The notes below the pieces were generated by a model. It did not search any database and was not told where the DNA came from. It was given only the letters and a program-made list of their open reading frames with translations. Positions 1-64,000 of a stretch of DNA of 64,000 nucleotides are shown here, piece after piece (the stretch's first letter is position 1; each line of letters opens with the position of its first letter). Source of the stretch: Gemmatimonadota bacterium (GTDB lineage Bacteria; Gemmatimonadota; Gemmatimonadetes; Longimicrobiales; Gaopeijiaceae). The position numbers and the translations under genes were made by a program. The DNA is taken from NCBI GenBank assembly GCA_022560615.1, contig JADFSR010000003.1, positions 62,001 through 126,000 on the forward strand, in the 5' to 3' direction.

Positions 1-2
1 CC

Positions 3-2222
3 TACGAGATCCGTGTCGAGCGCATCGGTTTCGCGACCGTGGTCATCGGTGGCGTCAGCGTGGCCGACAACGGCATCGCATCGATCGACGTGACGGTCGA
101 GACCGAGCCCATCACCCTCGAGGGCCTTCAGGTCGAAGCGGAGGCCGGACGGTGTCGAATAGACGAGTCCGGAGGAATGACCCAGGTCGTGTGGGACGAG
201 GCCCGGAAGGCGCTCGCAGCCGCCACCTGGACTGAAGCCCAAGTGAACTTGCGTTTCGTAGTCTCGGTCTGGGACCGCCAGATCTCGCCCCGCACGAGCC
301 AGATTCTGTTCGAGGAGCGGGAGCAGCGCGAGACCCTGGGAGCGAATTCCGTGCAGAGCCTGCCTCCTGAAGAGCTGGTGCGCGACGGCTACGTGCAGTC
401 ACATCCTGGATTCTTGTTCTACTATGCGCCCGACGCGGCGGTGCTGCTCTCGGATGAGTTCCTGGAGACCCACTGCTTCCGTGTAGTCGAGGACCAGGCA
501 GACGGGTCCGCATTCGTCGGTTTGCGGTTCGAACCCGATCGCGAGCGTGACCGGCCGGATGTCGAAGGGGTCATTTGGCTCGACGAAGCGAGCGGCCGTC
601 TCGACCGCGTGGAGTTCCGCTATACGGGGCTGCGGATCGCCGGTGCGAACCGTGCCCGCGGTGAAGTGCGATTCGCGCAGGTCGCCGATGGGCGGTGGAT
701 CGTTCGCGAGTGGTTCATCCAGGCGCCCATGGCGAGCGGACGCGTGGGTACGCCGGGCGCGATCCGCCGCGGCAACCGCTCGTTGATCCACGAAGTGGGG
801 AATCGAGTCGAACTTGTCGAGGGGGCCGGTTTCTCCTGGACTCCGGATATCGTGCCGGCGACCGTCAGCGGGCTTGTCTTTGACAGTGTCTCCGGCGGCG
901 TCTTACCCGGAGCCGAGGTGAGGATCGCGGGCAGGGCGGCACGGTCGAACTCGGATCTCTCGGGGCGCTTCGAGCTGCATGATGTGCACCCGGGTATGCA
1001 CCGCCTGACATTCAGCCACCCTCGACTCGACTCTTTGGGCGTGACCCCTGGTTGGACCACCATCGTAGCCGAGTCGGGGGAGGAGCTCGAGGTGGATCTC
1101 GCGGTGCCGCGGTGGGAGACGTTGTTAGCCCTCTCGTGTGGCGAGCAAGGCGCGGGTGCGCTCGTGGGTGTGGTCCGTTCACGGGAGGGACTCACCATAG
1201 GCGGAGCGACGGTGGAGGTGCTCGACGCCCTCGGGCCGGACAGCTTACCGATCACCGACATCTCTGACCAGTACGGGGCCTACGTTCTGTGCGATGCCCC
1301 GGAGGGTGTGACCCGCGTTCGTGCGTCTCGTGGCGGATCCCGGTCGGAGGTAGCGGAAGCGAGCGTTCTGCCCGAATCTTTCGTCCAGATCGACCTCACG
1401 CTTCCGCCCCCGCCTGTTCGCCCCCTGGCGGTGCCTGGCGTCCTGAGGCCAGCGATCGTGGGCACTGTGCTCGCTCGGGAAAGTCGGCAGCCACTCCAGG
1501 ATGTTGAAGTCCGGCTGCTCGACGAGGACGGCGAAGTCGTCGCCACCGACCTTTCAACCGCCGAAGGTGAGTTCAGGATGGTGCTCGACGATGGCCTGCC
1601 GGTCGCATACCTGAGCGTCGCGCGCCTCGGGTACACCGGCGCCGTGAGTGAGGCGCTGGATCTGAGTGAGGGCACGCGGCGGGTCGAGATTCTGCTCCCG
1701 TCCGAGGCGATCGAGATCGAACCGGTCATCGTGATCGTGGACGGCCGCGTCCCGCGACTCGAGCGAGAGGGCTTCTACGCCAGAGCGACCTCGATCCCGG
1801 GCCTCTTCCTCCGCCGGGACGACATCGACGCCGTCGCACCGGCGAGAACGAGCGACTTGCTCGAGCGGGCACCCGGAGTGCGCAGCTGGACCGACCCCCT
1901 CAGCGGCGACCTCAGGAGGCGCATCGTCTTCACGCGCCTCACGCTAGCGGGTGGCGACCGCTGCTACCCGTCGTTGTACGTGGACGGCGACATGGTGCGA
2001 CTTGGGGGGTCGAGGAACGAGCCGGGTGCGCCGACGATCGAGGGCATCGAACCGCCGGCAGATGAGGACGTTCCCTCCCTGGACGAGCTGATCCCGCCAC
2101 ACGAGATCGAGGCAGTCGAGATGTACCCGACGCCCGGCCAGGTGCCGCAGCGATTTACCGGACTCGGCACGCGCTGCGGTGTGATCGTGGTGTGGACGCG
2201 TAGGGGCGGGGACGCCCGCTAG
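3..2222 (+). CDS. Carboxypeptidase-regulatory-like / TonB-plug-like surface protein, 5' truncated
   Basis: The frame is open from the first bases of the window (Y-E-I-R-V-E-R-I-G-F...), so the true start lies upstream; an internal GTG at 39 is not a credible start because the coding pattern already runs before it. The visible 739 residues hold at least three carboxypeptidase-regulatory-like beta-sandwich repeats (near residues 285-365, 385-450 and 480-565, typified by 'GALVGVVRS' and 'PAIVGTVLA'). A C-terminal stretch resembles a TonB-receptor plug ('SDLLERAPGVRSW') and ends in 'CGVIVVWTR'. Proteins of this build are common in Gemmatimonadota and Bacteroidota as outer-membrane or secreted proteins. 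No beta-barrel follows, so it is not a complete receptor. The substrate is unknown. Confidence 0.8.
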   Translation, partial: YEIRVERIGFATVVIGGVSVADNGIASIDVTVETEPITLEGLQVEAEAGRCRIDESGGMTQVVWDEARKALAAATWTEAQVNLRFVVSVWDRQISPRTSQILFEEREQRETLGANSVQSLPPEELVRDGYVQSHPGFLFYYAPDAAVLLSDEFLETHCFRVVEDQADGSAFVGLRFEPDRERDRPDVEGVIWLDEASGRLDRVEFRYTGLRIAGANRARGEVRFAQVADGRWIVREWFIQAPMASGRVGTPGAIRRGNRSLIHEVGNRVELVEGAGFSWTPDIVPATVSGLVFDSVSGGVLPGAEVRIAGRAARSNSDLSGRFELHDVHPGMHRLTFSHPRLDSLGVTPGWTTIVAESGEELEVDLAVPRWETLLALSCGEQGAGALVGVVRSREGLTIGGATVEVLDALGPDSLPITDISDQYGAYVLCDAPEGVTRVRASRGGSRSEVAEASVLPESFVQIDLTLPPPPVRPLAVPGVLRPAIVGTVLARESRQPLQDVEVRLLDEDGEVVATDLSTAEGEFRMVLDDGLPVAYLSVARLGYTGAVSEALDLSEGTRRVEILLPSEAIEIEPVIVIVDGRVPRLEREGFYARATSIPGLFLRRDDIDAVAPARTSDLLERAPGVRSWTDPLSGDLRRRIVFTRLTLAGGDRCYPSLYVDGDMVRLGGSRNEPGAPTIEGIEPPADEDVPSLDELIPPHEIEAVEMYPTPGQVPQRFTGLGTRCGVIVVWTRRGGDAR

Positions 2223-2255
2223 CTCCGTGCCGTTGGATGCACGCGTGGTGGTCCG

Positions 2256-3512
2256 TCAGCGCATCGGCTTGCCGGCCACGTACACCTGTTCGAGCGTCTG
2301 CGTATTGTTGATGTCGGTCATCGGCGAAGACGCGAGCACGATGAAGTCCGCCCACTTCCCGACCTCGAGCGTACCCACGTCCTCCAGGCCGAGACACGCC
2401 GCCGCACGGCTCGTCGCGGCGATCAGCGCCTGTTCTGGCTCCAGACCCGCGTCGACCATGAGCGCCAACTCGAGGTGCTCGAAGAACCCCGGGAAGCGCG
2501 CGGCCGGCCCGGCGTCCGTGCCGAACGTGACGGGGGCGCCTGCGTCGACGAGGAGCTTCAAATTCCGAAGAGCCTGCCGAAGCGCTACGCGGTAGCCGGC
2601 AGCTGCCGAGCTCTGTCTCATGCGCTCCATGAAGGCTGGCTCGCTCAGTCTGGCGACTTCTCGCTCGTCGGCCAATTCGGTGAAGAAATCATTGTCGAAG
2701 AAGTCGGGTCGTTCGGCATATACGAAGGTGCTCAGTTCGCGCGTGAGCGTCGGCACGTAACAAGCCCCGCTGTCGATGAGCGCGGCGATGAAAGCCTCGT
2801 CCACGTCGGTGTCGCGCACCGAGTGCGCCACCAGGCCTGTCCCCATCTCGAGCAGCCTCTTCGCGTCATCCAGGTAAAACACGTGCGTGGCGACGCGTAG
2901 GCCCCGTTCCTCACCGACGTCGAATACCGCTTGCACGGCATCCCACGGCATCTTCCGTCCCTCGCCGAGGTTGTCGTCGACGCGGAGCTTCAGCCAGTCG
3001 ACGCCGGCTTCGGCGTTCGCGATCGCAGCCGCGCGTGCCGCGGCCGGGTCGCTCCCGGCGACCACGGAGCCGGCCGCGAGCAGTCGCGCCCGAGGGTCGG
3101 TCGGGGACGCGGCGTCACGAACGGCGATGACCGCGTCGCCATCACCCAGGCTGTTCACGGTAGTGACGCCGTACTTGGCGAAGAGCTCGAGATCCCCTCG
3201 GATGCGGTCCGATTCGCCGGTGACCCCCTCCTGCGCCCATCGGCCGCTGACGTGGCCGTGCGTGTCGATGAGACCAGGGATGATGAACTTGCCATCCAGC
3301 CTCACGATCTGCGCAAGCGAGGGCACGTCCCCTGCCGTGGCGATCGCGGTGATGCGGCCGTCCTCCACGATCATCGTGGCGTCGCGGATCGGCGCCGATC
3401 CGGTGCCGTCCCATACCGTCGCGCCGACGTAGGCGACGACCTGGGCGTCGAGTGAACCACTGCTCGCCAAGAGCGCGAGCGCGAGAGCCGGAAGAGAGCG
3501 TAGTGTAGTCAT
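2256..3512 (-). CDS. Secreted metal-dependent amidohydrolase
   Basis: The 418-residue protein begins with a cleavable signal peptide (about residues 1-23, ending S-L-D-A-Q). It then follows the imidazolonepropionase-like amidohydrolase plan: a small beta-sandwich ('GATVWDGTG'), the first metal site 'GLIDTHGHVSG', a candidate lysine in 'WLKLRVDD', further histidines in 'VATHVF' and 'VAHSVRD', and the catalytic aspartate in 'TFGTDAGP'. The C-terminal 'VGKWADFIVL' and 'VYVAGKPM' close the family fold. It probably hydrolyses an amide, peptide or cyclic substrate in the periplasm; the exact substrate cannot be read. It is divergent from the TPR gene at 3657 and convergent with the surface protein ending at 2222. 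Confidence 0.88.
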   Translation of the reverse strand: MTTLRSLPALALALLASSGSLDAQVVAYVGATVWDGTGSAPIRDATMIVEDGRITAIATAGDVPSLAQIVRLDGKFIIPGLIDTHGHVSGRWAQEGVTGESDRIRGDLELFAKYGVTTVNSLGDGDAVIAVRDAASPTDPRARLLAAGSVVAGSDPAAARAAAIANAEAGVDWLKLRVDDNLGEGRKMPWDAVQAVFDVGEERGLRVATHVFYLDDAKRLLEMGTGLVAHSVRDTDVDEAFIAALIDSGACYVPTLTRELSTFVYAERPDFFDNDFFTELADEREVARLSEPAFMERMRQSSAAAGYRVALRQALRNLKLLVDAGAPVTFGTDAGPAARFPGFFEHLELALMVDAGLEPEQALIAATSRAAACLGLEDVGTLEVGKWADFIVLASSPMTDINNTQTLEQVYVAGKPMR

Positions 3513-3656
3513 GTCCGCACCTTAGGTCGCCCGCGTCGCGCACGCAAAGGCTGGCGTCGATTCACTTTCCCCGACGAGGGCTGCTTGCTTGATGGAACGC
3601 GCGCTCCCATCGAAGTTGTTGGCGGCACGGCTCTCCTCCGTCACCGCACAGGCACG

Positions 3657-5354
3657 ATGGCACGCACTCCAAGAAAGACGTCTCTGCTCGGAGAGCTGAA
3701 GCGGCGCAAAGTCTTCAAGATCGGCGCGACGTATTCGGTGGTGGCGTTCGTGGTCATCCAGGTGGCGGATGTACTGGAGGAGGCGCTCCGGCTACCCTAC
3801 GGCACGCTCACGACGGTGACCGTTATCGCGATCCTCGGCTTCCCGATCGCCCTCCTACTCGCGTGGGCTTATGAACTGACGGATCAGGGCGTGATGAAGG
3901 ACGAGGACCTCCCGCGAGAGAAGGCGCTGGTCACCGGAGCTCCGGCACTCACGGCGGGTGACGTCGAGCCCCGTTCGATCGCCGTACTGCCTTTCGCGAA
4001 TCTGAGCGCGGACGACGACAGCGACTACTTCTCGGACGGCGTGACTGACGACATCATCACGAGCCTGTCTCGCATCCGTGACATCCGGGTGGTCTCGCGC
4101 ACCTCCGTCATGCGCTACAAGGACAGCAAGGAGCCAATCGGTTCGATCGCGGCGGAGCTGCGAGTCGCGACCGTGCTCGAGGGGAGTGTTCGCAAGGCGA
4201 ACGGTCGCGTTCGCATTTCGGCTCAGCTCATCGACGCCGTGGAGGATCGACACCTCTGGGTGGAGAGCTACGACCATCCCTTGGAGAACATCTTCGACAT
4301 CCAGTCTGACGTGTCCCGCCAGATCGCCCAGGCACTCGCTGCGGAGCTGTCAGCCGAGGAGAAGGCGGGCCTCGAGCAGAAGCCCACCGCTGACGTGGAA
4401 GCGTACGACCTCTACTTGAAAGGTCGATACCTGTGGGGCCGGCGCACCGTCGACGGCTTGCAGAAGAGCATTCAGTATTTCGCCCGCGCCCTGGAACACG
4501 ACCCCGAATTCGCTCTCGCGGAAGCCGGTCGCGCGGACAGCTACGTGACCCTAGGCATGTACGGCATGGGCGAGCCGGACGATGTGATGCCGCTCGCACG
4601 CGACTCCGCTACCCGGGCGCTCTCCCTGGCCCCGAGACTGGCGGAGGCGTGCACCGCGTTGGCAACCGTCAAAGCTCTCTACGACTGGGACTGGAGGGGC
4701 GCCGAGCAGGAGTTCCGTCACGCGATCGAGATCCAGCCCAACTATCCCGTCGCGCACCAGTGGCTGGCCTCGAACCTGCTCACGCCGTTGGGCCGGTTCG
4801 AAGAGGCGCGCGCGGCGAACCGAAGGGCCGGCGAACTCGATCCGCTGTCCGAGGCGATAGCCACGACATTCGGCGTGATTTCCCTTTATTCTGCCGAGTA
4901 CGAGTCGGCGGTGCGGGTACTCTCCGAGGTGCTCGACGTGCACGACCGATTTGGAATGGCCGCGTTCTTCCGAGGGCAGGCGGAGATGGAGCTCGGGCTG
5001 TTGGACGACGCCGTGGACTCGTTGCGTCTCGCTTCGCAACTGACCGACTCGAGCAGTGAAGTGCTCGCGACGCTCGCGTGCGCCTACGCGGCAGGCGGCA
5101 AGACCGACGAGGCGCGTGACCTTTTGGCGTCGCTCGAAGCCCGTTCGGCGGAGGGCTATGGATCGCCGGTACTCAAGGCTCAGATTTACCTCGGGCTCGG
5201 CGAGCAAGATCGCGCGCTGGATCTGCTCGAGCAGGCGGTCGAAGTCCGTGCGGCCGACCTCGTTTGGCTCTGGGTGAGGCCCATCTACCGGCCGCTTCGG
5301 GGCAATCCTCGTTTCGAAGCCATCCTGGAGACGGTGGGACTGCGATCCGATTGA
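3657..5354 (+). CDS. Membrane-anchored TolB/FlgO-like TPR protein
   Basis: I place the start at the ATG at 3657 (M-A-R-T-P-R-K-T-S-L-L-G-E-L-K-R-R-K); an upstream ATG at 3585 would add 24 residues of non-typical sequence. The 565-residue protein has a short basic cytoplasmic segment, two hydrophobic segments (about 20-43 and 48-68), a FlgO/TolB-like N-terminal domain ('RSIAVLPFANLS', 'YFSDGVTDDIITSLSRI', 'VSRTSVMRYK', 'VLEGSVRK') and about eight TPR units to the end. The same arrangement is found fused to adenylate cyclases or kinases in many bacteria; here there is no catalytic domain. It probably scaffolds envelope or signalling complexes. It is a single gene between divergent and convergent neighbours. 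Confidence 0.82.
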   Translation: MARTPRKTSLLGELKRRKVFKIGATYSVVAFVVIQVADVLEEALRLPYGTLTTVTVIAILGFPIALLLAWAYELTDQGVMKDEDLPREKALVTGAPALTAGDVEPRSIAVLPFANLSADDDSDYFSDGVTDDIITSLSRIRDIRVVSRTSVMRYKDSKEPIGSIAAELRVATVLEGSVRKANGRVRISAQLIDAVEDRHLWVESYDHPLENIFDIQSDVSRQIAQALAAELSAEEKAGLEQKPTADVEAYDLYLKGRYLWGRRTVDGLQKSIQYFARALEHDPEFALAEAGRADSYVTLGMYGMGEPDDVMPLARDSATRALSLAPRLAEACTALATVKALYDWDWRGAEQEFRHAIEIQPNYPVAHQWLASNLLTPLGRFEEARAANRRAGELDPLSEAIATTFGVISLYSAEYESAVRVLSEVLDVHDRFGMAAFFRGQAEMELGLLDDAVDSLRLASQLTDSSSEVLATLACAYAAGGKTDEARDLLASLEARSAEGYGSPVLKAQIYLGLGEQDRALDLLEQAVEVRAADLVWLWVRPIYRPLRGNPRFEAILETVGLRSD

Positions 5355-5395
5355 GCCGTCCGGGCGGGCCCCACCAGGGGCGCCGATTCGGCTGG

Positions 5396-6691
5396 CTACA
5401 TTCCGGCGCGGCGTTCGACGATCGCGGAGTATACGAGCGCCCTGAGCTTGGCGTGGTCGTCGAGGCCGGTCGCCGGGATGATCTGCGTGAAGTACACCAC
5501 GACGAGGTCCTCCACCGGATCGACCCAGTACGTGGAGTGGTACGCACCCCCCCAGCCGTAGTCCCCCACGGACCCGGCCTCGCCTCCGGCTCCCACGTCC
5601 GTACGCACACGGAAGCCCAGCCCGAACCCCACGCCCGCACCGGTCCGAATACCTAGGTGCCCGATGTGGTCGACAGTCATCAGTGCGACGGTGGACGGAG
5701 ACAGGACCCGGGTCCCGTCCAGCTCCCCGCCGTTCAGCATCATCTGTAGGAATCGCCCGTAGTCTGCCGCCGTGGACAGGAGACCTGCTCCCCCCGAGAA
5801 GCTTTTCCGAGGTCCGTCGACGTATTGTCCCTGGGTCTGCATGCCGGGTCCGTCGGGGGCGCGCACGATCGCGCCGTCGGCGTCCTGATTGTACACGGCC
5901 GCCAATCGGTCTCGTTTGTCGTCCGGCAAATAGAAGTGCGTGTCTTTCATGCCCAGAGGATCGAGGATCCGGGTCTGCAGGAAGTCTTCCAGGGTAAGCC
6001 CGGAGACCTGCTCGATCACGGCGCCGAGAATGTCCGTGTTGTACCCGTAGACGAAACGTTCGCCCGGCTGCGCGTCGAAGGGGAGCTTGGCAAGGCGATC
6101 GACCGTGGCACGCACAGGCTCGTCCCTGTGGCCGAAGTACCATCCCTGGATGCCCTCCGCGCCCCACGCGCTGGCAGCCGGTCCGTACCCATATCCGATC
6201 CCGGCCGTATGCGTCAGCAGGTCGCGCACGGTGATCGGGCGGTTCCCGTCGACGATCTCGCGGCCCCCACCCTCGCTGCGCACCGCCACCTTGTGATTCG
6301 CGAATGCCGGAAGGTATTTCTCCACGCGATCTGAGATCAGGAGCGCGCCGTCTTCCTGGAGCGCGAGAATCCCCACACTCACCAGTGCCTTGGTCTGGGA
6401 CGCGATACGGAATATCGCGTCCGGCTCCATCGGGGCGCCGGCTTCGACGTCCCGCGCGCCTAACGCTTCGAGGTAGGCCACCTTGCCGTCCCTCAGCACC
6501 ATCGCGACCACACCCGACAGGCGGTCGGCGTTGACGTAGTCCTGGAGTGCTTGCGTCAGGCGCTCGAGTCGCTCCGACGACATGCCGACGTCTTCGGGCG
6601 ACGTGTGCCGGAGACTCTGAGCCTGAAGGAGGGTCGTAGCTGCCAGGACGGCGACGATCGCAGCCAGGACGGGACGGCGGACGCTTCGCAT
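5396..6691 (-). CDS. Serine hydrolase of the beta-lactamase class C / esterase family
   Basis: I take the ATG at 6691 (M-R-S-V-R-R-P-V), which directly precedes a signal peptide ending L-L-Q-A-Q; an in-frame start 11 codons upstream would put proline-rich sequence before it. The 431-residue protein shows the class C catalytic pair S98-Q-T-K101 in 'FRIASQTKAL', the Y-x-N-like 'VYGYNTDILG' and the family block 'LLTHTAGIGYGYG'. The third K/H-x-G-type motif is replaced by 'WGGAYHSTYWVDP', as in many esterase or peptidase homologues, so resistance to beta-lactams is not implied. It is predicted to be periplasmic. The small gene at 6721-7272 lies 29 bases upstream on the same strand and may be co-transcribed. 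Confidence 0.85.
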   Translation of the reverse strand: MRSVRRPVLAAIVAVLAATTLLQAQSLRHTSPEDVGMSSERLERLTQALQDYVNADRLSGVVAMVLRDGKVAYLEALGARDVEAGAPMEPDAIFRIASQTKALVSVGILALQEDGALLISDRVEKYLPAFANHKVAVRSEGGGREIVDGNRPITVRDLLTHTAGIGYGYGPAASAWGAEGIQGWYFGHRDEPVRATVDRLAKLPFDAQPGERFVYGYNTDILGAVIEQVSGLTLEDFLQTRILDPLGMKDTHFYLPDDKRDRLAAVYNQDADGAIVRAPDGPGMQTQGQYVDGPRKSFSGGAGLLSTAADYGRFLQMMLNGGELDGTRVLSPSTVALMTVDHIGHLGIRTGAGVGFGLGFRVRTDVGAGGEAGSVGDYGWGGAYHSTYWVDPVEDLVVVYFTQIIPATGLDDHAKLRALVYSAIVERRAGM

Positions 6692-6720
6692 GGGGCTCCT
6701 CGGTTCCGGTGGTCGACCCC

Positions 6721-7272
6721 TCAATTGGGCGCCGTCGGCGGACGGGCGCCAGCGTCGGGACGGCTGACCGGCTGGTTGCCGATGCCGCCCGCGTTCGCAC
6801 AGGCCCAGTTCGCTACTGCCCGCATGGCAACCGAGTCCGGCGCGGCCGGTGCGCGCCAGGCGCGCTCGTTCAGCCGGCTATCGAGTTTCTTGCCCTCTTC
6901 GTCGAAGTCGGTGGACTCCCACACGGAGTAGCGTCCGGTCGAACAGCGGATCTCCAGCACCTCTGCGGTCGACGCGTACGCGTCGTAGCCCTCGGTCGGA
7001 AGCCCGGCTGCCCTCCGCCAGGCGACCAGGCGACGCCGCTCAGGCTCGCGCTGTCGGACGAGCATGCGATTGATGATCACACGATGCACCCTCAGGGAGT
7101 CGACGTCCCCTGGAGATGCAGCGAGAGAACCCGGGTTGACCAGGAAGTCGTAGTCGGGACCCGAGTGTACCCTGCGCCAGTCGTCGAACTGGGCGGCGGC
7201 GGCAATCGGTGCGACCAAGGAGAGTATCACCACGCCGGCCGCTATCGCACAGATTCTGAACTGTCCGTTCAT
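6721..7272 (-). CDS. Secreted protein resembling surface-adhesin protein E
   Basis: The protein is 183 residues long from the ATG at 7272; a GTG two codons upstream is an alternative. It has a signal peptide ('GVVILSLVAPIAAAAQ') and a mature part with 'FLVNPGSL', a conserved 'EIRCSTGRYSVWESTDFDEEG' pattern and a late cysteine in 'VANWACANAG'. Two cysteines with this spacing, together with tyrosine- and valine-rich strands, recall the surface-adhesin protein E family of small periplasmic proteins. The match is by pattern only and the function is unknown. It precedes the serine hydrolase on the same strand. Confidence 0.62.
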   Translation of the reverse strand: MNGQFRICAIAAGVVILSLVAPIAAAAQFDDWRRVHSGPDYDFLVNPGSLAASPGDVDSLRVHRVIINRMLVRQREPERRRLVAWRRAAGLPTEGYDAYASTAEVLEIRCSTGRYSVWESTDFDEEGKKLDSRLNERAWRAPAAPDSVAMRAVANWACANAGGIGNQPVSRPDAGARPPTAPN

Positions 7273-7398
7273 GTCCACTGCCCAGCGCTACCAGAAGCGT
7301 GATCGATAGCCCAACATCGCGTGGATGGTTCTCCTCGGCCATTGACCCGGGCTCGTGACGCGTAGCGTCCCGAAGGGCTCTGCGGGAGAGCCCGGGCC

Positions 7399-7435
7399 CC
7401 GAATCGCGACGCCGCTGCGCGATGTCGCGATTCGG
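7399..7435. repeat. Perfect 12-bp inverted repeat (hairpin)
   Basis: The arms ccgaatcgcgac (7399-7410) and gtcgcgattcgg (7424-7435) are fully complementary around a 13-base loop. There is no T-run on the plus side; the minus-strand exit has no T-run either. A smaller hairpin gggctc/gagccc lies just before it, near 7375-7393. It could end minus-strand transcripts coming from the E1 gene or be part of the nearby repeat. Confidence 0.7.
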
Positions 7436-7555
7436 CTAATCGACGAACGCCCACAGCCAGGTACGGCTCTTGGCATCCAGCTTTTCTGGATCCGCGACGT
7501 GATACAGGTCGCCGGCTACGTCTCGGATCACGATCCCCCCGCCCGGCACCTCCAT
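7436..7555 (-). CDS. Possible 39-residue protein or protein tail
   Basis: On the minus strand an ATG at 7555 opens a 39-codon frame ('GGGIVIRDVAGDLYHVADP' then 'EKLDAKSRTWLWAFVD') that ends at TAG 7436-7438. The residue mix looks protein-like and the frame stays open upstream (R-R-L-D-D-W-P) into the repeat copy at 7572. This may therefore be either a small gene or the tail of a larger gene cut by the repeat. I do not recognise the family. It is downstream of, and on the same strand as, the E1 gene. Confidence 0.3.
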   Translation of the reverse strand: MEVPGGGIVIRDVAGDLYHVADPEKLDAKSRTWLWAFVD

Positions 7556-7571
7556 CGGCCAGTCGTCGAGA

Positions 7572-7646
7572 CGACGAGGAGAGACGATGGATCAACCGCG
7601 CAACCGCCATGTGAGCGGCCCACCCCCCTTTCCGATCACCCTTCTA
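7572..7646. repeat. Shortened copy B of the structured terminal-inverted-repeat family
   Basis: Bases 7572-7613 match the reverse complement of 12192-12233 in copy A at about 39 of 42 positions. They are followed directly by gcggcccacc and a terminal sequence ending gatcacccttcta, which equals the end of copy A (12010 onward, inverted). The roughly 145 bases lying between these parts in copy A are missing, so this is a deletion derivative. The last bases, cttcta, include the TAG stop codon (7644-7646) of the minus-strand E1 gene, so the element end has become the end of that coding region. Confidence 0.75.
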
Positions 7647-9779
7647 GTACGCCGCCAGCTCCACCATCGCCTCGAGCACGTCGGGCGCTTGCGGCAGGAT
7701 GACGTTCTCGAGCTGTGGCGCGTAGGCGACCCAGGTGTCCATCGACGCCACGCGCTTCACCGGCCCGTCCAGCCAGGGGAAGAGATCGTCGGCGATGCGC
7801 GCCGCGATCTCCGCTCCGATGCCCCAGGACAGACTGTCCTCGTGCACGATCAAGACCCTGTTGGTCTTCTTCACCGAATCCGCGATGCGCTCCATGTCGA
7901 GCGGCTTCACAGTGCGCAGATCGATCACTTCTGCCTCGATGCCGTTCTGCTCCGACGCCATCTTCGCCGCGTCGAGGCTCCGTTTCACTAGCGCGCCACA
8001 CGTGACCACCGTGATGTCCGAGCCTTCACGTCGGACCTTCGCTTTCCCGAACGGGATCATGTACTCGGGCCCCGGATTGCGGCCCTTGTTGTAGACCTGG
8101 CGGTAGAGGTGCTTGTGCTCGAGGAAGAGCACAGGGTCCTCACAACGGATCGCGGTGCGCAGGAGACCGTTCGCGTCTTCTGCGGTCGCCGGCATGCAGA
8201 CATACAGTCCGGGGCAGTGCGTGAAGAGCGTTTCACCCGTCTGCGAATGGTAGATCCCTCCACCCTTCAGGTAGCCGCCGTACGGAGTGCGGATCACCAT
8301 CGGAGAGGAAAACGCGCCGTTCGACCGGTAGCGCATGGTCGCGAGCTCGTTCCGGATCTGCATCATCGCCGTCCAGATGTAGTCGAAGAACTGGATCTCG
8401 ACGACGGGCTTCATGCCGCGGAGGGCTAGCCCGATGCCGCGTCCTACGATGTTCGCCTCCGCGAGCGGAGCGTTGTACACACGCTCCGATCCGAACCGCT
8501 GCTGAAGGCCATGAGTGACCTTGAAGACGCCGCCCTTGCCTTTGACCTGGCTCAACGCCTCCTCACGCGAAGCGTCCGCTACATCTTCTCCGAAGAGGAC
8601 GATGCGTGGATCACGTTCCATCTCCTCGCTCAGGCACGAGTTCAGGAGGTCGACCATCGTGAGCAACTTGTCGCCTGCGTACTGCGGGTCGTCCTCGGTA
8701 TCGAAGTCAGAGGAAGTCGGGTCCACATCCTCCGAGTATAGATGGCGCATCGCCGTGCTGGGGTCTGGCTGCGGCGAGGCGAGTGCTTCGTCCGCTGCGG
8801 CGGCGACTTCGGCCTCGGTCTCGGCTTCGAGCGCATCGAGCTCTTCGCTCGTCGCGATCCCCGCGCCGATGAGCAATGCTCGCGTCAGGGTCAGCGGGTC
8901 GCGAGCCTCTTGCTCAGCGAGCTCCTCCGTCGTCCGGTAGGCGCGCTCGTCGTCGGACATCGAGTGCGAATAGGGCCTCGTGCAGTGCGCGTGAATGAAG
9001 GCCGGGCCTTTCCGAGCACGGGCGTACGCGACGGCTTCACCCGCCGCCCGATAGGAGTCCACGATGTCCGTACCGTCACACTCGACGATGTGTAGACCCG
9101 GAAAGCCCGCGACTAGCTTCGAGATACTGCCGCCCGCTGTCTGCACCTCGACGGGTACCGAGATCGCGTAGCCGTTGTCCTCGATCACGTAGACGATCGG
9201 CAGCTTGAGGTTGCACGCCGAGTTCAGCGACTCCCAGAACTCACCTTCGGACGTCGTACCGTCGCCCGCGCACACGACGACGATCTCGTCGTCCTCGAAT
9301 CTCTCGATTCGCTCGCGCAGCCCCGGGATGCGCGGGATCTTGGTCGTCGCTTCGGCGGCGCCCACGGCCTGTAGGAACTGCGTTCCGGTCGGCGACGAGG
9401 TGTTCGCGATGTTGTAGCGCACGTCGGCGTAGTGCCCGGGCATCTGCCGACCCCCTGAGGCCGGGTCCGCTTCCGCACCCACGGCCTGAAGCAGATGGTC
9501 CAGGGGTGTCTGTCCCAGCGCCAACGTCACGGCGCGGTCTCGATAGTAAAGGAAGAACCAGTCGTGTCCGGCCTTGCAGTGCTCGGCAACCGCGACGCCG
9601 ATCGCTTCGTGACCCGCGCTGGAGATCTGGAAAAAGATCTTGTTCTGCCGCTTGAGACTGATCTCGCGATCGTCGAGGCGCCGCGACGTCACCATCGTGC
9701 GGTAGAAGCGCAGGAGCTGCTCGGAGGAGAGTCCCGCCAGATCGTGAGCTTCCAGAACCTCGTTCTCTTGGGTCGCCAT
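7644..9779 (-). CDS. Fused 2-oxoacid dehydrogenase E1 component (alpha and beta subunits in one chain)
   Basis: The protein has 711 residues from ATG 9779; an in-frame TTG at 9806 would add nine. The N-terminal half is a thiamine-diphosphate-binding E1 alpha subunit, with '[11 protein letters not shown]' and the TPP motif starting '[10 protein letters not shown]' and ending 'VIEDN'. After a linker near residues 350-370 the C-terminal half is an E1 beta subunit ('[12 protein letters not shown]', '[18 protein letters not shown]', '[18 protein letters not shown]', 'FLEHKHLYR'). The reaction is oxidative decarboxylation of a 2-oxoacid, most likely branched-chain or pyruvate, with transfer to the lipoyl group of E2. 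Fused E1 chains are known in Bacteroidota and related phyla. No E2 or E3 gene lies nearby. The stop codon falls inside repeat copy B. Confidence 0.93.
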
Positions 9780-9863
9780 GGCGTCCGAGCTGGGTGTTTG
9801 CTTCAACCCCGAAAGATAGCCGGCTGCGGCCCCGCCGGCAGGGTTGACGACGGCTTCGCGGAG

Positions 9864-11930
9864 CTAGCCAAGCGATGTCATCTGCTCACGGACCTGGTCG
9901 GGACTCGTGACCGGTTGCCGGCAACTGTACCCGTGGCACACATACGCGGTAGGAAAACCGTCGATGAGGCCACGCGCCTCCTCGAGCAACGGCACGCCTG
10001 CTACCAACTCGTCGGGCGCGCGCCCCACGATCGTGAGATTTCGCGCGAAGCCTTGGTGTGCCGCTCGCACGAGCTCGCGGGTGGCGTCGTCTGCTCGGTC
10101 CCCGATGATCGCCACCTCGACGGAGTCCGCGAGAGACCGGTCCGCGGCCGACAGCATGCGTCCAAAAGCGGGCCCGAAGCGCTTCAACGCCGCGGCGTCT
10201 CCTCCAAAGATCGACAGTGCCAGATCACGGTACCGTGCGTGGTCGAAGACATGCCCCGCTCGAAGAAGCAGCTCGGCGGCCAGGGAGACTCCAGACGGAG
10301 TCGCGTTGTCCATGGGGTCTCGTGGCCGGAAGATCAGGCGCTCACCGTCGTCGGGCGTATCGTAGAGCAGGCCGTCCTCGGCACTCAAGAACCGCCCGAG
10401 GATGTCTTCGCAAAGCGTGCGGGTCGCCGTGAGCCAACGCGGATCGAGCGAGGCGGCGTGCAACGAGAGTAACGCGTTGCCTAGGGCGGCGAAGTCCTCG
10501 AGGAATGCGGGAATCTTGCTCTCACCGTCCTTGAAGACGCGCCGGAGCTCACCTTCTGGGCGCAACTCGGTCCACAGGAAGTCGGCCGCCTCCGTGGCGA
10601 TGTCCACGTAGTCCCAACGGCCCAGAGTGGCCCCGACTTCCGCGAACGCGCGAATGGCCATCCCGTTCCAGGAGACCAGAATCTTCTCGTCCCTGAACGG
10701 TGCCTCGCGGCTTCCACGGGCCTGCAGCAGAGTCGTGCGCGCGGCTCGCATTCGTTCACGGAGGTCCGATTCGCTCATCTCCACGGACCCGGCGATGGCG
10801 GCCAGGTCGTGTGGAAGATGCAGGATGTTCCGGCCCTCGAAGTTTCCGCCCGGTGAAACGTCGTAGGCGCGGTGGAACAGCTCGGCGTCCTGCGCTCCGG
10901 CGGACGCGTCCAACACATCTCGTATCTCCTCCGCGGTCCATACGTAGAAGGCCCCTTCAACTCCCTCCGAATCCGCGTCGCGTGCAGAGTAGAAACCGCC
11001 TTCCGGCGAACGCATGTCCGTCGCCAGATAGTCCAGCGTGTCCTCCGCGACGTCGCGGAGATCTTCCGACGCGGTCAGCCGGTACGCGTCGAGATAGACT
11101 CGCGCCAGCAAGGCGTTGTCGTACAGCATCTTCTCGAAGTGGGGCACGAGCCAGCGGGCGTCGACGGAGTACCGATGGAATCCGCCACCCAGGTGATCTC
11201 GCATCCCGCCCGCGGCCATCCGACGAAGCGTGTGTTCTGCCATTTCCAGCGCTGCGGGCTCGCCATTCCTCACGTGATGCCGCATCAGCAGCTCCAGCGT
11301 GACCGGCTGCGGGAACTTCGGCGCCTCCCCGAATCCGCCGTGTACGCTGTCGTACTGGTTCGCAAGCGCCCGGTATGCCGCCTCCAACGCCTCTCTGGTG
11401 CCCGTGTCCGATTCAGCGGTCAGGCCGCCAGCAGCTTGCTTCATCGCCTCGATCAGGCGCTTTCCTGTACTCCGTACCTCCTCAGGGCGCGCGCGATACG
11501 CGTCCCCGGCTGCTCTCAGCACCTGCGTAAACGACGGCATGCCGTGTCGGGGCAGCGGCGGGAAGTACGTGCCGCCGTAGTACGGGATCCCGTCCGGCGT
11601 GAGGAACGCGGTGAGCGGCCATCCGCCGCCCCCGGTCATCGCCTGCACAGCCTTCATGTAGATCTGATCGATGTCCGGGCGCTCTTCACGGTCGACCTTG
11701 ATGCTGACGAAGAGCTCGTTCATCAAGGCGGCGACCGTCGCATCCTCGAACGACTCCCGCTCCATTACATGGCACCAGTGGCACGCCGAGTACCCGATGG
11801 AGAGCAGGATTGGGCGGTCGTCGTCGCGGGCCCGCGAGAGCGCTTCCTCCCCCCAAGCGTACCAATCGACGGGGTTTTCCGCGTGCTGCAGCAGGTACGG
11901 ACTCGTTTCCTTGGAGAGGCGGTTCGGCAT
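9864..11930 (-). CDS. DUF255 thioredoxin-domain protein (YyaL / SSP411 family)
   Basis: The 688-residue protein opens with the family signature '[18 protein letters not shown]', followed by a thioredoxin-like domain with C50-H-W-C53 ('[16 protein letters not shown]'), '[14 protein letters not shown]' and '[12 protein letters not shown]'. The remainder is an alpha/alpha-toroid of the glycosidase or cellobiose-epimerase type ('[12 protein letters not shown]', '[12 protein letters not shown]', 'VSWNGMAI'). Length and order match the family (about 650-750 residues). No signal peptide is seen, so it is probably cytoplasmic. The function is not firmly known; a redox or sugar-modifying role has been suggested for homologues. 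It lies 84 bases upstream of the E1 gene on the same strand. Confidence 0.92.
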
Positions 11931-12476
11931 GCGCCCGATGGGTTCAGAGGAGGAGCCAGGTTAGCGGCGCGAACCGTGCCTGGACAGGAAACATATGTAG
12001 CCGGCGCGCTAGAAGGGTGATCCGAACGGGTGGTGGGCCGCCACCCGTGCTGTCGCACGGGTCCCCGGGTGCCACGGCCCCAGAGGGGCGAAGGCGTAGC
12101 CATAGCTCCTCCGAGACACTCCAACGACGGAGATGGGGCCGTGCCACCCCAACCCACAGAGGGGTAAGATCCTATCAGCCATGGTGTTGGGCACATGGCG
12201 GTTGCGCGGTTGATGCTGCGTCTCTCCTCGTCGGACCACCGCCTTCGGCGGCGGTGCCCGCTCGGCTACGACTCCCCGTCGTTCCTTGCCTGAACGCGCG
12301 CAAGCGCGAGGCACCCACGCGGTTAGGCGTGGGTCGCGCGGCCCGCCCCCCGTTCGGATCACCCTTCTATGATCGTTGTGGTGCCGTATCGGGCTACCTA
12401 ACTTTGGAGTATCGACCTGCCTCCCAGGGGCCGATCTCCGCTGCGAAGGACAAGGATCTTGTCGCTGTACTCGAAG
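11931..12476. other. Intergenic region dominated by repeat copy A
   Basis: The gap between the DUF255 gene and the small gene at 12477 is filled mainly by the 360-bp structured repeat at 12010-12369. Outside it I see only about 80 bases on the left (upstream region of the minus-strand DUF255 gene) and 107 bases on the right, which must contain the promoter of the plus-strand operon. No clear -35/-10 pair was found there. Confidence 0.6.
12010..12369. repeat. Structured repeat with terminal inverted repeats, copy A
   Basis: The 360-bp element is bounded by perfect 21-bp inverted repeats, 12010-12030 (tagaagggtgatccg...) and 12349-12369, followed inward by an imperfect gggccgc on both sides. 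Inside are several hairpins: acccgtgc/gcacgggt (12043-12062), a long stem of 12067-12081 with 12135-12149 (14 of 15 paired), caccgcc/ggcggtg near 12237-12255 and cccacgc/gcgtggg near 12313-12332. Four internal blocks recur in inverted order in copy C at 37127-37462, one of them identical over 30 bases (12231-12260). No open frame of note and no target-site duplication are seen. It is best described as a non-autonomous mobile element or structured-RNA cassette of unknown type. Confidence 0.85.
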
Positions 12477-12725
12477 ATGGCCGGCTTAGCGCTACGGCGC
12501 CCCCGGACGATTCCGTACATGCTCACGAACGCTTGGGCGTTTCGCGCTCGCGGTTGGTACCTGCGGCCTCCTTTCCTTCCCGTCCCGCCCCGCTCGTATA
12601 TGCGCTGGCGCATGGAGACCGCGTACGGGGACGCCGGTGCGACCCCGAGCGATGAAGAAATCGAGCGGTATCTGCGGTGGACGGCGCACATGAGAGCCCA
12701 GATGAAGCGGAGGGTGGGTGGCTAG
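12477..12725 (+). CDS. Small basic protein of unknown function
   Basis: The 82-residue protein starts at ATG 12477; a TTG at 12459 is a weaker alternative. It is rich in arginine, tryptophan and proline ('LRRPRTIPYMLTNAWAFRARGWY', shortened here) and ends with a helical segment ('SDEEIERYLRWTAHMRAQMK'). It has no signal peptide or membrane span. Its 3' end overlaps the start of the next gene (GTG at 12718), which argues for translational coupling and supports it being real. I do not recognise the family. Confidence 0.6.
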   Translation: MAGLALRRPRTIPYMLTNAWAFRARGWYLRPPFLPVPPRSYMRWRMETAYGDAGATPSDEEIERYLRWTAHMRAQMKRRVGG

Positions 12726-13101
12726 ACTGTTCCTGCTCATCCTGCTCGGAATCGTGGCGGCGTACTACTTCCCGGATTCCCGCCAGGCGATGCAGAATGT
12801 CGCCGCACCGGTCATGGCTCCCATCGTCAAGTGGAGCACCCGAGCGGAGATGGCCCAGGTGGGAGGGAACGTAGTGGAGCACGAGCGACTCACAGGTAAG
12901 CTCCCAGACCGGCGCAACTGGTCGGGGTGGCTCGACTACCGGTACCTGGTCGACGACATGAAGCAGGACCCTTGGGGCTCGCGCTATCAGCTGCGCGTAT
13001 GGGCCGACTCCGTGGCGATCGTCTCGGTGGGGCCGGACCGGACGCGCTCGACCGAAGACGACTTCTCAGTCGTGACGCTGCGGGAGCGCAGGGGCCGATA
13101 A
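12718..13101 (+). CDS. Membrane-anchored protein with a pseudopilin-like C-terminus
   Basis: The 127-residue protein starts at GTG 12718, inside the end of the previous gene. Residues 3-18 form a membrane anchor ('LFLLILLGIVAAYYF'). The C-terminal half carries 'KQDPWGSRYQLRVWADSVAI' followed by 'VSVGPDRTRSTEDDF', the pattern seen at the end of type II secretion major pseudopilins (D-x-W-G-x-x-Y ... S-x-G-x-D-x-x-x-x-T-x-D-D). The prepilin peptidase site is absent, so it is probably a relative used for another purpose. It precedes the coaE fusion by 43 bases. Confidence 0.68.
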   Translation: MARLFLLILLGIVAAYYFPDSRQAMQNVAAPVMAPIVKWSTRAEMAQVGGNVVEHERLTGKLPDRRNWSGWLDYRYLVDDMKQDPWGSRYQLRVWADSVAIVSVGPDRTRSTEDDFSVVTLRERRGR

Positions 13102-13144
13102 ACGACGCTCCCTGGACTTCGTCGACTCGAGCGTCGCACGACTC

Positions 13145-14404
13145 GTGCTGAGTGTCGCGCTGACCGGGAACGTCGCATCGGGCAAGTCGACGGTTGCGGA
13201 GGTGTGGGAGGCTGCGGGCGTGCCGGTGATCAGCGCCGATGATCTCTCTCGGCGCGCAGTAGAGCCCGGTACGTCCGGTTTTCAGGCGGTGGTCGAGGCG
13301 TTCGGTGAGCAGCTCCTCACGGCGGACGGCGCCCTCGACCGGCCCCGTCTGGGCGAGCTGGTCTTTTCAGACGAGGCTGCGCGTGGGCGGCTCGAGTCCA
13401 TCGTGCACCCCATCATCTGGCAGCTCCGGGATCTATGGCTCGCGGAACGGATGGCGGAGGGCGCGACGCTCGTCGTGTCTGAGATCCCGCTGCTCTTCGA
13501 GGCCGACCGGCAAGGTGACTTCGACCGCATCGTGCTCGTCGACGCGCCGGACGAGGAGCGACTTCGCCGCCTCGTGGAGTTGCGAGGCTCTAGCTCCGTC
13601 GACGCCCGGCGGATCATGGCTGCACAGATGGATCCCGCAGCGAAGCGAGCGAAGGCCGACTTCGTCATCACGAACGATGGCACGCTCGACCAGCTGCGCG
13701 ACACGGCCGCCGACGTCCTGCGGCAACTGCGCGTCGGGACGGGCGAAGAGGCCACGCTGCGCATCGACTTGCACTTGCACACGGAGGGGAGCTGGGACTG
13801 TCTCTCGGATCCCGAGGCGGTGTTGGAGCGCGCACTCCTGAGGGGGCTCGGTCGGATCGCGATCACAGACCACAACCGACTGGACGTGGCGCTGCGCATG
13901 GCCGAGGCGCACACGGATCAGATCATTCCAGGCGAAGAGGTGAAGACCGCCGAGGGCATTGACGTGATCGGGTTGTATCTGTCTGAGGAGATCCCCAGAG
14001 GCACGCCGGCCAGGGAGACCATCGAACGCATCCGTGAACAGAGCGGGATCCCATACCTTCCGCACCCCTATGCGGGGGGCAAGGGGGAAGGGGGGCGCCT
14101 TGTGGACACGCTGGCCCCGCTCTGTGATGTCGTCGAGGTCTTCAACGCGCGTTTGCACAAGCCGCGGCAGAACGAGCTCGCCGAGGAGTTGGCCGAGCGC
14201 CACGGGCGGCTTAGAGGCGCCGGCTCGGACGCGCACACGCTCGGCGAGCTCGGTCGGGCGTACGTCGCTGTGCCGCCACACCCGAACCGACCAGAGGCGC
14301 TGCTCACGGCTCTTGAAGGCGGTCGAACCGTGGGCACGGCTTCGTCGCATCTGGTGCATCTCGCGTCCACTTGGGCGAAGGTGCGAAGGGGGTGGAGGCG
14401 GTAG
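13145..14404 (+). CDS. coaE: Dephospho-CoA kinase fused to a PHP-domain phosphoesterase
   Basis: The single 419-residue frame starts at GTG 13145. Residues 1-195 are a dephospho-CoA kinase: P-loop 'GNVASGKST', 'ISADDLSRRAVEPG', 'EIPLLFEA' and 'VLVDAPDEERLRRL'. This enzyme phosphorylates the ribose 3'-OH in the last step of CoA synthesis. From about residue 203 the chain continues as a PHP domain ('RIDLHLHTEGSWDC', 'ITDHNRLD', 'GEEVKT', 'PHPYAGGKG', 'GAGSDAHTLGELG') with the expected His/Asp metal ligands. PHP proteins hydrolyse phosphate esters. The two halves are usually separate proteins, so the fusion is notable. It lies in an operon with the DHH phosphoesterase that starts 15-96 bases later. 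Confidence 0.93.
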   Translation: MLSVALTGNVASGKSTVAEVWEAAGVPVISADDLSRRAVEPGTSGFQAVVEAFGEQLLTADGALDRPRLGELVFSDEAARGRLESIVHPIIWQLRDLWLAERMAEGATLVVSEIPLLFEADRQGDFDRIVLVDAPDEERLRRLVELRGSSSVDARRIMAAQMDPAAKRAKADFVITNDGTLDQLRDTAADVLRQLRVGTGEEATLRIDLHLHTEGSWDCLSDPEAVLERALLRGLGRIAITDHNRLDVALRMAEAHTDQIIPGEEVKTAEGIDVIGLYLSEEIPRGTPARETIERIREQSGIPYLPHPYAGGKGEGGRLVDTLAPLCDVVEVFNARLHKPRQNELAEELAERHGRLRGAGSDAHTLGELGRAYVAVPPHPNRPEALLTALEGGRTVGTASSHLVHLASTWAKVRRGWRR

Positions 14405-14418
14405 CGGCTTCCAGCGAC

Positions 14419-15510
14419 ATGGAGATAGCTTCACTGATCTATTCCTCGAGGGTCAGGAGACCATACTTGAGCTACCGGACGCCACGGGCGCGTGCGGCGA
14501 TGGTCAACGAGGCCAGGGACGCGCTGCTGGCTTCGCGGCGGGCGGTACTCACGACCCACCTCAACGCTGATGGGGACGGGGCAGGCTCCGAAGCGGCCGT
14601 CGCGTCGTGGCTCCGCGCCAACGGGACCGAGGTCTGGATCATCAATCCGACGCCGTTTCCGGATTCGTTAGGCTTCCTGATCGAGCGTGAGGAATGGATC
14701 GTTCCAGCGGGCTCGTCCCAAGCGCGTGACCTGTGCGACCAGGCCGACCTCGCGGTGGTGTTGGACACCGGTGAGGTGCCACGGATCGGTCGTGTACGCG
14801 ATCTCATCCGTGATCTTCCGACGGTGGTCGTCGACCACCACCCGTCGTCCGGTGAGCACGCGATCGGAGGCATCTCTGTCCGCGATCCGGAAGCTTGTGC
14901 CACCGGAGAGTTGGTATACGACCTCATCCATGCCGCGGACGGTCCCTGGACAGACCACATCGCGCTTGGCATTTATGTGGCGATCCTGACCGACACCGGC
15001 TCCTTCCGGTTCTCCAATTCTTCCTCTGCGAGCCACCGGATCGTGGCGGACATGATCGAGCGTGGGGTTGAGCCCGAGAGTGTGTACGAGCGCGTCTATG
15101 GCGCTGCGCCCCTGAAGAAGTACCAGCTTCTGCGTCACGCACTGGGCACGCTGGAATACGATGCGGAGCATGGAATCTCGTGGATGACGGTGCCGCACGA
15201 GGCCTTCGACGAGCTCAATGCCACCGCAGACGACCTCGAGGGTATGGTGGATGTCCCGCGGTCGATTGAGGGAACCCAAGTCGGACTGCTCTTCCGAAAG
15301 ACGAGCAAGGGCGATATCAAGGTGTCGTTCCGCTCCAAAGGGCTGGTGGACGTGAATAAGCTCGCTCGCCGCTTCGGCGGCGGAGGTCACGTGAAGGCGT
15401 CTGGGGCGATGGTGCCTGGTCCGCTGGACCACGCGATCGAGCGGGTCGTGGGGGCCACCCGCAAGGCCGTCGTACGTGACGCAGCCAAAGGAGAAAAAGA
15501 GGACGGATGA
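14419..15510 (+). CDS. nrnA: DHH-family phosphoesterase (NrnA-like oligoribonuclease / pAp phosphatase)
   Basis: The start is uncertain: ATG 14419 gives 363 residues, while ATG 14500 (M-V-N-E-A-R-D) gives 336 residues and agrees better with family N-termini. Motifs are 'THLNADGDGAGSE', 'VVLDTGEVPRIG', the defining 'VVDHHPSS', 'YVAILTDTGSF' and the C-terminal DHHA1 substrate-binding 'FGGGGHVKASG'. NrnA-type enzymes degrade 2- to 5-nt RNA oligonucleotides and dephosphorylate 3'-phosphoadenosine 5'-phosphate. pAp is a by-product of phosphopantetheine transfer, which fits a location beside a CoA-synthesis gene. The stop codon overlaps the start of the next gene (ATGA). Confidence 0.9.
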   Translation: MEIASLIYSSRVRRPYLSYRTPRARAAMVNEARDALLASRRAVLTTHLNADGDGAGSEAAVASWLRANGTEVWIINPTPFPDSLGFLIEREEWIVPAGSSQARDLCDQADLAVVLDTGEVPRIGRVRDLIRDLPTVVVDHHPSSGEHAIGGISVRDPEACATGELVYDLIHAADGPWTDHIALGIYVAILTDTGSFRFSNSSSASHRIVADMIERGVEPESVYERVYGAAPLKKYQLLRHALGTLEYDAEHGISWMTVPHEAFDELNATADDLEGMVDVPRSIEGTQVGLLFRKTSKGDIKVSFRSKGLVDVNKLARRFGGGGHVKASGAMVPGPLDHAIERVVGATRKAVVRDAAKGEKEDG

Positions 15511-15947
15511 CGCAGTCTCGAGCGCAGGACCGATCGGCCGACCCAGGTGTTCCGGAGGCGCTGCCTCGGTCGCTCATCCGAGTGCGCGACCGCCTCGGTG
15601 TGGACGCGGTCGACCGGCTGTGGATCTTCCCTCCGGTTCGGCGGGGACGGCGGGAACAGGGCCTGGTTGCTGTGAGTACCTTCCTCGTCGGTGAAGACCG
15701 ACGGGTGATGATCACCGTGGCGTACACAGCGGAGCACACCGGAAAGGGCGTGACGTTCGAGGCGTCGTTCACTCAGGAAGGAGAGGCGCCGCCCGATCGC
15801 TTTCCCAGCGTAATGGCCGGAGTCGTGCGCCGCAGCGGGGAGGGACTCGGGGAGGCTCGCGAAGTGGAGATCCACGGTTCCGCCGAGAAGTTCGAGCAAT
15901 TGCTGGAGGAGGTCGATATGGACTTTTTCGAAGCGCGATATCCGTGA
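15507..15947 (+). CDS. Conserved small protein of unknown function
   Basis: The 146-residue protein overlaps its upstream neighbour by ATGA and its downstream neighbour by four bases, so it is firmly part of the operon. It contains 'RVRDRLGVDAVDRLWIFPPVRRGRREQG', 'AVSTFLVGEDRRVMITVAYTAE' (both shortened in spirit to strand-like segments) and an acidic C-terminus ('FEQLLEEVDMDFF'). It has no signal peptide, cysteines or membrane span. I do not recognise the fold or function. Confidence 0.75.
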   Translation: MTQSRAQDRSADPGVPEALPRSLIRVRDRLGVDAVDRLWIFPPVRRGRREQGLVAVSTFLVGEDRRVMITVAYTAEHTGKGVTFEASFTQEGEAPPDRFPSVMAGVVRRSGEGLGEAREVEIHGSAEKFEQLLEEVDMDFFEARYP

Positions 15948-16444
15948 GTTCGCTCCTAGCCCCACATCCGGTCATCCGGCTCTTTGGACGCTTCTTACGT
16001 GAACAGGGGCTGCCGGTCACGCATCAGCGCGAAGCGGTTGCGGAAGTCGTGTTCGCCTCGGACGAGCATCTCTCGGTAGACGACATCGAGCAGGATCTTC
16101 GTGCACGGGGTGAGCGGATCGGGAAGGCGACCATCTATCGGACTCTGGACCTGCTGGTCCGCAGCCGCCTCGTCGAGGAGCACGACTTCGGCGAGGGCTT
16201 CAAACGGTATGAGCACCGCCTCTCGGTGCGCCCCATCCACGAGCACCTCATCTGCCTCAGCTGCGGAAGCGTCGCCGAGTTCGAGAGCAACGAGCTCTAC
16301 GGCGTGGAGAAGCGCGTGCGGCGCGAGCACGGTTTCGCTCCGGTCCGACATCGGCTCGAGATCTACGGTCTCTGTCAGGAGTGCCGCGAAGCCGGTGTCG
16401 AGCTTCCGAGCGAAGGCTTGACCTGTCCGATCGAGACGGTTTGA
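15944..16444 (+). CDS. Fur-family metal- or peroxide-responsive regulator
   Basis: The 166-residue protein starts at GTG 15944. It has the Fur winged helix ('REQGLPVTHQREAVAEVVF', 'DDIEQDLRARGERIGKATIYRTLDLL', each a standard Fur block), the metal-binding 'HEHLICLSCG' and a second 'LCQEC' pair that together form the structural zinc site. The family represses target genes when bound to Fe, Zn, Mn or haem; the sequence does not say which. It could act on the iron and peroxide genes elsewhere in this window (ferritin, peroxiredoxin), which is inference only. It is followed by agmatinase after 22 bases. Confidence 0.93.
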   Translation: MSSLLAPHPVIRLFGRFLREQGLPVTHQREAVAEVVFASDEHLSVDDIEQDLRARGERIGKATIYRTLDLLVRSRLVEEHDFGEGFKRYEHRLSVRPIHEHLICLSCGSVAEFESNELYGVEKRVRREHGFAPVRHRLEIYGLCQECREAGVELPSEGLTCPIETV

Positions 16445-16466
16445 CGGTCCGCTGCGGTCCAAGGTA

Positions 16467-17456
16467 GTGCCGAATCGACGAGATCCGGAAGTGGCCGGCC
16501 GCGGCAACACGGGCCCGGCTCTGTCTGCTCCGCCAGGCGTCCCACCAGAGTTGGCAGAGTTGTCGTGGGAGCTGCCGCATACCTTCCTGGGCCTCGACGA
16601 GGTCGGCGGGGCTTTCGAGACGTCGGCGGCGGTCATCCTTCCGGTGCCTTACGAGTCCACCACATCGTGGGGTAGTGGGACGCGTCGCGGGCCTCGGGCG
16701 ATCATCGAGTCCTCCAGATACGTCGAGCTCCACGACCAGGAGTTCGACTGCGAGCCGGGCAGCGTGCTCGGTGTCCATACGCTTCCTTCGCTCGAACTGA
16801 CCCGGGCCGGCGCGAAGCCAGCGATGCAAGAACTCGGGCGGGCGTACGGCAGAGTTGCCGACGTGTGCGGTGATCGCTTTCTCGTCATGCTGGGTGGAGA
16901 GCACTCGATTTCCTCCCCGGCAGTGCTTGCGCAGGCCGAGCGGCATGAGGAACGGCTGACGGTTCTGCAAATGGACGCGCACGCAGACCTGCGGGGGGAG
17001 TTCGAGGGCACCCGCGATTCGCATGCGTCAGCAATGGCGCGCGTGCTTGGCCGCGCGGACGTGTGCGCGGTCGGAGTGCGAGGCGTTAGCCAGGAGGAGG
17101 TCGACGTGTCGCGCGCGCATGGTGGCTCGACCCTCATCTGGGCCGACGAGATGTGGGCGGACGACAGCTGGATGGACCGGGCGATGGACGCGCTCGGGCC
17201 GAAGGTCTATCTCACCTTCGACGTCGACTACTTCGACCCTTCTCTCGTGCCGTCCACAGGCACTCCGGAGCCAGGAGGCGGCGACTGGTACCCGACGCTC
17301 CGGTTTCTCAAGCGGGTCTTCGCGGAACGTGACGTCATTGCGGCCGACGTGGTCGAGCTCGCGCCCACGCCGGGTCTACACGCACCCGACTTCATGGTCG
17401 CGAAGCTGGTCTACAAAATCATCAGCTATCGCTTCCAGAGCCGCCTGACGATGTGA
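16467..17456 (+). CDS. speB: Agmatinase
   Basis: The 329-residue member of the ureohydrolase family starts at GTG 16467. All manganese-binding motifs are present: 'LGGEHSIS', 'QMDAHADLRGE', 'SHASAM', 'TFDVDYFDPS' and 'AADVVELAP'. It hydrolyses agmatine to putrescine and urea (polyamine synthesis). An N-terminal extension of about 45 residues precedes the conserved 'AVILPVPYESTTSWGSGTRRGP' region. An arginase or formimidoylglutamase role cannot be excluded by motif alone. It is the last gene of the plus-strand operon that starts at 12477. Confidence 0.9.
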   Translation: MPNRRDPEVAGRGNTGPALSAPPGVPPELAELSWELPHTFLGLDEVGGAFETSAAVILPVPYESTTSWGSGTRRGPRAIIESSRYVELHDQEFDCEPGSVLGVHTLPSLELTRAGAKPAMQELGRAYGRVADVCGDRFLVMLGGEHSISSPAVLAQAERHEERLTVLQMDAHADLRGEFEGTRDSHASAMARVLGRADVCAVGVRGVSQEEVDVSRAHGGSTLIWADEMWADDSWMDRAMDALGPKVYLTFDVDYFDPSLVPSTGTPEPGGGDWYPTLRFLKRVFAERDVIAADVVELAPTPGLHAPDFMVAKLVYKIISYRFQSRLTM

Positions 17457-17619
17457 CTGGCACGGCCCTCGCCGCCGGCCGGACTTGAAATTCGACGCGC
17501 TGAGGCCGACGTTGGAATCGTTCAAGACGCTTTCGGCCTTTGGCGTCATTCTGCTCCGATGAAGCGGTGCCGGGATCGTCCCGGGCCGAGTGATGTGGAC
17601 GTGGGGATAGGGGATCATC

Positions 17620-20070
17620 ATGGTGCGAAACCTTCGTCACGCCGTACGTGGCCTAGTGCGGACCCCTGGATACACGGTCGCGTTCGTATTGACGCTGGGC
17701 CTCGGAATCGGCCTCAATACGGCGATCTTCAGCGTCGTCAACGGTGTGCTGCTCGAGCCGCTCCCGTACCAGGACGCGGACCGGATCCTGTACGTGCGTC
17801 AGCCGGCTGTTCAGGCGGGCGTCAGAAACGCTCGCTTCTCGTTCAACGAGGTCCAGGACTACCGAGAGCGCTCCCGCACGATCGACCAGTTCGTCGAGTA
17901 CGGCGACTGGAGCTTCACGGTCGTCGGCGACGATGCCCAGCCCCATCGGGCGGTCGGCGGCCTGGTCACCTCGAACTACTTCGACGTGCTCGGCCTCACG
18001 CCGGCGATCGGGCGACTGCTGGGTCCGCAGGACGATGGCGACGACGCCGAACCGGCGGCTCTGCTCACGCACGACTATTGGACCCGCGTCTTCGGCGCGG
18101 ATCCCGACGTCATTGGCAAGACGGTCCGCCTGTACGCCTTCTCGGCGCCGACGACAACGCGCATCGTAGGCGTACTGGAACCGGGCACGCACTACACTGG
18201 ATCGGGACAGCAGGACTTCTTCGTCAACTATGCGACGAACGAGCACTACCAGAGCGCGACCATGCAGGACCAGCGTAACCACCGCATGACCGACATCTTC
18301 GCTCGCTTGGCTCCGGGTCAGTCCGCCGAGGCGGCGCAAGCCGAACTGAAGGCACTGCAGGCGCCGATGCTCGAGCAGTTCCCCGACGCCTATCCCGACG
18401 CGGCCGGCTTCGACATCGTCTCCGCACTCTGGCAGGACGAGCTCACGAGGGATGCTCGTCCCACGTTCTTGATCCTGATGGGAACCGTGGCGCTCGTGCT
18501 GCTGTTGGCGTGCGCGAACGTCGCCAATCTCACCCTCACGCGCATCGTGCGGCGTGAGAAGGAGTTCGCCGTTCGTGCGGCGCTGGGAGCCGGGAGGGGA
18601 AGACTCCGGCGCCAACTGCTCACCGAGAATCTGGTCCTGTCGCTCGCGGGCGCGGGGCTCGGTCTCTTGCTAGCGGTCTCGGGGCTCGATTTGCTCGTGC
18701 AATACGCGAACCGGTTCACGGTGCGCACGGGCGAGATCGGCATCGAAGTGCCAGTACTGCTCTTCACCATCGGGATCGCGGTGGGGGTCGCAGTTCTGCT
18801 CGCGTGGGCGCCTTCGCTGCCAGGTGTTCAGGGGCTCGGCAACGCCGCCGGTGCCGCCGGCAGCGCGCGCGGGGTCGTCGGCCTATCCAAGAAGCACCTG
18901 CAACGTTTGCTGGCTGTGAGCCAGCTCGCGCTGTCGTTCACATTGCTCATCGGTGCCGGGCTGATGGTGCGTAGCCTCGTGAACCTGACGACGCTCGACA
19001 CCGGGATCGCATACGAGAACGTGGTTACGATGCAGGCACCGAATACGACCGGAATGTCCGCGCCTGAGAACCTCCTGCTCATGGATCAAGTCGTCGAGGA
19101 GATTCGCCAGTTCCCGGGCGTGCGCACGGTGGCGCACGCCTCACGGGCCCCGTGGAGCCCGAACACCGTACTCCGTCCCCTGACCGTCCGCGTGGAAGGG
19201 CTGGATCCCGAGGGCGTGGTGAGCCCCATGGTGCAGCGGAACTTCATCTCGCCAGAGTACTTCCAGACAGTAGGCATTCCCCTCGTGGCGGGCCGCGGCT
19301 TCATGACGATGGATGACGCCAGCTCCGACACCGTCGCGATCATCAACGAGCGCATGGCGCAGGACCTCTTCCCCAATGAGGACCCGATCAACCGTCGCAT
19401 CGCGGCGCAGAACTTCAATGGTACCTGGGGTGCATGGACCCGCATCGTCGGCGTCGCGGCAGACACTCGGGAATACGGCCTGTCCGTGGCGGGCGCGCAC
19501 ACGATCTATCGGCCAGCAGCTCAGGGCATTGCCGGCCAGAGCCTCATCGTCAGCACGAGCGGAGAACCCGGTCCGCTCGCGCGGCGCGTCTCCGAGATCG
19601 TGGGTGGGCTCGATGCGGATCGCCCGGTCGACAACGTCACCACGCTCTCGGAGCTCCGCGCCGAGAACATTGCGCCAGAGCGTTTGAACGCGACGCTCTT
19701 CGCTGCGTTCGCGCTGCTCGCGCTCGTTATCGCGGCGATCGGCGTGCTCGGCGTTCTCGCCTTTGGCGTGAGCCAGAGGACCCGCGAGTTCGGGGTGCGC
19801 ATGGCGCTCGGGGCGGAACGGGGGCAGGTACTGCGCATGGTACTTCGCGAAGGCGCGCTGTTAGCCGGAGGCGCGCTGTTGGTGGGTGGCGTCGCTGCGG
19901 CGACGTTGTCGCGCTTCCTCGTCGGCCTCCTCTACGAGGTCGAGGCTACCGACCCCGCGACGTACGCAGGCGTGGGGGTGATCTTGGCGATTGTGGCGCT
20001 GCTCGCCGCGTACGTGCCCGCGAAACAGGCCACGAGGGTCGATCCGATGGAGGCGTTGCGTTCCGAGTGA
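17620..20070 (+). CDS. ADOP-type ABC transporter permease (MacB/FtsX family)
   Basis: The 816-residue protein starts at ATG 17620. The order is: a cytoplasmic 'NLRHAVRGLVRTPGYT' leader, TM1 (about 18-40), a MacB-like periplasmic domain (about 50-265), three TM segments with an FtsX domain (about 285-425), TM ('QLALSFTLLIGAGLMV'), a second periplasmic domain (about 455-690) and a last FtsX triplet ending 'YVPAKQATRVDPMEALRSE'. This duplicated 'acidobacterial duplicated orphan permease' plan is abundant in Acidobacteriota and Gemmatimonadota. No ATPase gene is adjacent, in keeping with the 'orphan' type. A hairpin terminator follows at 20099. Confidence 0.92.
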   Translation: MVRNLRHAVRGLVRTPGYTVAFVLTLGLGIGLNTAIFSVVNGVLLEPLPYQDADRILYVRQPAVQAGVRNARFSFNEVQDYRERSRTIDQFVEYGDWSFTVVGDDAQPHRAVGGLVTSNYFDVLGLTPAIGRLLGPQDDGDDAEPAALLTHDYWTRVFGADPDVIGKTVRLYAFSAPTTTRIVGVLEPGTHYTGSGQQDFFVNYATNEHYQSATMQDQRNHRMTDIFARLAPGQSAEAAQAELKALQAPMLEQFPDAYPDAAGFDIVSALWQDELTRDARPTFLILMGTVALVLLLACANVANLTLTRIVRREKEFAVRAALGAGRGRLRRQLLTENLVLSLAGAGLGLLLAVSGLDLLVQYANRFTVRTGEIGIEVPVLLFTIGIAVGVAVLLAWAPSLPGVQGLGNAAGAAGSARGVVGLSKKHLQRLLAVSQLALSFTLLIGAGLMVRSLVNLTTLDTGIAYENVVTMQAPNTTGMSAPENLLLMDQVVEEIRQFPGVRTVAHASRAPWSPNTVLRPLTVRVEGLDPEGVVSPMVQRNFISPEYFQTVGIPLVAGRGFMTMDDASSDTVAIINERMAQDLFPNEDPINRRIAAQNFNGTWGAWTRIVGVAADTREYGLSVAGAHTIYRPAAQGIAGQSLIVSTSGEPGPLARRVSEIVGGLDADRPVDNVTTLSELRAENIAPERLNATLFAAFALLALVIAAIGVLGVLAFGVSQRTREFGVRMALGAERGQVLRMVLREGALLAGGALLVGGVAAATLSRFLVGLLYEVEATDPATYAGVGVILAIVALLAAYVPAKQATRVDPMEALRSE

Positions 20071-20098
20071 TGGATCGAGCCTAGGCTCACACTGGGTT

Positions 20099-20151
20099 GA
20101 TCGGGGGTAGGCGACTCTCGACCTTTCGAGAGCAGTCGCCCCCGATCTCTT
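20099..20151 (+). terminator. Intrinsic terminator after the ADOP permease gene
   Basis: A long inverted repeat, gatcgggggtaggcgactctcga (first 18 bases suffice) with its partner ending gtcgcccccgatc, closes over a CCTT loop (20099-20147) with only small interruptions, and is followed by tcttt. It lies 29 bases after the permease stop and 20 bases before the PLD gene start. Confidence 0.8.
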
Positions 20152-20169
20152 TCCAATGGTACCCTACGA

Positions 20170-21732
20170 GTGCCTGAAACGCTCGATTCAACACCGTCCG
20201 CCGTGAAGCCCTCCTCCGCCGTGCCACCGCGGCCCGCTGAGGGTTTCCCGTGGTCTGAAATCGAGCGCGCGACCGGATCTCCCACTCTGCAGGGGAACCG
20301 CATCCGGCTCCAGTTCGAGGGCCCGAACACGTTCGAGATCTGGCTCGAGGCGATCAATTCGGCGCAACGCTTCGTCTACTTCGAGAACTACCTGGTCCGA
20401 GACGATCGCGTCGGCAGGGCGTTCCGCGAGGCGCTCGTCAGGAAGGCTCGAGAGGGCGTGCCGGTCTTTCTGCTGTACGACTGGATCGGTTGCTGGGCGA
20501 CCCCTCGCAAATACTGGAAACCGCTGCGTCAGGCGGGTGTCCGAGTGTGCGCGTTCAACCGGCCGTCGCTAGGCGTGGGAGATGCGTTCGGCGTGCTCCA
20601 GCGCGATCACCGGAAGCTCGTCGTCGTTGACGGTGAGGTCGCGTACGTCGGTGGATTCTGTGTCGGGAACGAGTGGGCCGGCAGTTCGAGCGAGGCACCT
20701 TGGCGGGACACCGGCGTCGAGATACGTGGGTCGGCGGCCCGTGCGGCGGCCGTCGCGTTCGAGTCGCTTTGGGGCGAAATCGGCGAGCCGATCGTCCGGG
20801 AGCAGGCGCTTGCGCACCCGCCTGACGCGGGCGAGACGCCCGTCTGGTTGATCGAAGGGGAGCCGGGCAAGACGCGTGTGTATCGAACGCTCCACCTGGT
20901 CGCTGCGCGCGCGAGGCAGCGCATCTGGATCACCGATGCGTACTTCGTCGCGCCGCGGTCGATCTCGGAGGCGCTCGGAGCTGCAGCACAGCAGGGCGTC
21001 GACGTGCGCATCCTCGTACCCGCCCACAACAACTGGCCGCTGGTGGGCAGCTTGTCCCGCGGCGGCTATCGGTTCTTGCTGGAGTCGGGCGTGCGCATCT
21101 TCGAGTGGCAGGGGCCGATGATGCACGCGAAGACTTCGGTTGTCGATGGTCTCTGGTGCCGTGTCGGGTCGAGCAACCTCAACTCGGCCAGCCTGATGGG
21201 GAACTGGGAGCTCGATGTCGGCGTTCTGGATGCGGACCTGGCGATGCAGCTCGAGGGGTTGTTCGTCGCCGATCTGGCTTCCTCGGCCGAGATCGTGCTT
21301 CCTGGCCGGACAGCAGTCGTGCCTGACCCCGTGTCTTCACAGTCGTTGACGCGGACAGCATCGCTCGATCCGGAGGGCACGGTACCGGAGCGGTTGGAGC
21401 AGCAGATCCGTACGCTGGGCAACCCGCCGGGGCAGATCACTCTCGCCCCACTTGTAAGGGCGAGCGCTGCGTTGGGTGAGGCGCTTGCGGGTGATCGGCC
21501 TTTGGGCCGCGAAGACCGCACGGTGCTCGGGACGGTATCGGTGATGATCGCCGCGGTTGCGATCTTCGCGTGGTTCTTCCCGACGGCGGTGGGGTGGATC
21601 GTATGGGCCGTGGCCGCGTGGCTTGCGGTCACGACGGGGATCCGTGCGTATCTTCAGGCCCGACGCGCGCGGGCGGAGGAGCGCATTGCTGCACTCGACA
21701 TGGAAATCGAACAGGAAAGCGAGACACCGTGA
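20170..21732 (+). CDS. Cardiolipin-synthase-like phospholipase D family enzyme
   Basis: The 520-residue protein starts at GTG 20170. Two HKD motifs are present: 'LQRDHRKLVVVDGEVAYVGG' and 'MMHAKTSVVDGLWCRVGSSNLN' (key residues H-x-K-x4-D/G). Both follow the cardiolipin synthase pattern, with a tyrosine/phenylalanine-rich strand ('RFVYFENYLV') before each. Unlike typical ClsA, the hydrophobic segments are at the C-terminus (about residues 458-497) rather than the N-terminus, followed by a charged helix. It probably transfers phosphatidyl groups to make cardiolipin or a related lipid at the inner membrane. Its stop overlaps the start of ccdA. Confidence 0.87.
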   Translation: MPETLDSTPSAVKPSSAVPPRPAEGFPWSEIERATGSPTLQGNRIRLQFEGPNTFEIWLEAINSAQRFVYFENYLVRDDRVGRAFREALVRKAREGVPVFLLYDWIGCWATPRKYWKPLRQAGVRVCAFNRPSLGVGDAFGVLQRDHRKLVVVDGEVAYVGGFCVGNEWAGSSSEAPWRDTGVEIRGSAARAAAVAFESLWGEIGEPIVREQALAHPPDAGETPVWLIEGEPGKTRVYRTLHLVAARARQRIWITDAYFVAPRSISEALGAAAQQGVDVRILVPAHNNWPLVGSLSRGGYRFLLESGVRIFEWQGPMMHAKTSVVDGLWCRVGSSNLNSASLMGNWELDVGVLDADLAMQLEGLFVADLASSAEIVLPGRTAVVPDPVSSQSLTRTASLDPEGTVPERLEQQIRTLGNPPGQITLAPLVRASAALGEALAGDRPLGREDRTVLGTVSVMIAAVAIFAWFFPTAVGWIVWAVAAWLAVTTGIRAYLQARRARAEERIAALDMEIEQESETP

Positions 21733-22460
21733 GCGAAGTCGACATCGGCATCATAGTCGCCTTTTCGGCGGGAATCTTCTCATTCTTGTCCCCTTGCGTG
21801 TGGCCGCTCGTGCCGAGCTATCTGGCCCTCGTGACCGGCATGAGCCTCGAGGATCTGCAGGAGGGCGTGAACCGAAAAGCGACGTTCATCCACTCACTGC
21901 TGTTCGTGCTCGGCTTCAGCGCGATCTTCATCGTGCTCGGTGCCTCCGCCTCGTTCCTCGGACAGTTCTTCAAGCAGTACGAGCTCTGGATCGCGCGCAT
22001 CGGCGGCGTGATCATCATCGTGCTCGGTCTGCACCTGTCCGGTGTGTTCAAGCTCACGCCGCTCATGCGCGAGAAGCGCATCCACATCAACGACAAACCG
22101 GCAGGCTACCTCGGCACGATAGGTGTCGGCATGGCATTTGCGGCCGGCTGGACCCCATGCCTCGGGCCGATCCTGGGCGCGATTCTCACGTACGGAATGT
22201 CCCAGGACACGATGTGGGCGGGTGTCGGGCTGCTCACGGCCTATTCCGCTGGCCTCGCGATACCATTCCTCATGGCGTCGCTCGCGCTGGATGCGTTTCT
22301 CCAGGGGTTCAAGCGCTTCCGCCGCTGGATTCCCGTGATCGAGAAGGCGTCCGGCGTCATGCTCATCGGGCTCGGCATCCTACTCCTGACTGGCCAGCTC
22401 ACGGCGCTGACCGCGATCTTGGCACGCTGGACACCGGACTTCATCTATAATCGGATCTAG
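21729..22460 (+). CDS. ccdA: CcdA-type cytochrome c biogenesis / thiol-disulfide transporter
   Basis: The start is GTG 21729, overlapping the previous stop (GTGA), which gives 243 residues with six membrane segments. The paired transmembrane cysteines typical of CcdA are present: 'FLSPCVWPLVPSYLAL' in TM1 and 'AAGWTPCLGPILGA' in TM4. CcdA carries electrons from cytoplasmic thioredoxin to periplasmic partners for cytochrome c maturation or disulfide reduction. The coupling to a PLD gene is unusual but the overlap is exact. It converges on the ABC exporter gene after 50 bases. Confidence 0.92.
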   Translation: MSEVDIGIIVAFSAGIFSFLSPCVWPLVPSYLALVTGMSLEDLQEGVNRKATFIHSLLFVLGFSAIFIVLGASASFLGQFFKQYELWIARIGGVIIIVLGLHLSGVFKLTPLMREKRIHINDKPAGYLGTIGVGMAFAAGWTPCLGPILGAILTYGMSQDTMWAGVGLLTAYSAGLAIPFLMASLALDAFLQGFKRFRRWIPVIEKASGVMLIGLGILLLTGQLTALTAILARWTPDFIYNRI

Positions 22461-22510
22461 TGGCTGCGTCGGCCGCGCCGGACGAACTTGGCCATGTGGC
22501 GTAGCCCGGG

Positions 22511-24310
22511 TCAGTCTCCCGAGCTGGTCGCCAGACGGGACTCCAGATCTTCCTCGAGCATCTGGCGCCGAAGCAAGCGCGCGTACGTCCCGCGGCCGCT
22601 GATCAACTCGGCGTGCGTCCCCCGTTCCACCAACTCTCCACCCTCGAGCACGAGGATCTCGTCCGCGTGCATGACTGCCGATACACGATGGCTGATGATG
22701 AACGACGTCCGTCGCTTCATCACGGAGCGTAGGTCCTCCAAGATCTTCGCCTCCGTGTGCGTATCGACCGCGGAGAGTGCGTCGTCCAGGACGAGGATCA
22801 GCGGGTCGCGCGCGAGGGCGCGAGCTAGAGTGGCGCGCTGCTTCTGGCCCCCGGACAGGTTGATGCCTCGCTCTCCCAACATCGTGCCGTAACCGTCCGG
22901 AAAGTCCTCGATCTGCTCGGCAAGCTGAGCGATGCCCGTCGCTTGCGCGATGACGTCGCACGGCTCACCGGACTCCGTGAGGAGCGGCTCCTCTGAATCG
23001 AGCCCTAGACCGATGTTGTCGGCGATGGTCGCCGAGAACAGGAAGGAGTCCTGCGGCACCATGCCGATGCGCAGGCGCAGGTCCGCGGGATCGACGTCGG
23101 TGAGCTTCACCCCGTCCAGGAGGATTTCGCCGCCCGTCGGGTCGTACAGGCGAGCGAGCAGTCCCACGAGCGTGCTCTTACCCGAGCCGGTGGGCCCGAC
23201 GATGGCGACGGTAGCTCCCGGCTCCACGACGAAGCTGATGCCTCGGAGCACGTCCCGATCGGTGTCCGGATAGGCGAACGAGACGTTCCGGAATTCGATC
23301 CTACCGAGCGCGTGTGCGAGGGAAGCCGGCCGCAGAGGCACTTCGACCGCGGGCTTCACGGCCAGGATCTTGTTCAGGCGTCCCATCGACGCCGCGCCGC
23401 GCTGATACAGGTTCACGACCCAGCCGAGCGCGATCATGGGCCAGATGAGCATCACCAGGTAGAAGCCGAAGGCGACGAAGTCCCCGATCGTCATCCGTCC
23501 CGCGATCACCTCGAGCGCCCCCATCCACGTTACGATCACAATGGCGATGCCGGAGATCAGCATCAGAACCGGATGGAAGGCCCCCGCCGAGAGCACCAGG
23601 CTCATGTTCTTCCGCCGGTAGTCGTCGTTGTAGGCATCGAACTGGCGTGCTTGCTCGGCTTCCTGCGTGTATGCGCGCACGATCCGCACTCCGGTCAGGT
23701 TCTCCTGGACGAAGGTCGAGAGCGAGGAGAACTGCTCCTGGATCTCCGCGAAGCGGCGGTGGATGATGCGCCCGAAGCCCAACACGATCGGTGGCAACAC
23801 GACCATCGGCACCATGGCGTAGAGCGTGAGCCGTGGGCTGATCCAGATCATGAGCGCGAGCGAGAAGACGAAGCCTACGATCGTATTGGCGGTGTACATG
23901 ATCGCCGGCCCCACTGCCATCCGTACCGCGAGGGTATCGTTCGTCGCGCGGCTCATCAGATCGCCCGTTCGCGTGGTGCCGTAGAACGTCGCGTCGAGCC
24001 GGAGGAGGTGCACAAAGAAGTCGTCGCGCAGATCGCACTCGATACGGCGGCTCATCCCGTTGAGCAGTTCACGCATTCCGTATCGCGCCGCCCCTCCGAC
24101 GAATGCTGTCGCGACGATCAGGCCCGCATACGTCGCGAGCCGCGCCGCGGCAACGTCGGGGTCGGAGTCCTCCATCCCGTCGAGCGCGAGCTTGATGAGG
24201 TACGGGCCCGCCATCTGGAACAGGTTGGCGAAGAAGACGAACACCACACCCCAGTACAGCGACCGCATGTACGGTCGGAAGTACGGAAGAATCGCTCGCA
24301 GTTCGCCCAT
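22511..24310 (-). CDS. ABC exporter, fused permease and ATPase (MsbA/multidrug type)
   Basis: The 599-residue half-transporter starts at ATG 24310. Six membrane segments occupy about residues 15-300 (type IV exporter fold, with 'TRTGDLMSRATNDT' in a coupling region). The nucleotide-binding domain shows Walker A 'GPTGSGKSTLVG', the Q-loop 'MVPQDSFLFSATI', the signature 'NLSGGQKQR', Walker B 'LILVLDDALSAVD' and the H-loop 'FIISHR'. It functions as a dimer and could export lipid or drug; the substrate is unknown. A remnant of another gene lies just upstream (24324-24389). Confidence 0.93.
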   Translation of the reverse strand: MGELRAILPYFRPYMRSLYWGVVFVFFANLFQMAGPYLIKLALDGMEDSDPDVAAARLATYAGLIVATAFVGGAARYGMRELLNGMSRRIECDLRDDFFVHLLRLDATFYGTTRTGDLMSRATNDTLAVRMAVGPAIMYTANTIVGFVFSLALMIWISPRLTLYAMVPMVVLPPIVLGFGRIIHRRFAEIQEQFSSLSTFVQENLTGVRIVRAYTQEAEQARQFDAYNDDYRRKNMSLVLSAGAFHPVLMLISGIAIVIVTWMGALEVIAGRMTIGDFVAFGFYLVMLIWPMIALGWVVNLYQRGAASMGRLNKILAVKPAVEVPLRPASLAHALGRIEFRNVSFAYPDTDRDVLRGISFVVEPGATVAIVGPTGSGKSTLVGLLARLYDPTGGEILLDGVKLTDVDPADLRLRIGMVPQDSFLFSATIADNIGLGLDSEEPLLTESGEPCDVIAQATGIAQLAEQIEDFPDGYGTMLGERGINLSGGQKQRATLARALARDPLILVLDDALSAVDTHTEAKILEDLRSVMKRRTSFIISHRVSAVMHADEILVLEGGELVERGTHAELISGRGTYARLLRRQMLEEDLESRLATSSGD

Positions 24311-24323
24311 CGCACCCTGTTCA

Positions 24324-24389
24324 GTACGCGATCGCCCGGCCGCCGCGGCGGGGATCGGACCAACCGGTGAGCACTCCGTCAGCTCCGTA
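24324..24389 (-). pseudogene. Possible C-terminal remnant of gamma-glutamyltransferase
   Basis: On the minus strand, 22 codons ending at TGA 24321-24323 read 'YGADGVLTGWSDPRRGGRAIAY'-like sequence, quoted here as 'GVLTGWSDPRRGGRA'. Many gamma-glutamyltransferases end in G-x-S/A-D-P-R-R-x-G-x-A-x-G-Y, so this looks like the last 20 or so residues of such an enzyme whose body is gone. The frame remains open upstream through an unrelated hydrophobic stretch (an ATG at 24479 would give a 51-residue protein), so a small membrane protein is an alternative. The fragment ends 10 bases before the ABC exporter start. Confidence 0.4.
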
Positions 24390-24829
24390 GGTATAGGCCG
24401 CTACCAGCAGCGCCAGGGCGATCGCGACCGAGCAACGACGGCGAAGGTGCTTGATGTCGAAAGAGGAGGAAGGCATGGAGCCTGGAAGGGTAGGGGGTGC
24501 GTTGCCGCGTTCGGTCCGCTCGGATTGCTGTTCGGCGCCCGAAAAGATCCGTGTGCCTCCACGTACCGACAAGCGCTATGCAGGATCCCCGCCTCACAGA
24601 ACAACGGAACCCCCGGTCCAGCCGCATCGACGAATCGGACGCTCTGGGCATCGTGGACTCTCCTGCCCGATCACATAGTCAGAAGCGCTCCCAGAGAGCG
24701 GTTGCGACGACTATGTCCCGCCCGATGCGGTTCTGTTTCTGTGCGCGTCGTGAACCACTCAGGTCGCCATAGCTCCGCGTAGCACCTATCCTGTTGAGTG
24801 TCAGTTGCTCCGTTGGAAGGCATCGTCCA
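24390..24829. other. Gene-poor scar region upstream of the YiiX-like gene
   Basis: These 440 bases hold no intact gene. They include a 114-bp copy of the murQ 5' end (24545-24658) and, on the minus strand, a hydrophobic frame fused to the gamma-glutamyltransferase-like tail. The final part must hold the promoter for the gene at 24830; a purine-rich ggaagg nine bases before its ATG is the ribosome binding site. A deletion between a lost gene and an inserted fragment is the simplest explanation. Confidence 0.55.
24545..24658 (+). pseudogene. murQ: Duplicated 5' fragment of murQ
   Basis: This segment is identical to 37718-37831 at 110 of 114 positions. The shared part begins seven bases before the GTG at 37724, includes the real murQ start codon (ATG at 24578 here) and 27 codons ('DPRLTEQRNPRSSRIDE'), then stops abruptly at 'GIVD'; the flanks are unrelated. 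It cannot make an etherase. The high identity indicates a recent copy event between two sites 13 kb apart. Confidence 0.9.
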
Positions 24830-27247
24830 ATGCACCCGAAAGACAACCCGCGAGGATTCAGCGAGAGCCTCCGCGCGACCGCGCTTCGGGCCTACCGCAG
24901 CGTGATGGAAGCTCTAGGTCTCGCGCATGGGGAACCCGACCTCACGCCGCCCGAGGATCCGGCGAAGGCGCCTCTGGCGGTGCGCATTACAGAAGTCTAC
25001 TGGCGACGAGTTCGGGACACGGGCCTGGGTGAGAGACAGGCCGCGGCCATGCGAGACGAGCTCAGCCTCCGGGTCGCCGAGTGCCTGAATCACTTCCAGA
25101 GCACGGCCCCCGAGGACGTGGTCGAGCTGGAGCGAACGCTCGAGCACTATGACCGCCTCCGGGAGGAGGCCGGAATCAACCGAAGGCTGTTGGAGGAGCC
25201 CTCCCGACTCCTCCCGGGCGTCCTGGGACATGTGCAGGCGGTGACCGAGGCTCTCTTGGGTGCCATACCGGCGCTGTTCGGCTTCGTCACGGGCCTCCTC
25301 CCCTACCTCGTGACCAGGACGTACGCGAGACGATCTACACCGCCTGAGGAGGCAGAGAGCAGGCTCACAGGCAGCCATCTCCTCGTCGGTGCGCTGTCAT
25401 TCTCCCTGTTCTACGGCGGGCTCATCGGCCTGGTTGCGTGGCAGTTCTCCAATGACGCGACGCTTCTGCTCGCCGTGCTATTAATCCCAACGGGACTGTT
25501 CGCCCTGGGCTACGCCAGGCGTATGCGGACGATCGTCGGCCACCTGGGAGATCGCACAGCTTCCTGGTTCAAGCTGAAGGCGGTCGCTCGCCTGCGAGAT
25601 GCTCAAGGCGAGCTCGTTGGGAGTCTCGACCTCCTGCGCAATCGCTACCGCGAGGAAGTGCTCGGATTGGACCCGCTCCCGGCCCACTTCAAGCGGCGGA
25701 GCACCTGGCACGCGGTCGCTCGCGTGTCGGTGATCGGAGTCTTGACGGCCGGAGCCGTGCTCTTCATCAGGGGATACGTAGACCGTGACATCCAGGGGCT
25801 GCCGCTCGGCCCTTCACCGTGGCAGGAGACGCGCGCATCCGACCCGGCGGAAGCCCAGCGCGAGCTCCTTCGTGACGCGCGGGGCGTGCTCCTGGCTGCC
25901 CAACAACTCGACCGCATGCAGGAGCAAATGGCCGACCTGAGGGCGGAATTCCTACGCGGTGAGCGCGACTTCCTCACCCAGGCGGATCATGACGAGATTA
26001 ATTCCCTCCTGCTCGTCTACCTGGATTTGCGCTCGGCGCTCTTGAAGACCGTTTGGCTCTACCGCGGAGAGAATACGGAAACTTCAGCCACGACGGACGA
26101 CCCGCTCGAAGCGCGTGCGTTCCTGACGGCCTACACCGCCGCGGCGCTCCTCGTGGAAAAGGCTTGGGTGATCTACGACACGTTTCGGGACGACCCGACG
26201 ACGAGACGACAGTTGGACCTCGGCGACCTTGCATGGGGCATTCCTCCAGGCGTCTTCCGCAACCTGGTCGCCGGTCTTTCGAACCAGGCCGTAATGGCCG
26301 AGCTCCAGGAGGCCGAGCGCCGATTCGAATCCGATCGCGCTGAAGGTCGCGTGCCCCGGGGAGCTCCATGGAGCGACCTTGCCGTGCGAGCCGCGCTAGC
26401 TCGTCCGGCTCTCGAGCAAGTCTTCGACGACATCGGAAGACGCAGGCTCAAGCGTGCGTTCGGGGAGCTGCGCGAGCAGATTCGCGCGCCGGTGGGCGAG
26501 GTCACGCCGATGGTGTCGATGGCGATCAGTCGGTTCCGCTTCAAGGAACGCCCCCCTCATCGCGGACTCATCAGTCCGGAGCAACTAGCGGCTCTCAGGG
26601 CCGAGCTGCGGCCGGGTGACATCCTCATCGAGCGACGCAACTGGTACATCAGCAACGCCCTGTTGCCTGGCTTTTGGCCCCACGCGGCGCTCTATCTGGG
26701 GTCCCCCGAAGAACTGCTCGAGCTCGGGGTCGCGATGGATCCCCGAGCCGCTCCCCACATGGCGGACTTCCAGGGACAGAACGAGCTGGGAGACGACTTC
26801 GCGGTTCTCGAGGCGATCGGCGAGGGCGTCATCTTCACGAGCTTGGAGCGATCGGTCGGCGAGGCGGACGCCGTTGCGGTCCTACGACCGAACCTATCCG
26901 ACGAGGATCTGCGCGAGGCGCTCAGCCGAGCGCTCAGCCACCGCGGAAAGGAGTACGACTTCGACTTCGACTTCGAGACGACCGACCGGCTCGTCTGCAC
27001 GGAGCTCATCTTCCGTGCCTACGACGGCCTCCTACGGATTCCCGAGATGCGCCTCATCATGGGCAAGCCACGGATCTCGGCGAGCGACTACGTGAGGATG
27101 TGGGCGGACGGCCGCCAGTCCGACGCCCCCCAACTCGAGCTCGTCCGCTTCCTCGACTTCGACGAGCCGAACGGCGTCGCCGTGGAAGCCGATGCGGAGA
27201 CGCTGGTCGAAACGCTCGAGCGCTCCCGGTTCACCTTCCGAAACTGA
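24830..27247 (+). CDS. Large membrane protein with a C-terminal YiiX-like (NlpC/P60-related) hydrolase domain
   Basis: The 805-residue protein starts at ATG 24830, preceded by ggaagg. The N-terminal ~290 residues are helical with two hydrophobic regions ('LLGAIPALFGFVTGLLPYL' and 'SFSLFYGGLIGLVAW' ... 'LLLAVLLIPTGLFALGYA'). They recall the membrane-associated tail that follows the PlsC domain in large glycerophosphate acyltransferases, but no catalytic H-x4-D domain is present. A further hydrophobic segment lies near 305-325. The C-terminal ~210 residues carry 'LRPGDILIERRNWYISNALLPG' (shortened) with 'FWPHAALYLG', 'VLEAIGEGV' and 'DRLVCTELIFRAYDG'. These are the His, Glu and Cys blocks of permuted papain-like YiiX/YebB enzymes. 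Action on lipid or peptidoglycan at the envelope is inferred. Confidence 0.72.
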   Translation: MHPKDNPRGFSESLRATALRAYRSVMEALGLAHGEPDLTPPEDPAKAPLAVRITEVYWRRVRDTGLGERQAAAMRDELSLRVAECLNHFQSTAPEDVVELERTLEHYDRLREEAGINRRLLEEPSRLLPGVLGHVQAVTEALLGAIPALFGFVTGLLPYLVTRTYARRSTPPEEAESRLTGSHLLVGALSFSLFYGGLIGLVAWQFSNDATLLLAVLLIPTGLFALGYARRMRTIVGHLGDRTASWFKLKAVARLRDAQGELVGSLDLLRNRYREEVLGLDPLPAHFKRRSTWHAVARVSVIGVLTAGAVLFIRGYVDRDIQGLPLGPSPWQETRASDPAEAQRELLRDARGVLLAAQQLDRMQEQMADLRAEFLRGERDFLTQADHDEINSLLLVYLDLRSALLKTVWLYRGENTETSATTDDPLEARAFLTAYTAAALLVEKAWVIYDTFRDDPTTRRQLDLGDLAWGIPPGVFRNLVAGLSNQAVMAELQEAERRFESDRAEGRVPRGAPWSDLAVRAALARPALEQVFDDIGRRRLKRAFGELREQIRAPVGEVTPMVSMAISRFRFKERPPHRGLISPEQLAALRAELRPGDILIERRNWYISNALLPGFWPHAALYLGSPEELLELGVAMDPRAAPHMADFQGQNELGDDFAVLEAIGEGVIFTSLERSVGEADAVAVLRPNLSDEDLREALSRALSHRGKEYDFDFDFETTDRLVCTELIFRAYDGLLRIPEMRLIMGKPRISASDYVRMWADGRQSDAPQLELVRFLDFDEPNGVAVEADAETLVETLERSRFTFRN

Positions 27248-28188
27248 TGGGAGATGCGAGTCGGAACGGTCAGGGCGCGGCTAGCCTGGCACACTCGAGC
27301 GATCGACTCGCCCCAGCCGTCGACGGGATACGAGCTCGGCAGGCAGTTCGGGGAAGGAGCCCAGCACTTCTGGTTCGCCGAGCGCAGTCAGATCTATCCG
27401 ACGCTGAAGCGCATGCGGGATCGGGCGTGGCTCAGCACCAACGCGGATGCTACGGCTGGAGTGTTCGCGTAGCTCCTGCGAAGCCACTCGTCCGAGCGGC
27501 GTGCTGACGCCTGAGGCACTGGCGGACGTCCTTCATCCGGCAGTGGCCGCAGCGGTGTTGGGATGGCAGGTTGGGACCCTGCAGGCCCAGCGGGGCAACC
27601 CCGACAGCGCACCTCCCGAAGCCGAGCCGTGACTCCACGTGAAGCAAGCGATCAGTTGGGCCTCGACATGCCCGAGCGCCCCTGGCCCAGCCAGTCATGC
27701 GGTTTGGCTACCTGGAGGCGACCGGAATCATCAAATGCGCGTATGGGGTGTCAGGCCACATCACCCACGGGCCGCCGGTGAGATGATCAGTCGAGATGCC
27801 CTCCAGGTAGGACCGCCCCGAATCCGCATCATCATCGGCTCAGATCAGCAAATCGCGAGCAGATCCAGCCACAGCAACACAAACGGCAGCCCCAGCGCGA
27901 AGAGCTCCGACACGATGCTCACGCTCACGAAGCCCGTCGAGGAAGGGCCCCCGCCCACACGAAGGCAACCGGGCGCAGCAGAGGCTGCCCGAAGGGGTGT
28001 GGGTCGCCGACGATCTGAGGCGCGCGGCGGACCTCATCCTGTCGGATTCGCGGCGTTGACCCGGTCTTTCGCCTCGGATAGCTTTTCAGGCCAGAAACCT
28101 CGCCCTTGGGGGTGGGTATTCAGAGCTGTGGAGACGGACCCGAGGCTCCACGGCAGGTAGATCGAGATATCAGGAGGATGTCGGCGCC
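27248..28188. other. 940-bp region without an intact gene
   Basis: The left part holds a PadR-like fragment (27254-27472). Further right I see an inverted 10-bp pair, tacctggagg (27709-27718) and cctccaggta (27800-27809), and short protein-like stretches on the plus strand (for example 'EGVWVADDLRRAADLILSD' ending near 28060) that look like another gene tail. The last 60 bases before 28189 contain the ribosome binding site aggagg for the A-type carrier gene. No RNA gene was recognised. Confidence 0.5.
27254..27472 (+). pseudogene. Truncated PadR-family transcriptional regulator
   Basis: The 72-codon frame contains 'STGYELGRQFGEGAQHFW' and 'SQIYPTLKRMRDRAWL', which together are the helix-turn-helix and wing of PadR-family regulators (consensus G-Y-[ED]-L ... 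F-W ... Q-I-Y-P-x-L-x-R-M-x-x-x-G-W-L). The first helix is only partly kept, and after the wing the frame ends at 27472 without the C-terminal dimerisation domain. A functional PadR has 110-180 residues. It sits right after the YiiX-like gene. Confidence 0.7.
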
Positions 28189-28515
28189 ATGGTGACGATG
28201 ACGAGTTCGGCGAGCGAAAAAGTCCAGGACTTCATACGGGAGCACGGCGTCGAGGGTGACGTTGGAGTCCGCGTTGCGGTGCTACCCGGTGGGTGCTCCG
28301 GCTTTCAGTACGGTTTGAACGTCGAGGACGGTCCCGAAGCGGACGACGAAGTGCTCGACGTCAACGGCGTGAAGGTGTTCGTGGACCCGTTCAGCGCGCA
28401 GTACTTGGAAGGTGTCGAGATCGACTACGTCACGAGCATGATGGGTCAGGGCTTCACTTTCCAGAATCCCAAGGCGAGCGGCGGTTGCGGGTGCGGGAGC
28501 TCGTTCACGGTTTGA
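28189..28515 (+). CDS. A-type iron-sulfur carrier (IscA/ErpA/HesB family)
   Basis: The 108-residue protein starts at ATG 28189, with aggagg 13-18 bases upstream; an ATG three codons later is also possible. The three family cysteines are present in 'LPGGCSGFQYGL' and the terminal 'GGCGCGSSF'. Such proteins bind and pass on Fe-S clusters to apo-enzymes. Several possible clients are in the window: MoaA and the radical SAM selenoprotein need [4Fe-4S] clusters. It is a single gene with remnant sequence on both sides. Confidence 0.95.
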   Translation: MVTMTSSASEKVQDFIREHGVEGDVGVRVAVLPGGCSGFQYGLNVEDGPEADDEVLDVNGVKVFVDPFSAQYLEGVEIDYVTSMMGQGFTFQNPKASGGCGCGSSFTV

Positions 28516-28841
28516 CGCCCAGCCGGCGCTGACGAACGGACTCGGCGCTCTGACCCGAGCCGGTCGGCATCGTTACCTTCACGGCTCGAGTCGCTCCGAC
28601 TCGCGTAGGATCACGCGCAGTCGAGGCAGGCGATCCCAGGTGTGGAAGGGGTCGGGCGCGCCGGGGCGAGCTCACCTTCTCCCCGCCCTGGACTCCCGAG
28701 CGTATCAGCATCCATGCCTACCATCCGGACGTCACGGGTCCCTGTGCGTGCCGGAAGCCGGGCGACGGTCATGTATCTGCAGGCAGCGGCCGACACAATG
28801 GTGCTCGCGCCGCCCGGCTCCAGTGATCTAGCAGCCGGCGC
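28516..28841. other. 325-bp region without a recognised gene
   Basis: Nothing here is convincing as a gene. On the minus strand a short stretch, 'PDPFHTWDRLPRLRVILRE', between two stop codons (about 28583-28670) has protein-like composition and may be a remnant. No terminator with a T-run follows the A-type carrier gene. Confidence 0.4.
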
Positions 28842-29351
28842 TCACGTCCGGATCCGGTCCTTGAAGAAAGCCTGACCGTGCCAGGTCTCGGTTGCCGGCC
28901 GCTCGAGCGCGCCCGCCCGAGCTTGCTCCACACGTGTCAGGCTCGTGTCGAACACGCGCGCGTCGGGTCCGATTCCCCCGTCCGCCGCGAGAGCTCGGAA
29001 CTCGGCGCGCGACAGAGTCAGGATCTCGGTCCCGTCCCGGAACCAGACGGGCGCACGGTCGACCAGGGTGACGCCGAGCTCTCCGCCGAAATCCTCCAGG
29101 CGATTCACGAGCGCGTCGATCGCACAACCCGAGGGCGCCTCCGCATCGACGTCCACACCCACGAGCAGGAAGCGGCCTTCGCGCAGCTCCCGACCCGATT
29201 TCAGGGGCAGGCCATGTGCCGTCCAGGAGGCCAGAAACTCGTCGACCGCCTCCAGGCATGCTCGGGCCTCGACGTGCGTCAGGGTCCGGCTCGCCGGAAA
29301 GACCCAGAGGCGGCCATGGCCCGGCAGCGCTTCGAACGGTACTCGTGGCAC
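28842..29351 (-). CDS. Conserved protein of unknown function (~170 residues)
   Basis: The 169-residue protein starts at GTG 29351. It contains 'HGRLWVFPASRTLTHVEA', 'LASWTAHGLPLKSG', 'FLLVGVDVDAEAPSGCAIDAL' (shortened) and 'RAPVWFRDG'. This order matches a small family often labelled 'ABC transporter ATPase' in Bacteroidota annotation although it has no P-loop. A conserved S-G-C-[AS]-I-D motif is its hallmark. There is no signal peptide or membrane span. Function is unknown. A tiny hydrophobic frame ends one base before its start codon. Confidence 0.75.
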   Translation of the reverse strand: MPRVPFEALPGHGRLWVFPASRTLTHVEARACLEAVDEFLASWTAHGLPLKSGRELREGRFLLVGVDVDAEAPSGCAIDALVNRLEDFGGELGVTLVDRAPVWFRDGTEILTLSRAEFRALAADGGIGPDARVFDTSLTRVEQARAGALERPATETWHGQAFFKDRIRT

Positions 29352-29352
29352 G

Positions 29353-29448
29353 TCAGCCCCGTACCGGCCCGTACACCACGACGACCAGGCACGCCAGGAC
29401 GAACAGGAGCCTGGCGCACGTGTCTTGTTCCGTACGGTCGAAGTTCAT
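29353..29448 (-). CDS. Possible 31-residue membrane peptide
   Basis: A minus-strand ATG at 29448 opens 'MNFDRTEQDTCARLL' followed by a single hydrophobic helix ('FVLACLVVVVYG') and stops at 29353, one base before the GTG of the next gene. Tight spacing and a clean membrane helix favour a real small protein, possibly coupled to its neighbour. No good ribosome binding site is visible, so confidence is low. Confidence 0.3.
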   Translation of the reverse strand: MNFDRTEQDTCARLLFVLACLVVVVYGPVRG

Positions 29449-29602
29449 GGACGACTGGTGGAGGCGTTCGGGGCGGCCAGCGGCGAAGGGTACCCTCAAC
29501 GCCCCAGGAGTGCCATAACTTTCCCAATTCGTGCTGGGCATGAAAAATAGATAACGTACGTAAGAAAATTATTAAATTTCCATAAGGTCGGAGCGTTGCG
29601 AG

Positions 29603-29893
29603 GTGGCGAACAGCGAAAAGCGGATCGATCTCAGGAAAGCACTGCTGAACCCTGCGCTTGTATTCCTTGGTCCCGAGGATGTGCTTAAACGGGACGAGTT
29701 GACTCGCGAACAGAAGATCGAAGTCTTGCGTCGGTGGAAATTCGATGCGCTACAACTTCAAGTCGCGGACGAAGAGAACATGCGAAGCGAGCAATCCTCG
29801 GATATTCTAGACCGGGTGCTGCAAGCGCTCCATGCGCTGAACGCGAGTCCCAATCTCGAAGATTCGCCGTCCACGAAGCACGGCGGCGTTTGA
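29603..29893 (+). CDS. Small conserved protein of unknown function (V-A-x-E-E-x-M family)
   Basis: The 96-residue protein starts at GTG 29603. Its core, 'NPALVFLGPEDVLKRDELTR', 'EQKIEVLRRWKFDALQLQVA' and 'DEENM', matches a small family widespread in Pseudomonadota whose consensus is F-x-x-P-x-x-V-x-x-D-x-x-L-[ST]-x-E-x-K-x-x-I-L-x-x-W-x-x-D-A. No function has been assigned that I know of. The 80 bases before it are unusually AT-rich for this window (29528-29585), so it probably has its own promoter. It lies 44 bases before moaA. Confidence 0.78.
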   Translation: MANSEKRIDLRKALLNPALVFLGPEDVLKRDELTREQKIEVLRRWKFDALQLQVADEENMRSEQSSDILDRVLQALHALNASPNLEDSPSTKHGGV

Positions 29894-29937
29894 TTTCAAC
29901 TTTCGCCGCCAGGCAGTTGAGCGGGAGAAGGCGCACA

Positions 29938-30954
29938 ATGCTGGACACGTTCGGCCGGCCTCTCAAGAGCCTCCGGGTCTCACTGATCGACAAATGCAAC
30001 CTGCGTTGCCAGTACTGTATGCCCGAGGAGGAGTATGTCTGGTTGCCTCGCGACGACATCCTCACCGTCGAAGAGATCGGGGATCTCGTCGATGTCTTCA
30101 CCGAGCTTGGGGTGGATAAGGTGCGGCTCACAGGAGGCGAGCCGCTGCTCCGCCGCGAAGTTGTGGATGTGGTGGAGCGCGTAGCGGCAAACCCGGACGT
30201 TCGTGACCTGAGCATGACCACCAATGGTGTGTTGCTGGCGAAACAGGCGGAGTCCCTCCGGAGCGCGGGCCTGGACCGGGTCAGCGTGAGCCTCGATACG
30301 TTACGGCCGCAGCGGTTCGAGCAGCTCACGCGCCGCAACCGTCTCCCCGAGGTGCTCGAAGGGATCGATGCCGCCGCGGAGGGCGGGTTGAAACCCCTCA
30401 AGATCAATACCGTGGTTATGCGCGGGTACAACGATGACGAGCTCACCGACTTGATCGACTTCGCTAAAGATCGGGGCGCAGAAGTCCGTTTCATCGAATA
30501 CATGGACGTCGGCGGCGCAACGCGGTGGACGATGGACATGGTCGTTTCAAGTAGGGAGATACTGAGCCGGCTGGCGAGGCACTATGGACCGATCGAGCCG
30601 CTGCTCGACAATGGCTCGGCTCCGGCGAACCGCTATGCGCTGCCCAACGGGACGACCTTCGGCATCATCGCCTCGACAACCGAACCATTCTGCCGTGCCT
30701 GCGACCGGAGCCGGCTCACTGCCGATGGGATGTGGTTCCTGTGTCTGTACGGGGCCCACGGGATCGACCTTCGGCGACCTCTGCGAGAGGGGGCCTCCCA
30801 AGACGAGATCAGGTCGCTGATCGTGCGCGGTTGGACAAATCGTGCCGATCGCGGGGCCGAGGATCGGAAGGCGCTGGGCTCCCGGGGCCCTCTCTATCAG
30901 ATCAAGGATCTACGTAAAGATCCGCACCGGGAGATGCACACGCGGGGTGGATGA
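29938..30954 (+). CDS. moaA: GTP 3',8-cyclase, molybdenum cofactor biosynthesis
   Basis: The 338-residue protein starts at ATG 29938, preceded by gggagaagg. The radical SAM cluster ligands are C20-N-L-R-C24-Q-Y-C27. The SAM-binding 'LTGGEPLLRRE' follows, and the second cluster uses C252-R-A-C255 and C269 in 'EPFCRACDRSRLTADG' and 'WFLCLYG'. The chain ends in Gly-Gly as required for MoaA activation. It converts GTP to (8S)-3',8-cyclo-7,8-dihydroguanosine 5'-triphosphate. No other moa or moe gene lies in the window. Confidence 0.95.
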   Translation: MLDTFGRPLKSLRVSLIDKCNLRCQYCMPEEEYVWLPRDDILTVEEIGDLVDVFTELGVDKVRLTGGEPLLRREVVDVVERVAANPDVRDLSMTTNGVLLAKQAESLRSAGLDRVSVSLDTLRPQRFEQLTRRNRLPEVLEGIDAAAEGGLKPLKINTVVMRGYNDDELTDLIDFAKDRGAEVRFIEYMDVGGATRWTMDMVVSSREILSRLARHYGPIEPLLDNGSAPANRYALPNGTTFGIIASTTEPFCRACDRSRLTADGMWFLCLYGAHGIDLRRPLREGASQDEIRSLIVRGWTNRADRGAEDRKALGSRGPLYQIKDLRKDPHREMHTRGG

Positions 30955-31342
30955 CGGTGCGGCTTGGAAGTCCTCATGGGTCCACCGGGCGATAAACTCG
31001 GCGTACGGCTCCCGGACCTCGAGACGGCCCCACGCGCGCGACCGTATAGGCCACCTCGACGCCGTAGAAGAGTGCCAGCAGCACCTGGAACGGCGCGGAG
31101 TAGCCCGGGGCGGCGATCAGAAAGTCGACGTAGCGCTGGTACGACCGGGTGGAGCTCGGCGCCCAGAAGGAGGGACCTGGCCTCGGCATGCGCCTCGAAC
31201 CAATCGAGCTCGTCGCCGAGGGCCGAGAGGGCCCGTGATCAAGGCGCTATCAACTAGCCGGGCGTCCCCCTACGTTCGGACGCCTACTTAAATCTGACGA
31301 TCGAAGCGGGTCATTATGTACCGCCATGGGGTATCCTCGCCA
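30955..31342. other. Intergenic region between moaA and the radical SAM selenoprotein gene
   Basis: The space is mostly occupied by a broken TenA-family gene on the minus strand (30957-31250). The last 90 bases carry an AT-richer stretch (cctacttaaatctgacg near 31283) and probably the promoter of the radical SAM gene. No clear riboswitch was recognised. Confidence 0.5.
30957..31250 (-). pseudogene. TenA/PqqC-family gene remnant with two frameshifts
   Basis: Read on the minus strand, three pieces in different frames join into one TenA-like sequence: 'ALGDELDWFEAHAEARSLL' with 'GAELHP' (31243-31160), then 'YQRYVDFLIAAPGYSAPFQ' with 'VLLALFYGVEVAYTVA' (31143-31039), then 'AWGRLEVREPYAEFIARW' with 'THEDFQA' (31037-30963). 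The middle piece contains the family's helix around F-Y-x-V-E-x-A-Y. The first ~80 residues and the C-terminus are absent. Homologues deaminate thiamine derivatives or act in cofactor pathways. Two sequencing errors could fake the shifts but not the missing ends. Confidence 0.7.
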
Positions 31343-32779
31343 ATGAACGTGCTCCTCATCTCCTGCTATGAGCTCGGCCATCAGCCGTACGGGGTGGCGT
31401 CCGCTGGAGCACACCTACTCGCTGGAGGCCGCCATCAAGTGGAGTGCCTGGATCTCGCCGTGGAGGTTCTCGACGAGGCCAAGGTCCACCGAGCTGACTT
31501 TGTGGGGATCTCGACTCCCATGCACACGGCGATCCGACTCGGTGTCAAAGCCGGTGAGCTGGTCCGGGGGTTGAATCCGCGGTGCCACATCTGCTACTTC
31601 GGGCTCTACGCTTCTCTTAACGAGGACTACCTCCTCGACGGCATAGCCGACAGCGTGATCGGCGGTGAATTTGAGACGCCGCTCACTCAGCACGTCGACC
31701 GCTTGGCGGAAAATGGATCGCCCGCCCCCGGAGGCGTCTCTCTCGCTGAGCTGCGCGGTCCGCCGAACCTGTCTCGACAGCAGTTTCTCCCGCCGGCGCG
31801 ACACTTACTACCTCCCCTGGAGAAGTATGCCCGCCTCAGGACCTCCGAGGGAGAGCTCCGGCTTGTGGGACACGTCGAAGCGAGCCGCGGTTGTGCTCAC
31901 CGGTGCCGCCACTGCCCGATCCCCGCTGTCTATGAGGGGAGGCTTCGAATAGTTCAGCGGGAGGTCGTGCTCGCAGATATCGACAACCTTGTGCACATGG
32001 GTGCGCAGCACATCAACTTTGGTGACCCAGATTTCCTGAACGGTGTGAAGCACTCACTCGGGATTGTTCGGGAGATGCGCAACCGCCACCCCGAGCTGAG
32101 CTTCGACTTCACGGCCAAGATCGAGCACCTGATCCAGCATCGTGACGCGGTCATGGAGCTCGCAGCGCTGGGGTGCGTCTTCGTTCTGTCCGCCGTGGAG
32201 AGTGTGGACGACCGTGTTCTCCGGTATCTCGACAAGGGTCACACCCGCGATGACGTGGTCGCTGCCCTGGAGATTACCCGGGCCGCCGACGTAGCGCTTC
32301 GCCCCTCGCTGCTGCCTTTCACGCCTTGGACGACGCTGTCGGGGTATTTGGAGCTGCTCGACTTCGTGCAGGATCACGATCTGGTATATCAGCTCGATCC
32401 AGTACAGTACTCCATCAGGCTCCTTCTGCCTCCGGGGTCATGGCTCCTTGACATTCCGGAAATCCAACCCCACGTGGGGAGCCTGATTCAGGAGGACTTC
32501 ATGTACACGTGGCGGCATCCGGATCCCCGTGTGGACATGCTACAACGGCAGGTCGCTCGAGCCGCTGAAGAAGCGGCCGGCTCCGGTGAAGACCCGGCGA
32601 CGACCTTCAACCGGATCAAGGAGCTTGCCCTTTCGACTATTCTCGGCCAGCCGACCGTAGCCCGGCCCCGATACCGCCGTCGAAGTGCTAGACCGCCGCA
32701 TCTGACTGAAGCGTGGTTCTGCTGAGCTGAGCCGACCGAGAGTCAGTTCGGCTCTGTGGCGACGGGATTGGAAAGCTAG
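31343..32779 (+). CDS. B12-binding-type radical SAM selenoprotein with a C-U-A-E-P tail
   Basis: From ATG 31343 the frame gives 460 residues to a TGA at 32723-32725. It then continues A-E-P-T-E-S-Q-F-G-S-V-A-T-G-L-E-S to TAG 32777-32779, giving 478 residues with selenocysteine at 461 next to Cys460. The N-terminal ~120 residues follow the cobalamin-binding radical SAM plan ('GHQPYGVASAGAHLL', 'FVGISTPMHTAIRLG', 'VIGGEFETPL'). The cluster motif is C184-A-H-R-C188-R-H-C191, followed by a TIM-barrel ('INFGDPDFLNG', 'ECVLSAVES'-like strand). The Cys-Sec-Ala-Glu-Pro ending matches the known CUAEP/CCAEP-tail radical SAM group, in which some members have Cys instead of Sec. Its substrate is unknown. 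Sec machinery must be encoded elsewhere. Confidence 0.85.
32723..32760 (+). promoter_or_regulatory. Selenocysteine codon and candidate bacterial SECIS hairpin
   Basis: TGA 32723-32725 is followed after three bases by a 7-bp stem, gagccga (32729-32735) with tcggctc (32748-32754), and a 12-base loop ccgagagtcagt. Bacterial SECIS elements are short hairpins lying directly after the UGA inside the coding region and are bound by SelB. The apical loop here is 11-22 bases from the UGA, at or slightly inside the usual distance. The stem also lies in translated sequence, as expected. Confidence 0.65.
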
Positions 32780-32909
32780 ACGATGCCAGGGCCGGGACGG
32801 TGCACAGCCTGGGCGGCTCCCCGCACCCTCTCGCCGAGTACACGTCCCTGTAGTGCTGGTAGAGGGCGGCTTGCGCCTTCCCGTCCCCGGCCCAGGATCT
32901 TAGATCTCC
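32780..32909. other. Spacer after the selenoprotein gene, with possible gene remnant
   Basis: The minus strand between 32906 and 32770 reads 'GKAQAALYQHYRDVYSARG' and then a cysteine pair ('CGEPPRLCTV'), which resembles the tail of a larger protein but has no intact body. The plus strand leads into the GTG of the DUF309 gene. Confidence 0.35.
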
Positions 32910-33320
32910 GTGTCAGATGACGCCTCACTCGAGGCTCGCCTTCCCGACCCCCTCCGGCAGTTCTTGGAGCTTTACGGAGCGAGTCGCTTCTGGGACAGCC
33001 ACGAGGCTTTGGAGGAGGAGTGGCGCAGGAGCGGGAGCGACTTCTACCAGGGCCTGATCCTTTATGCCAGCGCATGGGTTCACTGGGAGCGGAGGAACGC
33101 TCACGGTGTGCGGGCTCAGCTCAACAAAACCTTGGCGCGTCTGGACGCCTATCCAGCCGCTTACCTCGGGCTCGACGTTGCCGAACTGCGTGCCCACTGC
33201 CTTGCGGTACGGCAGGAGGTGGCCGAGAACCCCGATGGCTGGCCCGACCGTGTCACGGCCATGCCGCTCTCCCTCGCCGCGAATCGCCTCCGGGGCGACG
33301 AGGTGGAGCTTGGGGAGTGA
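32910..33320 (+). CDS. DUF309 domain protein
   Basis: The 136-residue protein starts at GTG 32910. It shows the DUF309 pattern: 'FWDSHEALEEEWR' (conserved H-E-x-x-E-x-x-W core), 'FYQGLILYASAWVHWERRN' and 'ALNKTLARL'-type helices. The family is all-helical, with a cluster of His, Glu and Trp residues that suggests metal or ligand binding. No reaction is known. It lies 130 bases downstream of the radical SAM selenoprotein on the same strand, and the two may work together (inference from proximity). Confidence 0.88.
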   Translation: MSDDASLEARLPDPLRQFLELYGASRFWDSHEALEEEWRRSGSDFYQGLILYASAWVHWERRNAHGVRAQLNKTLARLDAYPAAYLGLDVAELRAHCLAVRQEVAENPDGWPDRVTAMPLSLAANRLRGDEVELGE

Positions 33321-33387
33321 ACACCTCCGCGTGTCTGGCACTCTCTTCCGCGTTACTGGCGGGCGCCACGCCCTGGCCGGCACTGCG

Positions 33388-34248
33388 TCAGTTGGCGTTC
33401 CAGAGTCCTGAGAGCGATTCGCCGTGCGGGCTCTCGAGGAGCTTCTCGAACGCTCGGTTGCGTATCTGCCTGATGCGCTCGCGTGTGACGCCGAGAAGCG
33501 ATCCGATCACCTCCAGGGTCCTCGGCTCGCCGTCGTCGAGGCCGTAGTACAGGTAGAGGATCTTCCGCTCGCGCTCCGTCAGGTACTGCTCGAACATCGC
33601 CTCGAGGAAGTCCCTGCAGGCGATCGCTTCGACGTTTTCCTCGATTTCCGACGCCTCGGCCCCCGAGAACCGCTCACCGAAGCTCGCGCCGTTACGGTCG
33701 CTGCGGTCGATGGGGGCGTCGAGACTCAGCTCGGAAGCTGCCACGCGTCGGAGCGCACGGATGGTCTCCACCTGCTCTTCCATCTCACTGGCGATCTCGG
33801 CGTCGGTCGGCGTGCGGCCGAGCGACTGCGTGAGCTGTGTGTTGGTGCGCGCGAGCTTCGCGAGGTTCGAGTTCTGATTCAGCGGGATGCGCACCGAGCG
33901 GGTCTGCTCAGCCAGCGCCTGGAGGACGGTCTGGCGGATCCACCACACGGCGTACGAGATGAACTTCACTCCCCTGTCCGGATCGAACTTCTTGACTGCC
34001 TTGAGGAGCCCCTCGTTGCCGATGCACACGAGCTCGCTGAGCTCGAGACCTCGGCCCTGGTACTTCGTAACGAAGGAGATCACGAACCGGAGGTTCGCGG
34101 TCACGAGCCGCTCGGCGGCCTCCTTGTCCCCAGCGCGCGCCCGTCGCGCGAGCTCACGCTCCTCCCACCGGTCCTGAATGAGTGGGTATTTCTCTACGTC
34201 TTGCAGGTACTGATCGAACGAATCCAGACCATGGGGGGAAGAAAACAT
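33388..34248 (-). CDS. RNA polymerase sigma-70 factor, primary/RpoD-like (group 1-2)
   Basis: I choose ATG 34248 (M-F-S-S-P-H-G), giving 286 residues; an in-frame TTG at 34293 is an alternative. Region 1.2 ('DSFDQYLQDVEKYPLI'), 2 ('ANLRFVISFVTKYQGRGLELSELV', 'FDPDRGVKFISYAVWWIRQ'), 3 and 4 ('LEVIGSLLGVTRERIRQIRNRAFEKL') are all present; each is shortened here. The long N-terminal region 1.1 is absent and the protein is shorter than housekeeping RpoD. This agrees with a group 2 factor or the short primary factor of some phyla. Which promoters it reads cannot be told from sequence. It is convergent with DUF309 and divergent from ferritin. Confidence 0.9.
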   Translation of the reverse strand: MFSSPHGLDSFDQYLQDVEKYPLIQDRWEERELARRARAGDKEAAERLVTANLRFVISFVTKYQGRGLELSELVCIGNEGLLKAVKKFDPDRGVKFISYAVWWIRQTVLQALAEQTRSVRIPLNQNSNLAKLARTNTQLTQSLGRTPTDAEIASEMEEQVETIRALRRVAASELSLDAPIDRSDRNGASFGERFSGAEASEIEENVEAIACRDFLEAMFEQYLTERERKILYLYYGLDDGEPRTLEVIGSLLGVTRERIRQIRNRAFEKLLESPHGESLSGLWNAN

Positions 34249-34474
34249 TCGTTTCGTGCCGTTCCAGTCGAGGGTCGGTTTGGTCCTGGCCAAGCAAGGC
34301 GAGGCGGACCGCGACTACCTGTAGCAGGATTGGGTTATCGAGGGGATCGGGGTAGCCAACCCGGAAAACTAGCCCAGCGTTGGCCGCAGTGGGAGCCACG
34401 TCAAATTACACCTCGCGGTCAGCGGGACCCATTCTTCGTCCCGGTGGCTTAAATTCTTTGTAGGTCGTACCCTT

Positions 34475-34996
34475 GTGGAGACTCACAGCGACCCGGGAGG
34501 GCTGTTGGACAAAGAGATCCAAGAAGCGGTCAACGAACAGATCCGCGGCGAGCTGTACTCCGCGTATATGTACTTGGGTATGTCGGCCCACTTCGCGGAG
34601 CAGAACTTCGATGGGTTCGCGCGTTGGATGCGCCACCAGGCCCAGGAAGAGCTGCAACACGCGATGCGGCTCTACGGCTACCTCCTGGAGCGAGGTGGCC
34701 ACGTGGACCTACGGGCCGTGGAAGCGCCGCCGACGAAGTTGGGCAAGCCGCTGGAGGTCTTCGAGGCCGCCCTAGCCCACGAGAAGAAGATCACCACGAT
34801 GATCCACGCCATCTACGACCTGGCTCGAAAGAAGAAGGACTACGCCACGGAGGCGCACCTTCAGTGGTTCGTCACCGAGCAGGTCGAGGAGGAGGGCAAA
34901 GCGGGACTCGCGGTGGAGCAGCTGCAGCTGGCGGGGGACGACACGTCGGCACTGCTCATGCTGGATCACCGCCTCGGGCAACGTTCTAAGGGGTAG
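34475..34996 (+). CDS. ftnA: Ferritin (FtnA-type)
   Basis: The 173-residue protein starts at GTG 34475. The ferroxidase centre residues are visible in 'NEQIRGELYSAYMYLGMS', 'HQAQEELQHAMRLYGYLLERGG' (E-x-x-H) and 'WFVTEQVEEEG' (E-x-x-x-E). It forms a 24-subunit shell that oxidises Fe(II) and stores iron. It sits between the sigma factor gene (divergent) and nfuA (convergent), and together with NfuA and the peroxiredoxin forms an iron/oxidative-stress neighbourhood. Confidence 0.95.
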   Translation: METHSDPGGLLDKEIQEAVNEQIRGELYSAYMYLGMSAHFAEQNFDGFARWMRHQAQEELQHAMRLYGYLLERGGHVDLRAVEAPPTKLGKPLEVFEAALAHEKKITTMIHAIYDLARKKKDYATEAHLQWFVTEQVEEEGKAGLAVEQLQLAGDDTSALLMLDHRLGQRSKG

Positions 34997-35031
34997 CAGG
35001 TCGCCCGCAGCAATCCGGCGGGGAGTGCCCG

Positions 35032-35643
35032 CTACTTCTCGGCGGTGAAGTAGGGGTTATCGCCCGCCGAGTGGTTGGTTACGTCCTGGATGCCCACGAT
35101 CTCCGGCACCTGTTCCTTGAGGATTTTCTCGATCCCCTGGCTCAGGGTTACCGACGCCATTCCGCACCCCTGGCAGCCCCCGCCCATCTGCAGGTAGACG
35201 ATGTTGTCCCTCACCTCGACCAACGTTACGCGCCCGCCATGCTGGGCCACTCCTGGGTTCACGTATTGATCGATCGTCTGCTGAACCCGGTCAGCGAGAG
35301 GGCCCTCCAACGGCTTGGAGCCGATCGGCTCCAGGTTCGGGTTCTCCACTTTGAACCCGCTCTCCATCACGGTTTCGATCCAATCGATGCGGGCACCGTC
35401 AAGGATCTTCGCGCTCTCGGGGTCCATCACAACCTCGAACCCGTTGTCGTCGAACACGAGGTCTTCTTCGCACTTCTCATGGTGCTCGATCAGCGTGATG
35501 TCGTAACGGGGATCAAGCGGACTGGGGCTCGCGACGCGGATGCGCAAGGCTAACCTGGTGTCGCTGTCGCTCTCAAGGAAGCCGAGGACCGTCTCTCTTG
35601 CGAGGTCCGTGAACTCGACGGGCGCCTTCGTGGTGTTGCTCAT
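35032..35643 (-). CDS. nfuA: NfuA-type Fe-S cluster scaffold/carrier
   Basis: The 203-residue protein has the two-domain NfuA plan. An N-terminal A-type-like domain (1-105) lacks the three cysteines of functional HesB proteins. The C-terminal NifU domain (about 115-195) carries 'GGRVTLVEVRDNIVYLQMGG' and 'GCQGCGMASVTL', whose C-x-x-C binds the [4Fe-4S] cluster. NfuA passes clusters to client enzymes, especially under oxidative stress. The start ATG 35643 fits the family. It converges on ferritin after 35 bases. Confidence 0.93.
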   Translation of the reverse strand: MSNTTKAPVEFTDLARETVLGFLESDSDTRLALRIRVASPSPLDPRYDITLIEHHEKCEEDLVFDDNGFEVVMDPESAKILDGARIDWIETVMESGFKVENPNLEPIGSKPLEGPLADRVQQTIDQYVNPGVAQHGGRVTLVEVRDNIVYLQMGGGCQGCGMASVTLSQGIEKILKEQVPEIVGIQDVTNHSAGDNPYFTAEK

Positions 35644-35822
35644 TACTTAAGCGTCGACTCTGGGCTGGTCGATGGACGAGCCCCAATCTAGCGGCATCAT
35701 GGGCCGCCCGTCACGTGGCCATCCCGCCTTCGCCCAGCTCACGCCCTACGCGGTAGCGGCCCTCCAGGGCAGGGGCGGCTGTTCAGGCGGGTGGTGGGGT
35801 CAGTCATCGAGGGCAGAACCAG

Positions 35823-36488
35823 CTAGTCGTCTCGCGGTTGGCGAACGAGTCGGATGTACGGTAGCGGCTGTTCCCAACCATCGGGGAATCGCTCCTTCGC
35901 CTCCTCGTCGGAGACCGAGGGAGCAATGATCACGTCGTCGCCCTGCTGCCAGTCCGCGGGCGTCGCGAGCTGTTTCTCGGCGGTCAGTTGGCACGAGTCC
36001 AGAAGCCGTAGGATCTCAGCGAAGTTGCGGCCGGTACTCATCGGGTAGGTAAGCGTCGCTTTGATCTTCTTGTCGGGTCCGATGACGAACACGGAGCGCG
36101 CGGTGGCATTGTCTGCCGGCGTGCGGCCCTCCGACGTATCACCGGCATCGGCGGGCAGCATGTCGTATGCCTGCACGACCTCGAGCTTCGGGTCGCCGAT
36201 CAGCGGGTAGGTCACCGCGTGACCCTGCGACGACTCGATGTCTTTTGACCACGCCTCGTGGTCGCTCACACCGTCGACGCTGATTCCGATCGTCTTGCAG
36301 TTGCGGGCAGCGAAGTCGTCCTGCAGTGCCGCGACAGCACCTAGCTCTGTCGTGCATACGGGGGTGAAGTCCTTGGGGTGCGAGAAGAGAATCGCCCAGC
36401 CGTCACCGATCCAGTCGTGGAAGCTGATCGTTCCTTGTGTGGTCTCGGCGGTGAAGTCCGGCGCGGTATCGTTGATACGAAGTGTCAT
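35823..36488 (-). CDS. 1-Cys peroxiredoxin (Prx6 class)
   Basis: The 221-residue protein starts at ATG 36488, with ggagga six bases upstream. The peroxidatic cysteine lies in 'HPKDFTPVCTTELGAVAAL' (P-V-C-T-T-E). Further Prx6 markers are 'ISVDGVSDHEAW', 'ATARSVFVIGPDKKIK' and the C-terminal 'RVVRQP'-like end ('YIRLVRQP'). No resolving cysteine is present in the usual place. It reduces hydrogen peroxide and alkyl peroxides. It follows the carbonic anhydrase gene on the opposite transcription order (both minus strand), separated from it by 59 bases. Confidence 0.94.
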   Translation of the reverse strand: MTLRINDTAPDFTAETTQGTISFHDWIGDGWAILFSHPKDFTPVCTTELGAVAALQDDFAARNCKTIGISVDGVSDHEAWSKDIESSQGHAVTYPLIGDPKLEVVQAYDMLPADAGDTSEGRTPADNATARSVFVIGPDKKIKATLTYPMSTGRNFAEILRLLDSCQLTAEKQLATPADWQQGDDVIIAPSVSDEEAKERFPDGWEQPLPYIRLVRQPRDD

Positions 36489-36547
36489 GGGTCCTCCTGG
36501 GTTGCCTTGGTAAGGCGTTGCTATGCGCTGGCGCGCTAGTGCTAGTG

Positions 36548-37042
36548 CTAGTCAGTCACCTCGCGAAGCGCACCGGTCTTCACGTCGAAGACGAAGCCGC
36601 GTACTGCCTCGCTGTGAGGGAGAAATGGGTTCGTTCTCACCCGCCTGAGCGACTGCCGCACGTCCTGCTGCGGGTCGGCGAAAGCCTCCAAAGCGAACGG
36701 AGGTCTCATGCCCACATCCTCTGTGATCGCGGCTTTGACCTCGTCATCCCGGAAGGTGAGCATTCCGCAGTCCGTGTGATGGATCAGGATAATCTCGCGG
36801 GTCCCGAGCAGGCGTTGAGAGATGACGAGCGACCGGATCGCGTCATCAGTAATTACGCCGCCAGCGTTCCGAATCACGTGGGCCTCCCCGAGCTCGAGTC
36901 CGAGGATCTCGTAGACATCGAGCCGGGCGTCCATGCAGGCCACCACCGCGACCTGGCGGGACGGCGGCATGGGAAGCTCGGCCTTGTCGAACGCTTCGGC
37001 GTAGGCGTCGTTGTTCCTCAACAGCTCATCAGTAACGCTCAT
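36548..37042 (-). CDS. Beta-carbonic anhydrase
   Basis: The ATG at 37042 (M-S-V-T-D-E-L-L), with gagag seven bases upstream, gives 164 residues; an upstream in-frame start would run into unrelated sequence. Zinc ligands and the catalytic dyad are visible in 'VAVVACMDARLDVYEILG' (C-M-D-A-R) and 'ILIHHTDCGML' (H-x-x-C). It interconverts CO2 and bicarbonate. The short length fits the small bacterial type-D/beta subgroup. The gene ends with three in-frame TAG codons in a row spaced by CAC, within a gctagt triplet repeat (36535-36552). Confidence 0.93.
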   Translation of the reverse strand: MSVTDELLRNNDAYAEAFDKAELPMPPSRQVAVVACMDARLDVYEILGLELGEAHVIRNAGGVITDDAIRSLVISQRLLGTREIILIHHTDCGMLTFRDDEVKAAITEDVGMRPPFALEAFADPQQDVRQSLRRVRTNPFLPHSEAVRGFVFDVKTGALREVTD

Positions 37043-37126
37043 TTCAATCTCTCTTTTTCTCAGTAACGGGAGGGTGAGGACGTGCCTTCGTCCACCGTAG
37101 GCACTCACGTCTCGGCGCTCCGTTCC

Positions 37127-37462
37127 AGCAGCCCGTGGTAGAAGTACAGTGGGCCGCCACCCGCAAGCGGGTACCCGGGGGTCTCGCGAGACCTGGAGTA
37201 GGCACGACGACGAGTCGTAGTTGTTCGGGCACCGCCGCCGAAGGCGGTGGTCCGAGGAGGAGAAACGACCTCCAGGGCCGCGACCCCCCTGCGCCCAACA
37301 CCATGTGTGAAATACATACCGGTTCGTGGGTTACGGTGGCACGGTCCCATCTCCGTCGTTGGCGCTCCTAGCCGTAGCGACGGCTATGGCGTCGTCGCAC
37401 CGCCTAGGAGCTGGAGCCGTGGCACCGTAACGCGGCCCGCTGTACTTCTACCACGGGCTGCT
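37127..37462. repeat. Structured repeat with terminal inverted repeats, copy C
   Basis: The 336-bp element is bounded by 31-bp inverted repeats that match at 30 of 31 positions (37127-37157 and 37432-37462; outer part agcagcccgtggtagaag). Internal blocks shared with copy A, in inverted order, are 37225-37254 (identical over 30 bases to 12231-12260), 37293-37305 (identical over 13), 37335-37362 (27 of 28) and 37416-37426 (identical over 11). A long stem joins 37330-37344 to 37417-37431 (14 of 15 paired). The corresponding stem exists in copy A with different outer base pairs. No open frame and no target-site duplication are seen. It is of unknown type, probably non-autonomous. Confidence 0.87.
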
Positions 37463-37524
37463 AGCGTCGTGTGGGTCGCACCGAAATGCGACGGGGAACG
37501 CGGCGACGCCGAAGTGTGGGGATG

Positions 37525-37592
37525 GCTCTCGGGTGGCGGCGTCGCCTAGGAGCGCACGTCTCGCGCGCCACTCGGGTCAACCACCCGAGAGC
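37525..37592. repeat. 12-bp inverted repeat with 44-base loop
   Basis: The arms gctctcgggtgg (37525-37536) and ccacccgagagc (37581-37592) are perfectly complementary. Between them is a shorter gc-rich palindrome (gcgcacgtctcgcgcgc). It lies between repeat copy C and murQ and may be a transcript end, a leader structure or a further mobile fragment. Confidence 0.6.
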
Positions 37593-37750
37593 TGATACAA
37601 GCCGCGCGCACGGAGATGAGAATCGACATGGTTGGGCCTATATAGGACGGGGAGAAAGGCTCGTCAACCTCAATGCTGTATCATCTGTAAGCTCGCCGTG
37701 CGCCAGGCAGCTGCACTAGATCCGTGAGCCTCCACGTACCGACAAGCGCT

Positions 37751-38653
37751 ATGCGGGATCCCCGCCTCACAGAACAACGGAACCCCCGGTCCAGCCGCAT
37801 CGACGAATTGGACGCTCTCGGCATCGTGGACCTGATCAACGCGGAAGACGGCATGGTCGCCGCCGCGGTGGGTGAGGAACGTGAGGTGATCGCCCGTGCG
37901 ATAGAGCTCGCCGAGGCCGCGTTCCGGGCCGGGGGTCGTCTCATTTACGTGGGCGCAGGCACCTCGGGAAGGCTCGGGGTCCTGGATGCCGCGGAGATGC
38001 CACCGACGTTTGGCACCGATCCCGAGATGGTACGAGGCATCATCGCGGGTGGGTACGAGGCGCTCGTCCGCGCGCGGGAGGGTGCCGAGGACCGAAGCGA
38101 GGACGGCGAGGCCGCGATCGACGAGATCGAGGTCAGCGCGGACGATTTCGTGCTCGGCATCGCCACCTCGGGCACGACGCCCTATGTGCACGCAGCACTC
38201 GCCCGCGCGCATGAGCGTGGGGCCAAGACCGGCTTCTTGCTGTGCACGCGTCCGTCCAAGGAGTTGCTCGAGGGGCACGACGTCGTGATCGCGCCTCTGG
38301 TGGGCCCCGAGGTGATCACCGGGTCCACGCGCATGAAGGCCGGTACAGCGACGAAGCTGGTGCTCAACACCATCACGACCGGAGCGATGGTCCGGCTGGG
38401 GAAAGTGTACGGCAACCTGATGGTCGATCTCCAGGTTACGTGCGAGAAGCTGCAGGACCGGGGTGAGCGAATTCTGTCCGAGACGCTCGATCTCGAGCGG
38501 CCCGACGCGGCGAGCCTGCTCGAACGCGCACGCGGTCACGTGAAGATCGCGCTGGTGATGGGACGCCTGGATGTCGATCGGGACGAAGCGACTCGACGAC
38601 TCGAGGACGCCGCCGGCGCCCTCAACACGGTGCTGGGAGATCTGGACCGTTGA
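37751..38653 (+). CDS. murQ: N-acetylmuramic acid 6-phosphate etherase
   Basis: The 300-residue protein starts at ATG 37751 (M-R-D-P-R-L-T-E-Q-R-N-P-R-S); the GTG at 37724 would add nine residues not typical of the family. Its SIS-domain motifs are 'RLIYVGAGTSGRLGVLDAAE', 'GIATSGTTPYVHAAL' and 'TGSTRMKAGTATKLVLNTI' (shortened). It cleaves the lactyl ether of MurNAc 6-phosphate, producing GlcNAc 6-phosphate and D-lactate during peptidoglycan recycling. The catalytic Glu is expected in the 'DAAEMPPTFG' segment. Its stop overlaps the start of the next gene. A partial copy of its 5' end occurs at 24545. Confidence 0.95.
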   Translation: MRDPRLTEQRNPRSSRIDELDALGIVDLINAEDGMVAAAVGEEREVIARAIELAEAAFRAGGRLIYVGAGTSGRLGVLDAAEMPPTFGTDPEMVRGIIAGGYEALVRAREGAEDRSEDGEAAIDEIEVSADDFVLGIATSGTTPYVHAALARAHERGAKTGFLLCTRPSKELLEGHDVVIAPLVGPEVITGSTRMKAGTATKLVLNTITTGAMVRLGKVYGNLMVDLQVTCEKLQDRGERILSETLDLERPDAASLLERARGHVKIALVMGRLDVDRDEATRRLEDAAGALNTVLGDLDR

Positions 38654-40329
38654 GTGACCGTCGTCGTTCGCGCCTGCTCGCGCTCGCGATCAGCCTCTTC
38701 GCGTCGGCGGTGTTGGTGGTCGCAGCGTTCAACCCTGCGCCCCACAACGGCGGAGACAACGCGGCGTACGTGACCCTTGCGTACTCACTCGTGCAACACG
38801 GTACGTACACGGACCTCTATGATCCCGCCGGCCTCCCGCATACGAAGTATCCGCCTGTCTTTCCAGGCCTTCTCGCGGTCCTGCTCCTGCTCGGCGTCCG
38901 GACGTGGACGGCGCTGAAGGCGGTCACTGCGCTCTCAACCATCGCGGCCGTAGGGTTCACGTTTCTTTGGGCCGAGCGCCGGCTCGGTCCATGGCCGGCG
39001 TTCGGGATCTCGCTGCTGCTCGCGATCTCCTCAGCGGTCGTGTACTACAGCCACTGGATTCTGTCCGACCCTCTCTTCGTCGCGTTCAGCATGGCCGCGC
39101 TCTGGGCTCTGGAGGGCGCGGACTCCGACGACGCGAAGTGGTGGTGGATCGTCGGTGGTGTGGCGGCGGCGGGCCTAGCCTACTTCACGCGCTCGGCCGG
39201 TCTGCCGCTCCTGGTCGCTCTGTTCGCCTGGTTCGGACTCAGGAAACGATGGCGTGCGCTGGGCGGCAGCGCGGTCGCGATCGGCATACCGGCACTGCTC
39301 TGGTGGTTGCGAGGGCGCGGCGAAGGCGTTGCCGAGTACGGTACCGAGTTCTGGATGGTCGACCCGTATCAGCCGGCGCTCGGCACGGTGGGTATCGGCG
39401 GGCTCGTGAACCGCGCGCTCAGCAACTCGTGGGCGTACGTGAGCGAGCACGGTCCCGGAGGAATCCTCGGAGGGAGCGCAGGGAGCGGAGGCGGCGTTGC
39501 GGCGTTCGGAATCCTCCTAACGGTCGCGGCGCTCTACGGATGGTTCCGGAGCTCGAGGGAGCGCGTCGGGGTTGCCGAGCTCTTCCTGCCTCTGTATGCC
39601 GGCCTGATCCTGCTCTGGCCGGAGGTCTGGTCCGGCGACCGGTTTGCGCTCCCGCTCTATCCGCTCTTCTTCCTCTTCGCTGCGCTTACACTGCGAACGA
39701 TCACGAGCAGGGTCGGTGGAATGGGCGGGAGCGCTCTCACCGTCGCCGCGATGTCCGCGGTATTGCTCCCGGCAGGCAGGGATTGGATCGCCTCCGTGCA
39801 ACAGGCCTCCGCTTGTGCCGACGCGACCAGATCCGGAGGTGCGTGGGCCTGCTACGGGTCGGGCATCGCCGACTTCGCTACGGCGGCGGAGTGGATGGGC
39901 GAGGCGCTTCCTGAAGGCTCGGCGGTCATGACGAGGAAGCCTCGGCTCTTCTACGTGCTTTCAGGGATCCCGAGCCGTGTCTTCCCCTTCGACGACGATC
40001 CAGCGGTGCAGCTTACAGAAGCCGACCGACTCGGCGCGCGCTATCTGCTGCTCGATCATTGGGACGGGCTTGCGGGGCGGTACGTGGGGGGTGCGCTCCA
40101 ACGGTATCCGCAGGCGTTCTGTTCGGTGCGGGCGTTTGGGACCGCCGAAGCACCTACGTACCTGATTGGTGTCCGCCCCCCTGCCGAGCGCGGCTTCGGG
40201 GCGCCGAGCAGGGGCGACGTGCAGATCGACGGCTGCACGACCGACTTCGCCTTGGCTGGCGCGCCGGGCGTGGGTTACTCGTCGTCGACCTCGATGCGGA
40301 TTCCGTTGCTCGACCGGCTGGACCCATAG
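38650..40329 (+). CDS. Polytopic membrane glycosyltransferase-like protein (GT-C fold)
   Basis: The 559-residue protein starts at TTG 38650, overlapping the murQ stop. It has about 10-11 membrane segments. A first periplasmic loop carries 'GGDNAAYVTLAYSL' and 'YPPVFPGLLAVLLLLG', as in ArnT/PMT-type GT-C enzymes (acidic D-N pair after TM1, K-Y-P-P-x-x-P). A soluble C-terminal domain of ~150 residues follows. It probably transfers a sugar from a polyprenyl-phosphate donor at the outer face of the membrane. The donor and acceptor are unknown. Its last 55 bases overlap the convergent gene at 40275. Confidence 0.75.
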   Translation: MSDRRRSRLLALAISLFASAVLVVAAFNPAPHNGGDNAAYVTLAYSLVQHGTYTDLYDPAGLPHTKYPPVFPGLLAVLLLLGVRTWTALKAVTALSTIAAVGFTFLWAERRLGPWPAFGISLLLAISSAVVYYSHWILSDPLFVAFSMAALWALEGADSDDAKWWWIVGGVAAAGLAYFTRSAGLPLLVALFAWFGLRKRWRALGGSAVAIGIPALLWWLRGRGEGVAEYGTEFWMVDPYQPALGTVGIGGLVNRALSNSWAYVSEHGPGGILGGSAGSGGGVAAFGILLTVAALYGWFRSSRERVGVAELFLPLYAGLILLWPEVWSGDRFALPLYPLFFLFAALTLRTITSRVGGMGGSALTVAAMSAVLLPAGRDWIASVQQASACADATRSGGAWACYGSGIADFATAAEWMGEALPEGSAVMTRKPRLFYVLSGIPSRVFPFDDDPAVQLTEADRLGARYLLLDHWDGLAGRYVGGALQRYPQAFCSVRAFGTAEAPTYLIGVRPPAERGFGAPSRGDVQIDGCTTDFALAGAPGVGYSSSTSMRIPLLDRLDP

Positions 40330-40967
40330 AGGAGCGCGAGCGTGACGCCGAAGATCACATGCTCGACATACGCGCGGTCGTGCGGATCGAGATCCTCCAA
40401 TAGGTGTCCGATCACGGGCAGGCGGTGTTGGGGGGCGTGTGCCCCGAGCAAGCGGGAGAGGCCTCCGACGGGGTCGACGGCATATTCCGCGGTGCCGTAG
40501 AGCGCGCCTTTTACCAGCGTCGGTCCGGGCACTCGCGGTTCCACCACCGCCCCGTAGACGAGGCCCTGCCCAATGCCGGCCAAGAGTCGATCGCCCGTCT
40601 CCCTATCGAGCGGACCCACGCCCGACTCACCACGAAGAAGTGGCCGCAGGACGTCGACCATGAGAGCCGCCGCGGCGCCGGCCGCGCCAGCACGCAACAA
40701 TCGCAGCGTTGGAGTCTTCCTCCGCGGCTTCCAGCCGCTCAACACCTTGGCCACTGCGGCCGTGGCGCCAGACGCCACGATGTCGTCGATGGAGGGCCAC
40801 GCCAACGCGGGGTCGCTCTCGCCCTCGGCGTTCAACGACTTAGCTTGTCGCTCGGCGAGCCCCTTTAGCGATCGACTAGCGAGCGATCGCCCCGCCGTAG
40901 GCGGACCGTGACGGGCACGCTCGAGGGCGTAGCCAAGGCGAAACCAGAAGCTCTGTTTGGGAGGCAT
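40275..40967 (-). CDS. Membrane-associated protein of unknown function
   Basis: I start at ATG 40967 (M-P-P-K-Q-S-F-W-F-R-L-G), giving 230 residues; an in-frame start 16 codons upstream would overlap the divergent neighbour. It contains 'GAAGAAAALMVDVLRPLL', 'LAGIGQGLVYGAVV', 'GALYGTAEYAVDPVGGLSRLLG' (shortened) and 'EHVIFGVTLALLYG'. These are short glycine/alanine-rich helices like those of small membrane proteins of the DUF1440/YagU type. The match is only by style. It begins five bases from the start of the divergent protease gene and ends inside the convergent glycosyltransferase gene. Confidence 0.6.
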   Translation of the reverse strand: MPPKQSFWFRLGYALERARHGPPTAGRSLASRSLKGLAERQAKSLNAEGESDPALAWPSIDDIVASGATAAVAKVLSGWKPRRKTPTLRLLRAGAAGAAAALMVDVLRPLLRGESGVGPLDRETGDRLLAGIGQGLVYGAVVEPRVPGPTLVKGALYGTAEYAVDPVGGLSRLLGAHAPQHRLPVIGHLLEDLDPHDRAYVEHVIFGVTLALLYGSSRSSNGIRIEVDDE

Positions 40968-40972
40968 GGGCG

Positions 40973-43900
40973 ATGAAGTCAATGTGCGACGCGTTGGAAA
41001 GGGTGGCGAGGGCAACGTGCGTTATCAAGCTCTCTCGAGCACTTGTTCTGCTCGCCGTTTTTGCCGCGCCCGTGTCCGCCCAGGTGCCGCCCGACGAATC
41101 GTGGCGTACGCTCGAGACAGACCACTTCCGGGTGACGTTCCCGGCCGAGTTGGAGACACTGGGGCGCCGAGCCGCCGGCATCGCGGAGCGCGCATACGAC
41201 GAGCTCTCCGCTGAGTTCATCGAGGCACCGAGCGGGATGATCGACCTGCTGGTGACCGACCACATCGACATCTCGAATGGGTTCGCTCAGTTGAACCCTT
41301 CGAATCGCATTACCGTTTTCGCCCGTCCGCCCATCGATGATCCCTCCCTCGCATATATCGACGACTGGATGGAGCTCGTCATCACGCACGAGCTCGCACA
41401 CATCGTGCACCTGGACCGGACGGACAACCTCGTCGGCAAAGTCGCCCGTGCATTGTTCGGGAGGGTTACGGGTCCTTGGCCGTTTTTCCCGGGAACCGGC
41501 ACTCCGCGCTGGATCACAGAGGGCATCGCTACCTGGTACGAGTCCGACCTCACAGAGGCCGGTCGCGTAAAAGGGACCTTCAATGAAATGGTGCTGCGCA
41601 CCGCGGCGATAGAGGGACGTTTCGAAGGTATCGGGCAGGCCTCGGGTGGCTCGCCCCAGTGGCCCAGTGGCACGAGGCAATATGCGTACGGGTCGCTCTT
41701 CTTCGATCACCTGATGACCAAGTTCGGCGAGGAGGGGATGGCATCGTTCGTGGAAGCGATCGCCGGCCAGTGGGTGCCCTACCGACTCAACGCCGCGGGG
41801 CGGGACGCATTCGGGGTCTCGCTGTCGGAGGAGTGGGATCTGTGGGCGCAGGAGCAGCACGACGACGGCGCCTCGCTCGACGCGCGGCTCGAGCGCTTCG
41901 GGCCCGTGACCGACCCCGAACGGCTGACGGAGGGGGCCCGATGGGGCTGGCACCCCGAGGTGTCTCCCGACGGGCGCTCGCTGGTCTATGTGCGATCCGA
42001 CGGCAGCTCGGACACCCAGCTCTTCATGGCGAATGCCGATGGCACCGCCGGACGCACCCTGACCCGCACGAACGGGTTGGCGACGTTCGACTGGACGCCC
42101 GATGGGCGCGTGGTCTTCGCGCAGTTGGAGTACACGGACCGTTATCGAGCATACAGCGACCTGTACGTTGCGACCCGCGATGGCGCCGTGCGGAGGGTGA
42201 CGCGCGGAGCGCGCTTGAGCGACCCGTCGGTCGGGCCGGACGGCGCGTGGGCCGTCGCCGTCGCCGGCGGCGACGGCAGGACGGGGCTCGTGAGCGTTGA
42301 TCTGACGAGCGGGCAGCGGACGACGCTCGTGGCGTCCGAGCCAGATGTGCAGTGGGCGTTTCCGAGCGTGTCACCGAACGGGCGATGGATCGCCGCTACA
42401 CGCTGGACACTCGGCGCGCATCACGACGTCGTCATACTCGATCGCAGCGGCGCGGTGGTACACGAGGTGACGACGGATCGGGCTCTGGACATGGCTCCGG
42501 ATTGGAGTCCCGATGGGCGGTACCTCGTCTGGGGATCGGATCGGTCGGGAATCCTCAACATCCTCGGCGCACCGGTCGACCCGGAGACGGGCGTAGCGGG
42601 CGCTCCACTGATGCTGACCAACGTGCGCACGGGCGCGACGTTCCCGAGCATCGATCCCAGTGGTCTCTGGATCTACTTCAGCGGCTATCATGTCGATGGC
42701 TGGGAGGTCGAGCGCGTGCGCTTCGACCCCCAAGGTGCCCGCGTCGCCCCGTCGCCGGATGCACGATTCGCTTCTGCCGGTGCCGCCCAGATGCCTCCGC
42801 CGGTCGAGGGAGAGCTGAGAAACTACTCAGCCGGACCCACGCTCTGGCCCACGTTCTGGGAGCCGGTCCTGCGGGAGCCCGTGGACGCGCGTGCTCGCCA
42901 GATCGGTGAGCACTTCATACCGCAGCGGCAGTTGCTGGGCTTAGGTGTCGGCGCGCAGACGAGCGGTGTCGATCTCGTCGGCCGTCATCGCTACTCCGCG
43001 ATCGGGCGGGTCTTCACCTCCGGCGGGAAAGCCGAAGGTGGAGCGTCATACTCCTTCGCCGGCCTCGGCGATCCGGTCATCCGCCTCACCGCTCGTCAGT
43101 CATGGGACGACGACCCTTCGCTGATCGCGCAGCGCGACGCCGACTCGCCCGTCGACACTCTTTTTGTGCTGGAGCGGCGGCGCAACGTCTTGGCGTCGGC
43201 CTCCTTCAGCCGACCGACCTGGCGAAGCTTGTTCCGTCTGACGCTCTCCGGCGGAGTGGTCTGGGAGTACCGGGAGCTGCTCGACGAAACGCTCGAGCCG
43301 TCCACGCGCTACACTCTCACGCGTCCGAGCTCACGGTTGAGCGACTTCAGCGTTTTCTTGACGTATTCGACAGCTCGCGCCCATTCGTTCCAGATGGGCG
43401 CGGCCCGCGGCGCGACGCTGTTCATACGCGCGCGCACGCTGAACGAGTTGAGCCTTCCCGACACCCTCGCGGGCGTGATCGGGTCCGACCGTTCCGTGGA
43501 CGACGTGATCGGGCGCGCCCGGGTCTATCTGCCGCTCGCCGGTCCCGGATACGCGTCCCATGTGCTCGCGCTCCAGGGCAGCTTCGGAGTAGCCCGCGGA
43601 CCCAACGCGGCAGCCGGTCACTTCGAGGTCGGCGGTGCGTCCGGAACCGCTGAGAACGCGTCGGGACTCGATCTCTTCGGCGGGGGCCCAATCTTTTTTC
43701 CGGTCCGGGGATACGACACGTTCTCGCGCTTCGGCCGCTATGCGTGGGCGGCATCAGTGGAGTATCGGATCCCGCTGGCCCTCGTGAATCGAGGCGTGGG
43801 GGCGTGGCCGCTCCACTTCGATCGCGTATTCGCGTCGGTCTTCGGCGACGCCGGAAACGCATGGGGACCCGACAGCTCCCCTGGCGGTTTCGAGAACCCC

Positions 43901-44053
43901 GCACGACGCGCGTTGGCGTCTGTGGGCGCTGAGGTCACCGCGGAGGTGCTGACCTTCTACAAGGTCACGATGCGGTTTCGCACCGGCGTGGCGGTCCCTC
44001 TGGTCGAAGGCGAAGGAGCGCGGGTATACATACGCTTGGGCGTGCCGTTCTAG
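40973..44053 (+). CDS. Secreted PD40-propeller protease with C-terminal outer-membrane barrel
   Basis: The 1026-residue protein starts at ATG 40973 (ATG 40982 is possible) and has a signal peptide ending P-V-S-A-Q near residue 37. Next comes a peptidase-MA-like domain with zinc motif 'VITHELAHIVHLDRT' and the distal 'WITEGIATWYES'. Residues about 320-600 hold TolB/PD40 propeller blades ('HPEVSPDGRSLVYVRSDG', 'DWTPDGRVVF', 'MAPDWSPDGRYLVWGSD'). The final 350 residues alternate hydrophobic and polar residues, with aromatic ends, as in BamA/Omp85-like barrels. This order (metallopeptidase, propeller, barrel) is typical of Gemmatimonadota and Bacteroidota surface proteins. A hairpin at 44094 follows it. 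Confidence 0.82.
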   Translation: MKSMCDALERVARATCVIKLSRALVLLAVFAAPVSAQVPPDESWRTLETDHFRVTFPAELETLGRRAAGIAERAYDELSAEFIEAPSGMIDLLVTDHIDISNGFAQLNPSNRITVFARPPIDDPSLAYIDDWMELVITHELAHIVHLDRTDNLVGKVARALFGRVTGPWPFFPGTGTPRWITEGIATWYESDLTEAGRVKGTFNEMVLRTAAIEGRFEGIGQASGGSPQWPSGTRQYAYGSLFFDHLMTKFGEEGMASFVEAIAGQWVPYRLNAAGRDAFGVSLSEEWDLWAQEQHDDGASLDARLERFGPVTDPERLTEGARWGWHPEVSPDGRSLVYVRSDGSSDTQLFMANADGTAGRTLTRTNGLATFDWTPDGRVVFAQLEYTDRYRAYSDLYVATRDGAVRRVTRGARLSDPSVGPDGAWAVAVAGGDGRTGLVSVDLTSGQRTTLVASEPDVQWAFPSVSPNGRWIAATRWTLGAHHDVVILDRSGAVVHEVTTDRALDMAPDWSPDGRYLVWGSDRSGILNILGAPVDPETGVAGAPLMLTNVRTGATFPSIDPSGLWIYFSGYHVDGWEVERVRFDPQGARVAPSPDARFASAGAAQMPPPVEGELRNYSAGPTLWPTFWEPVLREPVDARARQIGEHFIPQRQLLGLGVGAQTSGVDLVGRHRYSAIGRVFTSGGKAEGGASYSFAGLGDPVIRLTARQSWDDDPSLIAQRDADSPVDTLFVLERRRNVLASASFSRPTWRSLFRLTLSGGVVWEYRELLDETLEPSTRYTLTRPSSRLSDFSVFLTYSTARAHSFQMGAARGATLFIRARTLNELSLPDTLAGVIGSDRSVDDVIGRARVYLPLAGPGYASHVLALQGSFGVARGPNAAAGHFEVGGASGTAENASGLDLFGGGPIFFPVRGYDTFSRFGRYAWAASVEYRIPLALVNRGVGAWPLHFDRVFASVFGDAGNAWGPDSSPGGFENPARRALASVGAEVTAEVLTFYKVTMRFRTGVAVPLVEGEGARVYIRLGVPF

Positions 44054-44093
44054 CCATAGCAGCTACCCCCGAGCGCCTCGAAGCGTCCAAGAA

Positions 44094-44122
44094 TCCCTTG
44101 CTCTTGGGTTCAAGAGAAGGGA
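44094..44122. terminator. Hairpin after the propeller protease gene
   Basis: tccctt-g-ctcttg (44094-44106) pairs with caagag-aaggga (44111-44122) around ggtt, with one bulged G. There is no T-run after it, so it may act as a 3' end stabiliser or a factor-dependent terminator of the upstream gene. Confidence 0.6.
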
Positions 44123-44190
44123 GGATACCCGAATAAAGCCCGAATATACGATGGCGCTCGCTTGCTTGTCGCGCCAGCAGGAAGAAAATC

Positions 44191-44219
44191 TTGACCCCAA
44201 GATGTAGTGCCCCTACTAT
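44191..44219 (+). promoter_or_regulatory. Predicted sigma-70 promoter of nrdJ
   Basis: A -35 box ttgacc (44191-44196), a 17-bp spacer and a -10 box tactat (44214-44219) make a near-consensus housekeeping promoter. Transcription would start near 44226 and give a leader of about 130 bases before nrdJ. Confidence 0.65.
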
Positions 44220-44270
44220 GGACCTATTCGGTATCTAGTAGCGTCGTAGGGATTTTGCACACGAGAAACC

Positions 44271-44298
44271 ACGGCGGGAACGCTTTCCCGCCGTTTTT
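44271..44298 (+). terminator. Intrinsic terminator inside the nrdJ leader (candidate attenuator)
   Basis: acggcgggaa (44271-44280) and ttcccgccgt (44285-44294) form a perfect 10-bp stem over a CGCT loop and run straight into ttttt (44294-44298). It lies about 50 bases downstream of the predicted start site and 58 bases upstream of the nrdJ ATG, so it would stop transcription before the gene unless relieved. Confidence 0.8.
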
Positions 44299-44356
44299 CA
44301 ACTCTTGTTTCCACTGTTTTCCACTGCGTAGTCCACAAGGAGTCTCGACGAAACCA

Positions 44357-46903
44357 ATGCCGCGCGTTCACAAGCCCCGTCCGCCCCGTGCGTCCGTGAT
44401 CTTCGACGATGTGCTTCCCGACGATCTGCCCGCTGCGGAGCTGACAGAAAATGCCCGCATCGTCCTCGCCCGCCGCTACCTGAAGAAGGACCCGGGAGGC
44501 GAACCCAATGAAGAGCCGGAGGTGATGTTCTGGCGTGTGGCTCGGACCATCGCGGACGTCGACTCGGACTACGGAGCGTCGGAGGCCGGGGTCGACGAGG
44601 TCGCCCGTCAGTTCTACGACCTCATGATCAACGGCACGTTTGAGCCGAACTCGCCCACGCTCATGAACGCGGGCCGCCCCCTCGGCCAGCTCTCCGCGTG
44701 CTTCGTGCTTCCGGTCGACGACGCGCTCTCGAATGGTCGGAGCGGCATCTACGACACGCTCACCGCCATGGCGCTCGTGCACCAGTCGGGGGGTGGCACC
44801 GGCTTTGGCTTCTCCCGCCTGCGTCCCGAGGGTGAGACCGTCCGGTCGACGATGGGGGTCGCGTCCGGCCCCGTGTCGTTCATGAGGCTGTACGACGCGA
44901 GCACCGATGTCGTGAAGCAGGGCGGTACCCGTCGAGGGGCGAACATGGGCATCCTGCGCGTCGACCACCCCGACATCCGTGCGTTTATCACGTGTAAGAA
45001 CGACACTTCGCAGATCACCAACTTCAACATTTCCGTGGCGATCACCGACGTGTTCATGGAGGCGGTGGGCAACGACGAGACGTACGATCTCGTGAGCCCG
45101 AAGCGTGGTGAAGTCGTCGGCCAGGAGCGCGCGCGCGACATCTTCGACATGATCGTCCGCGGTGCTTGGCTCACCGGCGAGCCCGGTACCTTCTTCATCG
45201 ATCGGGCGAACGCATACAACCCGGTTCCGGCGCTCGGCAGCTACGAAGCGACGAACCCGTGTGGCGAGCAGCCGCTGCTCCCGTACGACGTCTGCAACCT
45301 CGGCAGCATCAACCTCGGCAAGTTCGTGAAGGAAGATGCGGCGCCGGGTGTCGATCCCGTCGAAGGCATCGACTGGGATGCATTACGGACGGTCGTCCAC
45401 CTCTCGACGCATTTCTTGGACAACGTCATCGACGCGAATTGCTACCCGCTGCCGGAGATCCACGACCTTGCACAGAACATCCGCCGGATCGGGCTCGGCG
45501 TGATGGGTTGGGCCGACATGTTGGTCCGGCTCGGCATCGCCTACGACTCAGATGACGGCGTGGCGCTCGGTCGTCGCGTGATGGAGTTCGTAAACGAAGA
45601 GTCCCGCAATGCCTCCGAGAAGCTCGCGGAGACACGGGGCGTCTTCCCCGCGTGGGAGGAGTCGATCTGGGGCCCCGATGGTAAGGCTGCCACACGACCT
45701 GACGGTACCAGGGTCCGCAGAATGCGCGAACTGCGACACTGCAACCTGACGACGGTCGCACCGACTGGCACCATCTCGATCTTCGCGGGATGCTCGGGTG
45801 GTATCGAGCCGCTCTTCGCGGTCGCGTTCATGCGGAACCAGGCGGGCGTGCTCATGCCGGATGTGAATCCGGATTTCGTGCGGATGGCTGAAGAGGGGGG
45901 CTGGTACTCCGAAGAGTTGATGGAGAAGATCGCCAACGAGGGTCACATTCACTTCGAGGAGGTCCCCCAAGAGGCACAGCGGAGCTTCCGGACAGCCCAC
46001 GACATCACTCCGGAATGGCACGTGCGCATGCAGGCTGCTTTCCAGGAGCACACCGACTCGGCGATCTCCAAGACCACGAACTTCCCACGTGAGGCGACCG
46101 AAGAGCAGGTGCGCGAGATCTACGAGCTCGCGTTCAGCCTCGGCTGCAAAGGTGTGACGGTGTATCGCGACGGCTCGCGGGAGCGGCAGGTGCTCTCCAC
46201 GGGGAAGACGGCGCCGATCGCCGACAACGCGGAAGCCGTGGCTGGCATCTCCGAGCTCGAGCACTCCCTCGCGGACGCCCGCGAGGAGGCGCACAACCTC
46301 CGAATCGAGACCGAGCGCCTGAAGCACGAGCTGCAAGACCAGGACGTCACGCGCGGCGCGGCCCGTCACAAGCGTCAACGACCGCAGACGCTGCACGGCT
46401 TCACGATGAAGATGAACTCACCGCTCGGGGACCTGTACGTCACGATCAATGAGGACGAGACCGGCAGGCCGTTCGAGGTCTTCTGCACGTTGGGCAAGGC
46501 CGGCGGAGCTGCGAACGCGGACGCGGAGGCGATCGGCCGGCTCATGTCGCTCGCGCTGCGGTCGGGCATCCCCATCAGTCAGGTGAAGGATCAGCTACGC
46601 GGCATCTCCTGCGACCGGGCCGTAGGACTCGGGCCGAACAAGGTCCTGTCCGTGCCTGACGGGATCGGTCAGGCGATCGAGCGCTATCTGGAGGAGAAAG
46701 AGGGCATACAGGAGGCGCTGCCACTCACGACCGGCGCGATCCCCAGTACGAGCACGGCAGCGACGCAGACACAGTCGTCGAGCTATACCTCCGGCGTCCA
46801 GGCCTTCGACATGGGTACCTGTCCCGAGTGTGGCACCGGGCACCTCGCCTTCGAGGAGGGGTGTAAGAAGTGCCACGTCTGCGGCTACTCCGAGTGCGGA
46901 TGA
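44357..46903 (+). CDS. nrdJ: Adenosylcobalamin-dependent (class II) ribonucleotide reductase
   Basis: The 848-residue protein starts at ATG 44357, with aaggag 15 bases upstream. The class II signature sequences are 'NSPTLMNAGRPLGQLSACFV' (first active-site Cys), 'GGTGFGFSRLRPEG', 'GTRRGANMGIL', 'NPCGEQPLLPYDVCNLGSIN' (catalytic N-x-C-x-E), 'APTGTISIFAGCSGGIEP' and 'GVTVYRDGSRERQVL'. A TSCPD domain (about 690-790) precedes the C-terminal 'CPECGTGHLAFEEGCKKCHVCGYSECG' zinc/redox tail (shortened in reading). It reduces ribonucleotides to deoxyribonucleotides using cobalamin, without oxygen. Transcription may be controlled by the leader terminator. No nrdR box was recognised. Confidence 0.95.
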   Translation: MPRVHKPRPPRASVIFDDVLPDDLPAAELTENARIVLARRYLKKDPGGEPNEEPEVMFWRVARTIADVDSDYGASEAGVDEVARQFYDLMINGTFEPNSPTLMNAGRPLGQLSACFVLPVDDALSNGRSGIYDTLTAMALVHQSGGGTGFGFSRLRPEGETVRSTMGVASGPVSFMRLYDASTDVVKQGGTRRGANMGILRVDHPDIRAFITCKNDTSQITNFNISVAITDVFMEAVGNDETYDLVSPKRGEVVGQERARDIFDMIVRGAWLTGEPGTFFIDRANAYNPVPALGSYEATNPCGEQPLLPYDVCNLGSINLGKFVKEDAAPGVDPVEGIDWDALRTVVHLSTHFLDNVIDANCYPLPEIHDLAQNIRRIGLGVMGWADMLVRLGIAYDSDDGVALGRRVMEFVNEESRNASEKLAETRGVFPAWEESIWGPDGKAATRPDGTRVRRMRELRHCNLTTVAPTGTISIFAGCSGGIEPLFAVAFMRNQAGVLMPDVNPDFVRMAEEGGWYSEELMEKIANEGHIHFEEVPQEAQRSFRTAHDITPEWHVRMQAAFQEHTDSAISKTTNFPREATEEQVREIYELAFSLGCKGVTVYRDGSRERQVLSTGKTAPIADNAEAVAGISELEHSLADAREEAHNLRIETERLKHELQDQDVTRGAARHKRQRPQTLHGFTMKMNSPLGDLYVTINEDETGRPFEVFCTLGKAGGAANADAEAIGRLMSLALRSGIPISQVKDQLRGISCDRAVGLGPNKVLSVPDGIGQAIERYLEEKEGIQEALPLTTGAIPSTSTAATQTQSSSYTSGVQAFDMGTCPECGTGHLAFEEGCKKCHVCGYSECG

Positions 46904-46969
46904 GGGGCTAGCCTCGGCAGGGTGGAGGCGACGCGCGCTACGAGCTCGGAGACCGGGTGGAGTCACCAC

Positions 46970-47096
46970 CGCCTTGGGTCTCGGCGCGCCCGTCGACATC
47001 CCGCTCCGCGAGTCGATCGAGAACGGCCTCTTCGTGATGAAGGGAGGCGTGATCTACAAGAACGAGGGTGCGACTCGGATGCGAGAGATCCCCTGA
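46970..47096 (+). pseudogene. C-terminal remnant of an amidohydrolase
   Basis: The frame ending at TGA 47094-47096 reads 'GAPVDIPLRESIENGLFVMK' and then 'GGVIYKNEG'. The V-M-K-G-G-x-x-Y-K pattern closes imidazolonepropionase-like amidohydrolases such as the one at 2256-3512. No start and no catalytic domain are present, and upstream the frame enters nrdJ. It is a relic between nrdJ and the peptidase gene. Confidence 0.6.
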
Positions 47097-47098
47097 GC

Positions 47099-48061
47099 AT
47101 GATGGTGCTCCGCGCTCCGACCGTGCGATTCCTCTACGGAGCCACCGCGCTCCTGGTCGCCGGCTGCTTCGACGCGAACGCACCCTCCGGCCCGACTCCG
47201 GGCTCTCCTGGCTTCGACGGCCTGCGAGCGTTCGGCCTGGTCGAGAAACAGGTCGCGTTCGGGCCGCGCGTTCCAGGTGCTCCGGGGCACGAGGCTCAGC
47301 TCGACTGGATGCTCGCGCGTCTCGACTCGCTCGCTCCCGAGGTCCTTTCGGACACCTTCGGGCACGTTTCGTCCGCGGGCGACTCGCTGGTGCTGGTCAA
47401 CGTGATGGCTCGCTTCCGCCCCGAGCTCGACCGGAGGATCGTCATCCTGACCCACTGGGACACCCGTCCGACCTCGGACGAGGCGGCGGACCCGGCGCGG
47501 CGATCGGACCCTGTTCCCGGCGCGAACGACGGTGGATCGGGCACGGCGGTGCTACTGGAGCTCGCCGCTCTCATGGCAGAGACGCCCCCGCCCCTCGGGA
47601 TCGATCTTCTTTTCGTGGACGGAGAGGACTTCGGACCGAACGGGGAAGACATGTACCTGGGGGCCAAGCGGTACGCGCGTCAGATCGCGGTGGGCGAGCA
47701 GGTGGGTGCGCGCCCGCTCTACGGCCTCCTGCTCGACATGGTCGGCGACGCCGATCCGAGCTTCCCGGTAGAGGCCCACTCCGCTGAGCACGCGTTCGTG
47801 GTGGTGCGCAAGGTGTGGCGTGCTGCGGCTCGGCTCGGCTACAGCGCGTATTTCCCGGAGGCGGTAGCTGGTCGCATCTTCGACGACCACGTTCCGCTCA
47901 TCGAAGCGGGGCTGCCCACCGCCAACCTGATCGACTTCACCTATGGGGGCGCTGACAACAGGTTCTGGCACACGCCGGAGGATCGCCCGGCCAACGTCAG
48001 CGCGGCCACGCTCGGCATGGTCGGGCAAGTCGTGACTGAGTTGGTGTATGCGGGAGGCTAG
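47099..48061 (+). CDS. M28-family lipoprotein peptidase / glutaminyl cyclase-like
   Basis: The 320-residue protein starts at ATG 47099. The N-terminus has a lipoprotein signal ('LYGATALLVAGCF', lipobox L-V-A-G-C). Metal ligands follow the M28 and bacterial glutaminyl-cyclase plan: 'ILTHWDTRP' (H-x-D), 'GANDGGSGTAVLLELA', 'FVDGEDFGPNGEDMYLG' (E-D), 'LLLDMVGD' and 'NRFWHTPEDRP' (His). Such enzymes either remove N-terminal residues or cyclise N-terminal glutamine. The 'GEDFG' and 'FWHT' features lean towards a glutaminyl-peptide cyclotransferase. It is predicted to be anchored in the outer or inner membrane facing the periplasm. Confidence 0.85.
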   Translation: MMVLRAPTVRFLYGATALLVAGCFDANAPSGPTPGSPGFDGLRAFGLVEKQVAFGPRVPGAPGHEAQLDWMLARLDSLAPEVLSDTFGHVSSAGDSLVLVNVMARFRPELDRRIVILTHWDTRPTSDEAADPARRSDPVPGANDGGSGTAVLLELAALMAETPPPLGIDLLFVDGEDFGPNGEDMYLGAKRYARQIAVGEQVGARPLYGLLLDMVGDADPSFPVEAHSAEHAFVVVRKVWRAAARLGYSAYFPEAVAGRIFDDHVPLIEAGLPTANLIDFTYGGADNRFWHTPEDRPANVSAATLGMVGQVVTELVYAGG

Positions 48062-48079
48062 CACTCGGAGGGGACGTAG

Positions 48080-49024
48080 ATGAGCGAAGCCACGACCGTT
48101 CGCGCCGCCGTCGTTCAGGCCGCCGCGACCCCCTTCGACCGCGAGGCGGCCGTCGACAAGGTGTGCGCGATGACCGCGCAGGCGGCCGAGAGAGGCGCGA
48201 ACCTGGTACTCTTCCCCGAAGCCTACGTCGGCGGGTACCCTTGGGGCCTCTCCTTCGGGACGGCGGTCGGTGGTCGTTCCGAGGCGGGACGTCGTGTCTG
48301 GGGGCGATATTGGTCCACCGCCATCGAGGTGCCGGGTCCTGAGGTCGGGCGCATGGGCGAGGCGGCCGAGCAGGCGGGCGTTCATCTCTGCGTGGGCGTC
48401 ATCGAACGCGACAGCACGTACAGCGGCGGCACGCTCTTCTGCACGCTCCTGTACATCGGCCCGGACGGCTCGCTGCTCGGCAAGCACCGCAAACTGAAGC
48501 CGACCGGCGCCGAGCGGCTCATCTGGGGCGAGGGTGATGGCAGTACGCTCACTACGGTCGAGACCGAGTACGGGACCGTGGGCGGTCTGATCTGCTGGGA
48601 GAACTACATGCCGTTGGCGCGCATGGCGATGTACGGCAAGGGCGTCGACATCTACCTCGCTCCGACCGCCGATGCGCACGAGCGATGGCAAGCGACGCTT
48701 CAGCACATCGCACTCGAGGGCCGTTGCTTCGTGCTCGGCTGCAACCAGTACGCGCGCCGGGACATGTACCCGGAGGACCTAGAGACGCGAGAGGAGCTCG
48801 AGGCGTGGCCCGAGGTGCTGAGTCGCGGAGGCTCCGCGATCTACGGGCCGCTCGGCGAACTGCTCGCCGGACCCCTCTGGGAGAAGGAAGGGATCCTGGT
48901 CGCGGATCTGGACATGAGCGCGATCGCGCGCAGCAAATTCGACTTCGACGTCACGGGTCACTATGCGCGCCCCGACGTGTTCAAGCTGGAGGTCGACGAG
49001 TCCCCGCGGCCGCCCGTGCAGTGA
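48080..49024 (+). CDS. Nitrilase
   Basis: The 314-residue protein starts at ATG 48080 with ggagggg 13-19 bases upstream. The catalytic Glu-Lys-Cys triad lies in 'VLFPEAYVGGYPWG', 'KHRKLKPTGAERLIWG' and 'GGLICWENYMPLAR'. These blocks, including W-E-N-Y-M-P-L-A-R, match true nitrilases and cyanide hydratases rather than amidases. It hydrolyses nitriles to carboxylic acids and ammonia; the natural substrate is unknown. It follows the peptidase gene by 18 bases and may share its transcript. Confidence 0.92.
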   Translation: MSEATTVRAAVVQAAATPFDREAAVDKVCAMTAQAAERGANLVLFPEAYVGGYPWGLSFGTAVGGRSEAGRRVWGRYWSTAIEVPGPEVGRMGEAAEQAGVHLCVGVIERDSTYSGGTLFCTLLYIGPDGSLLGKHRKLKPTGAERLIWGEGDGSTLTTVETEYGTVGGLICWENYMPLARMAMYGKGVDIYLAPTADAHERWQATLQHIALEGRCFVLGCNQYARRDMYPEDLETREELEAWPEVLSRGGSAIYGPLGELLAGPLWEKEGILVADLDMSAIARSKFDFDVTGHYARPDVFKLEVDESPRPPVQ

Positions 49025-49085
49025 CGTAATGCGCGTGTCGCCGACGGGAAGGCTGCGTCGGCGCGAACGTGCGATAGAGTATTCC

Positions 49086-49101
49086 TATTATTCGCATAAT
49101 A
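49086..49101. promoter_or_regulatory. AT-rich palindrome upstream of ornithine aminotransferase
   Basis: tattat-tcgc-ataata forms a perfect 6-bp inverted repeat in an AT-rich island (49078-49115), 40-55 bases before the transaminase start. In a genome this GC-rich, such an island marks a promoter, and the palindrome could be an operator for a dimeric regulator. Confidence 0.45.
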
Positions 49102-49139
49102 ATGCATATTGTCACTTCTCCAATTGAGTTGATGCCACA

Positions 49140-50366
49140 GTGAGCACGACGATGACTGCAGCTACCGTGACGAAGACCGGTGCTTTCCTGAGCGAAGTAG
49201 ACCGGTTCAGCGCGCACAATTATCATCCTCTCCCGGTCGTTCTGGAGCGAGGGGAGGGGTCGTGGGTCTGGGATGTCGAGGGCAATCGCTACCTGGACAT
49301 GCTCAGCGCGTACTCAGCGCTCAACCAGGGCCACCGCCACCCGGACATCATCGCCGCTGCCACCGAACAGCTCGGCAGGCTCACGCTCACGTCGCGAGCG
49401 TTCCACAATGACGTGATGGGTCCGTTCCTGAGGGCTCTGTGCGATGCCACAGGATTCGAAAAGGCGCTTCCCATGAACACGGGCGCCGAGGCCGTCGAGA
49501 CCGCGATCAAGATGGTCCGCAAGTGGGGCTACAAGGTGAAGGGTGTGCCCGAGGGCAAGGCCGAGATCATCGTCTGCGAGAACAACTTCCACGGGCGCAC
49601 GACGACCATTGTCGGCTTCTCGTCCGAGGCGCAGTACAAGGATGGCTTCGGGCCGTTCACACCGGGCTTCGTAGAGATCGCGTATGGAGATGCCGACGCA
49701 CTCGCCGCCGTGATCAACGAGAACACCGTGGGCTTCCTAGTCGAGCCTCTGCAGGGCGAGGGCGGAGTCGTCGTGCCGCCGGAGGGCTACCTGGCGAAGG
49801 CTCGCGAGCTGTGCACCGCGCACAACGTCGCGTTCATGGCGGACGAGATTCAGACGGGCCTCGGACGGACCGGCCGCATGTTCTGCTGCGACTGGGAAGG
49901 TGTGCGCCCCGACGTGCTCATCGTCGGCAAGGCTCTCGGAGGAGGCGTGTATCCGGTCTCTGCAGCGATCGCCGACTCGGAGTTCATGGATGTCTACACG
50001 CCCGGCGATCACGGCTCGACGTTCGGAGGCAACCCGCTCGGCGCCGCCGTCGGTCTAGCCTCGCTCAAGGTCGTGCGCGATGAGAAACTCTCCGAACGTT
50101 CGGACGAGCTGGGCAGTTGGTTCATGGCTCAGCTGCGCGAGCTCGACTCTCCGCACGTGGAAGAGGTTCGCGGTCAGGGGCTCATGGTCGGTGTCGTGAT
50201 CAAGGAGTCGAGCGGCACCGCGCGCCCCTTCTGCGAGGCGCTGCACGCACGCGGTATCCTCGCGAAGGAGACGCACCATCAGGTGATCCGCTTCGCGCCC
50301 CCGCTGACGATCTCGAAGGAGGACCTCGAGTTCGCGCTCGAGCAAGCGCGCGAGGTGCTGACCTAG
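49140..50366 (+). CDS. rocD: Ornithine aminotransferase
   Basis: The 408-residue protein starts at GTG 49140 (ATG 49152 is an alternative). It is a class III PLP transaminase: 'YLDMLSAYSALNQGHRHPD', 'MNTGAEAVETAIKMVRKWGY', 'NNFHGRTTTIVGFS', 'VEPLQGEGGVVVP', 'ADEIQTGLGRTGRM', and the PLP lysine in 'VGKALGGGVYPVSA'. The S-A-Y-S-A-x-N-Q-G-H motif is characteristic of ornithine-oxo-acid transaminases. It interconverts ornithine and glutamate semialdehyde, linking arginine and proline metabolism. It could work with agmatinase at 16467 in arginine breakdown, though they are far apart. Confidence 0.93.
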   Translation: MSTTMTAATVTKTGAFLSEVDRFSAHNYHPLPVVLERGEGSWVWDVEGNRYLDMLSAYSALNQGHRHPDIIAAATEQLGRLTLTSRAFHNDVMGPFLRALCDATGFEKALPMNTGAEAVETAIKMVRKWGYKVKGVPEGKAEIIVCENNFHGRTTTIVGFSSEAQYKDGFGPFTPGFVEIAYGDADALAAVINENTVGFLVEPLQGEGGVVVPPEGYLAKARELCTAHNVAFMADEIQTGLGRTGRMFCCDWEGVRPDVLIVGKALGGGVYPVSAAIADSEFMDVYTPGDHGSTFGGNPLGAAVGLASLKVVRDEKLSERSDELGSWFMAQLRELDSPHVEEVRGQGLMVGVVIKESSGTARPFCEALHARGILAKETHHQVIRFAPPLTISKEDLEFALEQAREVLT

Positions 50367-50367
50367 C

Positions 50368-50652
50368 TCACCACTCGATCGTGCCCTGCTTGCTGGTGTC
50401 GATCTCCTTGCCGTCCCCGTCACCCAACAGCACCTGCTCGATCTGCTCGTAGAGGAACTCACGCGCCTTCCGGTCTCGCGGGTCAAGGCCGTAGTGATTG
50501 ATCAGCAGCGTCTGATGCTGTAGCCAATCCTGCCAACACGACGTGCAGATTTCGGCGAGGATCCGTGCCCCGACCTCGTTTCGGAACGGAGCCTTCTCCA
50601 ACATCGACGTGTCGTCTCCGCAGCGACGGCATTGGAACGTCTCGGCAGTCAT
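50368..50652 (-). CDS. YggX-like Fe(II)-trafficking protein with an added zinc-ribbon
   Basis: The 94-residue protein starts at ATG 50652. Residues 26-80 follow YggX ('FRNEVGARILAEICTSCWQD', 'WLQHQTLLINHYGLDPRDRK'). Unlike E. coli YggX, this one starts with 'FQCRRCGDDT' and has 'CTSC', so four cysteines could bind zinc or iron. YggX proteins protect Fe-S enzymes against oxidative damage. The gene converges on rocD, one base after its stop, and diverges from fabH. Confidence 0.8.
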   Translation of the reverse strand: MTAETFQCRRCGDDTSMLEKAPFRNEVGARILAEICTSCWQDWLQHQTLLINHYGLDPRDRKAREFLYEQIEQVLLGDGDGKEIDTSKQGTIEW

Positions 50653-50750
50653 CCCCTATCTTTCCTCGTGTCGGCGTGACTCTGGATCCGGAGTACCCGT
50701 GCGCGCCGGACCCGATCCCCCATCCGTCATGCCGTCGCCCTGGAGTCAAC

Positions 50751-51746
50751 GTGCCACGCACAGCTTTCGCTGGAACCGGTTTCTACGTCCCGGACCGCGT
50801 CGTCAAGAACGAAGAACTCACGCAGTACATGGATACCTCAACCGAGTGGATCATCGAGCGCACCGGGATCGAGGAACGCCGTTGGGTGTCCGAGGGAATG
50901 ACCGGTGCCGAGATGGCGCGCCGGGCGAGTGAGATGGCGCTCTCCGCAGCCGACATCGACCGAAGCGAAATCGACGCGATCGTACTTGGCACGCTCAGCC
51001 CGGACGTGTTCTTCCCGGGTACTGGTGTCTTCTTGCAACGGGACCTCGGGCTGGAAGGTGTTCCAGCGCTCGACGTGCGCGCCCAGTGTTCCGGTTTCGT
51101 CTACGGGCTCTCTGTCGCGGACGCGTGGATAAAGTCGGGTCAGTACCGGACCATCCTCCTGGTCGGGGTCGAGATCCACTCGACGGGCATCGACCTCTCG
51201 ACCCGTGGCCGTGACCTCGCGGTCCTTTTCGGAGACGGCGCCGGCGCCGTGGTGCTCACCGCCACGGACGAGGAGGGTCGCGGGGTTCTGTCGACACACC
51301 TCCACGCCGACGGACACCACGCCGAGATGCTCTGGACCGAGGCCGCGGGGTCCAAGAACCACCCACGGATCTCTGCCGAAGACATCGCCGCTGGACGCCA
51401 CTACCCTCGCATGGAGGGTAGAGAGGTCTTCAAGCACGCCGTGAAGCGCATGCCAGAGGTCGTCGAGGAGGCGTTGGTGGCGAACAACCTCACCGCGGGC
51501 GATATCGATCTTCTCATTCCCCACCAGGCGAATCTCCGCATTTCGCAGATGGTCCAGAGAAGGTTGGGTCTCGAGGATGATAAGGTCGTGAACAACATCC
51601 AACGGTACGGGAATACGACTGCTGCGACGATCCCGATCGCCCTCGCTGAAGCGGTCCGGGACGAGCGTCTGGAGAGGGGCGACTTGCTCTGTCTGGTCGC
51701 CTTCGGCTCCGGTCTCACGTGGGGTTCTGCCCTCGTGCGGTGGTAG
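50751..51746 (+). CDS. fabH: 3-oxoacyl-ACP synthase III (KAS III) family enzyme
   Basis: I use GTG 50751 (M-P-R-T-A-F-A-G-T-G), giving 331 residues, the normal length. The catalytic triad is C113 in 'VRAQCSGFVYGL', His in 'LIPHQANLRI' and Asn in 'QRYGNTTAATIP'. It condenses malonyl-ACP with a short acyl-CoA to start fatty acid synthesis; a role in a special pathway is possible because no other fab gene is near. It is divergently transcribed from the YggX-like gene, with a 98-bp shared promoter region. Confidence 0.92.
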   Translation: MPRTAFAGTGFYVPDRVVKNEELTQYMDTSTEWIIERTGIEERRWVSEGMTGAEMARRASEMALSAADIDRSEIDAIVLGTLSPDVFFPGTGVFLQRDLGLEGVPALDVRAQCSGFVYGLSVADAWIKSGQYRTILLVGVEIHSTGIDLSTRGRDLAVLFGDGAGAVVLTATDEEGRGVLSTHLHADGHHAEMLWTEAAGSKNHPRISAEDIAAGRHYPRMEGREVFKHAVKRMPEVVEEALVANNLTAGDIDLLIPHQANLRISQMVQRRLGLEDDKVVNNIQRYGNTTAATIPIALAEAVRDERLERGDLLCLVAFGSGLTWGSALVRW

Positions 51747-51786
51747 TTAACTTGATAGGCTACCATTCGCACGCAGGAAGGCGGGT

Positions 51787-52170
51787 ATGGCCCTCACGAA
51801 AAAACGGCTCGCGCATCTCGAGAAGCGGCTCCTCGATGAGAGGGCTCGCGCGCTGAAGGCGCTCGGACTTTTCGATGAGATGGCGAAGGTGGATCGTGAG
51901 TCCGGCGACTCGGACTTGGCTGTGTACACGGATCATATGGCGGACCAGGGCACGGAGGCGCAGGAGCGCGAGAAAGCGGCTGTCTTCGCGACCAAGGAGG
52001 GTCGGTATCTCTACCGCGTAGAAGAGGCGCTGCGCAGGTTGTACAACGACCCGAAGACTTTCGGCAACTGCCACACGTGTGGCGCAGATATCGGCTTCAA
52101 GCGGCTCGATGCGCTGCCGCATGCGCGCTACTGCATCGACTGCAAGCGGAAGGAAGAGGCGGTGGTTTAG
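51787..52170 (+). CDS. DksA/TraR-type C4 zinc-finger protein
   Basis: The 127-residue protein starts at ATG 51787, preceded by aggaaggcggg. It has a coiled-coil N-terminal half ('KKRLAHLEKRLLDERARALK') with acidic residues at the turn, 'HMADQGTEAQEREK', and the zinc finger 'GNCHTCGADIGFKRLDALPH' followed by 'CIDCK'. Such proteins bind the RNA polymerase secondary channel and adjust transcription with ppGpp. It follows fabH by 40 bases. Confidence 0.93.
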   Translation: MALTKKRLAHLEKRLLDERARALKALGLFDEMAKVDRESGDSDLAVYTDHMADQGTEAQEREKAAVFATKEGRYLYRVEEALRRLYNDPKTFGNCHTCGADIGFKRLDALPHARYCIDCKRKEEAVV

Positions 52171-52180
52171 GCGACCACTT

Positions 52181-53326
52181 TTACTGACTCCCAATCACGG
52201 CGAGTAGCTGGTCTCCCAGAACGTCCATCCGCCATCGACGCATACCGGGCATCGCCGCGAGAGCTTCGCTGCTCGTCGGGGCTCCGAGGGCGACCTCGAG
52301 CAGTACCGTGTTCGCGAGCAGCGTCCCCCGCGCCAGCCCGAGCTCGTCCGCCTTCTGGTTCCGCACGTCCTTGAGCCTCTCGGCGAGTTGCTCGACCTCG
52401 GGGGGCGGGCGCCCTGGCCCGCCGCCCTTCTTGCGCGGGTACGGTTGGAGCTCGGTTTCCGGCATGTCCACGACGGCTCGAAGCCGCCTCACGAGTTGAT
52501 GACCCTCCGCTTTGGCGAGGCCCCGAGGGAATCCCTTGATGGACGTGAGTTCCTCGGGCCGTCGCGGACGCATGGCGACTACATCGATCAGTGGTCCGTC
52601 GCCCACGATCCGGAAGGGCGCCTTGTCGCGTTCCCGTGCCAGCTCGTCCCGCCAGTTCAACGCCACCCTCAAGGCCGTGATCTGCCGGCGCGAGAGATCG
52701 CGGGCCCCCTTCACTCGCGTCACCGGATCCCTCGGTTCTGCGTTCTCCTCGGGCACCTTCGCGGACTCCTCGAGCGCGCGGCACTCCTCCTCCACCCAAG
52801 CGGAGCGGCCGGCTCCGGCGAGTTCCTCTCCCAACTGGTCCCGGAGGCCGATGAGATGGCCGGTGTCGGCCGCGGCGTAGTCGAGCATGCCATCTGTGAG
52901 CGGGCGCTCCGCCCAGTCCGCACGCTGGTACTTTTTGCTGAGCTTCACGCCGAAGCGATCTTCCAGCAGCGAAGCCAAGCCGAGTGATTCGAGTCCCAGG
53001 AGCGACGCCGCGATCTGTGTATCGAAGAGCCCGTGCAGTTCGATGCCGAGGTCGCGGTGAAGGAGCCGCAGGTCGAAGTCAGCGCCGTGCATGATGACCT
53101 CCCGCTGCGGGTCTTCCAGCGTCTCGCGCAAGAGATCCGAGGGGTCGAACGCAAGCGGATCGACCACGTATGTCGCAGCGGCGGTCGAGACCTGAACGAG
53201 GCAGAGCCGGTCTGAATAGCGATGGAAGCCAGCCGCCTCGCAGTCGAGCGCGATACTCCCCCCCGATCTCAGATCGTCCGCGAGGCGGTTGGCGTCGCTG
53301 TCGCTTTCGATATGGATGTAGCTCAT
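52181..53326 (-). CDS. rnd: Ribonuclease D
   Basis: I start at ATG 53326 (M-S-Y-I-H-I-E-S-D), giving 381 residues. The DEDDy exonuclease residues are in 'IALDCEAAGFHRYSDRLCLV' (D-x-E), 'VIMHGADFDLRLLHRD' and 'MLDYAAADTGHLIGL' (Y-x3-D). Two HRDC-type domains follow (about 205-290 and 300-380). It trims the 3' ends of tRNA and other small RNAs. It converges on the DksA-type gene after 10 bases and diverges from pyk. Confidence 0.93.
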   Translation of the reverse strand: MSYIHIESDSDANRLADDLRSGGSIALDCEAAGFHRYSDRLCLVQVSTAAATYVVDPLAFDPSDLLRETLEDPQREVIMHGADFDLRLLHRDLGIELHGLFDTQIAASLLGLESLGLASLLEDRFGVKLSKKYQRADWAERPLTDGMLDYAAADTGHLIGLRDQLGEELAGAGRSAWVEEECRALEESAKVPEENAEPRDPVTRVKGARDLSRRQITALRVALNWRDELARERDKAPFRIVGDGPLIDVVAMRPRRPEELTSIKGFPRGLAKAEGHQLVRRLRAVVDMPETELQPYPRKKGGGPGRPPPEVEQLAERLKDVRNQKADELGLARGTLLANTVLLEVALGAPTSSEALAAMPGMRRWRMDVLGDQLLAVIGSQ

Positions 53327-53491
53327 GCGCCTGAAGCATCCCGACGTGACAATGAAAACGAGCGGCGCGAAAAAGAAGCGGCGCCGGCCGTCGGGCGCCA
53401 CCCCCGGGTGTTGCCCCCCCTCCGGGTGGAGACCACAATTCGTGGACCCGCCGCCGGCGGGACGGCTCCGCCCTTTTCCTGGTAGCGATTC

Positions 53492-54910
53492 ATGCTCCGT
53501 ACCAAGGTGGTCTGCACCCTGGGCCCCGCGAGCTCCTCACCCGAGATGATCCTCGAAATGGTGAAACGGGGCATGGATCTCGCGCGCCTGAACATGTCGC
53601 ACGGGAGTCGCGACGATCATCGGGCGTCGATAGCCGCAGTGCGTGCGGCTTCCGGGGAAGTAGGACGTCCAGTCGGCGTCATGGTCGATCTCTCGGGTCC
53701 GAAGATCCGTGTGGGCGAACTCGAAGCTCCGTTACAGCTCGAGGCCGGCCAGACCGTGGTGATGGCTCCGGAGAAGAGCGCCACCGGGAGAGAAATCCCG
53801 ACGACGTATGCGCCACTCGCTGAGGAGATCGAGCCGGGGGACCAAGTACTGCTCGACGACGGTCTGCTGGAACTCCGTTGCACTGCCACGGAGGGTGATC
53901 GCACCAGGCTGGAGGTGGTTCGAGGGGGGCTGCTCAAGCCCCGCAAGGGTATCAACCTGCCGTTGGTCAACCTGCGTACCCCATCCCTTACCGAGAAGGA
54001 CCTCTCTGACCTGGACTTCGCCCTCGAAGAGGGTGTCGAGTACATCGCGCTCTCGTTCGTACGGTGCGCCGAGGACGTCGTCGACCTCAAGCGTCGAGTG
54101 GGGAACCGGGCGTTGGTCGTGGCGAAGATCGAGAAAGTCCAGGCGTTGCGCGCGATCGAGGAGATCCTGCCCGAGACGGACGCCGTGATGGTTGCCCGGG
54201 GGGATCTCGGGGTGGAGCTCCCTTTCGAGCGCGTGCCGCTCGCGCAAAAACGCATCATCCAACTCTCAAACTTCTACGGTCGGCCGGTCATCACCGCGAC
54301 GCAGATGCTCGAGTCGATGATCGAACATGCCCGTCCCACGCGCGCGGAGGTTTCCGACGTCGCGAACGCGATTCTCGATGGAACCGATGCGGTCATGCTG
54401 TCCGGCGAGACCGCCGTGGGGAAGTTCCCGCTGAACGCTCTTGAGGCGATCGTGAAGATCGGTACCGAGATCGAGCGCAGCGGGTTCCTGGAGCGTGGAC
54501 CACGTTACCTGACTCATCCCGGGCTGCGCTCGCGCGGCGGCGCCTCACCACGCGAGCACGCCGTCGCGGCCGCGACCGTGGATGCGGTTCGCCGGGTCAA
54601 TGCTCCCGCGATCATCGTGCTCACGAAGTCGGGCTTTTCGGCCCGCCTCGTCACGTCGTACCGGCCGACGGTGCCGGTCTTCGCTGTCACGCCTGACGCG
54701 CACACGTATCGCCAATTGGCCGCAGTGTGGGGGGTCCGCCCCGTGCTGGCCGAGCGACTCGAGATGAGCTACGAGCGCCAGGCGGAGTTCGGACGGCAAT
54801 GCGTGCTGGACGCCGGTGTCGGTGAACCGGGCGCGTCCGTCGCGGTCACCGCCGGCTTCCCGTTCCATGAGTCCGGATCGACGAACACGATGCGCCTCGA
54901 GCGCCTCTAG
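53492..54910 (+). CDS. pyk: Pyruvate kinase
   Basis: The 472-residue protein starts at ATG 53492. Typical blocks are 'VVCTLGPASSSPEMILEMV', 'DLARLNMSHGSRDDH', 'VMVDLSGPKIRVGE', 'VVAKIEKVQALRAIEEIL', 'DAVMVARGDLGVELPFERVP' and 'DAVMLSGETAVGKFP'. It converts phosphoenolpyruvate and ADP to pyruvate and ATP. It is the first gene of a long plus-strand run and must have its promoter in the GC-rich 53402-53491 interval, where I see palindromes (ccgccggcgg at 53452-53461) but no clear -35/-10. Confidence 0.95.
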   Translation: MLRTKVVCTLGPASSSPEMILEMVKRGMDLARLNMSHGSRDDHRASIAAVRAASGEVGRPVGVMVDLSGPKIRVGELEAPLQLEAGQTVVMAPEKSATGREIPTTYAPLAEEIEPGDQVLLDDGLLELRCTATEGDRTRLEVVRGGLLKPRKGINLPLVNLRTPSLTEKDLSDLDFALEEGVEYIALSFVRCAEDVVDLKRRVGNRALVVAKIEKVQALRAIEEILPETDAVMVARGDLGVELPFERVPLAQKRIIQLSNFYGRPVITATQMLESMIEHARPTRAEVSDVANAILDGTDAVMLSGETAVGKFPLNALEAIVKIGTEIERSGFLERGPRYLTHPGLRSRGGASPREHAVAAATVDAVRRVNAPAIIVLTKSGFSARLVTSYRPTVPVFAVTPDAHTYRQLAAVWGVRPVLAERLEMSYERQAEFGRQCVLDAGVGEPGASVAVTAGFPFHESGSTNTMRLERL

Positions 54911-54920
54911 AAGGCTGATC

Positions 54921-55700
54921 TTGAAGCTGACCTTTCTCGGTACCGGCACTTCTTTCGGCGTTCCGGTCGTGGGGTGCGACTGCAACGCCTGCACTTCAGA
55001 CGATGCTCGCGACCGACGCACACGCCACGGCGCGGTCGTCGACGTCGACGGACGGCGACTGCTCGTCGACACGCCGCCCGAGCTCCGTCTCCAACTGCTC
55101 GCATCCGGGATCTCCGATATCGAGGCCGTCTGGTTCACGCATATGCACGCCGACCATGTGCACGGCATCGACGACGTGCGGATCTTCACGGTTCGTGGCC
55201 GGGGTGACCTGCCCGCGTACGTGGCATCCGAGTACCGGCCGATGATCGCGCGGTACTTCAAATACATCTTCGACGACGCGTACGAACCGCCGACGGGCAG
55301 CTCGAAACCACGAGTCCAGCTCAAGGAGATCGAGGCGGGCCGGTCGGTTGAGATCATCGGTCAGGACTTCGTGCCCTTGAAGGTGCCTCACGGCTCGAGC
55401 TCGGTGTACGGCTTCCGCGTCGGTAGCCTCGGATACATCACGGACGGCAAGAGCCTCCCGCCCGAAACGCTTGCGGCTCTCGAGGGAGTCGATGTGCTGG
55501 TGCTGAACGCTCTCTGGTTCGGGCGTCCTCATCCGTCGCACTTCAATGTCGAAGAAGCGATCGAGGCCGCGCGGGAGGTCGGCGCGGCGAGGACGTACCT
55601 GACACACCTCACGCACAGGGTGACGCACGCGGAGCTTGAGGCGCGTCTACCCGACGGCGTGTTGCCGGCGTACGACGGTTTGACAGTGGAGATCGACTAG
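54921..55700 (+). CDS. Metallo-beta-lactamase-fold hydrolase (PhnP-like)
   Basis: The start is TTG 54921, six bases after agaagg, giving 259 residues; nothing upstream of it is compatible because pyk ends at 54910. It begins 'LTFLGTGTSFGVPVVGCDC' with a C-D-C-x-x-C metal-binding pair typical of PhnP, and has 'FTHMHADHVHGIDD' (H-x-H-x-D-H), 'KVPHGSS', 'YITDGKSLP' and 'HPSHFNVEEA'. PhnP enzymes hydrolyse cyclic phosphodiesters; others in this branch act on octanoyl or nucleotide substrates. It overlaps pgi by one base. Confidence 0.88.
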   Translation: MKLTFLGTGTSFGVPVVGCDCNACTSDDARDRRTRHGAVVDVDGRRLLVDTPPELRLQLLASGISDIEAVWFTHMHADHVHGIDDVRIFTVRGRGDLPAYVASEYRPMIARYFKYIFDDAYEPPTGSSKPRVQLKEIEAGRSVEIIGQDFVPLKVPHGSSSVYGFRVGSLGYITDGKSLPPETLAALEGVDVLVLNALWFGRPHPSHFNVEEAIEAAREVGAARTYLTHLTHRVTHAELEARLPDGVLPAYDGLTVEID

Positions 55701-57088
55701 TGGACGCGATCCGGCTCGACTATGGCAACTTCATGGCACCGCGCCTGCCCGGCGGTGTCGATCCGAGCACGCTGTCGGGTCGCCTGACGTTGGCGTTCGA
55801 GACGGCGCTCTCCGCACTTTCCGCTTGGCGCGAAGAAGGCGACCTGGGCTTCCTGGATCTTCCGTACGCGACCGATAGTGTCGCGCGGGTCACCGAACTG
55901 GCGGACGGGCTCGGCCAGTCGTTCGATGACATCGTGGTGCTCGGGATCGGTGGTTCGGGCCTCGGCGCCATCGCATTGCGCGACGCATTGCTGGGACCGT
56001 TCTGGAATCAGCGTTCGGCTGAGGAGCGTGACCACTTCCCCCGGCTTCACGTTCTGAGCAATCCGGACCCGCACACCTTCCGGCGCCTGATGAAGCAAAT
56101 CGACCCCGCTCGAGCGCTCTTCAACGTCGTCAGCAAGTCGGGCGCCACTGCAGAGACCATGGCTCAGTACCTGGTCGTGCGTGAGCTGCTCGACGGGCTC
56201 GTGGGACCGGACAATGCGCGGAGCCATTTCCTCTTCACGACGGATTCCACCAGCGGCGCACTGCGGCGGATCGGCGACGCCGAGGGGGTCGCGATGCTGC
56301 CCGTGCCGGACAACGTGGGCGGGCGCTTTTCGGTCCTCTCGCCGGTCGGACTTCTGCCTGCCGCGGTGTGCGGCGCCGACATCGGGGCGTTGCTCTCGGG
56401 AGCGGCCGAGATGGAGTCCCGGTGCCGCACGAACGCCCTGAGCTCGAACCCGGCCGGCATACTCGCGTGTTTGCTGCACCACGCGGACACGGGACAAGGT
56501 CGTCCGATCCATGTGATGATGCCGTACGCGGACCGGCTGCGCTCCACCGCGCTCTGGTTCCAACAGCTCTGGGCCGAGAGCCTGGGGAAGAGGACGACGC
56601 TTTCCGGAGAAGATAAGCCCACCGGCCCAACACCGCTCGCCGCGCTCGGTGCGACAGATCAGCATTCGTTACTCCAGTTGCTGATGGAGGGCCCCGCCGA
56701 CAAGGTCGTGCTGTTTGTCGCGGTCGACGATCCCGGAGCTTTCGTGCTCATCCCCCAGCGGCATTCCGAAATCGATGCGCTGTCGTACCTCGGCGGGCAC
56801 TCCCTCGGTGAGTTGCTGGCCGCGGAGCACACCGCGACGGCCGAGGCCCTGCGGCGTGCGGGGCGTCCGAATGCGACGATCCACTTGCCGGCCGTCAACG
56901 CCCACGCGCTCGGCCAACTCATCATGCTGTTGCAGATCGCCACCGTGCTCGCGGGTTCACTCTACGGCGTGGATCCGATGAACCAGCCTGGCGTCGAGCT
57001 CGGAAAACAGCTCACCTATGGGCTCATGGGGCGAACGGGCGTGCCGGCTCCCGAGATCGCCGAGGCCGACCCGCGTTGGGTGCTGTGA
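55700..57088 (+). CDS. pgi: Glucose-6-phosphate isomerase
   Basis: The 462-residue protein starts at GTG 55700, overlapping the previous stop (TAGTG). Motifs: 'VVLGIGGSGLGAIALRDALL', 'NVVSKSGATAETMAQYLVVR' (SIS domain, S-K-S-G-x-T-x-E-T), 'NVGGRFSVLSPVGLLPAAV' and 'QLWAESLGKR'. It matches the short bacterial isomerase or bifunctional phosphoglucose/phosphomannose isomerase branch. It interconverts glucose 6-phosphate and fructose 6-phosphate and fits with pyruvate kinase in the same run. The gap to ytxH is 109 bases. Confidence 0.92.
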   Translation: MDAIRLDYGNFMAPRLPGGVDPSTLSGRLTLAFETALSALSAWREEGDLGFLDLPYATDSVARVTELADGLGQSFDDIVVLGIGGSGLGAIALRDALLGPFWNQRSAEERDHFPRLHVLSNPDPHTFRRLMKQIDPARALFNVVSKSGATAETMAQYLVVRELLDGLVGPDNARSHFLFTTDSTSGALRRIGDAEGVAMLPVPDNVGGRFSVLSPVGLLPAAVCGADIGALLSGAAEMESRCRTNALSSNPAGILACLLHHADTGQGRPIHVMMPYADRLRSTALWFQQLWAESLGKRTTLSGEDKPTGPTPLAALGATDQHSLLQLLMEGPADKVVLFVAVDDPGAFVLIPQRHSEIDALSYLGGHSLGELLAAEHTATAEALRRAGRPNATIHLPAVNAHALGQLIMLLQIATVLAGSLYGVDPMNQPGVELGKQLTYGLMGRTGVPAPEIAEADPRWVL

Positions 57089-57197
57089 GCGCTTGCAACT
57101 CGTGGTCGGACTAGTAGATAGCTGGTGCCGGCGTCGTTAGATTCGAATCCAGAGTTGGGTTCACTTCGAGCCCGGCTGAGCGTGGTGGGAGGCAGGC

Positions 57198-57632
57198 ATG
57201 CGTGATCACGACGAGGTTCCCTACATCGTCATCGAAAGAGATGGCGGCAGCCAGGTCGGCTCCTTCGTCATAGGAGCGCTCGTGGGTGCGGGGTTGGCGT
57301 TGCTTTTCGCTCCCAAGTCGGGGGCGGAGACGCAGGAAGCGTTGAAGGAGCACGCGCGGCGTCTTCGCGGTACCGCCGAGGAGCGGATGCGCGAGGCCCA
57401 GAAACAGCTCGAGGAGCGGTTGGATGTCGCTCGAGAAGGCGTGCAAGAGCGGGTTGAGTCGGTCAAGAACGCGGTGGACGCCGGCCGTGAGGCGGCCCGC
57501 GAGGCGCGGGGCGAGCTCGAGAAGAAACTCGAGACGTCCAAGGCGGCGTATCGCGCGGGCGTCGACGCCGCTCGGGAAACCGTCGCAGCCGGTGCCGAGG
57601 GTGACGAAGACGCGGCGGAGGCAGGGGACTGA
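57198..57632 (+). CDS. YtxH-like membrane-anchored coiled-coil protein
   Basis: The 144-residue protein starts at ATG 57198 with gggaggc nearby. One glycine-rich membrane segment ('SFVIGALVGAGLALLFAP') ends in the Y-t-x-H family 'A-P-K-S-G-x-E-T' motif. The rest is a long charged amphipathic helix with repeats of E-A-R/K ('EERLDVAREGVQERVESVKN' style). YtxH proteins are general-stress envelope proteins of unknown action. A palindrome follows its stop by 17 bases. Confidence 0.82.
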   Translation: MRDHDEVPYIVIERDGGSQVGSFVIGALVGAGLALLFAPKSGAETQEALKEHARRLRGTAEERMREAQKQLEERLDVAREGVQERVESVKNAVDAGREAAREARGELEKKLETSKAAYRAGVDAARETVAAGAEGDEDAAEAGD

Positions 57633-57649
57633 CTCCCTCCCTTCGTGCC

Positions 57650-57735
57650 AGCAGCCCGTGGTGGCGCGTCTCTCTCTCCGCGAAAGGGCGCAAGCGCAAC
57701 ATCGCTCCGAGAGACCCGCGCCACCGCGGGCTGCT
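57650..57735. repeat. 86-bp palindrome related to the termini of repeat copy C
   Basis: The left arm agcagcccgtggtggcgcg (57650-57668) pairs with cgcgccaccgcgggctgct (57717-57735) with one change. The arms continue with tctctc/gagaga. The first 13 bases, agcagcccgtggt, are the same as the outermost bases of copy C (37127-37139) and are inverted at the other end in the same way. It lies 18 bases after the ytxH stop and may be that gene's transcript end, or a minimal member of the repeat family. Confidence 0.7.
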
Positions 57736-57818
57736 TGGCGGCGTCGAGTCGTCGTTCCGACGCCGCGGAGGGTGAGGACCCCCTCCGCGGCGCTTCGTCT
57801 TGGGGCGTGCACGGTCTC

Positions 57819-58739
57819 ATGACCGCGGCGCGCCCGGTCCCGCGACATCATCGGTTCGGCTACCGCGTGCGAGAGTTCCTCCTCCGCCTCTGGCAGAAGT
57901 CCTTCGAGGATGAAGTCTTCTTCATGGCCGGCGCCATCGCATTCAACGTGCTCGTCGCGCTCGTGCCGCTCTTGATCCTCGGCATTGGGCTTACCGGGTA
58001 CATGCTCAGCGCTCGCTTCGGTGACCCGACGGACGCGGTGCTCGCGCTCGTGGCAGACAACCTTCCCCAAGCCGGCGACGGGGTCGCGCTCGTCGAGGCC
58101 TTTCGCGCACCCGTGTCCTCCCTCGTCGAGAGACGCACGGGCTTCACGGTGTTCGGTGCACTCTTCCTCGTCTGGATCAGCACCAGGCTCGTCGCAACCC
58201 TACGCGTCGCTCTCCGGGAGATATTCGACATCGGACAGCAGCGCGGAGTCCTGATGGGCAAGCTCTTCGATATCCTGGCGGTCCTGATCGGCGTCTCGCT
58301 GCTGACGCTGAACCTGGGGGTGACCGTGGCGTTCGAGGTCACGATGGACTACGGCGTCGGGCTCGTTGGCGTCGATGGCAACACGTTCTCGCTTCTGGAG
58401 CGGTTGCTCGGGCACGCGCTGGCTCTCGGCTCCATCTGGACCCTCTTCCTCATCGCGTACCGGTACTTGCCGGCACGCCGGATTCCCTGGCGGACCGCGT
58501 GGGTTGCCGCGACGTTCTCCGCGCTGGCGCACGAGGCTCTCAAGTGGGCCTTTTCCTGGTACGTGACAGAGATCGCGGACTACGGCTCCACGCTCGGGAA
58601 TCTCGCAACCGTCGCGGTGCTGTTTTTCTGGATCTATTACGGGTCGATAGTGTTTATTTTGGGCGGCGAAGTGGCCCAGGTATACACCATGCGAAAGGCG
58701 AGTCGAGCCGGAGTGATGAGCTTCGAGGCCGGGCCGTGA
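57819..58739 (+). CDS. YihY/BrkB-family inner-membrane protein
   Basis: I start at ATG 57819 (M-T-A-A-R-P-V-P), giving 306 residues; longer frames would run through the palindrome at 57650. Six membrane segments are present with family motifs 'FFMAGAIAFNVLVALVPLLI', 'RTGFTVFGALFLVWISTR', 'YRYLPARRIPWRTAWVAA' and 'ATVAVLFFWIYYGSIVFILGGE'. The family was once mislabelled RNase BN; its role is unclear, possibly transport. It overlaps the following gene (GTGA). Confidence 0.92.
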   Translation: MTAARPVPRHHRFGYRVREFLLRLWQKSFEDEVFFMAGAIAFNVLVALVPLLILGIGLTGYMLSARFGDPTDAVLALVADNLPQAGDGVALVEAFRAPVSSLVERRTGFTVFGALFLVWISTRLVATLRVALREIFDIGQQRGVLMGKLFDILAVLIGVSLLTLNLGVTVAFEVTMDYGVGLVGVDGNTFSLLERLLGHALALGSIWTLFLIAYRYLPARRIPWRTAWVAATFSALAHEALKWAFSWYVTEIADYGSTLGNLATVAVLFFWIYYGSIVFILGGEVAQVYTMRKASRAGVMSFEAGP

Positions 58740-59341
58740 GAAGGCTGATCGTGTGCATCGCGGGCGTTGCAGCGATGACCCAGCCGGCGTCCGCTCAGCT
58801 CTTCGACTCCGACATCGGCGACTTCTCGTTCTCGTGGGATGCCGTGGAACGCGAGGTCGTGGCCGATCGTCCCCTGGTGCGGCACGACGGTCCCTACGTC
58901 GTGGTGCATCTGGCGGAGAATCGCGTGTTCGTCTTCGAAGGAGCTCGCTCGCTTTGGTCGGCACCGGCCGGCACAGGTACCGGGTTCCGACTCGACACCG
59001 GGGAACATCGGTGGAAGTTCTCGACACCGCGCGGGCTGTTCCGGATCCAGCGCATGGAAAAGGATCCTATCTGGGAGGCGCCCGACTGGCATTTCGTCGA
59101 GGCGGGCGTTCCGATTCCGCCCGACAACGATCCTTCTCGTCTCATGCCGGGCGTGATGGGGAATACCGCGATCTACCTCGGCGACGGCATCGCGATCCAC
59201 GGCACGAATCAGCCTGAGTTGCTGCTCGACCCAGACCCGGAAGCGCGGCGCGTGTCGCACGGCTGCATCCGGCTCACGAACGAGGCCGCGCGCACGCTGA
59301 TGGGCATGGTCGACGTCGGTACACCGGTCCTGGTGTTCTGA
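58736..59341 (+). CDS. Periplasmic L,D-transpeptidase (YkuD domain)
   Basis: The start is GTG 58736, overlapping the previous stop, followed by a signal peptide (M-R-R-L-I-V-C-I-A-G-V ... P-A-S-A-Q). The 201-residue protein has the YkuD catalytic motif 'IAIHGTNQPE' ... 'RRVSHGCIRLTN' (H-x-x-x ... S-H-G-C-I-R). L,D-transpeptidases form 3-3 cross-links in peptidoglycan or attach lipoproteins to it. It fits with the amidase and envelope genes in the same run. smpB starts two bases later. Confidence 0.93.
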   Translation: MRRLIVCIAGVAAMTQPASAQLFDSDIGDFSFSWDAVEREVVADRPLVRHDGPYVVVHLAENRVFVFEGARSLWSAPAGTGTGFRLDTGEHRWKFSTPRGLFRIQRMEKDPIWEAPDWHFVEAGVPIPPDNDPSRLMPGVMGNTAIYLGDGIAIHGTNQPELLLDPDPEARRVSHGCIRLTNEAARTLMGMVDVGTPVLVF

Positions 59342-59343
59342 CG

Positions 59344-59814
59344 ATGGCCCGCTATGCCTCCGAGTCGGGGAGAAAGGTTGTCGCACGGAATCGAAAGGCT
59401 CGGCACGAGTTCCAGATCCTCGAGACGTTCGAGGCGGGTATCGAGCTGAAGGGTCCCGAAGTGAAGTCCCTGCGAGCCGGAAACGTCTCGTTCCAGGATG
59501 CCCACGCGCGTGTGCAACGCGGGGAGTTATGGCTGCACAGCTTGCACATCAGCCCATACGAACAGGCGAACCGATTCAACGTAGACCCCGTGCGCGCCCG
59601 GCGACTCCTCTTACACCGTCATGAGATCCGGCGTCTCGTCGGCAAGATCAAGGAGAAGGGGCTGACGATCGTTCCGCTGGAGATCTACTTTGCACGAGGC
59701 TACGCCAAGGTCGGCCTGGCGCTCGCCCGCGGAAAGAAGCTGTACGACAAGCGCGAGGACCTGAAGCGGAGCCAGCAAGACTTGGAGGCGAGGCGCGCGA
59801 TGCAGTCTCGATGA
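59344..59814 (+). CDS. smpB: SsrA-binding protein
   Basis: The 156-residue protein starts at ATG 59344. Conserved parts are 'VVARNRKARHEFQILETFEAG', 'IELKGPEVKSLRAG' and the C-terminal 'YDKREDLKRSQQ' tail that enters the decoding centre. SmpB binds tmRNA and rescues stalled ribosomes by trans-translation. No ssrA gene is near. The stop overlaps the amidase start at ATGA, and the junction contains a 27-bp duplication. Confidence 0.96.
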   Translation: MARYASESGRKVVARNRKARHEFQILETFEAGIELKGPEVKSLRAGNVSFQDAHARVQRGELWLHSLHISPYEQANRFNVDPVRARRLLLHRHEIRRLVGKIKEKGLTIVPLEIYFARGYAKVGLALARGKKLYDKREDLKRSQQDLEARRAMQSR

Positions 59815-61097
59815 CAGAGATGACAGATATAGTCTCGATGACAGATGAGCGTGCGATGAAGCGAGACGTGGCGGGACGGATTGGGCTTGCCGTCGTGACG
59901 CTTCTTGCCACGGTTGCGGCGGGTCCGCTCGCGGGTCAGGGGGTCCCTGAGCTGAGGATCGAGCGTGCCGAAGGTGCGGTGGACGTGCGTACACTCGATC
60001 TCGAAATGGGCTTCGCCGCGGTCCGCCTCACGCTCTTCGAGGAACTCGGTTGGGCCGTGGCGGAGGTCGAAGGGGCGATCGCGATGCTGGGACCCCACGG
60101 GGTCGCGATCTCACTCACGATCGGGTCCCCCTTCTTCACCTGGGACGACGATGTGCTTCAGCTCGCGGACATTCCGTATCACGACGCCGGAGAGACCCTG
60201 GTTCCGGTCCAGTTGCTCGCGGATTTCCTACCCAAGCGCTTGCCTGAGCTGTACTCCTTCGACGGGCCCACTCTGACGCTGCAGGCCGCACAGCCCGAGG
60301 ATTGGCTTGGCACAACCGTGGTGCAGTTGCGTCCGGGCGCCGAGGCGCCGGGTGCGGGACGCTACGAGGGTCCGCGGGTCGTGGTGGTCGATGCCGGGCA
60401 CGGCGGGGGTGATCCAGGAGCTCTCGGCCTGAGAGGAGTCCCGGAAAAGAGCGTCGCTCTGGGTATCGCGCGGGCGATCGCCCACCTGCTCGAGCGTGAG
60501 CCCGACTTCGAAGTGTATCTCACGAGGGACGACGACACGTTCGTGCCGATCTGGGACCGCGGTGATCTCGCGACCGCATGGAAAGGGGACCGCCCTGGGG
60601 TCTTCATTTCGATCCACGCGAACTCGTTACCCACCCGCCCCTCAGCGCGCGGATTCGAGACGTATTTCTTGGCCGAAGCGAGAAACGATCACGAGCGTAG
60701 GGTCTCGGCGATCGAGAATGCGCCTCTGAGCGCCGGGGGACAGGCTGTTGACCCGGATGCGGAGCCCGACCTTGGATTCATCCTGCGTGAGCTGAAGGCT
60801 CTCGATCATCAGCACTGGTCGTCGATGCTCGCCGAGATGGTCCAGACGGAGATGGCCAAGTTCCACCCGGGCCCGAACCGTGGCGTGAAGCAGGGCGTGC
60901 TCGCGGTGCTCACCAACGCACTGATGCCCTCTGTGCTCGTCGAGGTCGGCTACCTGTCGAACGAGGACGAGGGGCCGCTGCTCGGCCAACCCACTTTCCA
61001 GAACGAAGCCGCGAGATCGATCGCCCGCGCGGTCGTCAGGTTCTTCGAGCGGTACCCTCCAGGCAGCGGGACCGGAGGACCGGGAGACGGCGTGTGA
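59811..61097 (+). CDS. N-acetylmuramoyl-L-alanine amidase (AmiC-type, Amidase_3)
   Basis: The 428-residue protein is drawn from ATG 59811. In-frame ATGs at 59820, 59838 and 59856 are alternatives, and the last one directly precedes the signal peptide ('RIGLAVVTLLATVAAGPLAG'). An N-terminal copper-amine-oxidase-like beta domain (about 35-165) precedes the catalytic domain with zinc ligands in 'VVVDAGHGGGDPGALG' (His), 'VPEKSVALGIA' (Glu), 'FISIHANSL' (His) and 'SVLVEVGYLSNEDE' (Glu). It cleaves the amide between MurNAc and L-Ala in peptidoglycan. It overlaps smpB and the next gene by four bases each. Confidence 0.93.
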   Translation: MTEMTDIVSMTDERAMKRDVAGRIGLAVVTLLATVAAGPLAGQGVPELRIERAEGAVDVRTLDLEMGFAAVRLTLFEELGWAVAEVEGAIAMLGPHGVAISLTIGSPFFTWDDDVLQLADIPYHDAGETLVPVQLLADFLPKRLPELYSFDGPTLTLQAAQPEDWLGTTVVQLRPGAEAPGAGRYEGPRVVVVDAGHGGGDPGALGLRGVPEKSVALGIARAIAHLLEREPDFEVYLTRDDDTFVPIWDRGDLATAWKGDRPGVFISIHANSLPTRPSARGFETYFLAEARNDHERRVSAIENAPLSAGGQAVDPDAEPDLGFILRELKALDHQHWSSMLAEMVQTEMAKFHPGPNRGVKQGVLAVLTNALMPSVLVEVGYLSNEDEGPLLGQPTFQNEAARSIARAVVRFFERYPPGSGTGGPGDGV

Positions 61098-62425
61098 GCC
61101 GGCGCGGCGCCGGCCTGCTCGGCGTCATGCTCTTCGCAAGTGGCTGTGCGTACTACAACGCCATCTACAACGCGGAGCGGTCCTACGACGAAGCGGAAGC
61201 CCATCGCCGAGCCGGTCGCGACTCGCTCGCGAGCCAACGGTATCAAGATGTGGTCCGGAAGGCCGCCCGTGGGTACCGCAGAGACCCAGAAGGGGAATGG
61301 GGGGATGATGCGCTTTTCCTGCTCGGCCGAGCGCGTCTTCGCCTCGGGGAGATCAGAGCCGCGCGTGCGGCGCTAGAGGAGGCGGCGGAGCGATCGGAGG
61401 ATGCCGAGCTGCGGCTCGCGGTGCTCGTCTACCTCGCACTCGCACACGTGGAATCCGGGGATCTGGAAGCCGCGCTCCCCCTCGTCAATCGTGCGTTGGG
61501 CGGATTGAGCGTGGGACCGGCTCTGGCGGAAGCGCACCTGCTTCGCGGTCAAATCCTGCTCTCCCAGGGCCAGGCGGACGACGGGTGGTCCGACTTGGAT
61601 CGAGCGCCCGAGCTCGATGCGCGCATTCGCGTCGAGGCAGCTTTGATGCGACTGCGTTGGGCGATCCATTACGATGAGCTCCCGCGCGCGGGAGAGGCCT
61701 TCACGCTCTTGCTCTCGTATTCGGAAGCCGGGGAGCGGCTGGATACGGTAGTGGCGCTCGCCAACCGAGCCGCGGAGGAATGGAGTCCGGAGGTGGTTGC
61801 GAGGCTCCTGTCGGGCGCGGACACCGCGCGCTGGGGAAGGGTCGGGCGTGGTCGGATAGCGCTCGGCAGGGCTCGCCTGCTCCACCGAGCGGGTGACACC
61901 GCCACGGCCAACGCAGCCGCATGGGCCGTCGCGCGCGGCGTGGGGGTGGTAGCCGCGGAGGCCCGGGTCCAGATCGCGCGCTGGCGCCTGGAGCTGGCAT
62001 ATGATCTCGCCGAGCTCGATGAGGTAGAGAAGATTCTGTTGCCTGCCGAAGAACATCAGGGTGTCGCGCCGCTCCTCGACGCTTTGGGCGCGCTCGACGA
62101 CTTAACGGGCGTCGGACTCACGGATCCGCTCGGGTGGTTCGCGGCGGCTGAGATCGCGCGGGACGACCTGGAGGCGCGTCCCTTGGCCCGGGGATTGTTT
62201 CTCGCTTATGCCGACGCCGATCCGGACGATCCTTGGGTGCCGAAGGCACTGCTTGCGGCGCTCACGGTTGCGTTCGACGACACCGATCGTGCCTGGCTTC
62301 TCGGGCGTCTGGAGACGCATGCTCGGAGCCCGTACGTTCTGGCCGCACGGGGCGCGCCCGCGCCGGGCTTCGAAGCGCTCGAGGAGGATTTGGCGCTGCG
62401 TCTGAGGGAGATGAAGAACCGATGA
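61094..62425 (+). CDS. TPR lipoprotein
   Basis: The 443-residue protein starts at GTG 61094 (overlap GTGA). The N-terminus has a lipoprotein signal ('GLLGVMLFASGCAYYN', lipobox A-S-G-C). The mature protein begins 'YYNAIYNAERSYDEAEAHRR', a start shared by many Bacteroidota and Gemmatimonadota TPR lipoproteins. About ten helical repeats follow ('ALFLLGRARLRLGEIRAARA', 'AHLLRGQILLSQGQADDGW'). It probably acts as an outer-membrane scaffold similar to BamD-like proteins; the partner is unknown. Confidence 0.83.
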   Translation: MSRRGAGLLGVMLFASGCAYYNAIYNAERSYDEAEAHRRAGRDSLASQRYQDVVRKAARGYRRDPEGEWGDDALFLLGRARLRLGEIRAARAALEEAAERSEDAELRLAVLVYLALAHVESGDLEAALPLVNRALGGLSVGPALAEAHLLRGQILLSQGQADDGWSDLDRAPELDARIRVEAALMRLRWAIHYDELPRAGEAFTLLLSYSEAGERLDTVVALANRAAEEWSPEVVARLLSGADTARWGRVGRGRIALGRARLLHRAGDTATANAAAWAVARGVGVVAAEARVQIARWRLELAYDLAELDEVEKILLPAEEHQGVAPLLDALGALDDLTGVGLTDPLGWFAAAEIARDDLEARPLARGLFLAYADADPDDPWVPKALLAALTVAFDDTDRAWLLGRLETHARSPYVLAARGAPAPGFEALEEDLALRLREMKNR

Positions 62426-63360
62426 GGTTGGAGACCGAGCTGTTCGGCGTCCGGTTCCAAAATCCGGTGCTTCTGGCGGCAGGCACGTGCGGTTTCGGTC
62501 AAGAGTTGAGTGAGGTCGTCGATCTCGAATCGCTGGGCGGCTTGGTGACCAAGTCAGTGACGGTGGAGCCGCGCGTCGGGAACGCGGCGCCCCGGGTGGC
62601 CGAGTTCGGCGGGGGGATGCTCAACTCCATCGGCCTCACGAATCCGGGCCTCGCGCTTACCAAGCGTGAAAAGCTGCCCTGGCTACGAAGCAACGTGCGC
62701 AACGCTCAGGTGCTCGTGAGCCTCGCTGGTCATACGGTCGAGGAGTACTTCGAGCTGATCGAGGGCCTCGACGGCGAAGACGGCTTTCTCGGCTTCGAGG
62801 TGAACCTGTCGTGCCCCAACGACGCCAAACGAGGTGGCCCGCCCTTTGCGCTCGACGTCACCGCCGTCGCCGAGATCCTCGCGGGGTGTCGGGTGCGAAC
62901 CCAGCGGCCGCTTCTCGCCAAGTTGGCCCCCAACGACCCGGATTTGGCCGGGACCGCGCGCGTCGCCACCGACTCGGGTGCCGATGGTCTTACGCTCGTG
63001 AACACTCTCCCAGGTCTCCTGCTACGTAGTGATACGGGCGAGCCCGAGTTGGGAGCGGGGACGGGGGGAGTGAGCGGTCCCGCGCTCAGACCGGTCGGCT
63101 TGAGGGCGGTGCAAGAGGCTCGGAAGGCGACGGACCTGCCTCTCCTAGGCGTCGGCGGAGTGCTGGCTGCGGAGGACGCGGTCGCCTATGCCCGTGCGGG
63201 GGCCTCGCTCGTTCAGATCGGGACCGCCACGTTTGCTGCGCCCCGCGCGGCAGAGATGGTCGTGGCCGGCCTCGCGAGCTGGGGACGCCGGCACCGAGTC
63301 GGCGCGTGGACCGACCTGATGACGGAATCCCCCAACCGAGAGAGTGCGTGGCAGACGTAA
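62422..63360 (+). CDS. pyrD: Dihydroorotate dehydrogenase (class 1B, catalytic subunit)
   Basis: The 312-residue protein starts at ATG 62422 (ATGA overlap). Motifs: 'NPVLLAAGTCGFGQELS', 'GLVTKSVTVEPRVGNAAPRV' and 'NSIGLTNPG', then 'FEVNLSCPNDAKRGGPP' (catalytic Cys of the class 1 type in N-x-S-C-P-N), 'LLAKLAPN', 'GVSGPALRPVGLRAV' and 'GVGGVLAAEDA'. Class 1B enzymes oxidise dihydroorotate to orotate with an NAD-linked PyrK partner; pyrK is not in view. Followed by pyrF in overlapping frame. Confidence 0.93.
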   Translation: MRLETELFGVRFQNPVLLAAGTCGFGQELSEVVDLESLGGLVTKSVTVEPRVGNAAPRVAEFGGGMLNSIGLTNPGLALTKREKLPWLRSNVRNAQVLVSLAGHTVEEYFELIEGLDGEDGFLGFEVNLSCPNDAKRGGPPFALDVTAVAEILAGCRVRTQRPLLAKLAPNDPDLAGTARVATDSGADGLTLVNTLPGLLLRSDTGEPELGAGTGGVSGPALRPVGLRAVQEARKATDLPLLGVGGVLAAEDAVAYARAGASLVQIGTATFAAPRAAEMVVAGLASWGRRHRVGAWTDLMTESPNRESAWQT

Positions 63361-64000
63361 TCGTGGCGCTGGACTACCCGTCGGCGGAGGAGGCGCTCGC
63401 GATGGTCGAGCAGCTGGGTCAACCGGCGACGTTCTACAAGGTCGGACTCGAGCTGTACACTCGTGGTGGCCCCAGCGTCGTCGAGTCGCTGGCCGCCCTG
63501 GGCAAGCGGGTCTTCCTCGACCTCAAGCTGCACGATATCCCCAATACGGTCGCAGGCGCCGTGCGCTCCGCTTCGGAGTTGGGCGTGGACCTCTTGACGG
63601 TGCACACCGCAGGGGGCCCCGCGATGCTCGAAGCGGCGGCAGAGGCGTCCGGTCCCGACATGCGGATCCTCGGCGTAACGCTGCTGACCTCTCTCACGTC
63701 GACCGATCTGGAAGTCGTTTGGGGAAGGGAGATCCGATCGATTCGGGAGGAGGTCGGGCGGCTTACCGATCTGGCTGTCGCGTGCGAGCTCGACGGAGTC
63801 GTCGCGTCGGCCCTGGAGGTTTCATGGATACGGAACCGCGTCGAGCAGGACTTCCTGGTGGTCACGCCCGGAATCCGGCCCACGGGGGCCGATCGAGGGG
63901 ATCAGAGGCGGGTAGCCACGCCCGCCGACGCGGTCTCGGCGGGTTCCGACTACCTGGTGGTCGGGCGGCCGGTCACGCAGGCCGACGATCCGGTTGCGGC
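63348..64000 (+). CDS. pyrF: Orotidine 5'-phosphate decarboxylase, 3' truncated by the window
   Basis: The frame starts at GTG 63348 inside the end of pyrD (M-A-D-V-I-V-A-L-D-Y-P-S) and runs off the window after 217 codons; the family length is about 230-240, so only the end is missing. Catalytic residues are in 'VFLDLKLHDIPNTVAGAV' (D-x-K-x-x-D), with 'VTPGIRPTGADRGDQRR' and 'SDYLVVGRPVTQADDPV' forming the phosphate site. It decarboxylates OMP to UMP, the last step after PyrD. The overlap with pyrD suggests coupled translation. Confidence 0.95.
   Translation, partial: MADVIVALDYPSAEEALAMVEQLGQPATFYKVGLELYTRGGPSVVESLAALGKRVFLDLKLHDIPNTVAGAVRSASELGVDLLTVHTAGGPAMLEAAAEASGPDMRILGVTLLTSLTSTDLEVVWGREIRSIREEVGRLTDLAVACELDGVVASALEVSWIRNRVEQDFLVVTPGIRPTGADRGDQRRVATPADAVSAGSDYLVVGRPVTQADDPVA

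Follow-up and report, generated by a model that had tools for sequence, protein, structure and literature searches.

A MITE-like repeat family of the Gemmatimonadota, probably moved by IS1182/IS5-type transposases, with a conserved double-hairpin core and several insertion-sequence end types

What kind of element lies at positions 12010-12369 of the 64,000-nucleotide stretch of Gemmatimonadota DNA analyzed here (the window)? The initial annotation described an undescribed, structured and block-conserved family with terminal inverted repeats and two full copies, and read it as a functional folded RNA or single-stranded DNA rather than as a transposon. Its account of the sequence is largely borne out. 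The perfect 21-bp ends that it reported for copy A are there, within inverted arms (12010-12041/12338-12369) that match at 94% over 32 bp, and the arms of copy B (37127-37157/37432-37462) match at 97%. Both elements fold much more strongly than dinucleotide-shuffled sequence, whichever strand is taken (z about -9.5 to -10.8), which fits the internal hairpins it had noted, and no coding sequence was recognized in either, in line with its report of no reading frame. The two copies share, in inverted orientation, a 166-nt stretch at 78% identity, which includes the block of 30 identical nucleotides already noted (12231-12260 against 37226-37255). Both full copies exist, but a count of two greatly understates the family, which has dozens of matches in the genome and a third, truncated copy in the window. 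The features are as follows.

12012..12367, minus strand (the family reference orientation): copy A, a non-autonomous mobile element of end type T1 (GAAGGGTGATC...)
12010..12011, no strand: TA target duplication on the left side of copy A, context C-TA-G (from sequence; element absent in the relative G088)
12368..12369, no strand: TA target duplication on the right side of copy A (from sequence and the G088 site)
12012..12041, plus strand: left arm of copy A, terminal inverted repeat
12338..12367, minus strand: right arm of copy A, terminal inverted repeat
12061..12156, minus strand: hairpin module of copy A (~107 bp), conserved but diverged (covariance model R1, 49.9 bits)
12231..12260, minus strand: 30-nt block of copy A, identical to copy B (inverted)
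37128..37461, plus strand: copy B, same family, end type T2 (GCAGCCCGTGGTAGAAG...)
37126..37127, no strand: CA, a degenerate target-duplication dinucleotide on the left side of copy B (from sequence)
37462..37463, no strand: TA target duplication on the right side of copy B (from sequence)
37128..37157, plus strand: left arm of copy B, terminal inverted repeat
37432..37461, minus strand: right arm of copy B, terminal inverted repeat
37158..37294 (approximate, from the family alignment), minus strand: left module of copy B, related to the right module but inverted and diverged (pairwise alignments; in many copies, model hits on the opposite strand)
37327..37433, plus strand: right module of copy B, conserved (covariance model R1, 113.6 bits)
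37226..37255, plus strand: 30-nt block of copy B, identical to copy A (inverted)
7572..7647, minus strand: third copy, truncated, with a T1 end

The family has moved. In G088, a genome of the same genus, the flanks of copy A are joined without the element, which constitutes an empty orthologous site; its alignment fits either a TA duplication with a 2-nt indel or no duplication. When the joined flanks of 15 other copies served as queries, matches across the junction were obtained for many. Gapped empty-site alignments were left out, and the three clean ones read for TA all carry a single TA in the empty site and TA on both sides when occupied. Among 43 parsed copies, TA flanks the element on the left in 34, on the right in 36 and on both sides in 29, with C-TA-G as the preferred insertion context. 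The earlier statement that there is no obvious target duplication is thus overturned, copy A itself having TA on both sides. At copy B, rearrangement of the entire flanking region in the relative leaves no readable empty site. A heuristic test places 9 of 43 copies within ORF-like stretches, a low share compared with 62 of 76 control flank positions. We take the element to be mobile DNA because of these empty sites, the TA duplication and the ends that it has in common with IS1182/IS5-type insertion sequences. Terminal inverted repeats, TA duplication with empty sites, and many copies without a transposase gene are all MITE features that the family shows; a further one, ends in common with an autonomous element, is present for end type T7 and partially for T2 (13 of 14 outer bases).

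In the element's own 4.5-Mb genome, 45 copies of 191-432 bp were delimited on the basis of terminal repeats, and the number of delimited copies is put at about 50, besides further short, truncated and solo ends. Six contigs of this assembly (C28, C30, C31, C36, C54 and C62 of G000) terminate within element copies; the repeat thus probably fragments the assembly and leads to an underestimate of copy number. Within the order, BLASTN detected the family in 35 of 154 genomes. The covariance-model search that the initial annotation had proposed, run with a model of the right-hand module, did recover homologues phylum-wide, placing the core in 45 genomes, of 29 genera and five families, out of 395; named carriers are Gemmatimonadetes MAGs, e.g., SZUA-1190. 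Plasmid, phage and viral collections gave no match, the viral search being for one exact pattern. A contig labelled Planctomycetota (B31T1B8) has a copy (L120 4581-4771) whose flanks are the same as those of G000:C9:13526, and is probably misbinned.

Standard copies measure 300-314 bp and comprise, in order, a ~34-bp terminal inverted repeat with CTAG outermost, an inverted module, a variable linker, the ~107-bp module and the second terminal repeat. In many copies the module covariance model also has an opposite-strand hit in the left domain, and pairwise alignment of left against right module gives z about 5 in some copies and a weak z about 2 in others, which suggests kinship between the two modules. 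Compared with one another, copies are on average 60% identical at their outer ends and 47% in the linker, whereas the core blocks reach about 71-89%. Two mostly unpaired core stretches, GAGGAGAGACGA and CTCCGTCGTTGG, and core columns reach 81-89% across genera. Typical MITEs have ends that are more conserved than their core; the present family is the opposite, and we count this against a typical MITE. A 7-bp pseudoknot between the modules (AACGACG/CGTCGTT), seen by eye, is broken in several copies and was rejected. We also noted mini-palindromes of ~32 bp, such as TAGCAGCCCGTGGTAGAAGTACAGCGGGCTGCTA (L086 204-237, L088 247-281, L082 225-255), apparently deletions between CGGGC direct repeats in T2 elements.

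We regard the family as a previously undescribed MITE family, larger and GC-rich, with a single core on several end types. The open-access papers searched hold no description of it, a 2024 review on prokaryotic MITEs mentions neither IS1182 nor Gemmatimonadota, and no Rfam covariance model, among them those of HEARO and introns, matched at its gathering cut-off, which agrees with the claim of novelty in the initial annotation. A relaxed Rfam search of copy B returned one chance-level hit. HEARO/omega-RNA, group II introns and REP/BIME elements are likewise structured and dispersed, and neither IscB nor a reverse transcriptase was seen within the copies examined. A near resemblance is to the bacterial MITEs RUP, Correia/NEMIS, ERIC and CIR (PMC2229807), with which the family has TA termini, high copy number, palindromic structure and the lack of a transposase gene in common; CIR, in addition, consists of two inverted arms joined by a linker. 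Those elements are 100-200 bp long, however, whereas the present ones are GC-rich, run to about 300-430 bp, bear several end types per core and are spread phylum-wide. RUP, moreover, has been linked to IS630.

Which transposase moves such an element is best approached through its ends. Over their outer 22 bases, copies sort into discrete types that recur between genera. T7 ends (CTAGGAGCCTGTCCGAGTAA) are identical over 20-21 nt to the ends of annotated IS1182 elements on Methylobacterium and Xanthobacter plasmids, and an IS5-family element of Mesorhizobium has ends, CTAGCAGGCTGTTGAAGAAGT, close to T3/T5. The element's own genome also has, on contig C88, an element of 1.47 kb that encodes a 472-aa DUF772/DDE_Tnp_1 transposase and whose ends, CTAGGAGCCCGTGG(T/C)A, match the T2 ends, CTAGCAGCCCGTGG(T/C)A, at 13 of 14 outer bases, the likeness being confined to these outer 13-14 positions. 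Loci L337 and L338 score above the IS1182 cut-off and L341 above the IS5 cut-off (NF033551/NF033581); the C88 protein is homologous (E 3e-48), but at 164.7 bits it falls below the curated IS1182 cut-off of 270. Genome G032 has a fragment with 56% identity to the C88 protein, some 200 bp away from a T2-like end. It is because of these three likenesses of ends (T7, T3/T5 and T2 with C88) and the G032 fragment that we name IS1182/IS5-type transposases as the probable drivers. These insertion sequences also have CTAG at the insertion boundary; the present family differs from them in having no transposase and in its conserved double-module core. The genome contigs examined hold no autonomous partner with T1 (copy A), T3, T4 or T5 ends, and a pairing test did not find the ends of C88 homologues in plasmids. 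The known insertion-sequence end pair that the initial annotation had named as grounds for refuting its reading is therefore found for some end types, but not for the T1 of copy A. We infer that transposases of the IS1182/IS5 type move the elements, and that others of the same kind would serve T1, T3, T4 and T5.

Movement by IS630 (Tc1/mariner-type) transposases was our own first inference from the TA duplication, since insertion at TA with its duplication is the signature of the IS630 family, as shown for ISY100 (PMC2170065), and the duplication here lies in CTAG. A resident IS630 element does sit at C-TA-G, and its end matches T3 at 11 of 12 positions in register. But the IS630 elements recovered family-wide end in CTAGTG... 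or CTAGTAC..., with no MITE end type among them, whereas T7 and T2 ends are those of IS1182/IS5-type elements, and once the plasmids pointed to the latter we dropped IS630, which we now regard as a very unlikely driver. An IS110-family transposase gene within a copy with a T2-like left end and a T3 right end (L092, G000:C89, 822-2750) and an ISL3-family element with its own ends that adjoins an element end (L093, G000:C90, 1167-2748) look like nested or neighboring insertions rather than drivers. A hipBA toxin-antitoxin-like pair lies between two copy parts (L091, G000:C78, 334-2270; L170, G056:C188, 211-2146) and is either cargo or an insertion at a single locus; this locus recurs, nearly identical, in the genome of a different genus, which suggests contamination during binning or transfer.

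The folding of the core raises a separate question. Across 26 diverse copies 97.4% of cells are paired, and both sides have changed in 60 of 92 pairs; shuffles gave 30 such pairs and slid controls no more than 20. Such massive covariation would ordinarily speak for a functional structured RNA that spreads on transposon ends, as would a core with unpaired stretches 81-89% identical where ends reach 60% and the linker 47%. RNA selection, however, should allow G-U more readily than A-C, and a clear excess of G-U is normal in RNA stems. Here, variable pairs predicted on both strands have 29 G-U against 19 A-C mismatches, and 46 modules less than 90% identical have 20 against 29 (p=0.25 against equality) with three pairs rich in G-U cells set aside. 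With no bias of G-U over A-C, the covariation is hardly evidence for RNA function. Truncated and solo-end copies are also common, and no Rfam family was reached at cut-off. On the side of an RNA there remain three module pairs in which G-U is frequent to almost invariable in the reference orientation, the orientation that also gives the more stable fold. Overall, we consider an RNA function for the core unlikely, and the initial preference for a functional RNA or single-stranded DNA over a transposon gives way before the empty sites, the TA duplication, the insertion-sequence-type ends and the missing G-U bias.

The pairing of the palindrome points instead to arm-to-arm correction in DNA. Copying between the arms of an inverted repeat by template switching is documented (PMC8794818), and among the end substitutions of 44 copies 14 are mirrored on both arms of one copy against 12 on a single arm, a count that is suggestive only, in that copies inheriting a mirrored parent also score as mirrored. 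Selection for a cruciform or single-stranded DNA hairpin, as a transposition enhancer or a host-protein site, could keep the palindromes with neither RNA nor mutational correction, and both the strand-symmetric mismatch pattern and the conservation of the unpaired stretches agree with it; copying between arms is the simpler account of private mutations that appear on both arms of a single copy, and we hold selection of this kind to be possible but doubtful. Arm-to-arm copying, for its part, leaves unexplained the conserved unpaired stretches, the orientation-biased G-U pairs and the fold stability, and the core may have a sequence-specific role, in transposition or as RNA. A broader version, in which a phylum-wide structured core (RNA or single-stranded DNA) with its own function is the unit of selection and swaps replaceable insertion-sequence ends, strikes us as improbable.

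The explanation that we prefer, and consider very probable, is a MITE-like family of non-autonomous DNA transposons moved in trans by IS1182/IS5-type transposases. Each element would be a quasi-palindrome of terminal inverted repeat, inverted module, linker, module and terminal inverted repeat, on whose ends IS1182/IS5 (DUF772 + DDE_Tnp_1) transposases would act in trans, inserting it at TA, preferably within CTAG, with duplication of the TA. Copying from arm to arm as the DNA replicates (by template switching or conversion) would be the main reason why the arms stay perfectly paired, with the conserved unpaired core stretches presumably under some additional constraint. Counted against this explanation are the lack of a T1, T3, T4 or T5 partner in the parts examined, the restriction of the T2-C88 match to the outer 13-14 bases, the resident IS630 at CTAG with its T3-like end, the near-fixed G-U pairs, the orientation-biased stability of the fold and a core better conserved than the ends. 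The folded look of the element is real, yet upkeep at the DNA level seems to account for it better than the making of a working RNA.

An abundant mobile family with one conserved double-hairpin core and several insertion-sequence end types is thus spread across the Gemmatimonadota. It offers a cautionary case in which covariation passes as that of a structured RNA family without the asymmetry of G-U over A-C expected from RNA selection, and we suggest that pipelines for RNA discovery include a simple check of strand symmetry. Should the core prove functional in its own right, the family would carry a transposon-borne structure that is conserved across a bacterial class. Elsewhere in the window, short stretches at 28175-28517, 27687-27949 and 35714-35812 match many separate places in relatives.

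Follow-up and report, generated by a model that had tools for sequence, protein, structure and literature searches.

A CUAEP-tail radical SAM gene of a Gemmatimonadota bacterium: predicted selenocysteine, kinship to ArsL and association with Fe-S carriers

Background

The group of proteins to which the gene analysed here belongs is already described by a curated family model, NF040546, "CUAEP/CCAEP-tail radical SAM (seleno)protein". In the literature searched, neither this family name or accession nor the tail motifs CUAEP, CCAEP and RCCLKC were found, nor was an assay of any NF040546 member, and the family is absent from the table of 119 prokaryotic selenoprotein families in a 2026 review (PMC13188914). 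Its nearest described relative is the arsinothricin radical SAM enzyme ArsL (NF040542). When expressed in E. coli, BgArsL converts arsenite into hydroxyarsinothricin (AST-OH), and the reaction proposed for it is ACP transfer from SAM (PMC8552651). Two further radical SAM families with predicted selenocysteine (Sec), TIGR04167 and TrsS (NF045646), are distinct from NF040546 and do not appear among the matches of the protein studied here. Dph2 and the Dph1-Dph2 enzyme have a non-canonical fold and non-canonical cluster binding. They can be compared by mechanism only, as they share ACP-forming radical SAM chemistry and, in the eukaryotic enzyme, tandem cysteines.

The gene reported here is a further member of the known family. 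What we add is SECIS covariation, co-occurrence with Sec genes across genomes, kinship to ArsL that includes the tail pair, and a genomic context of Fe-S carriers and ATP-grasp proteins. The kinship and the conserved partners make the family model a testable pathway.

Results and discussion

The gene and its coding frame

The window, i.e. the whole stretch of DNA analysed, comprises 64,000 nucleotides of a Gemmatimonadota genome (4.5 Mb, 99% complete). The following features belong to the gene:

31343..32779, + strand: gene of the CUAEP-tail radical SAM selenoprotein, 478 residues if TGA is read as Sec, TAG stop, match to NF040546
31343..31699, + strand: N-terminal domain resembling B12-binding domains (residues 1 to ~119), scoring under the Pfam cut-off
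31877..32293, + strand: radical SAM core (residues 179-317), CxxxCxxC at C184, C188 and C191
32720..32734, + strand: C-U-A-E-P tail motif (Cys460, Sec461, Ala462, Glu463, Pro464)
32723..32725, + strand: predicted selenocysteine codon TGA, with Cys interchange in relatives and SelA co-occurrence
32739..32755, + strand: bSECIS-type mRNA hairpin, arms AGAGUC / GGCUCU, loop AGUUC

Translation from the ATG at 31343 meets a single in-frame TGA (32723-32725, residue 461), immediately preceded by the TGC codon of Cys460 (32720-32722) and followed by Ala-Glu-Pro, 14 further residues and TAG at 32777-32779, just as the first-pass annotation had read it. A second in-frame ATG is located at 31316, and the family profile and close relatives favour 31343. 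The same annotation had warned that an ordinary gene caller would stop at the TGA; the open reading frame under translation table 11 indeed spans 31316-32725 and is ended by it. Public annotation still truncates the family in this way. For example, in the isolate Thermomicrobium roseum DSM 5159 (NC_011961.1; locus L102, 7935-9371), the RefSeq CDS WP_012643191.1 ends at the Sec TGA, and the frame continues into AEP.

The protein scored 622.5 bits against NF040546 (cut-off 500), with residues 3-470 covering model positions 1-467 of 468. As this exceeds the curated cut-off, the family is a known one, in agreement with the earlier attribution to a CUAEP/CCAEP group; the match is full-length, the CUAEP tail is present, and we see no essential difference. 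The radical SAM core was recognised by PF04055 (52.9 bits, cut-off 29.5), and C184, C188 and C191 were invariant in an alignment of 54 sequences. Of the earlier description as a B12-binding-type radical SAM enzyme, the radical SAM part thus stands, while B12 binding is reduced to a resemblance: the Pfam B12-binding profile gave 27.6 bits, under its cut-off of 32.1, and no DxHxxG motif is visible in the N-terminus.

Selenocysteine at the UGA

The gene almost certainly encodes a selenoprotein in which UGA 32723-32725 specifies Sec. Four independent lines point to this assignment, which the first-pass annotation had proposed: Sec machinery in the own genome, interchange of TGA and Cys codons, a covarying SECIS hairpin confined to TGA genes, and co-occurrence of TGA with SelA.

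The search for selA, selB, selC and selD recommended earlier found all of them in the own genome, namely tRNA-Sec (66 bits, anticodon UCA), SelB (333 bits), SelA (541 bits) and SelD (386 bits; C1:137397-138323). An in-frame UGA occurs in selD too, where it encodes the U of the UxxK motif (GAGUACKLG); this indicates that Sec is used elsewhere in the same organism. It was also observed that a gene for an IscA-type Fe-S carrier adjoins selA (C36:14214-16486).

Among 84,980 species genomes scanned, 398 candidate stretches were found, and the best 80 served as relatives; one was left out of the tail counts since its contig ends before the tail, so that 80 sequences (the window and 79 relatives) were compared. 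The codon at the position of Sec461 was TGA in 59, TGC in 15 and TGT in 6, and WFC[U/C]AEP was present in all 80. The conservation of A-E-P beyond the TGA, which had been suggested as a check, is therefore complete among sequences reaching the tail, and the tail, conserved in 80 of 80 with TGA in 59, is not a product of chance. Likewise, W458, F459, C460, Sec/Cys461, A462, E463 and P464 were all invariant in the 54-sequence alignment. In a maximum-likelihood tree the sequences with Cys were clustered, and about five changes were needed to explain them, which indicates repeated exchange between Sec and Cys.

In the genomes of 50 relatives, mostly metagenome-assembled (MAGs), SelA scored over its cut-off in 25 of the 29 with a Sec-type gene and in 2 of the 21 with a Cys-type gene (Fisher p = 5e-8). 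Incompleteness of the MAGs may account for the Sec genomes lacking SelA. Within the own phylum, the NF040546 family was found over cut-off in 20 of 298 genomes. Exactly one TGA was present in each of the 19 full-length copies, the twentieth ending with its contig. SelA is common throughout this phylum (221/298 genomes, and 16 of the 20 with the CUAEP gene), so its presence is not discriminating there.

The hairpin downstream of the UGA

No RNA family matched anywhere in the window at the Rfam gathering threshold, and the hairpin was therefore examined across relatives. In the window, 32739-32744 pairs with 32750-32755 around the loop 32745-32749; the hairpin begins 14 nt and its loop 20 nt past the UGA. 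In 57 of the 59 TGA genes the apical loop was likewise found at the 20th nucleotide after the UGA, its sequence being mostly AGUU(n). On average 5.80 of the six stem pairs were formed in the 59 TGA genes, compared with 2.86 at the same place in the 21 Cys genes, and GC, AU and GU pairs replaced each other at stem pairs 2-5 among TGA genes. For 38 TGA genes aligned without gaps, covariation scored 0.458, while shuffled alignments averaged 0.270 and 0 of 500 reached the observed value; the score dropped steeply when one arm was slid. The same site in 19 Cys genes gave no covariation signal.

The first-pass annotation had noted a hairpin after the TGA. A hairpin is present, but the fold preferred by the free strand is not the conserved one at 32739-32755: the 43-nt strand of the window favours a different, long hairpin (-17.5 kcal/mol, z -1.65) into which the UGA is partly drawn. 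After removal of the first 9-12 nt, the conserved hairpin becomes the predicted fold, and such removal would mimic a ribosome sitting on the UGA. Folding of single sequences gave no support for the hairpin by itself (z -1.65 and -0.36), and the conserved core lay within the minimum free energy fold in 42 of 59 TGA genes and in none of the 21 Cys genes.

It could be argued that the UGA is a genuine stop and that the conserved tail is made by read-through only, or never. Gene callers do end the protein there, including that of the T. roseum RefSeq entry. Against this stand the Cys codons found at the site in 21 relatives, the invariant AEP, the TGA-specific covariation of the SECIS hairpin and the presence of Sec genes, and we give this explanation next to no weight.

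Kinship to ArsL and predicted fold

On sequence grounds, the CUAEP protein is a radical SAM member of NF040546, a sister family of ArsL. The ArsL model was the runner-up among curated families with 323.8 bits, under its cut-off of 450. Identity is 34% over 410 residues and 34-37% over residues 1-400, and the CxxxCxxC core is the same. Two ArsL-family proteins have the same residue at about 60 of the positions conserved to 95% or more in CUAEP proteins, including CxxxCxxC, E179, D228, D230, N233, H237, D255, H262, E286, K298 and W329, while several others conserved in CUAEP proteins (H61, T62, P229, H300 and R320) differ in the ArsL-family proteins. Both families have a vicinal pair near the C-terminus, the CC of the ArsL tail RCCLKC aligning with Cys460-Sec461. 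Only this pair aligns, however: the CUAEP tail carries Sec for Cys, and about 50 additional residues precede it. ATP-grasp genes occur in several clusters of both families, whereas arsenic genes are not found near CUAEP genes.

The structure was predicted with a pLDDT of 92.8. Its closest solved fold was AprD4 (PDB 6fd2; Z 28.5, 413 residues aligned), which has the same combination of a B12-binding-like domain and a radical SAM barrel, but shares only 16% identity, performs dehydratase chemistry and aligns only up to residue 437, short of the Cys-Sec tail. The next matches were the cobalamin enzymes OxsB, TsrM and MgmA; CysS, TokK, MiaB and RimO were among the matches as well. This list, together with the B12-binding-like N-terminal domain, might suggest a cobalamin-dependent class B radical SAM methyltransferase with an incidental Sec tail. 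Yet the B12-binding score lies under the Pfam cut-off and DxHxxG is missing, the best fold match AprD4 to our knowledge does not use cobalamin, and the nearest family in sequence is ArsL. A class B methyltransferase therefore appears very improbable.

As for the tail pair, the first-pass annotation had called it a redox pair. Cys460 and Sec461 are indeed vicinal, but redox activity is just one of several roles that may be considered. The pair might act as a thiol/selenol redox relay of the selenenylsulfide type, reducing substrate, product or cluster in the course of turnover, with the core performing ordinary 5'-deoxyadenosyl-radical chemistry. A vicinal Cys-Sec at the C-terminus, as present here, is a classic redox arrangement, for example in thioredoxin reductase, and Cys is the only replacement for Sec in the family, which would agree with such a relay. 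So would the view of the 2026 review, in which uncharacterised selenoproteins are mostly regarded as redox proteins (PMC13188914). However, an equivalent pair is present in ArsL, an enzyme forming a C-As bond, which suggests handling of a soft element, and no thioredoxin-type reductase was found as a conserved neighbour among the neighbourhoods. A redox relay is an unlikely explanation, albeit the foremost of the alternatives.

Gene neighbourhood

Neighbourhoods of 81 CUAEP genes were compared. Their commonest conserved neighbours were Fe-S carriers of the NfuA/IscA type, found within 5 kb in 37 of 81 and immediately adjoining on the same strand in 29 of 81. Chance alone would bring a carrier this close to about 1.3% of loci; this figure is approximate and based on the own genome only, with its five Fe-S carrier genes (5 genes x ~11.4 kb / 4.5 Mb). 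ATP-grasp proteins resembling L-amino-acid ligases were beside the CUAEP gene in 32 of 81 neighbourhoods and DUF169 in 22 of 81. As the own genome lacks DUF169, this partner is not obligatory. In several phyla, for example Ignavibacteriota, Bacteroidota and a Methylomirabilota genome, the CUAEP gene lies inside the SUF operon, and in two phyla the Fe(II)-trafficking protein YggX adjoins it or is encoded nearby. Around the gene in the window, we found:

28189..28515, + strand: A-type Fe-S carrier (IscA/ErpA-like), 3 kb upstream
29734..30954, + strand: MoaA (GTP 3',8-cyclase), upstream
32910..33320, + strand: DUF309 protein, first gene downstream, outside the clusters conserved across phyla
35032..35643, - strand: NfuA-like Fe-S carrier (degenerate A-type and NifU domains), 2.3 kb downstream

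MoaA is located directly upstream also in close Gemmatimonadota, and two KSB1 genomes encode it no more than 5 kb away. No ATP-grasp gene is present near the CUAEP gene in the window. The own genome has the orthologue on a different contig, in a row with genes for a further NfuA and a CDGSH protein (coordinates within C4:39000-53000):

6405-7643, - strand: ATP-grasp L-amino-acid ligase homologue
7667-8437, - strand: second NfuA-like carrier
8283-8951, - strand: CDGSH/Fer4_19 protein

In a sister genome (L020), an ATP-grasp gene 82% identical to this one and an NfuA gene adjoin the CUAEP gene; the row on contig C4 probably represents the partners of the CUAEP protein. Homologous ATP-grasp proteins are also encoded in RCCLKC-type clusters on plasmids of Priestia, Alicyclobacillus and Pantoea. 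This suggests a conjugated form of arsinothricin that the literature searched does not describe. A gene of the carboxymuconolactone decarboxylase family occurs in two of these three clusters.

The frequency of carriers (37/81 against ~1.3% expected), the position in SUF operons of several phyla and the YggX genes in two phyla could also mean that Cys460 and Sec461 serve as ligands of iron, bound sulfur or an auxiliary Fe-S cluster. The enzyme would then be a maturase, either sulfur-inserting or Fe-S-related, with NfuA rebuilding its cluster. NfuA rebuilds the cluster of LipA in this manner, and the fold matches MiaB and RimO would fit as well. A precedent for cluster-bound tandem cysteines is offered by the ACP enzyme Dph2, where they cooperate in the Fe-S motif (PMC11048331). 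However, clients of NfuA are not necessarily sulfur donors, and the family has only five invariant Cys/Sec residues, i.e. CxxxCxxC and the tail pair, too few for the usual auxiliary 4Fe-4S cluster; a standard auxiliary cluster of the MTTase kind is therefore unlikely. We consider a maturase rather improbable, more so than the redox relay.

An arsenic substrate is disfavoured, as homologues of ArsM, ArsR, ArsQ and arsenic transporter queries were found in 0 of 81 neighbourhoods. In one group of Planctomycetota (L046, L042 and relatives), genes for DUF169, a PLP decarboxylase, a formylglycine-generating-enzyme-like protein and MerT-like membrane proteins are located 1-6 kb downstream of the CUAEP gene. 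As the MerT-like genes were confined to this one group, a link to mercury was dropped.

A model for CUAEP function

The model we favour combines Sec insertion, ArsL kinship, ArsL-like chemistry and the neighbourhood partners, and we assign it, taken jointly, a probability of about 0.5. According to the model, a ribosome at UGA 32723-32725 would meet the bSECIS-type hairpin, and SelB with Sec-tRNA(UCA) would insert Sec, giving a product that ends with the invariant vicinal pair Cys460-Sec461. SAM would then yield an ACP radical, which may be passed to a soft acceptor held or activated by this pair, and the resulting unusual amino acid might be joined to another unit by the L-amino-acid-ligase-like ATP-grasp protein. 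The NfuA/IscA-type carriers would load or repair the oxygen-sensitive 4Fe-4S cluster; alternatively, they could join the pathway or tie its product to Fe-S homeostasis.

The individual steps differ in strength. Sec insertion is all but certain and, like the kinship to ArsL, is shown by the sequence comparisons. ArsL-type chemistry, argued from a single homologue family at 34% identity, is proposed tentatively, at somewhat less than even odds; the score under the ArsL cut-off, the differing residues and the lack of arsenic genes in the 81 neighbourhoods speak against it. That the neighbouring ATP-grasp protein couples the product to a further unit is slightly more doubtful, all the more as the window has no such gene nearby, and a three-part pathway of CUAEP protein, carrier and ATP-grasp protein is no more probable than this. 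Unlikely, to about the same degree as the redox relay, is the widest version, in which the genes, joined by DUF169 in some phyla, constitute a so far unrecognised multi-phylum pathway placing an amino acid with a carbon-heteroatom bond (Se, S or another soft element) into a peptide-like metabolite linked to Fe-S homeostasis. If ArsL-type chemistry on another element were true, a rare radical SAM reaction, so far tied to arsenic, would also serve to make a widespread bacterial metabolite, and the retention of Sec at the tip of the protein would be explained.

Other genes of the window

Two further observations were made in the window. At 24794-27244, an 817-aa protein is encoded with a Peptidase_C92 domain (YiiX-like amidase) at residues 605-753 and no further recognised Pfam domain. 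The segment 33388-36488 encodes a sigma-70 factor, a ferritin, the NfuA-like protein and a 1-Cys-type peroxiredoxin, and has the appearance of an iron/oxidative-stress cluster.

Follow-up and report, generated by a model that had tools for sequence, protein, structure and literature searches.

A folding stem within a small mobile repeat of Gemmatimonadota: selection on the fold and its possible action as DNA

Two copies of a repeat, here called A and C, each contain a stem in a 64,000-nucleotide stretch of a Gemmatimonadota genome (the window, with a GC content of 65%), and the initial annotation took changes on both sides of that stem as a sign of selection on the fold. This locus raises the question of whether the fold is selected and, if so, as RNA or as DNA. 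The stems at 37330-37344/37417-37431 in copy C and 12067-12081/12135-12149 in copy A exist, each pairs at 14 of 15 positions, and the single mismatch is identical in both, a G.G at 37339.37422 in copy C and at 12072.12144 in the minus-strand reading of copy A. The argument drawn from these two copies is thinner than it appeared, because, once the two copies are placed in homologous register, a two-sided change remains at a single pair (C-G to G-C). The remaining outer pairs are out of register: those outside GGTGGCACGG/CCGTGGCACC in copy A are not homologous to those of copy C, because an extra hairpin at 12043-12062 follows the copy A right arm and displaces them. The noted difference between the inner cccc/gggg pairs does exist, but it consists of a one-sided T.G to C-G change plus a repaired C.A mismatch. 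The accompanying prediction, that further copies would show covariation, is right. What that reading missed is the mobility of the element and a mismatch spectrum that argues against conventional RNA.

The features of the three copies in the window are as follows; TIR denotes a terminal inverted repeat.

37127..37462, + strand: copy C, a complete MITE-like element of 336 bp with C-class TIRs; its 31-bp inverted ends are 97% complementary and the whole element matches dozens of genome copies
37127..37157, + strand: left TIR of copy C, which forms the 5' side of the terminal stem and has ~22 outer bp specific to its class and a shared inner GGGCCGC
37173..37294, + strand: left arm of copy C, with stems 37173-37181/37286-37294 and 37184-37198/37270-37283, mapped onto copy C from the 74-element consensus
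37330..37431, + strand: right arm of copy C, containing the initially annotated stem, 37330-37349/37412-37431, with the conserved G.G mismatch
37352-37354/37407-37409, 37358-37366/37396-37403 and 37373-37378/37383-37388, + strand: inner stems of the right arm of copy C
37432..37462, + strand: right TIR of copy C, the 3' side of the terminal stem, followed by AG to give CTAG at 37461-37464
12010..12369, - strand: copy A, a complete element of 360 bp with A-class TIRs; the homologous sense is the minus strand
12067..12149, - strand: right arm of copy A, containing the initially annotated stem
12043..12062, - strand: extra hairpin of copy A, ACCCGTGC/GCACGGGT, a module absent from copy C at the same place
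7570..7648, no strand assigned: copy B, a truncated A-class remnant with one TIR and a piece of the left arm

A mobile repeat with class-specific ends

The folding stem is part of a small non-coding mobile repeat of Gemmatimonadota that is MITE-like. The source genome (4.5 Mb, 105 contigs) contains the 200-430 bp element in more than 50 full copies, along with many fragments. The element resembles MITEs in being multicopy, shorter than ~600 bp and without a transposase gene; it codes for no protein. Because contigs break inside elements (at the ends of C28, C30, C37, C54 and C62 of the source genome, G000, and also in the relative G066), near-identical copies are probably undercounted in assemblies. 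Searches of Rfam, at the gathering score over the window and permissively on eight loci, left the element unmatched and returned only an SRP RNA next to one locus and one chance match, and searches of the literature on IS1182 MITEs and Gemmatimonadota repeats yielded no description of it.

Every complete copy carries near-perfect TIRs of about 31 bp, which fall into at least eight classes. The outer 22 bp differ among classes (e.g. AGCAGCCCGTGGTAGAAGTACAG, AGAAGGGTGATCGGAAAGGGGGG, AGAAGGCTGTTGAAGAAGTACAG and AGGGAGCCTCTGCACAAGTAGGG), while the inner TIR end and the interior are common to them, and additional classes such as CTAGGAGCCTGTCCGAGTAATGGGG and CTAGCAGGTCGCTGAAAAAGG occur among relatives. 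Interiors that are 91-94% identical lie beneath different TIR classes, with divergence beginning inside the TIR; TIR classes thus change over interiors that stay alike, and the two clearly recombine or exchange. Inverted ends were detected in 81 of about 95 fetched copies, mostly 25-30 nt past the arm, and most of the remainder lie at contig ends or are degraded. Tiny hairpins of 30-50 bp, barely more than two TIRs back to back and some with CTAG ends, are also present (G000 C13:61933 and C2:55622; G045 C60:21934-21984), and may be either minimal mobile forms or remnants.

Empty sites reveal that insertion occurs at (C/T)TA(G/A) with duplication of the TA and loss of nothing. A search of relatives with the joined flanks of source-genome copies gave 10 sites with an alignment that spans the junction: nine in G088, a genome of the same genus, and one in G118. 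The clearest, C23:13246 (empty in G118) and C2:55233 (empty in G088), are plain NTAN sequences that match 1:1 after removal of a single TA, with no hairpin replaced; the others are too diverged at the junction for an exact reading. TA is present on both flanks of 37 of the 54 source-genome copies, and the targets deduced for copies of this genome are CTAG (21), CTAA (5), TTAG (4), GTAG (3) and others.

Two further repeats were observed in the window. Shortly downstream of copy C, within positions 37525-37592, is a perfect 12-bp inverted repeat (GCTCTCGGGTGG/CCACCCGAGAGC), and a 114-bp direct duplication, 96% identical, occupies 24545-24658 and 37718-37831. The duplication covers the start of the gene 37724-38653, putatively MurQ-like from its sequence, and the other copy is an orphan fragment lying within a different region.

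Matches to a core 25-mer of the element were confined to Gemmatimonadota metagenome-assembled genomes (14 contigs), and a search of viral contigs with the core motif gave no match. When genomes were surveyed with a right-arm covariance model, 46 of 121 in the family and 45 of 395 sampled phylum-wide, other orders and families included, proved to carry the element, in up to about 30 copies; whole genera lack it.

Covariation in the two-armed fold

In the consensus fold, a terminal stem formed by the TIRs bears two arms, and the initially annotated stem is the base of the right one. The left arm corresponds to an inverted, diverged version of the right one: in several relatives the right-arm model matches the adjoining left arm on the opposite strand. 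Some copies have, and others lack, short hairpin modules at fixed points of the element. Relative to shuffled sequences, the fold of copy C is better by 8.4 standard deviations as RNA and by 8.8 as DNA. The G.G mismatch inside the right-arm stem is conserved in 89 of 94 copies; the arms are therefore not simply copied from each other.

Covariation was scored by a G-test with APC against a null resembling that of R-scape, though not R-scape itself, in which substitutions assigned by Fitch parsimony on a FastTree tree were redistributed over other alignment columns, each staying on its branch. Among 25 short-form copies, the two top-scoring pairs of the domain are exactly the outer pairs to which the initial annotation had drawn attention, 10-107 (A-U in 11, G-C in 14; expected false positives 0 in 200 nulls) and 11-106 (C-G in 15, G-C in 8; E 0.025). 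In a model-based alignment of 94 distinct right arms from over 40 species, 10 pairs were significant and all 10 belong to the proposed fold, while a structure-blind MAFFT alignment of 74 whole elements gave 22 significant pairs, 21 of them in the RNAalifold consensus fold. The same pipeline applied to RNase P RNA of the same family yielded 3 significant pairs, all in the RNase P fold. Because covarying pairs of the fold exceed the tree null in all three sets of copies, selection on the fold, as originally proposed, is supported.

The apparent covariation might instead have arisen from recombination between paralogous copies or from a wrong tree. Interiors and TIRs do exchange, covariation in the TIR stem partly reflects exchange of whole classes, and with source-genome copies alone, which offer too few independent changes, significance in the whole-element alignment lies mainly in that stem. 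This explanation is nevertheless very improbable, given that the significant pairs are nearly all fold partners and that joint changes make up 231 of 628 changes at true pairs but only 37-85 of 823-1018 changes at pairs slid by 1-3 positions.

The mismatch spectrum and the level of selection

Pairing in RNA survives the mutation of a G-C pair to G.U but not to A.C. When events were counted along the tree, departures from Watson-Crick (WC) pairing in the arms led to G.U in 78 cases and to A.C in 72 (21 and 18 on internal branches), whereas RNase P RNA of the same family gave 93:18 in the same pipeline (Fisher p about 6e-8). A ratio of 1:1 is likewise expected of neutral or misaligned positions, and copies within one genome recombine; restriction to well-paired, nearly ungapped right-arm pairs, where the ratio is 33:36 against 72:5.5 in RNase P RNA, argues against a neutral or misaligned origin. 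Since lost pairs turn into G.U and A.C about equally often, the constraint seems to treat both strands alike, as would be expected of a hairpin or cruciform in DNA and not of normal RNA. Among features expected of structured RNAs, the element thus displays covariation above the null, but neither a tolerance of G.U over A.C nor an Rfam match.

The two arms differ when considered separately. Across the alignment of 74 elements, the ratio of G.U to A.C is 47.5:28 for the left arm but 30:43 for the right, which amounts to a weak G.U excess when each arm is read from its end of the element inwards. At some pairs, G.U is fixed when the sense strand is read, which counts against a fold acting as DNA. 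A sense-strand RNA, first suggested by these pairs, was overturned by event counting with the RNase P control.

Selection on the fold as RNA would involve co-transcription at gene 3' ends or between the genes of operons, with the hairpins modulating mRNA stability, processing or termination, for which ERIC and NEMIS/Correia provide precedents. The positions of the elements agree with this possibility: copies are intergenic and close to gene ends (47 of 54 without an overlap of more than 40 bp with a predicted gene), and the TAG of the target is often the stop codon of a neighboring open frame, which is left intact. The sense strand also has a better alifold energy than the antisense (-263 vs. 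-248). In tandem gene contexts the right-arm sense matches that of the genes in a ratio of 21:11 in the source genome and 30:10 in relatives, a possible bias that hints at an RNA-level effect and speaks against the DNA reading; it drops to 37:23 (p 0.09) under a second gene criterion, and an orientation effect relative to neighboring genes is unproven. Together with the lack of a G.U preference of the kind that RNase P RNA of these genomes displays, this makes selection as RNA rather unlikely.

Complementarity of the arms might also be maintained without any selection, by template switching (quasipalindrome correction) at replication, in which both sides change together. The 203 direct WC-to-WC steps, set against the 78 steps to G.U and 72 to A.C, and the symmetry of the mismatch types speak for such a process. 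It would, however, erase the mid-stem G.G mismatch and the adjoining internal loops, both of which persist, and two-sided steps are not in excess over one-sided steps on short branches, so that template switching is a decidedly weak candidate.

We favor, with a probability of roughly one half, the reading in which this Gemmatimonadota element is a MITE, a non-autonomous DNA transposon, with a conserved two-armed interior whose fold matters as DNA, as what we infer to be a hairpin or cruciform on either strand. The DNA fold would be recognized during mobilization by a trans-acting transposase machinery or by a host protein that senses DNA structure, while the outer ~22 bp would decide which transposase can move a copy. 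Elements that lose the fold would stop spreading, leaving copies across species that keep it, and exchange of ends would let several transposases carry one folded body. More tentatively, what is conserved phylum-wide as the identity of the element may be a DNA fold behind exchangeable ends that are each specific to a transposase, selection acting on the folded DNA as such. Against the preferred explanation, the shorter TIR-only elements suggest that the interior is not needed for movement.

Candidate transposases and known systems

Transposase action on the elements is something we infer, and it counts against the favored reading that for most TIR classes no autonomous partner was found in the carrier genomes searched. 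Two transposases found beside copies were rejected as partners. An ISL3-family element (L081:596-1870, minus strand) has its own ends and sits inside a T-class copy. An IS110-family transposase gene (L080:358-1416, plus strand; Pfam PF01548 and PF02371) lies beside a C-class element fragment, and TIRs of this kind would not be expected in IS110 elements; the repeats may instead serve IS110 as target sites.

A candidate for the C class is an IS1182-like transposase on contig C88, which matches NCBIfam NF033551 (E 3e-48, below the equivalog cut-off) as well as Pfam DUF772 and DDE_Tnp_1 over cut-off. The gene is bounded by CTAGGAGCCCGTGG ends resembling C-class TIRs, although only the C-class TIR tip, CTAGNAGCCCGTGG, is shared with this resident element. 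No close relative of the protein was found in 19 other carrier genomes, and a search of ten genomes with TIR patterns revealed no recognizable TIR pair at insertion-sequence spacing among the matches listed. The IS1182-family elements IS1272 and TnSha1 are reported to act on or recognize DNA hairpins, to cause no target duplication and to delete the target hairpins (PMC5678879, PMC4923244). By analogy, their hairpin recognition would fit a DNA fold, though the target mode differs: replacement of a hairpin in the manner of IS1272 is ruled out by the empty sites, which are plain NTAN with the TA duplicated, and this difference weighs against the favored interpretation.

Folding repeats are common in bacteria, while selection on their fold, and whether it operates on DNA or RNA, has rarely been demonstrated. 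The divergent copies of this family suffice to address both by sequence alone: the fold is under selection, and the mismatch spectrum resembles the expectation for a DNA structure, in contrast to the spectrum of RNase P RNA in these genomes. The comparison of G.U with A.C is applicable to other repeats, such as ERIC, Correia, CIR and bcr, and the exchange of TIR classes on a constant body offers a natural test of transposase switching by non-autonomous elements.

The element works most like the ERIC, NEMIS/Correia, RUP, CIR and bcr repeats. It shares with ERIC/IRU, NEMIS/Correia and RUP its short length, intergenic multicopy occurrence near gene ends, TIRs, terminal TA and stable stem-loops (PMC2229807, PMC10969869), but differs from ERIC, NEMIS and RUP in that its terminal stem bears two internal arms with statistically supported covariation in many species, that one body occurs with at least eight TIR classes and that G.U is not preferred, and it is unrelated to them in sequence as far as tested (no Rfam match). 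CIR elements of Caulobacter and Brucella likewise consist of two linker-joined arms conserved between genera, but they are without terminal inverted repeats and carry a GANTC motif, and the text portions of PMC2229807 consulted report no covariation statistics of the present kind (PMC2229807). The repeats bcr1-bcr3 of the Bacillus cereus group are also MITE-like, multicopy and often located in UTRs or operon gaps, yet they belong to another phylum, and their MITE character and conserved structure were described for different bcr families (PMC3446304). To the IS1182 family (IS1272, TnSha1) the element is linked by the C-class tip shared with the C88 element and by the hairpin or palindrome targeting known for that family, while it differs from the hairpin-deleting, non-duplicating IS1272 and TnSha1 in duplicating TA and encoding no protein. 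We describe the element as a MITE in which a conserved two-armed fold is combined with ends that can be exchanged and with a covariation signature like that of DNA.
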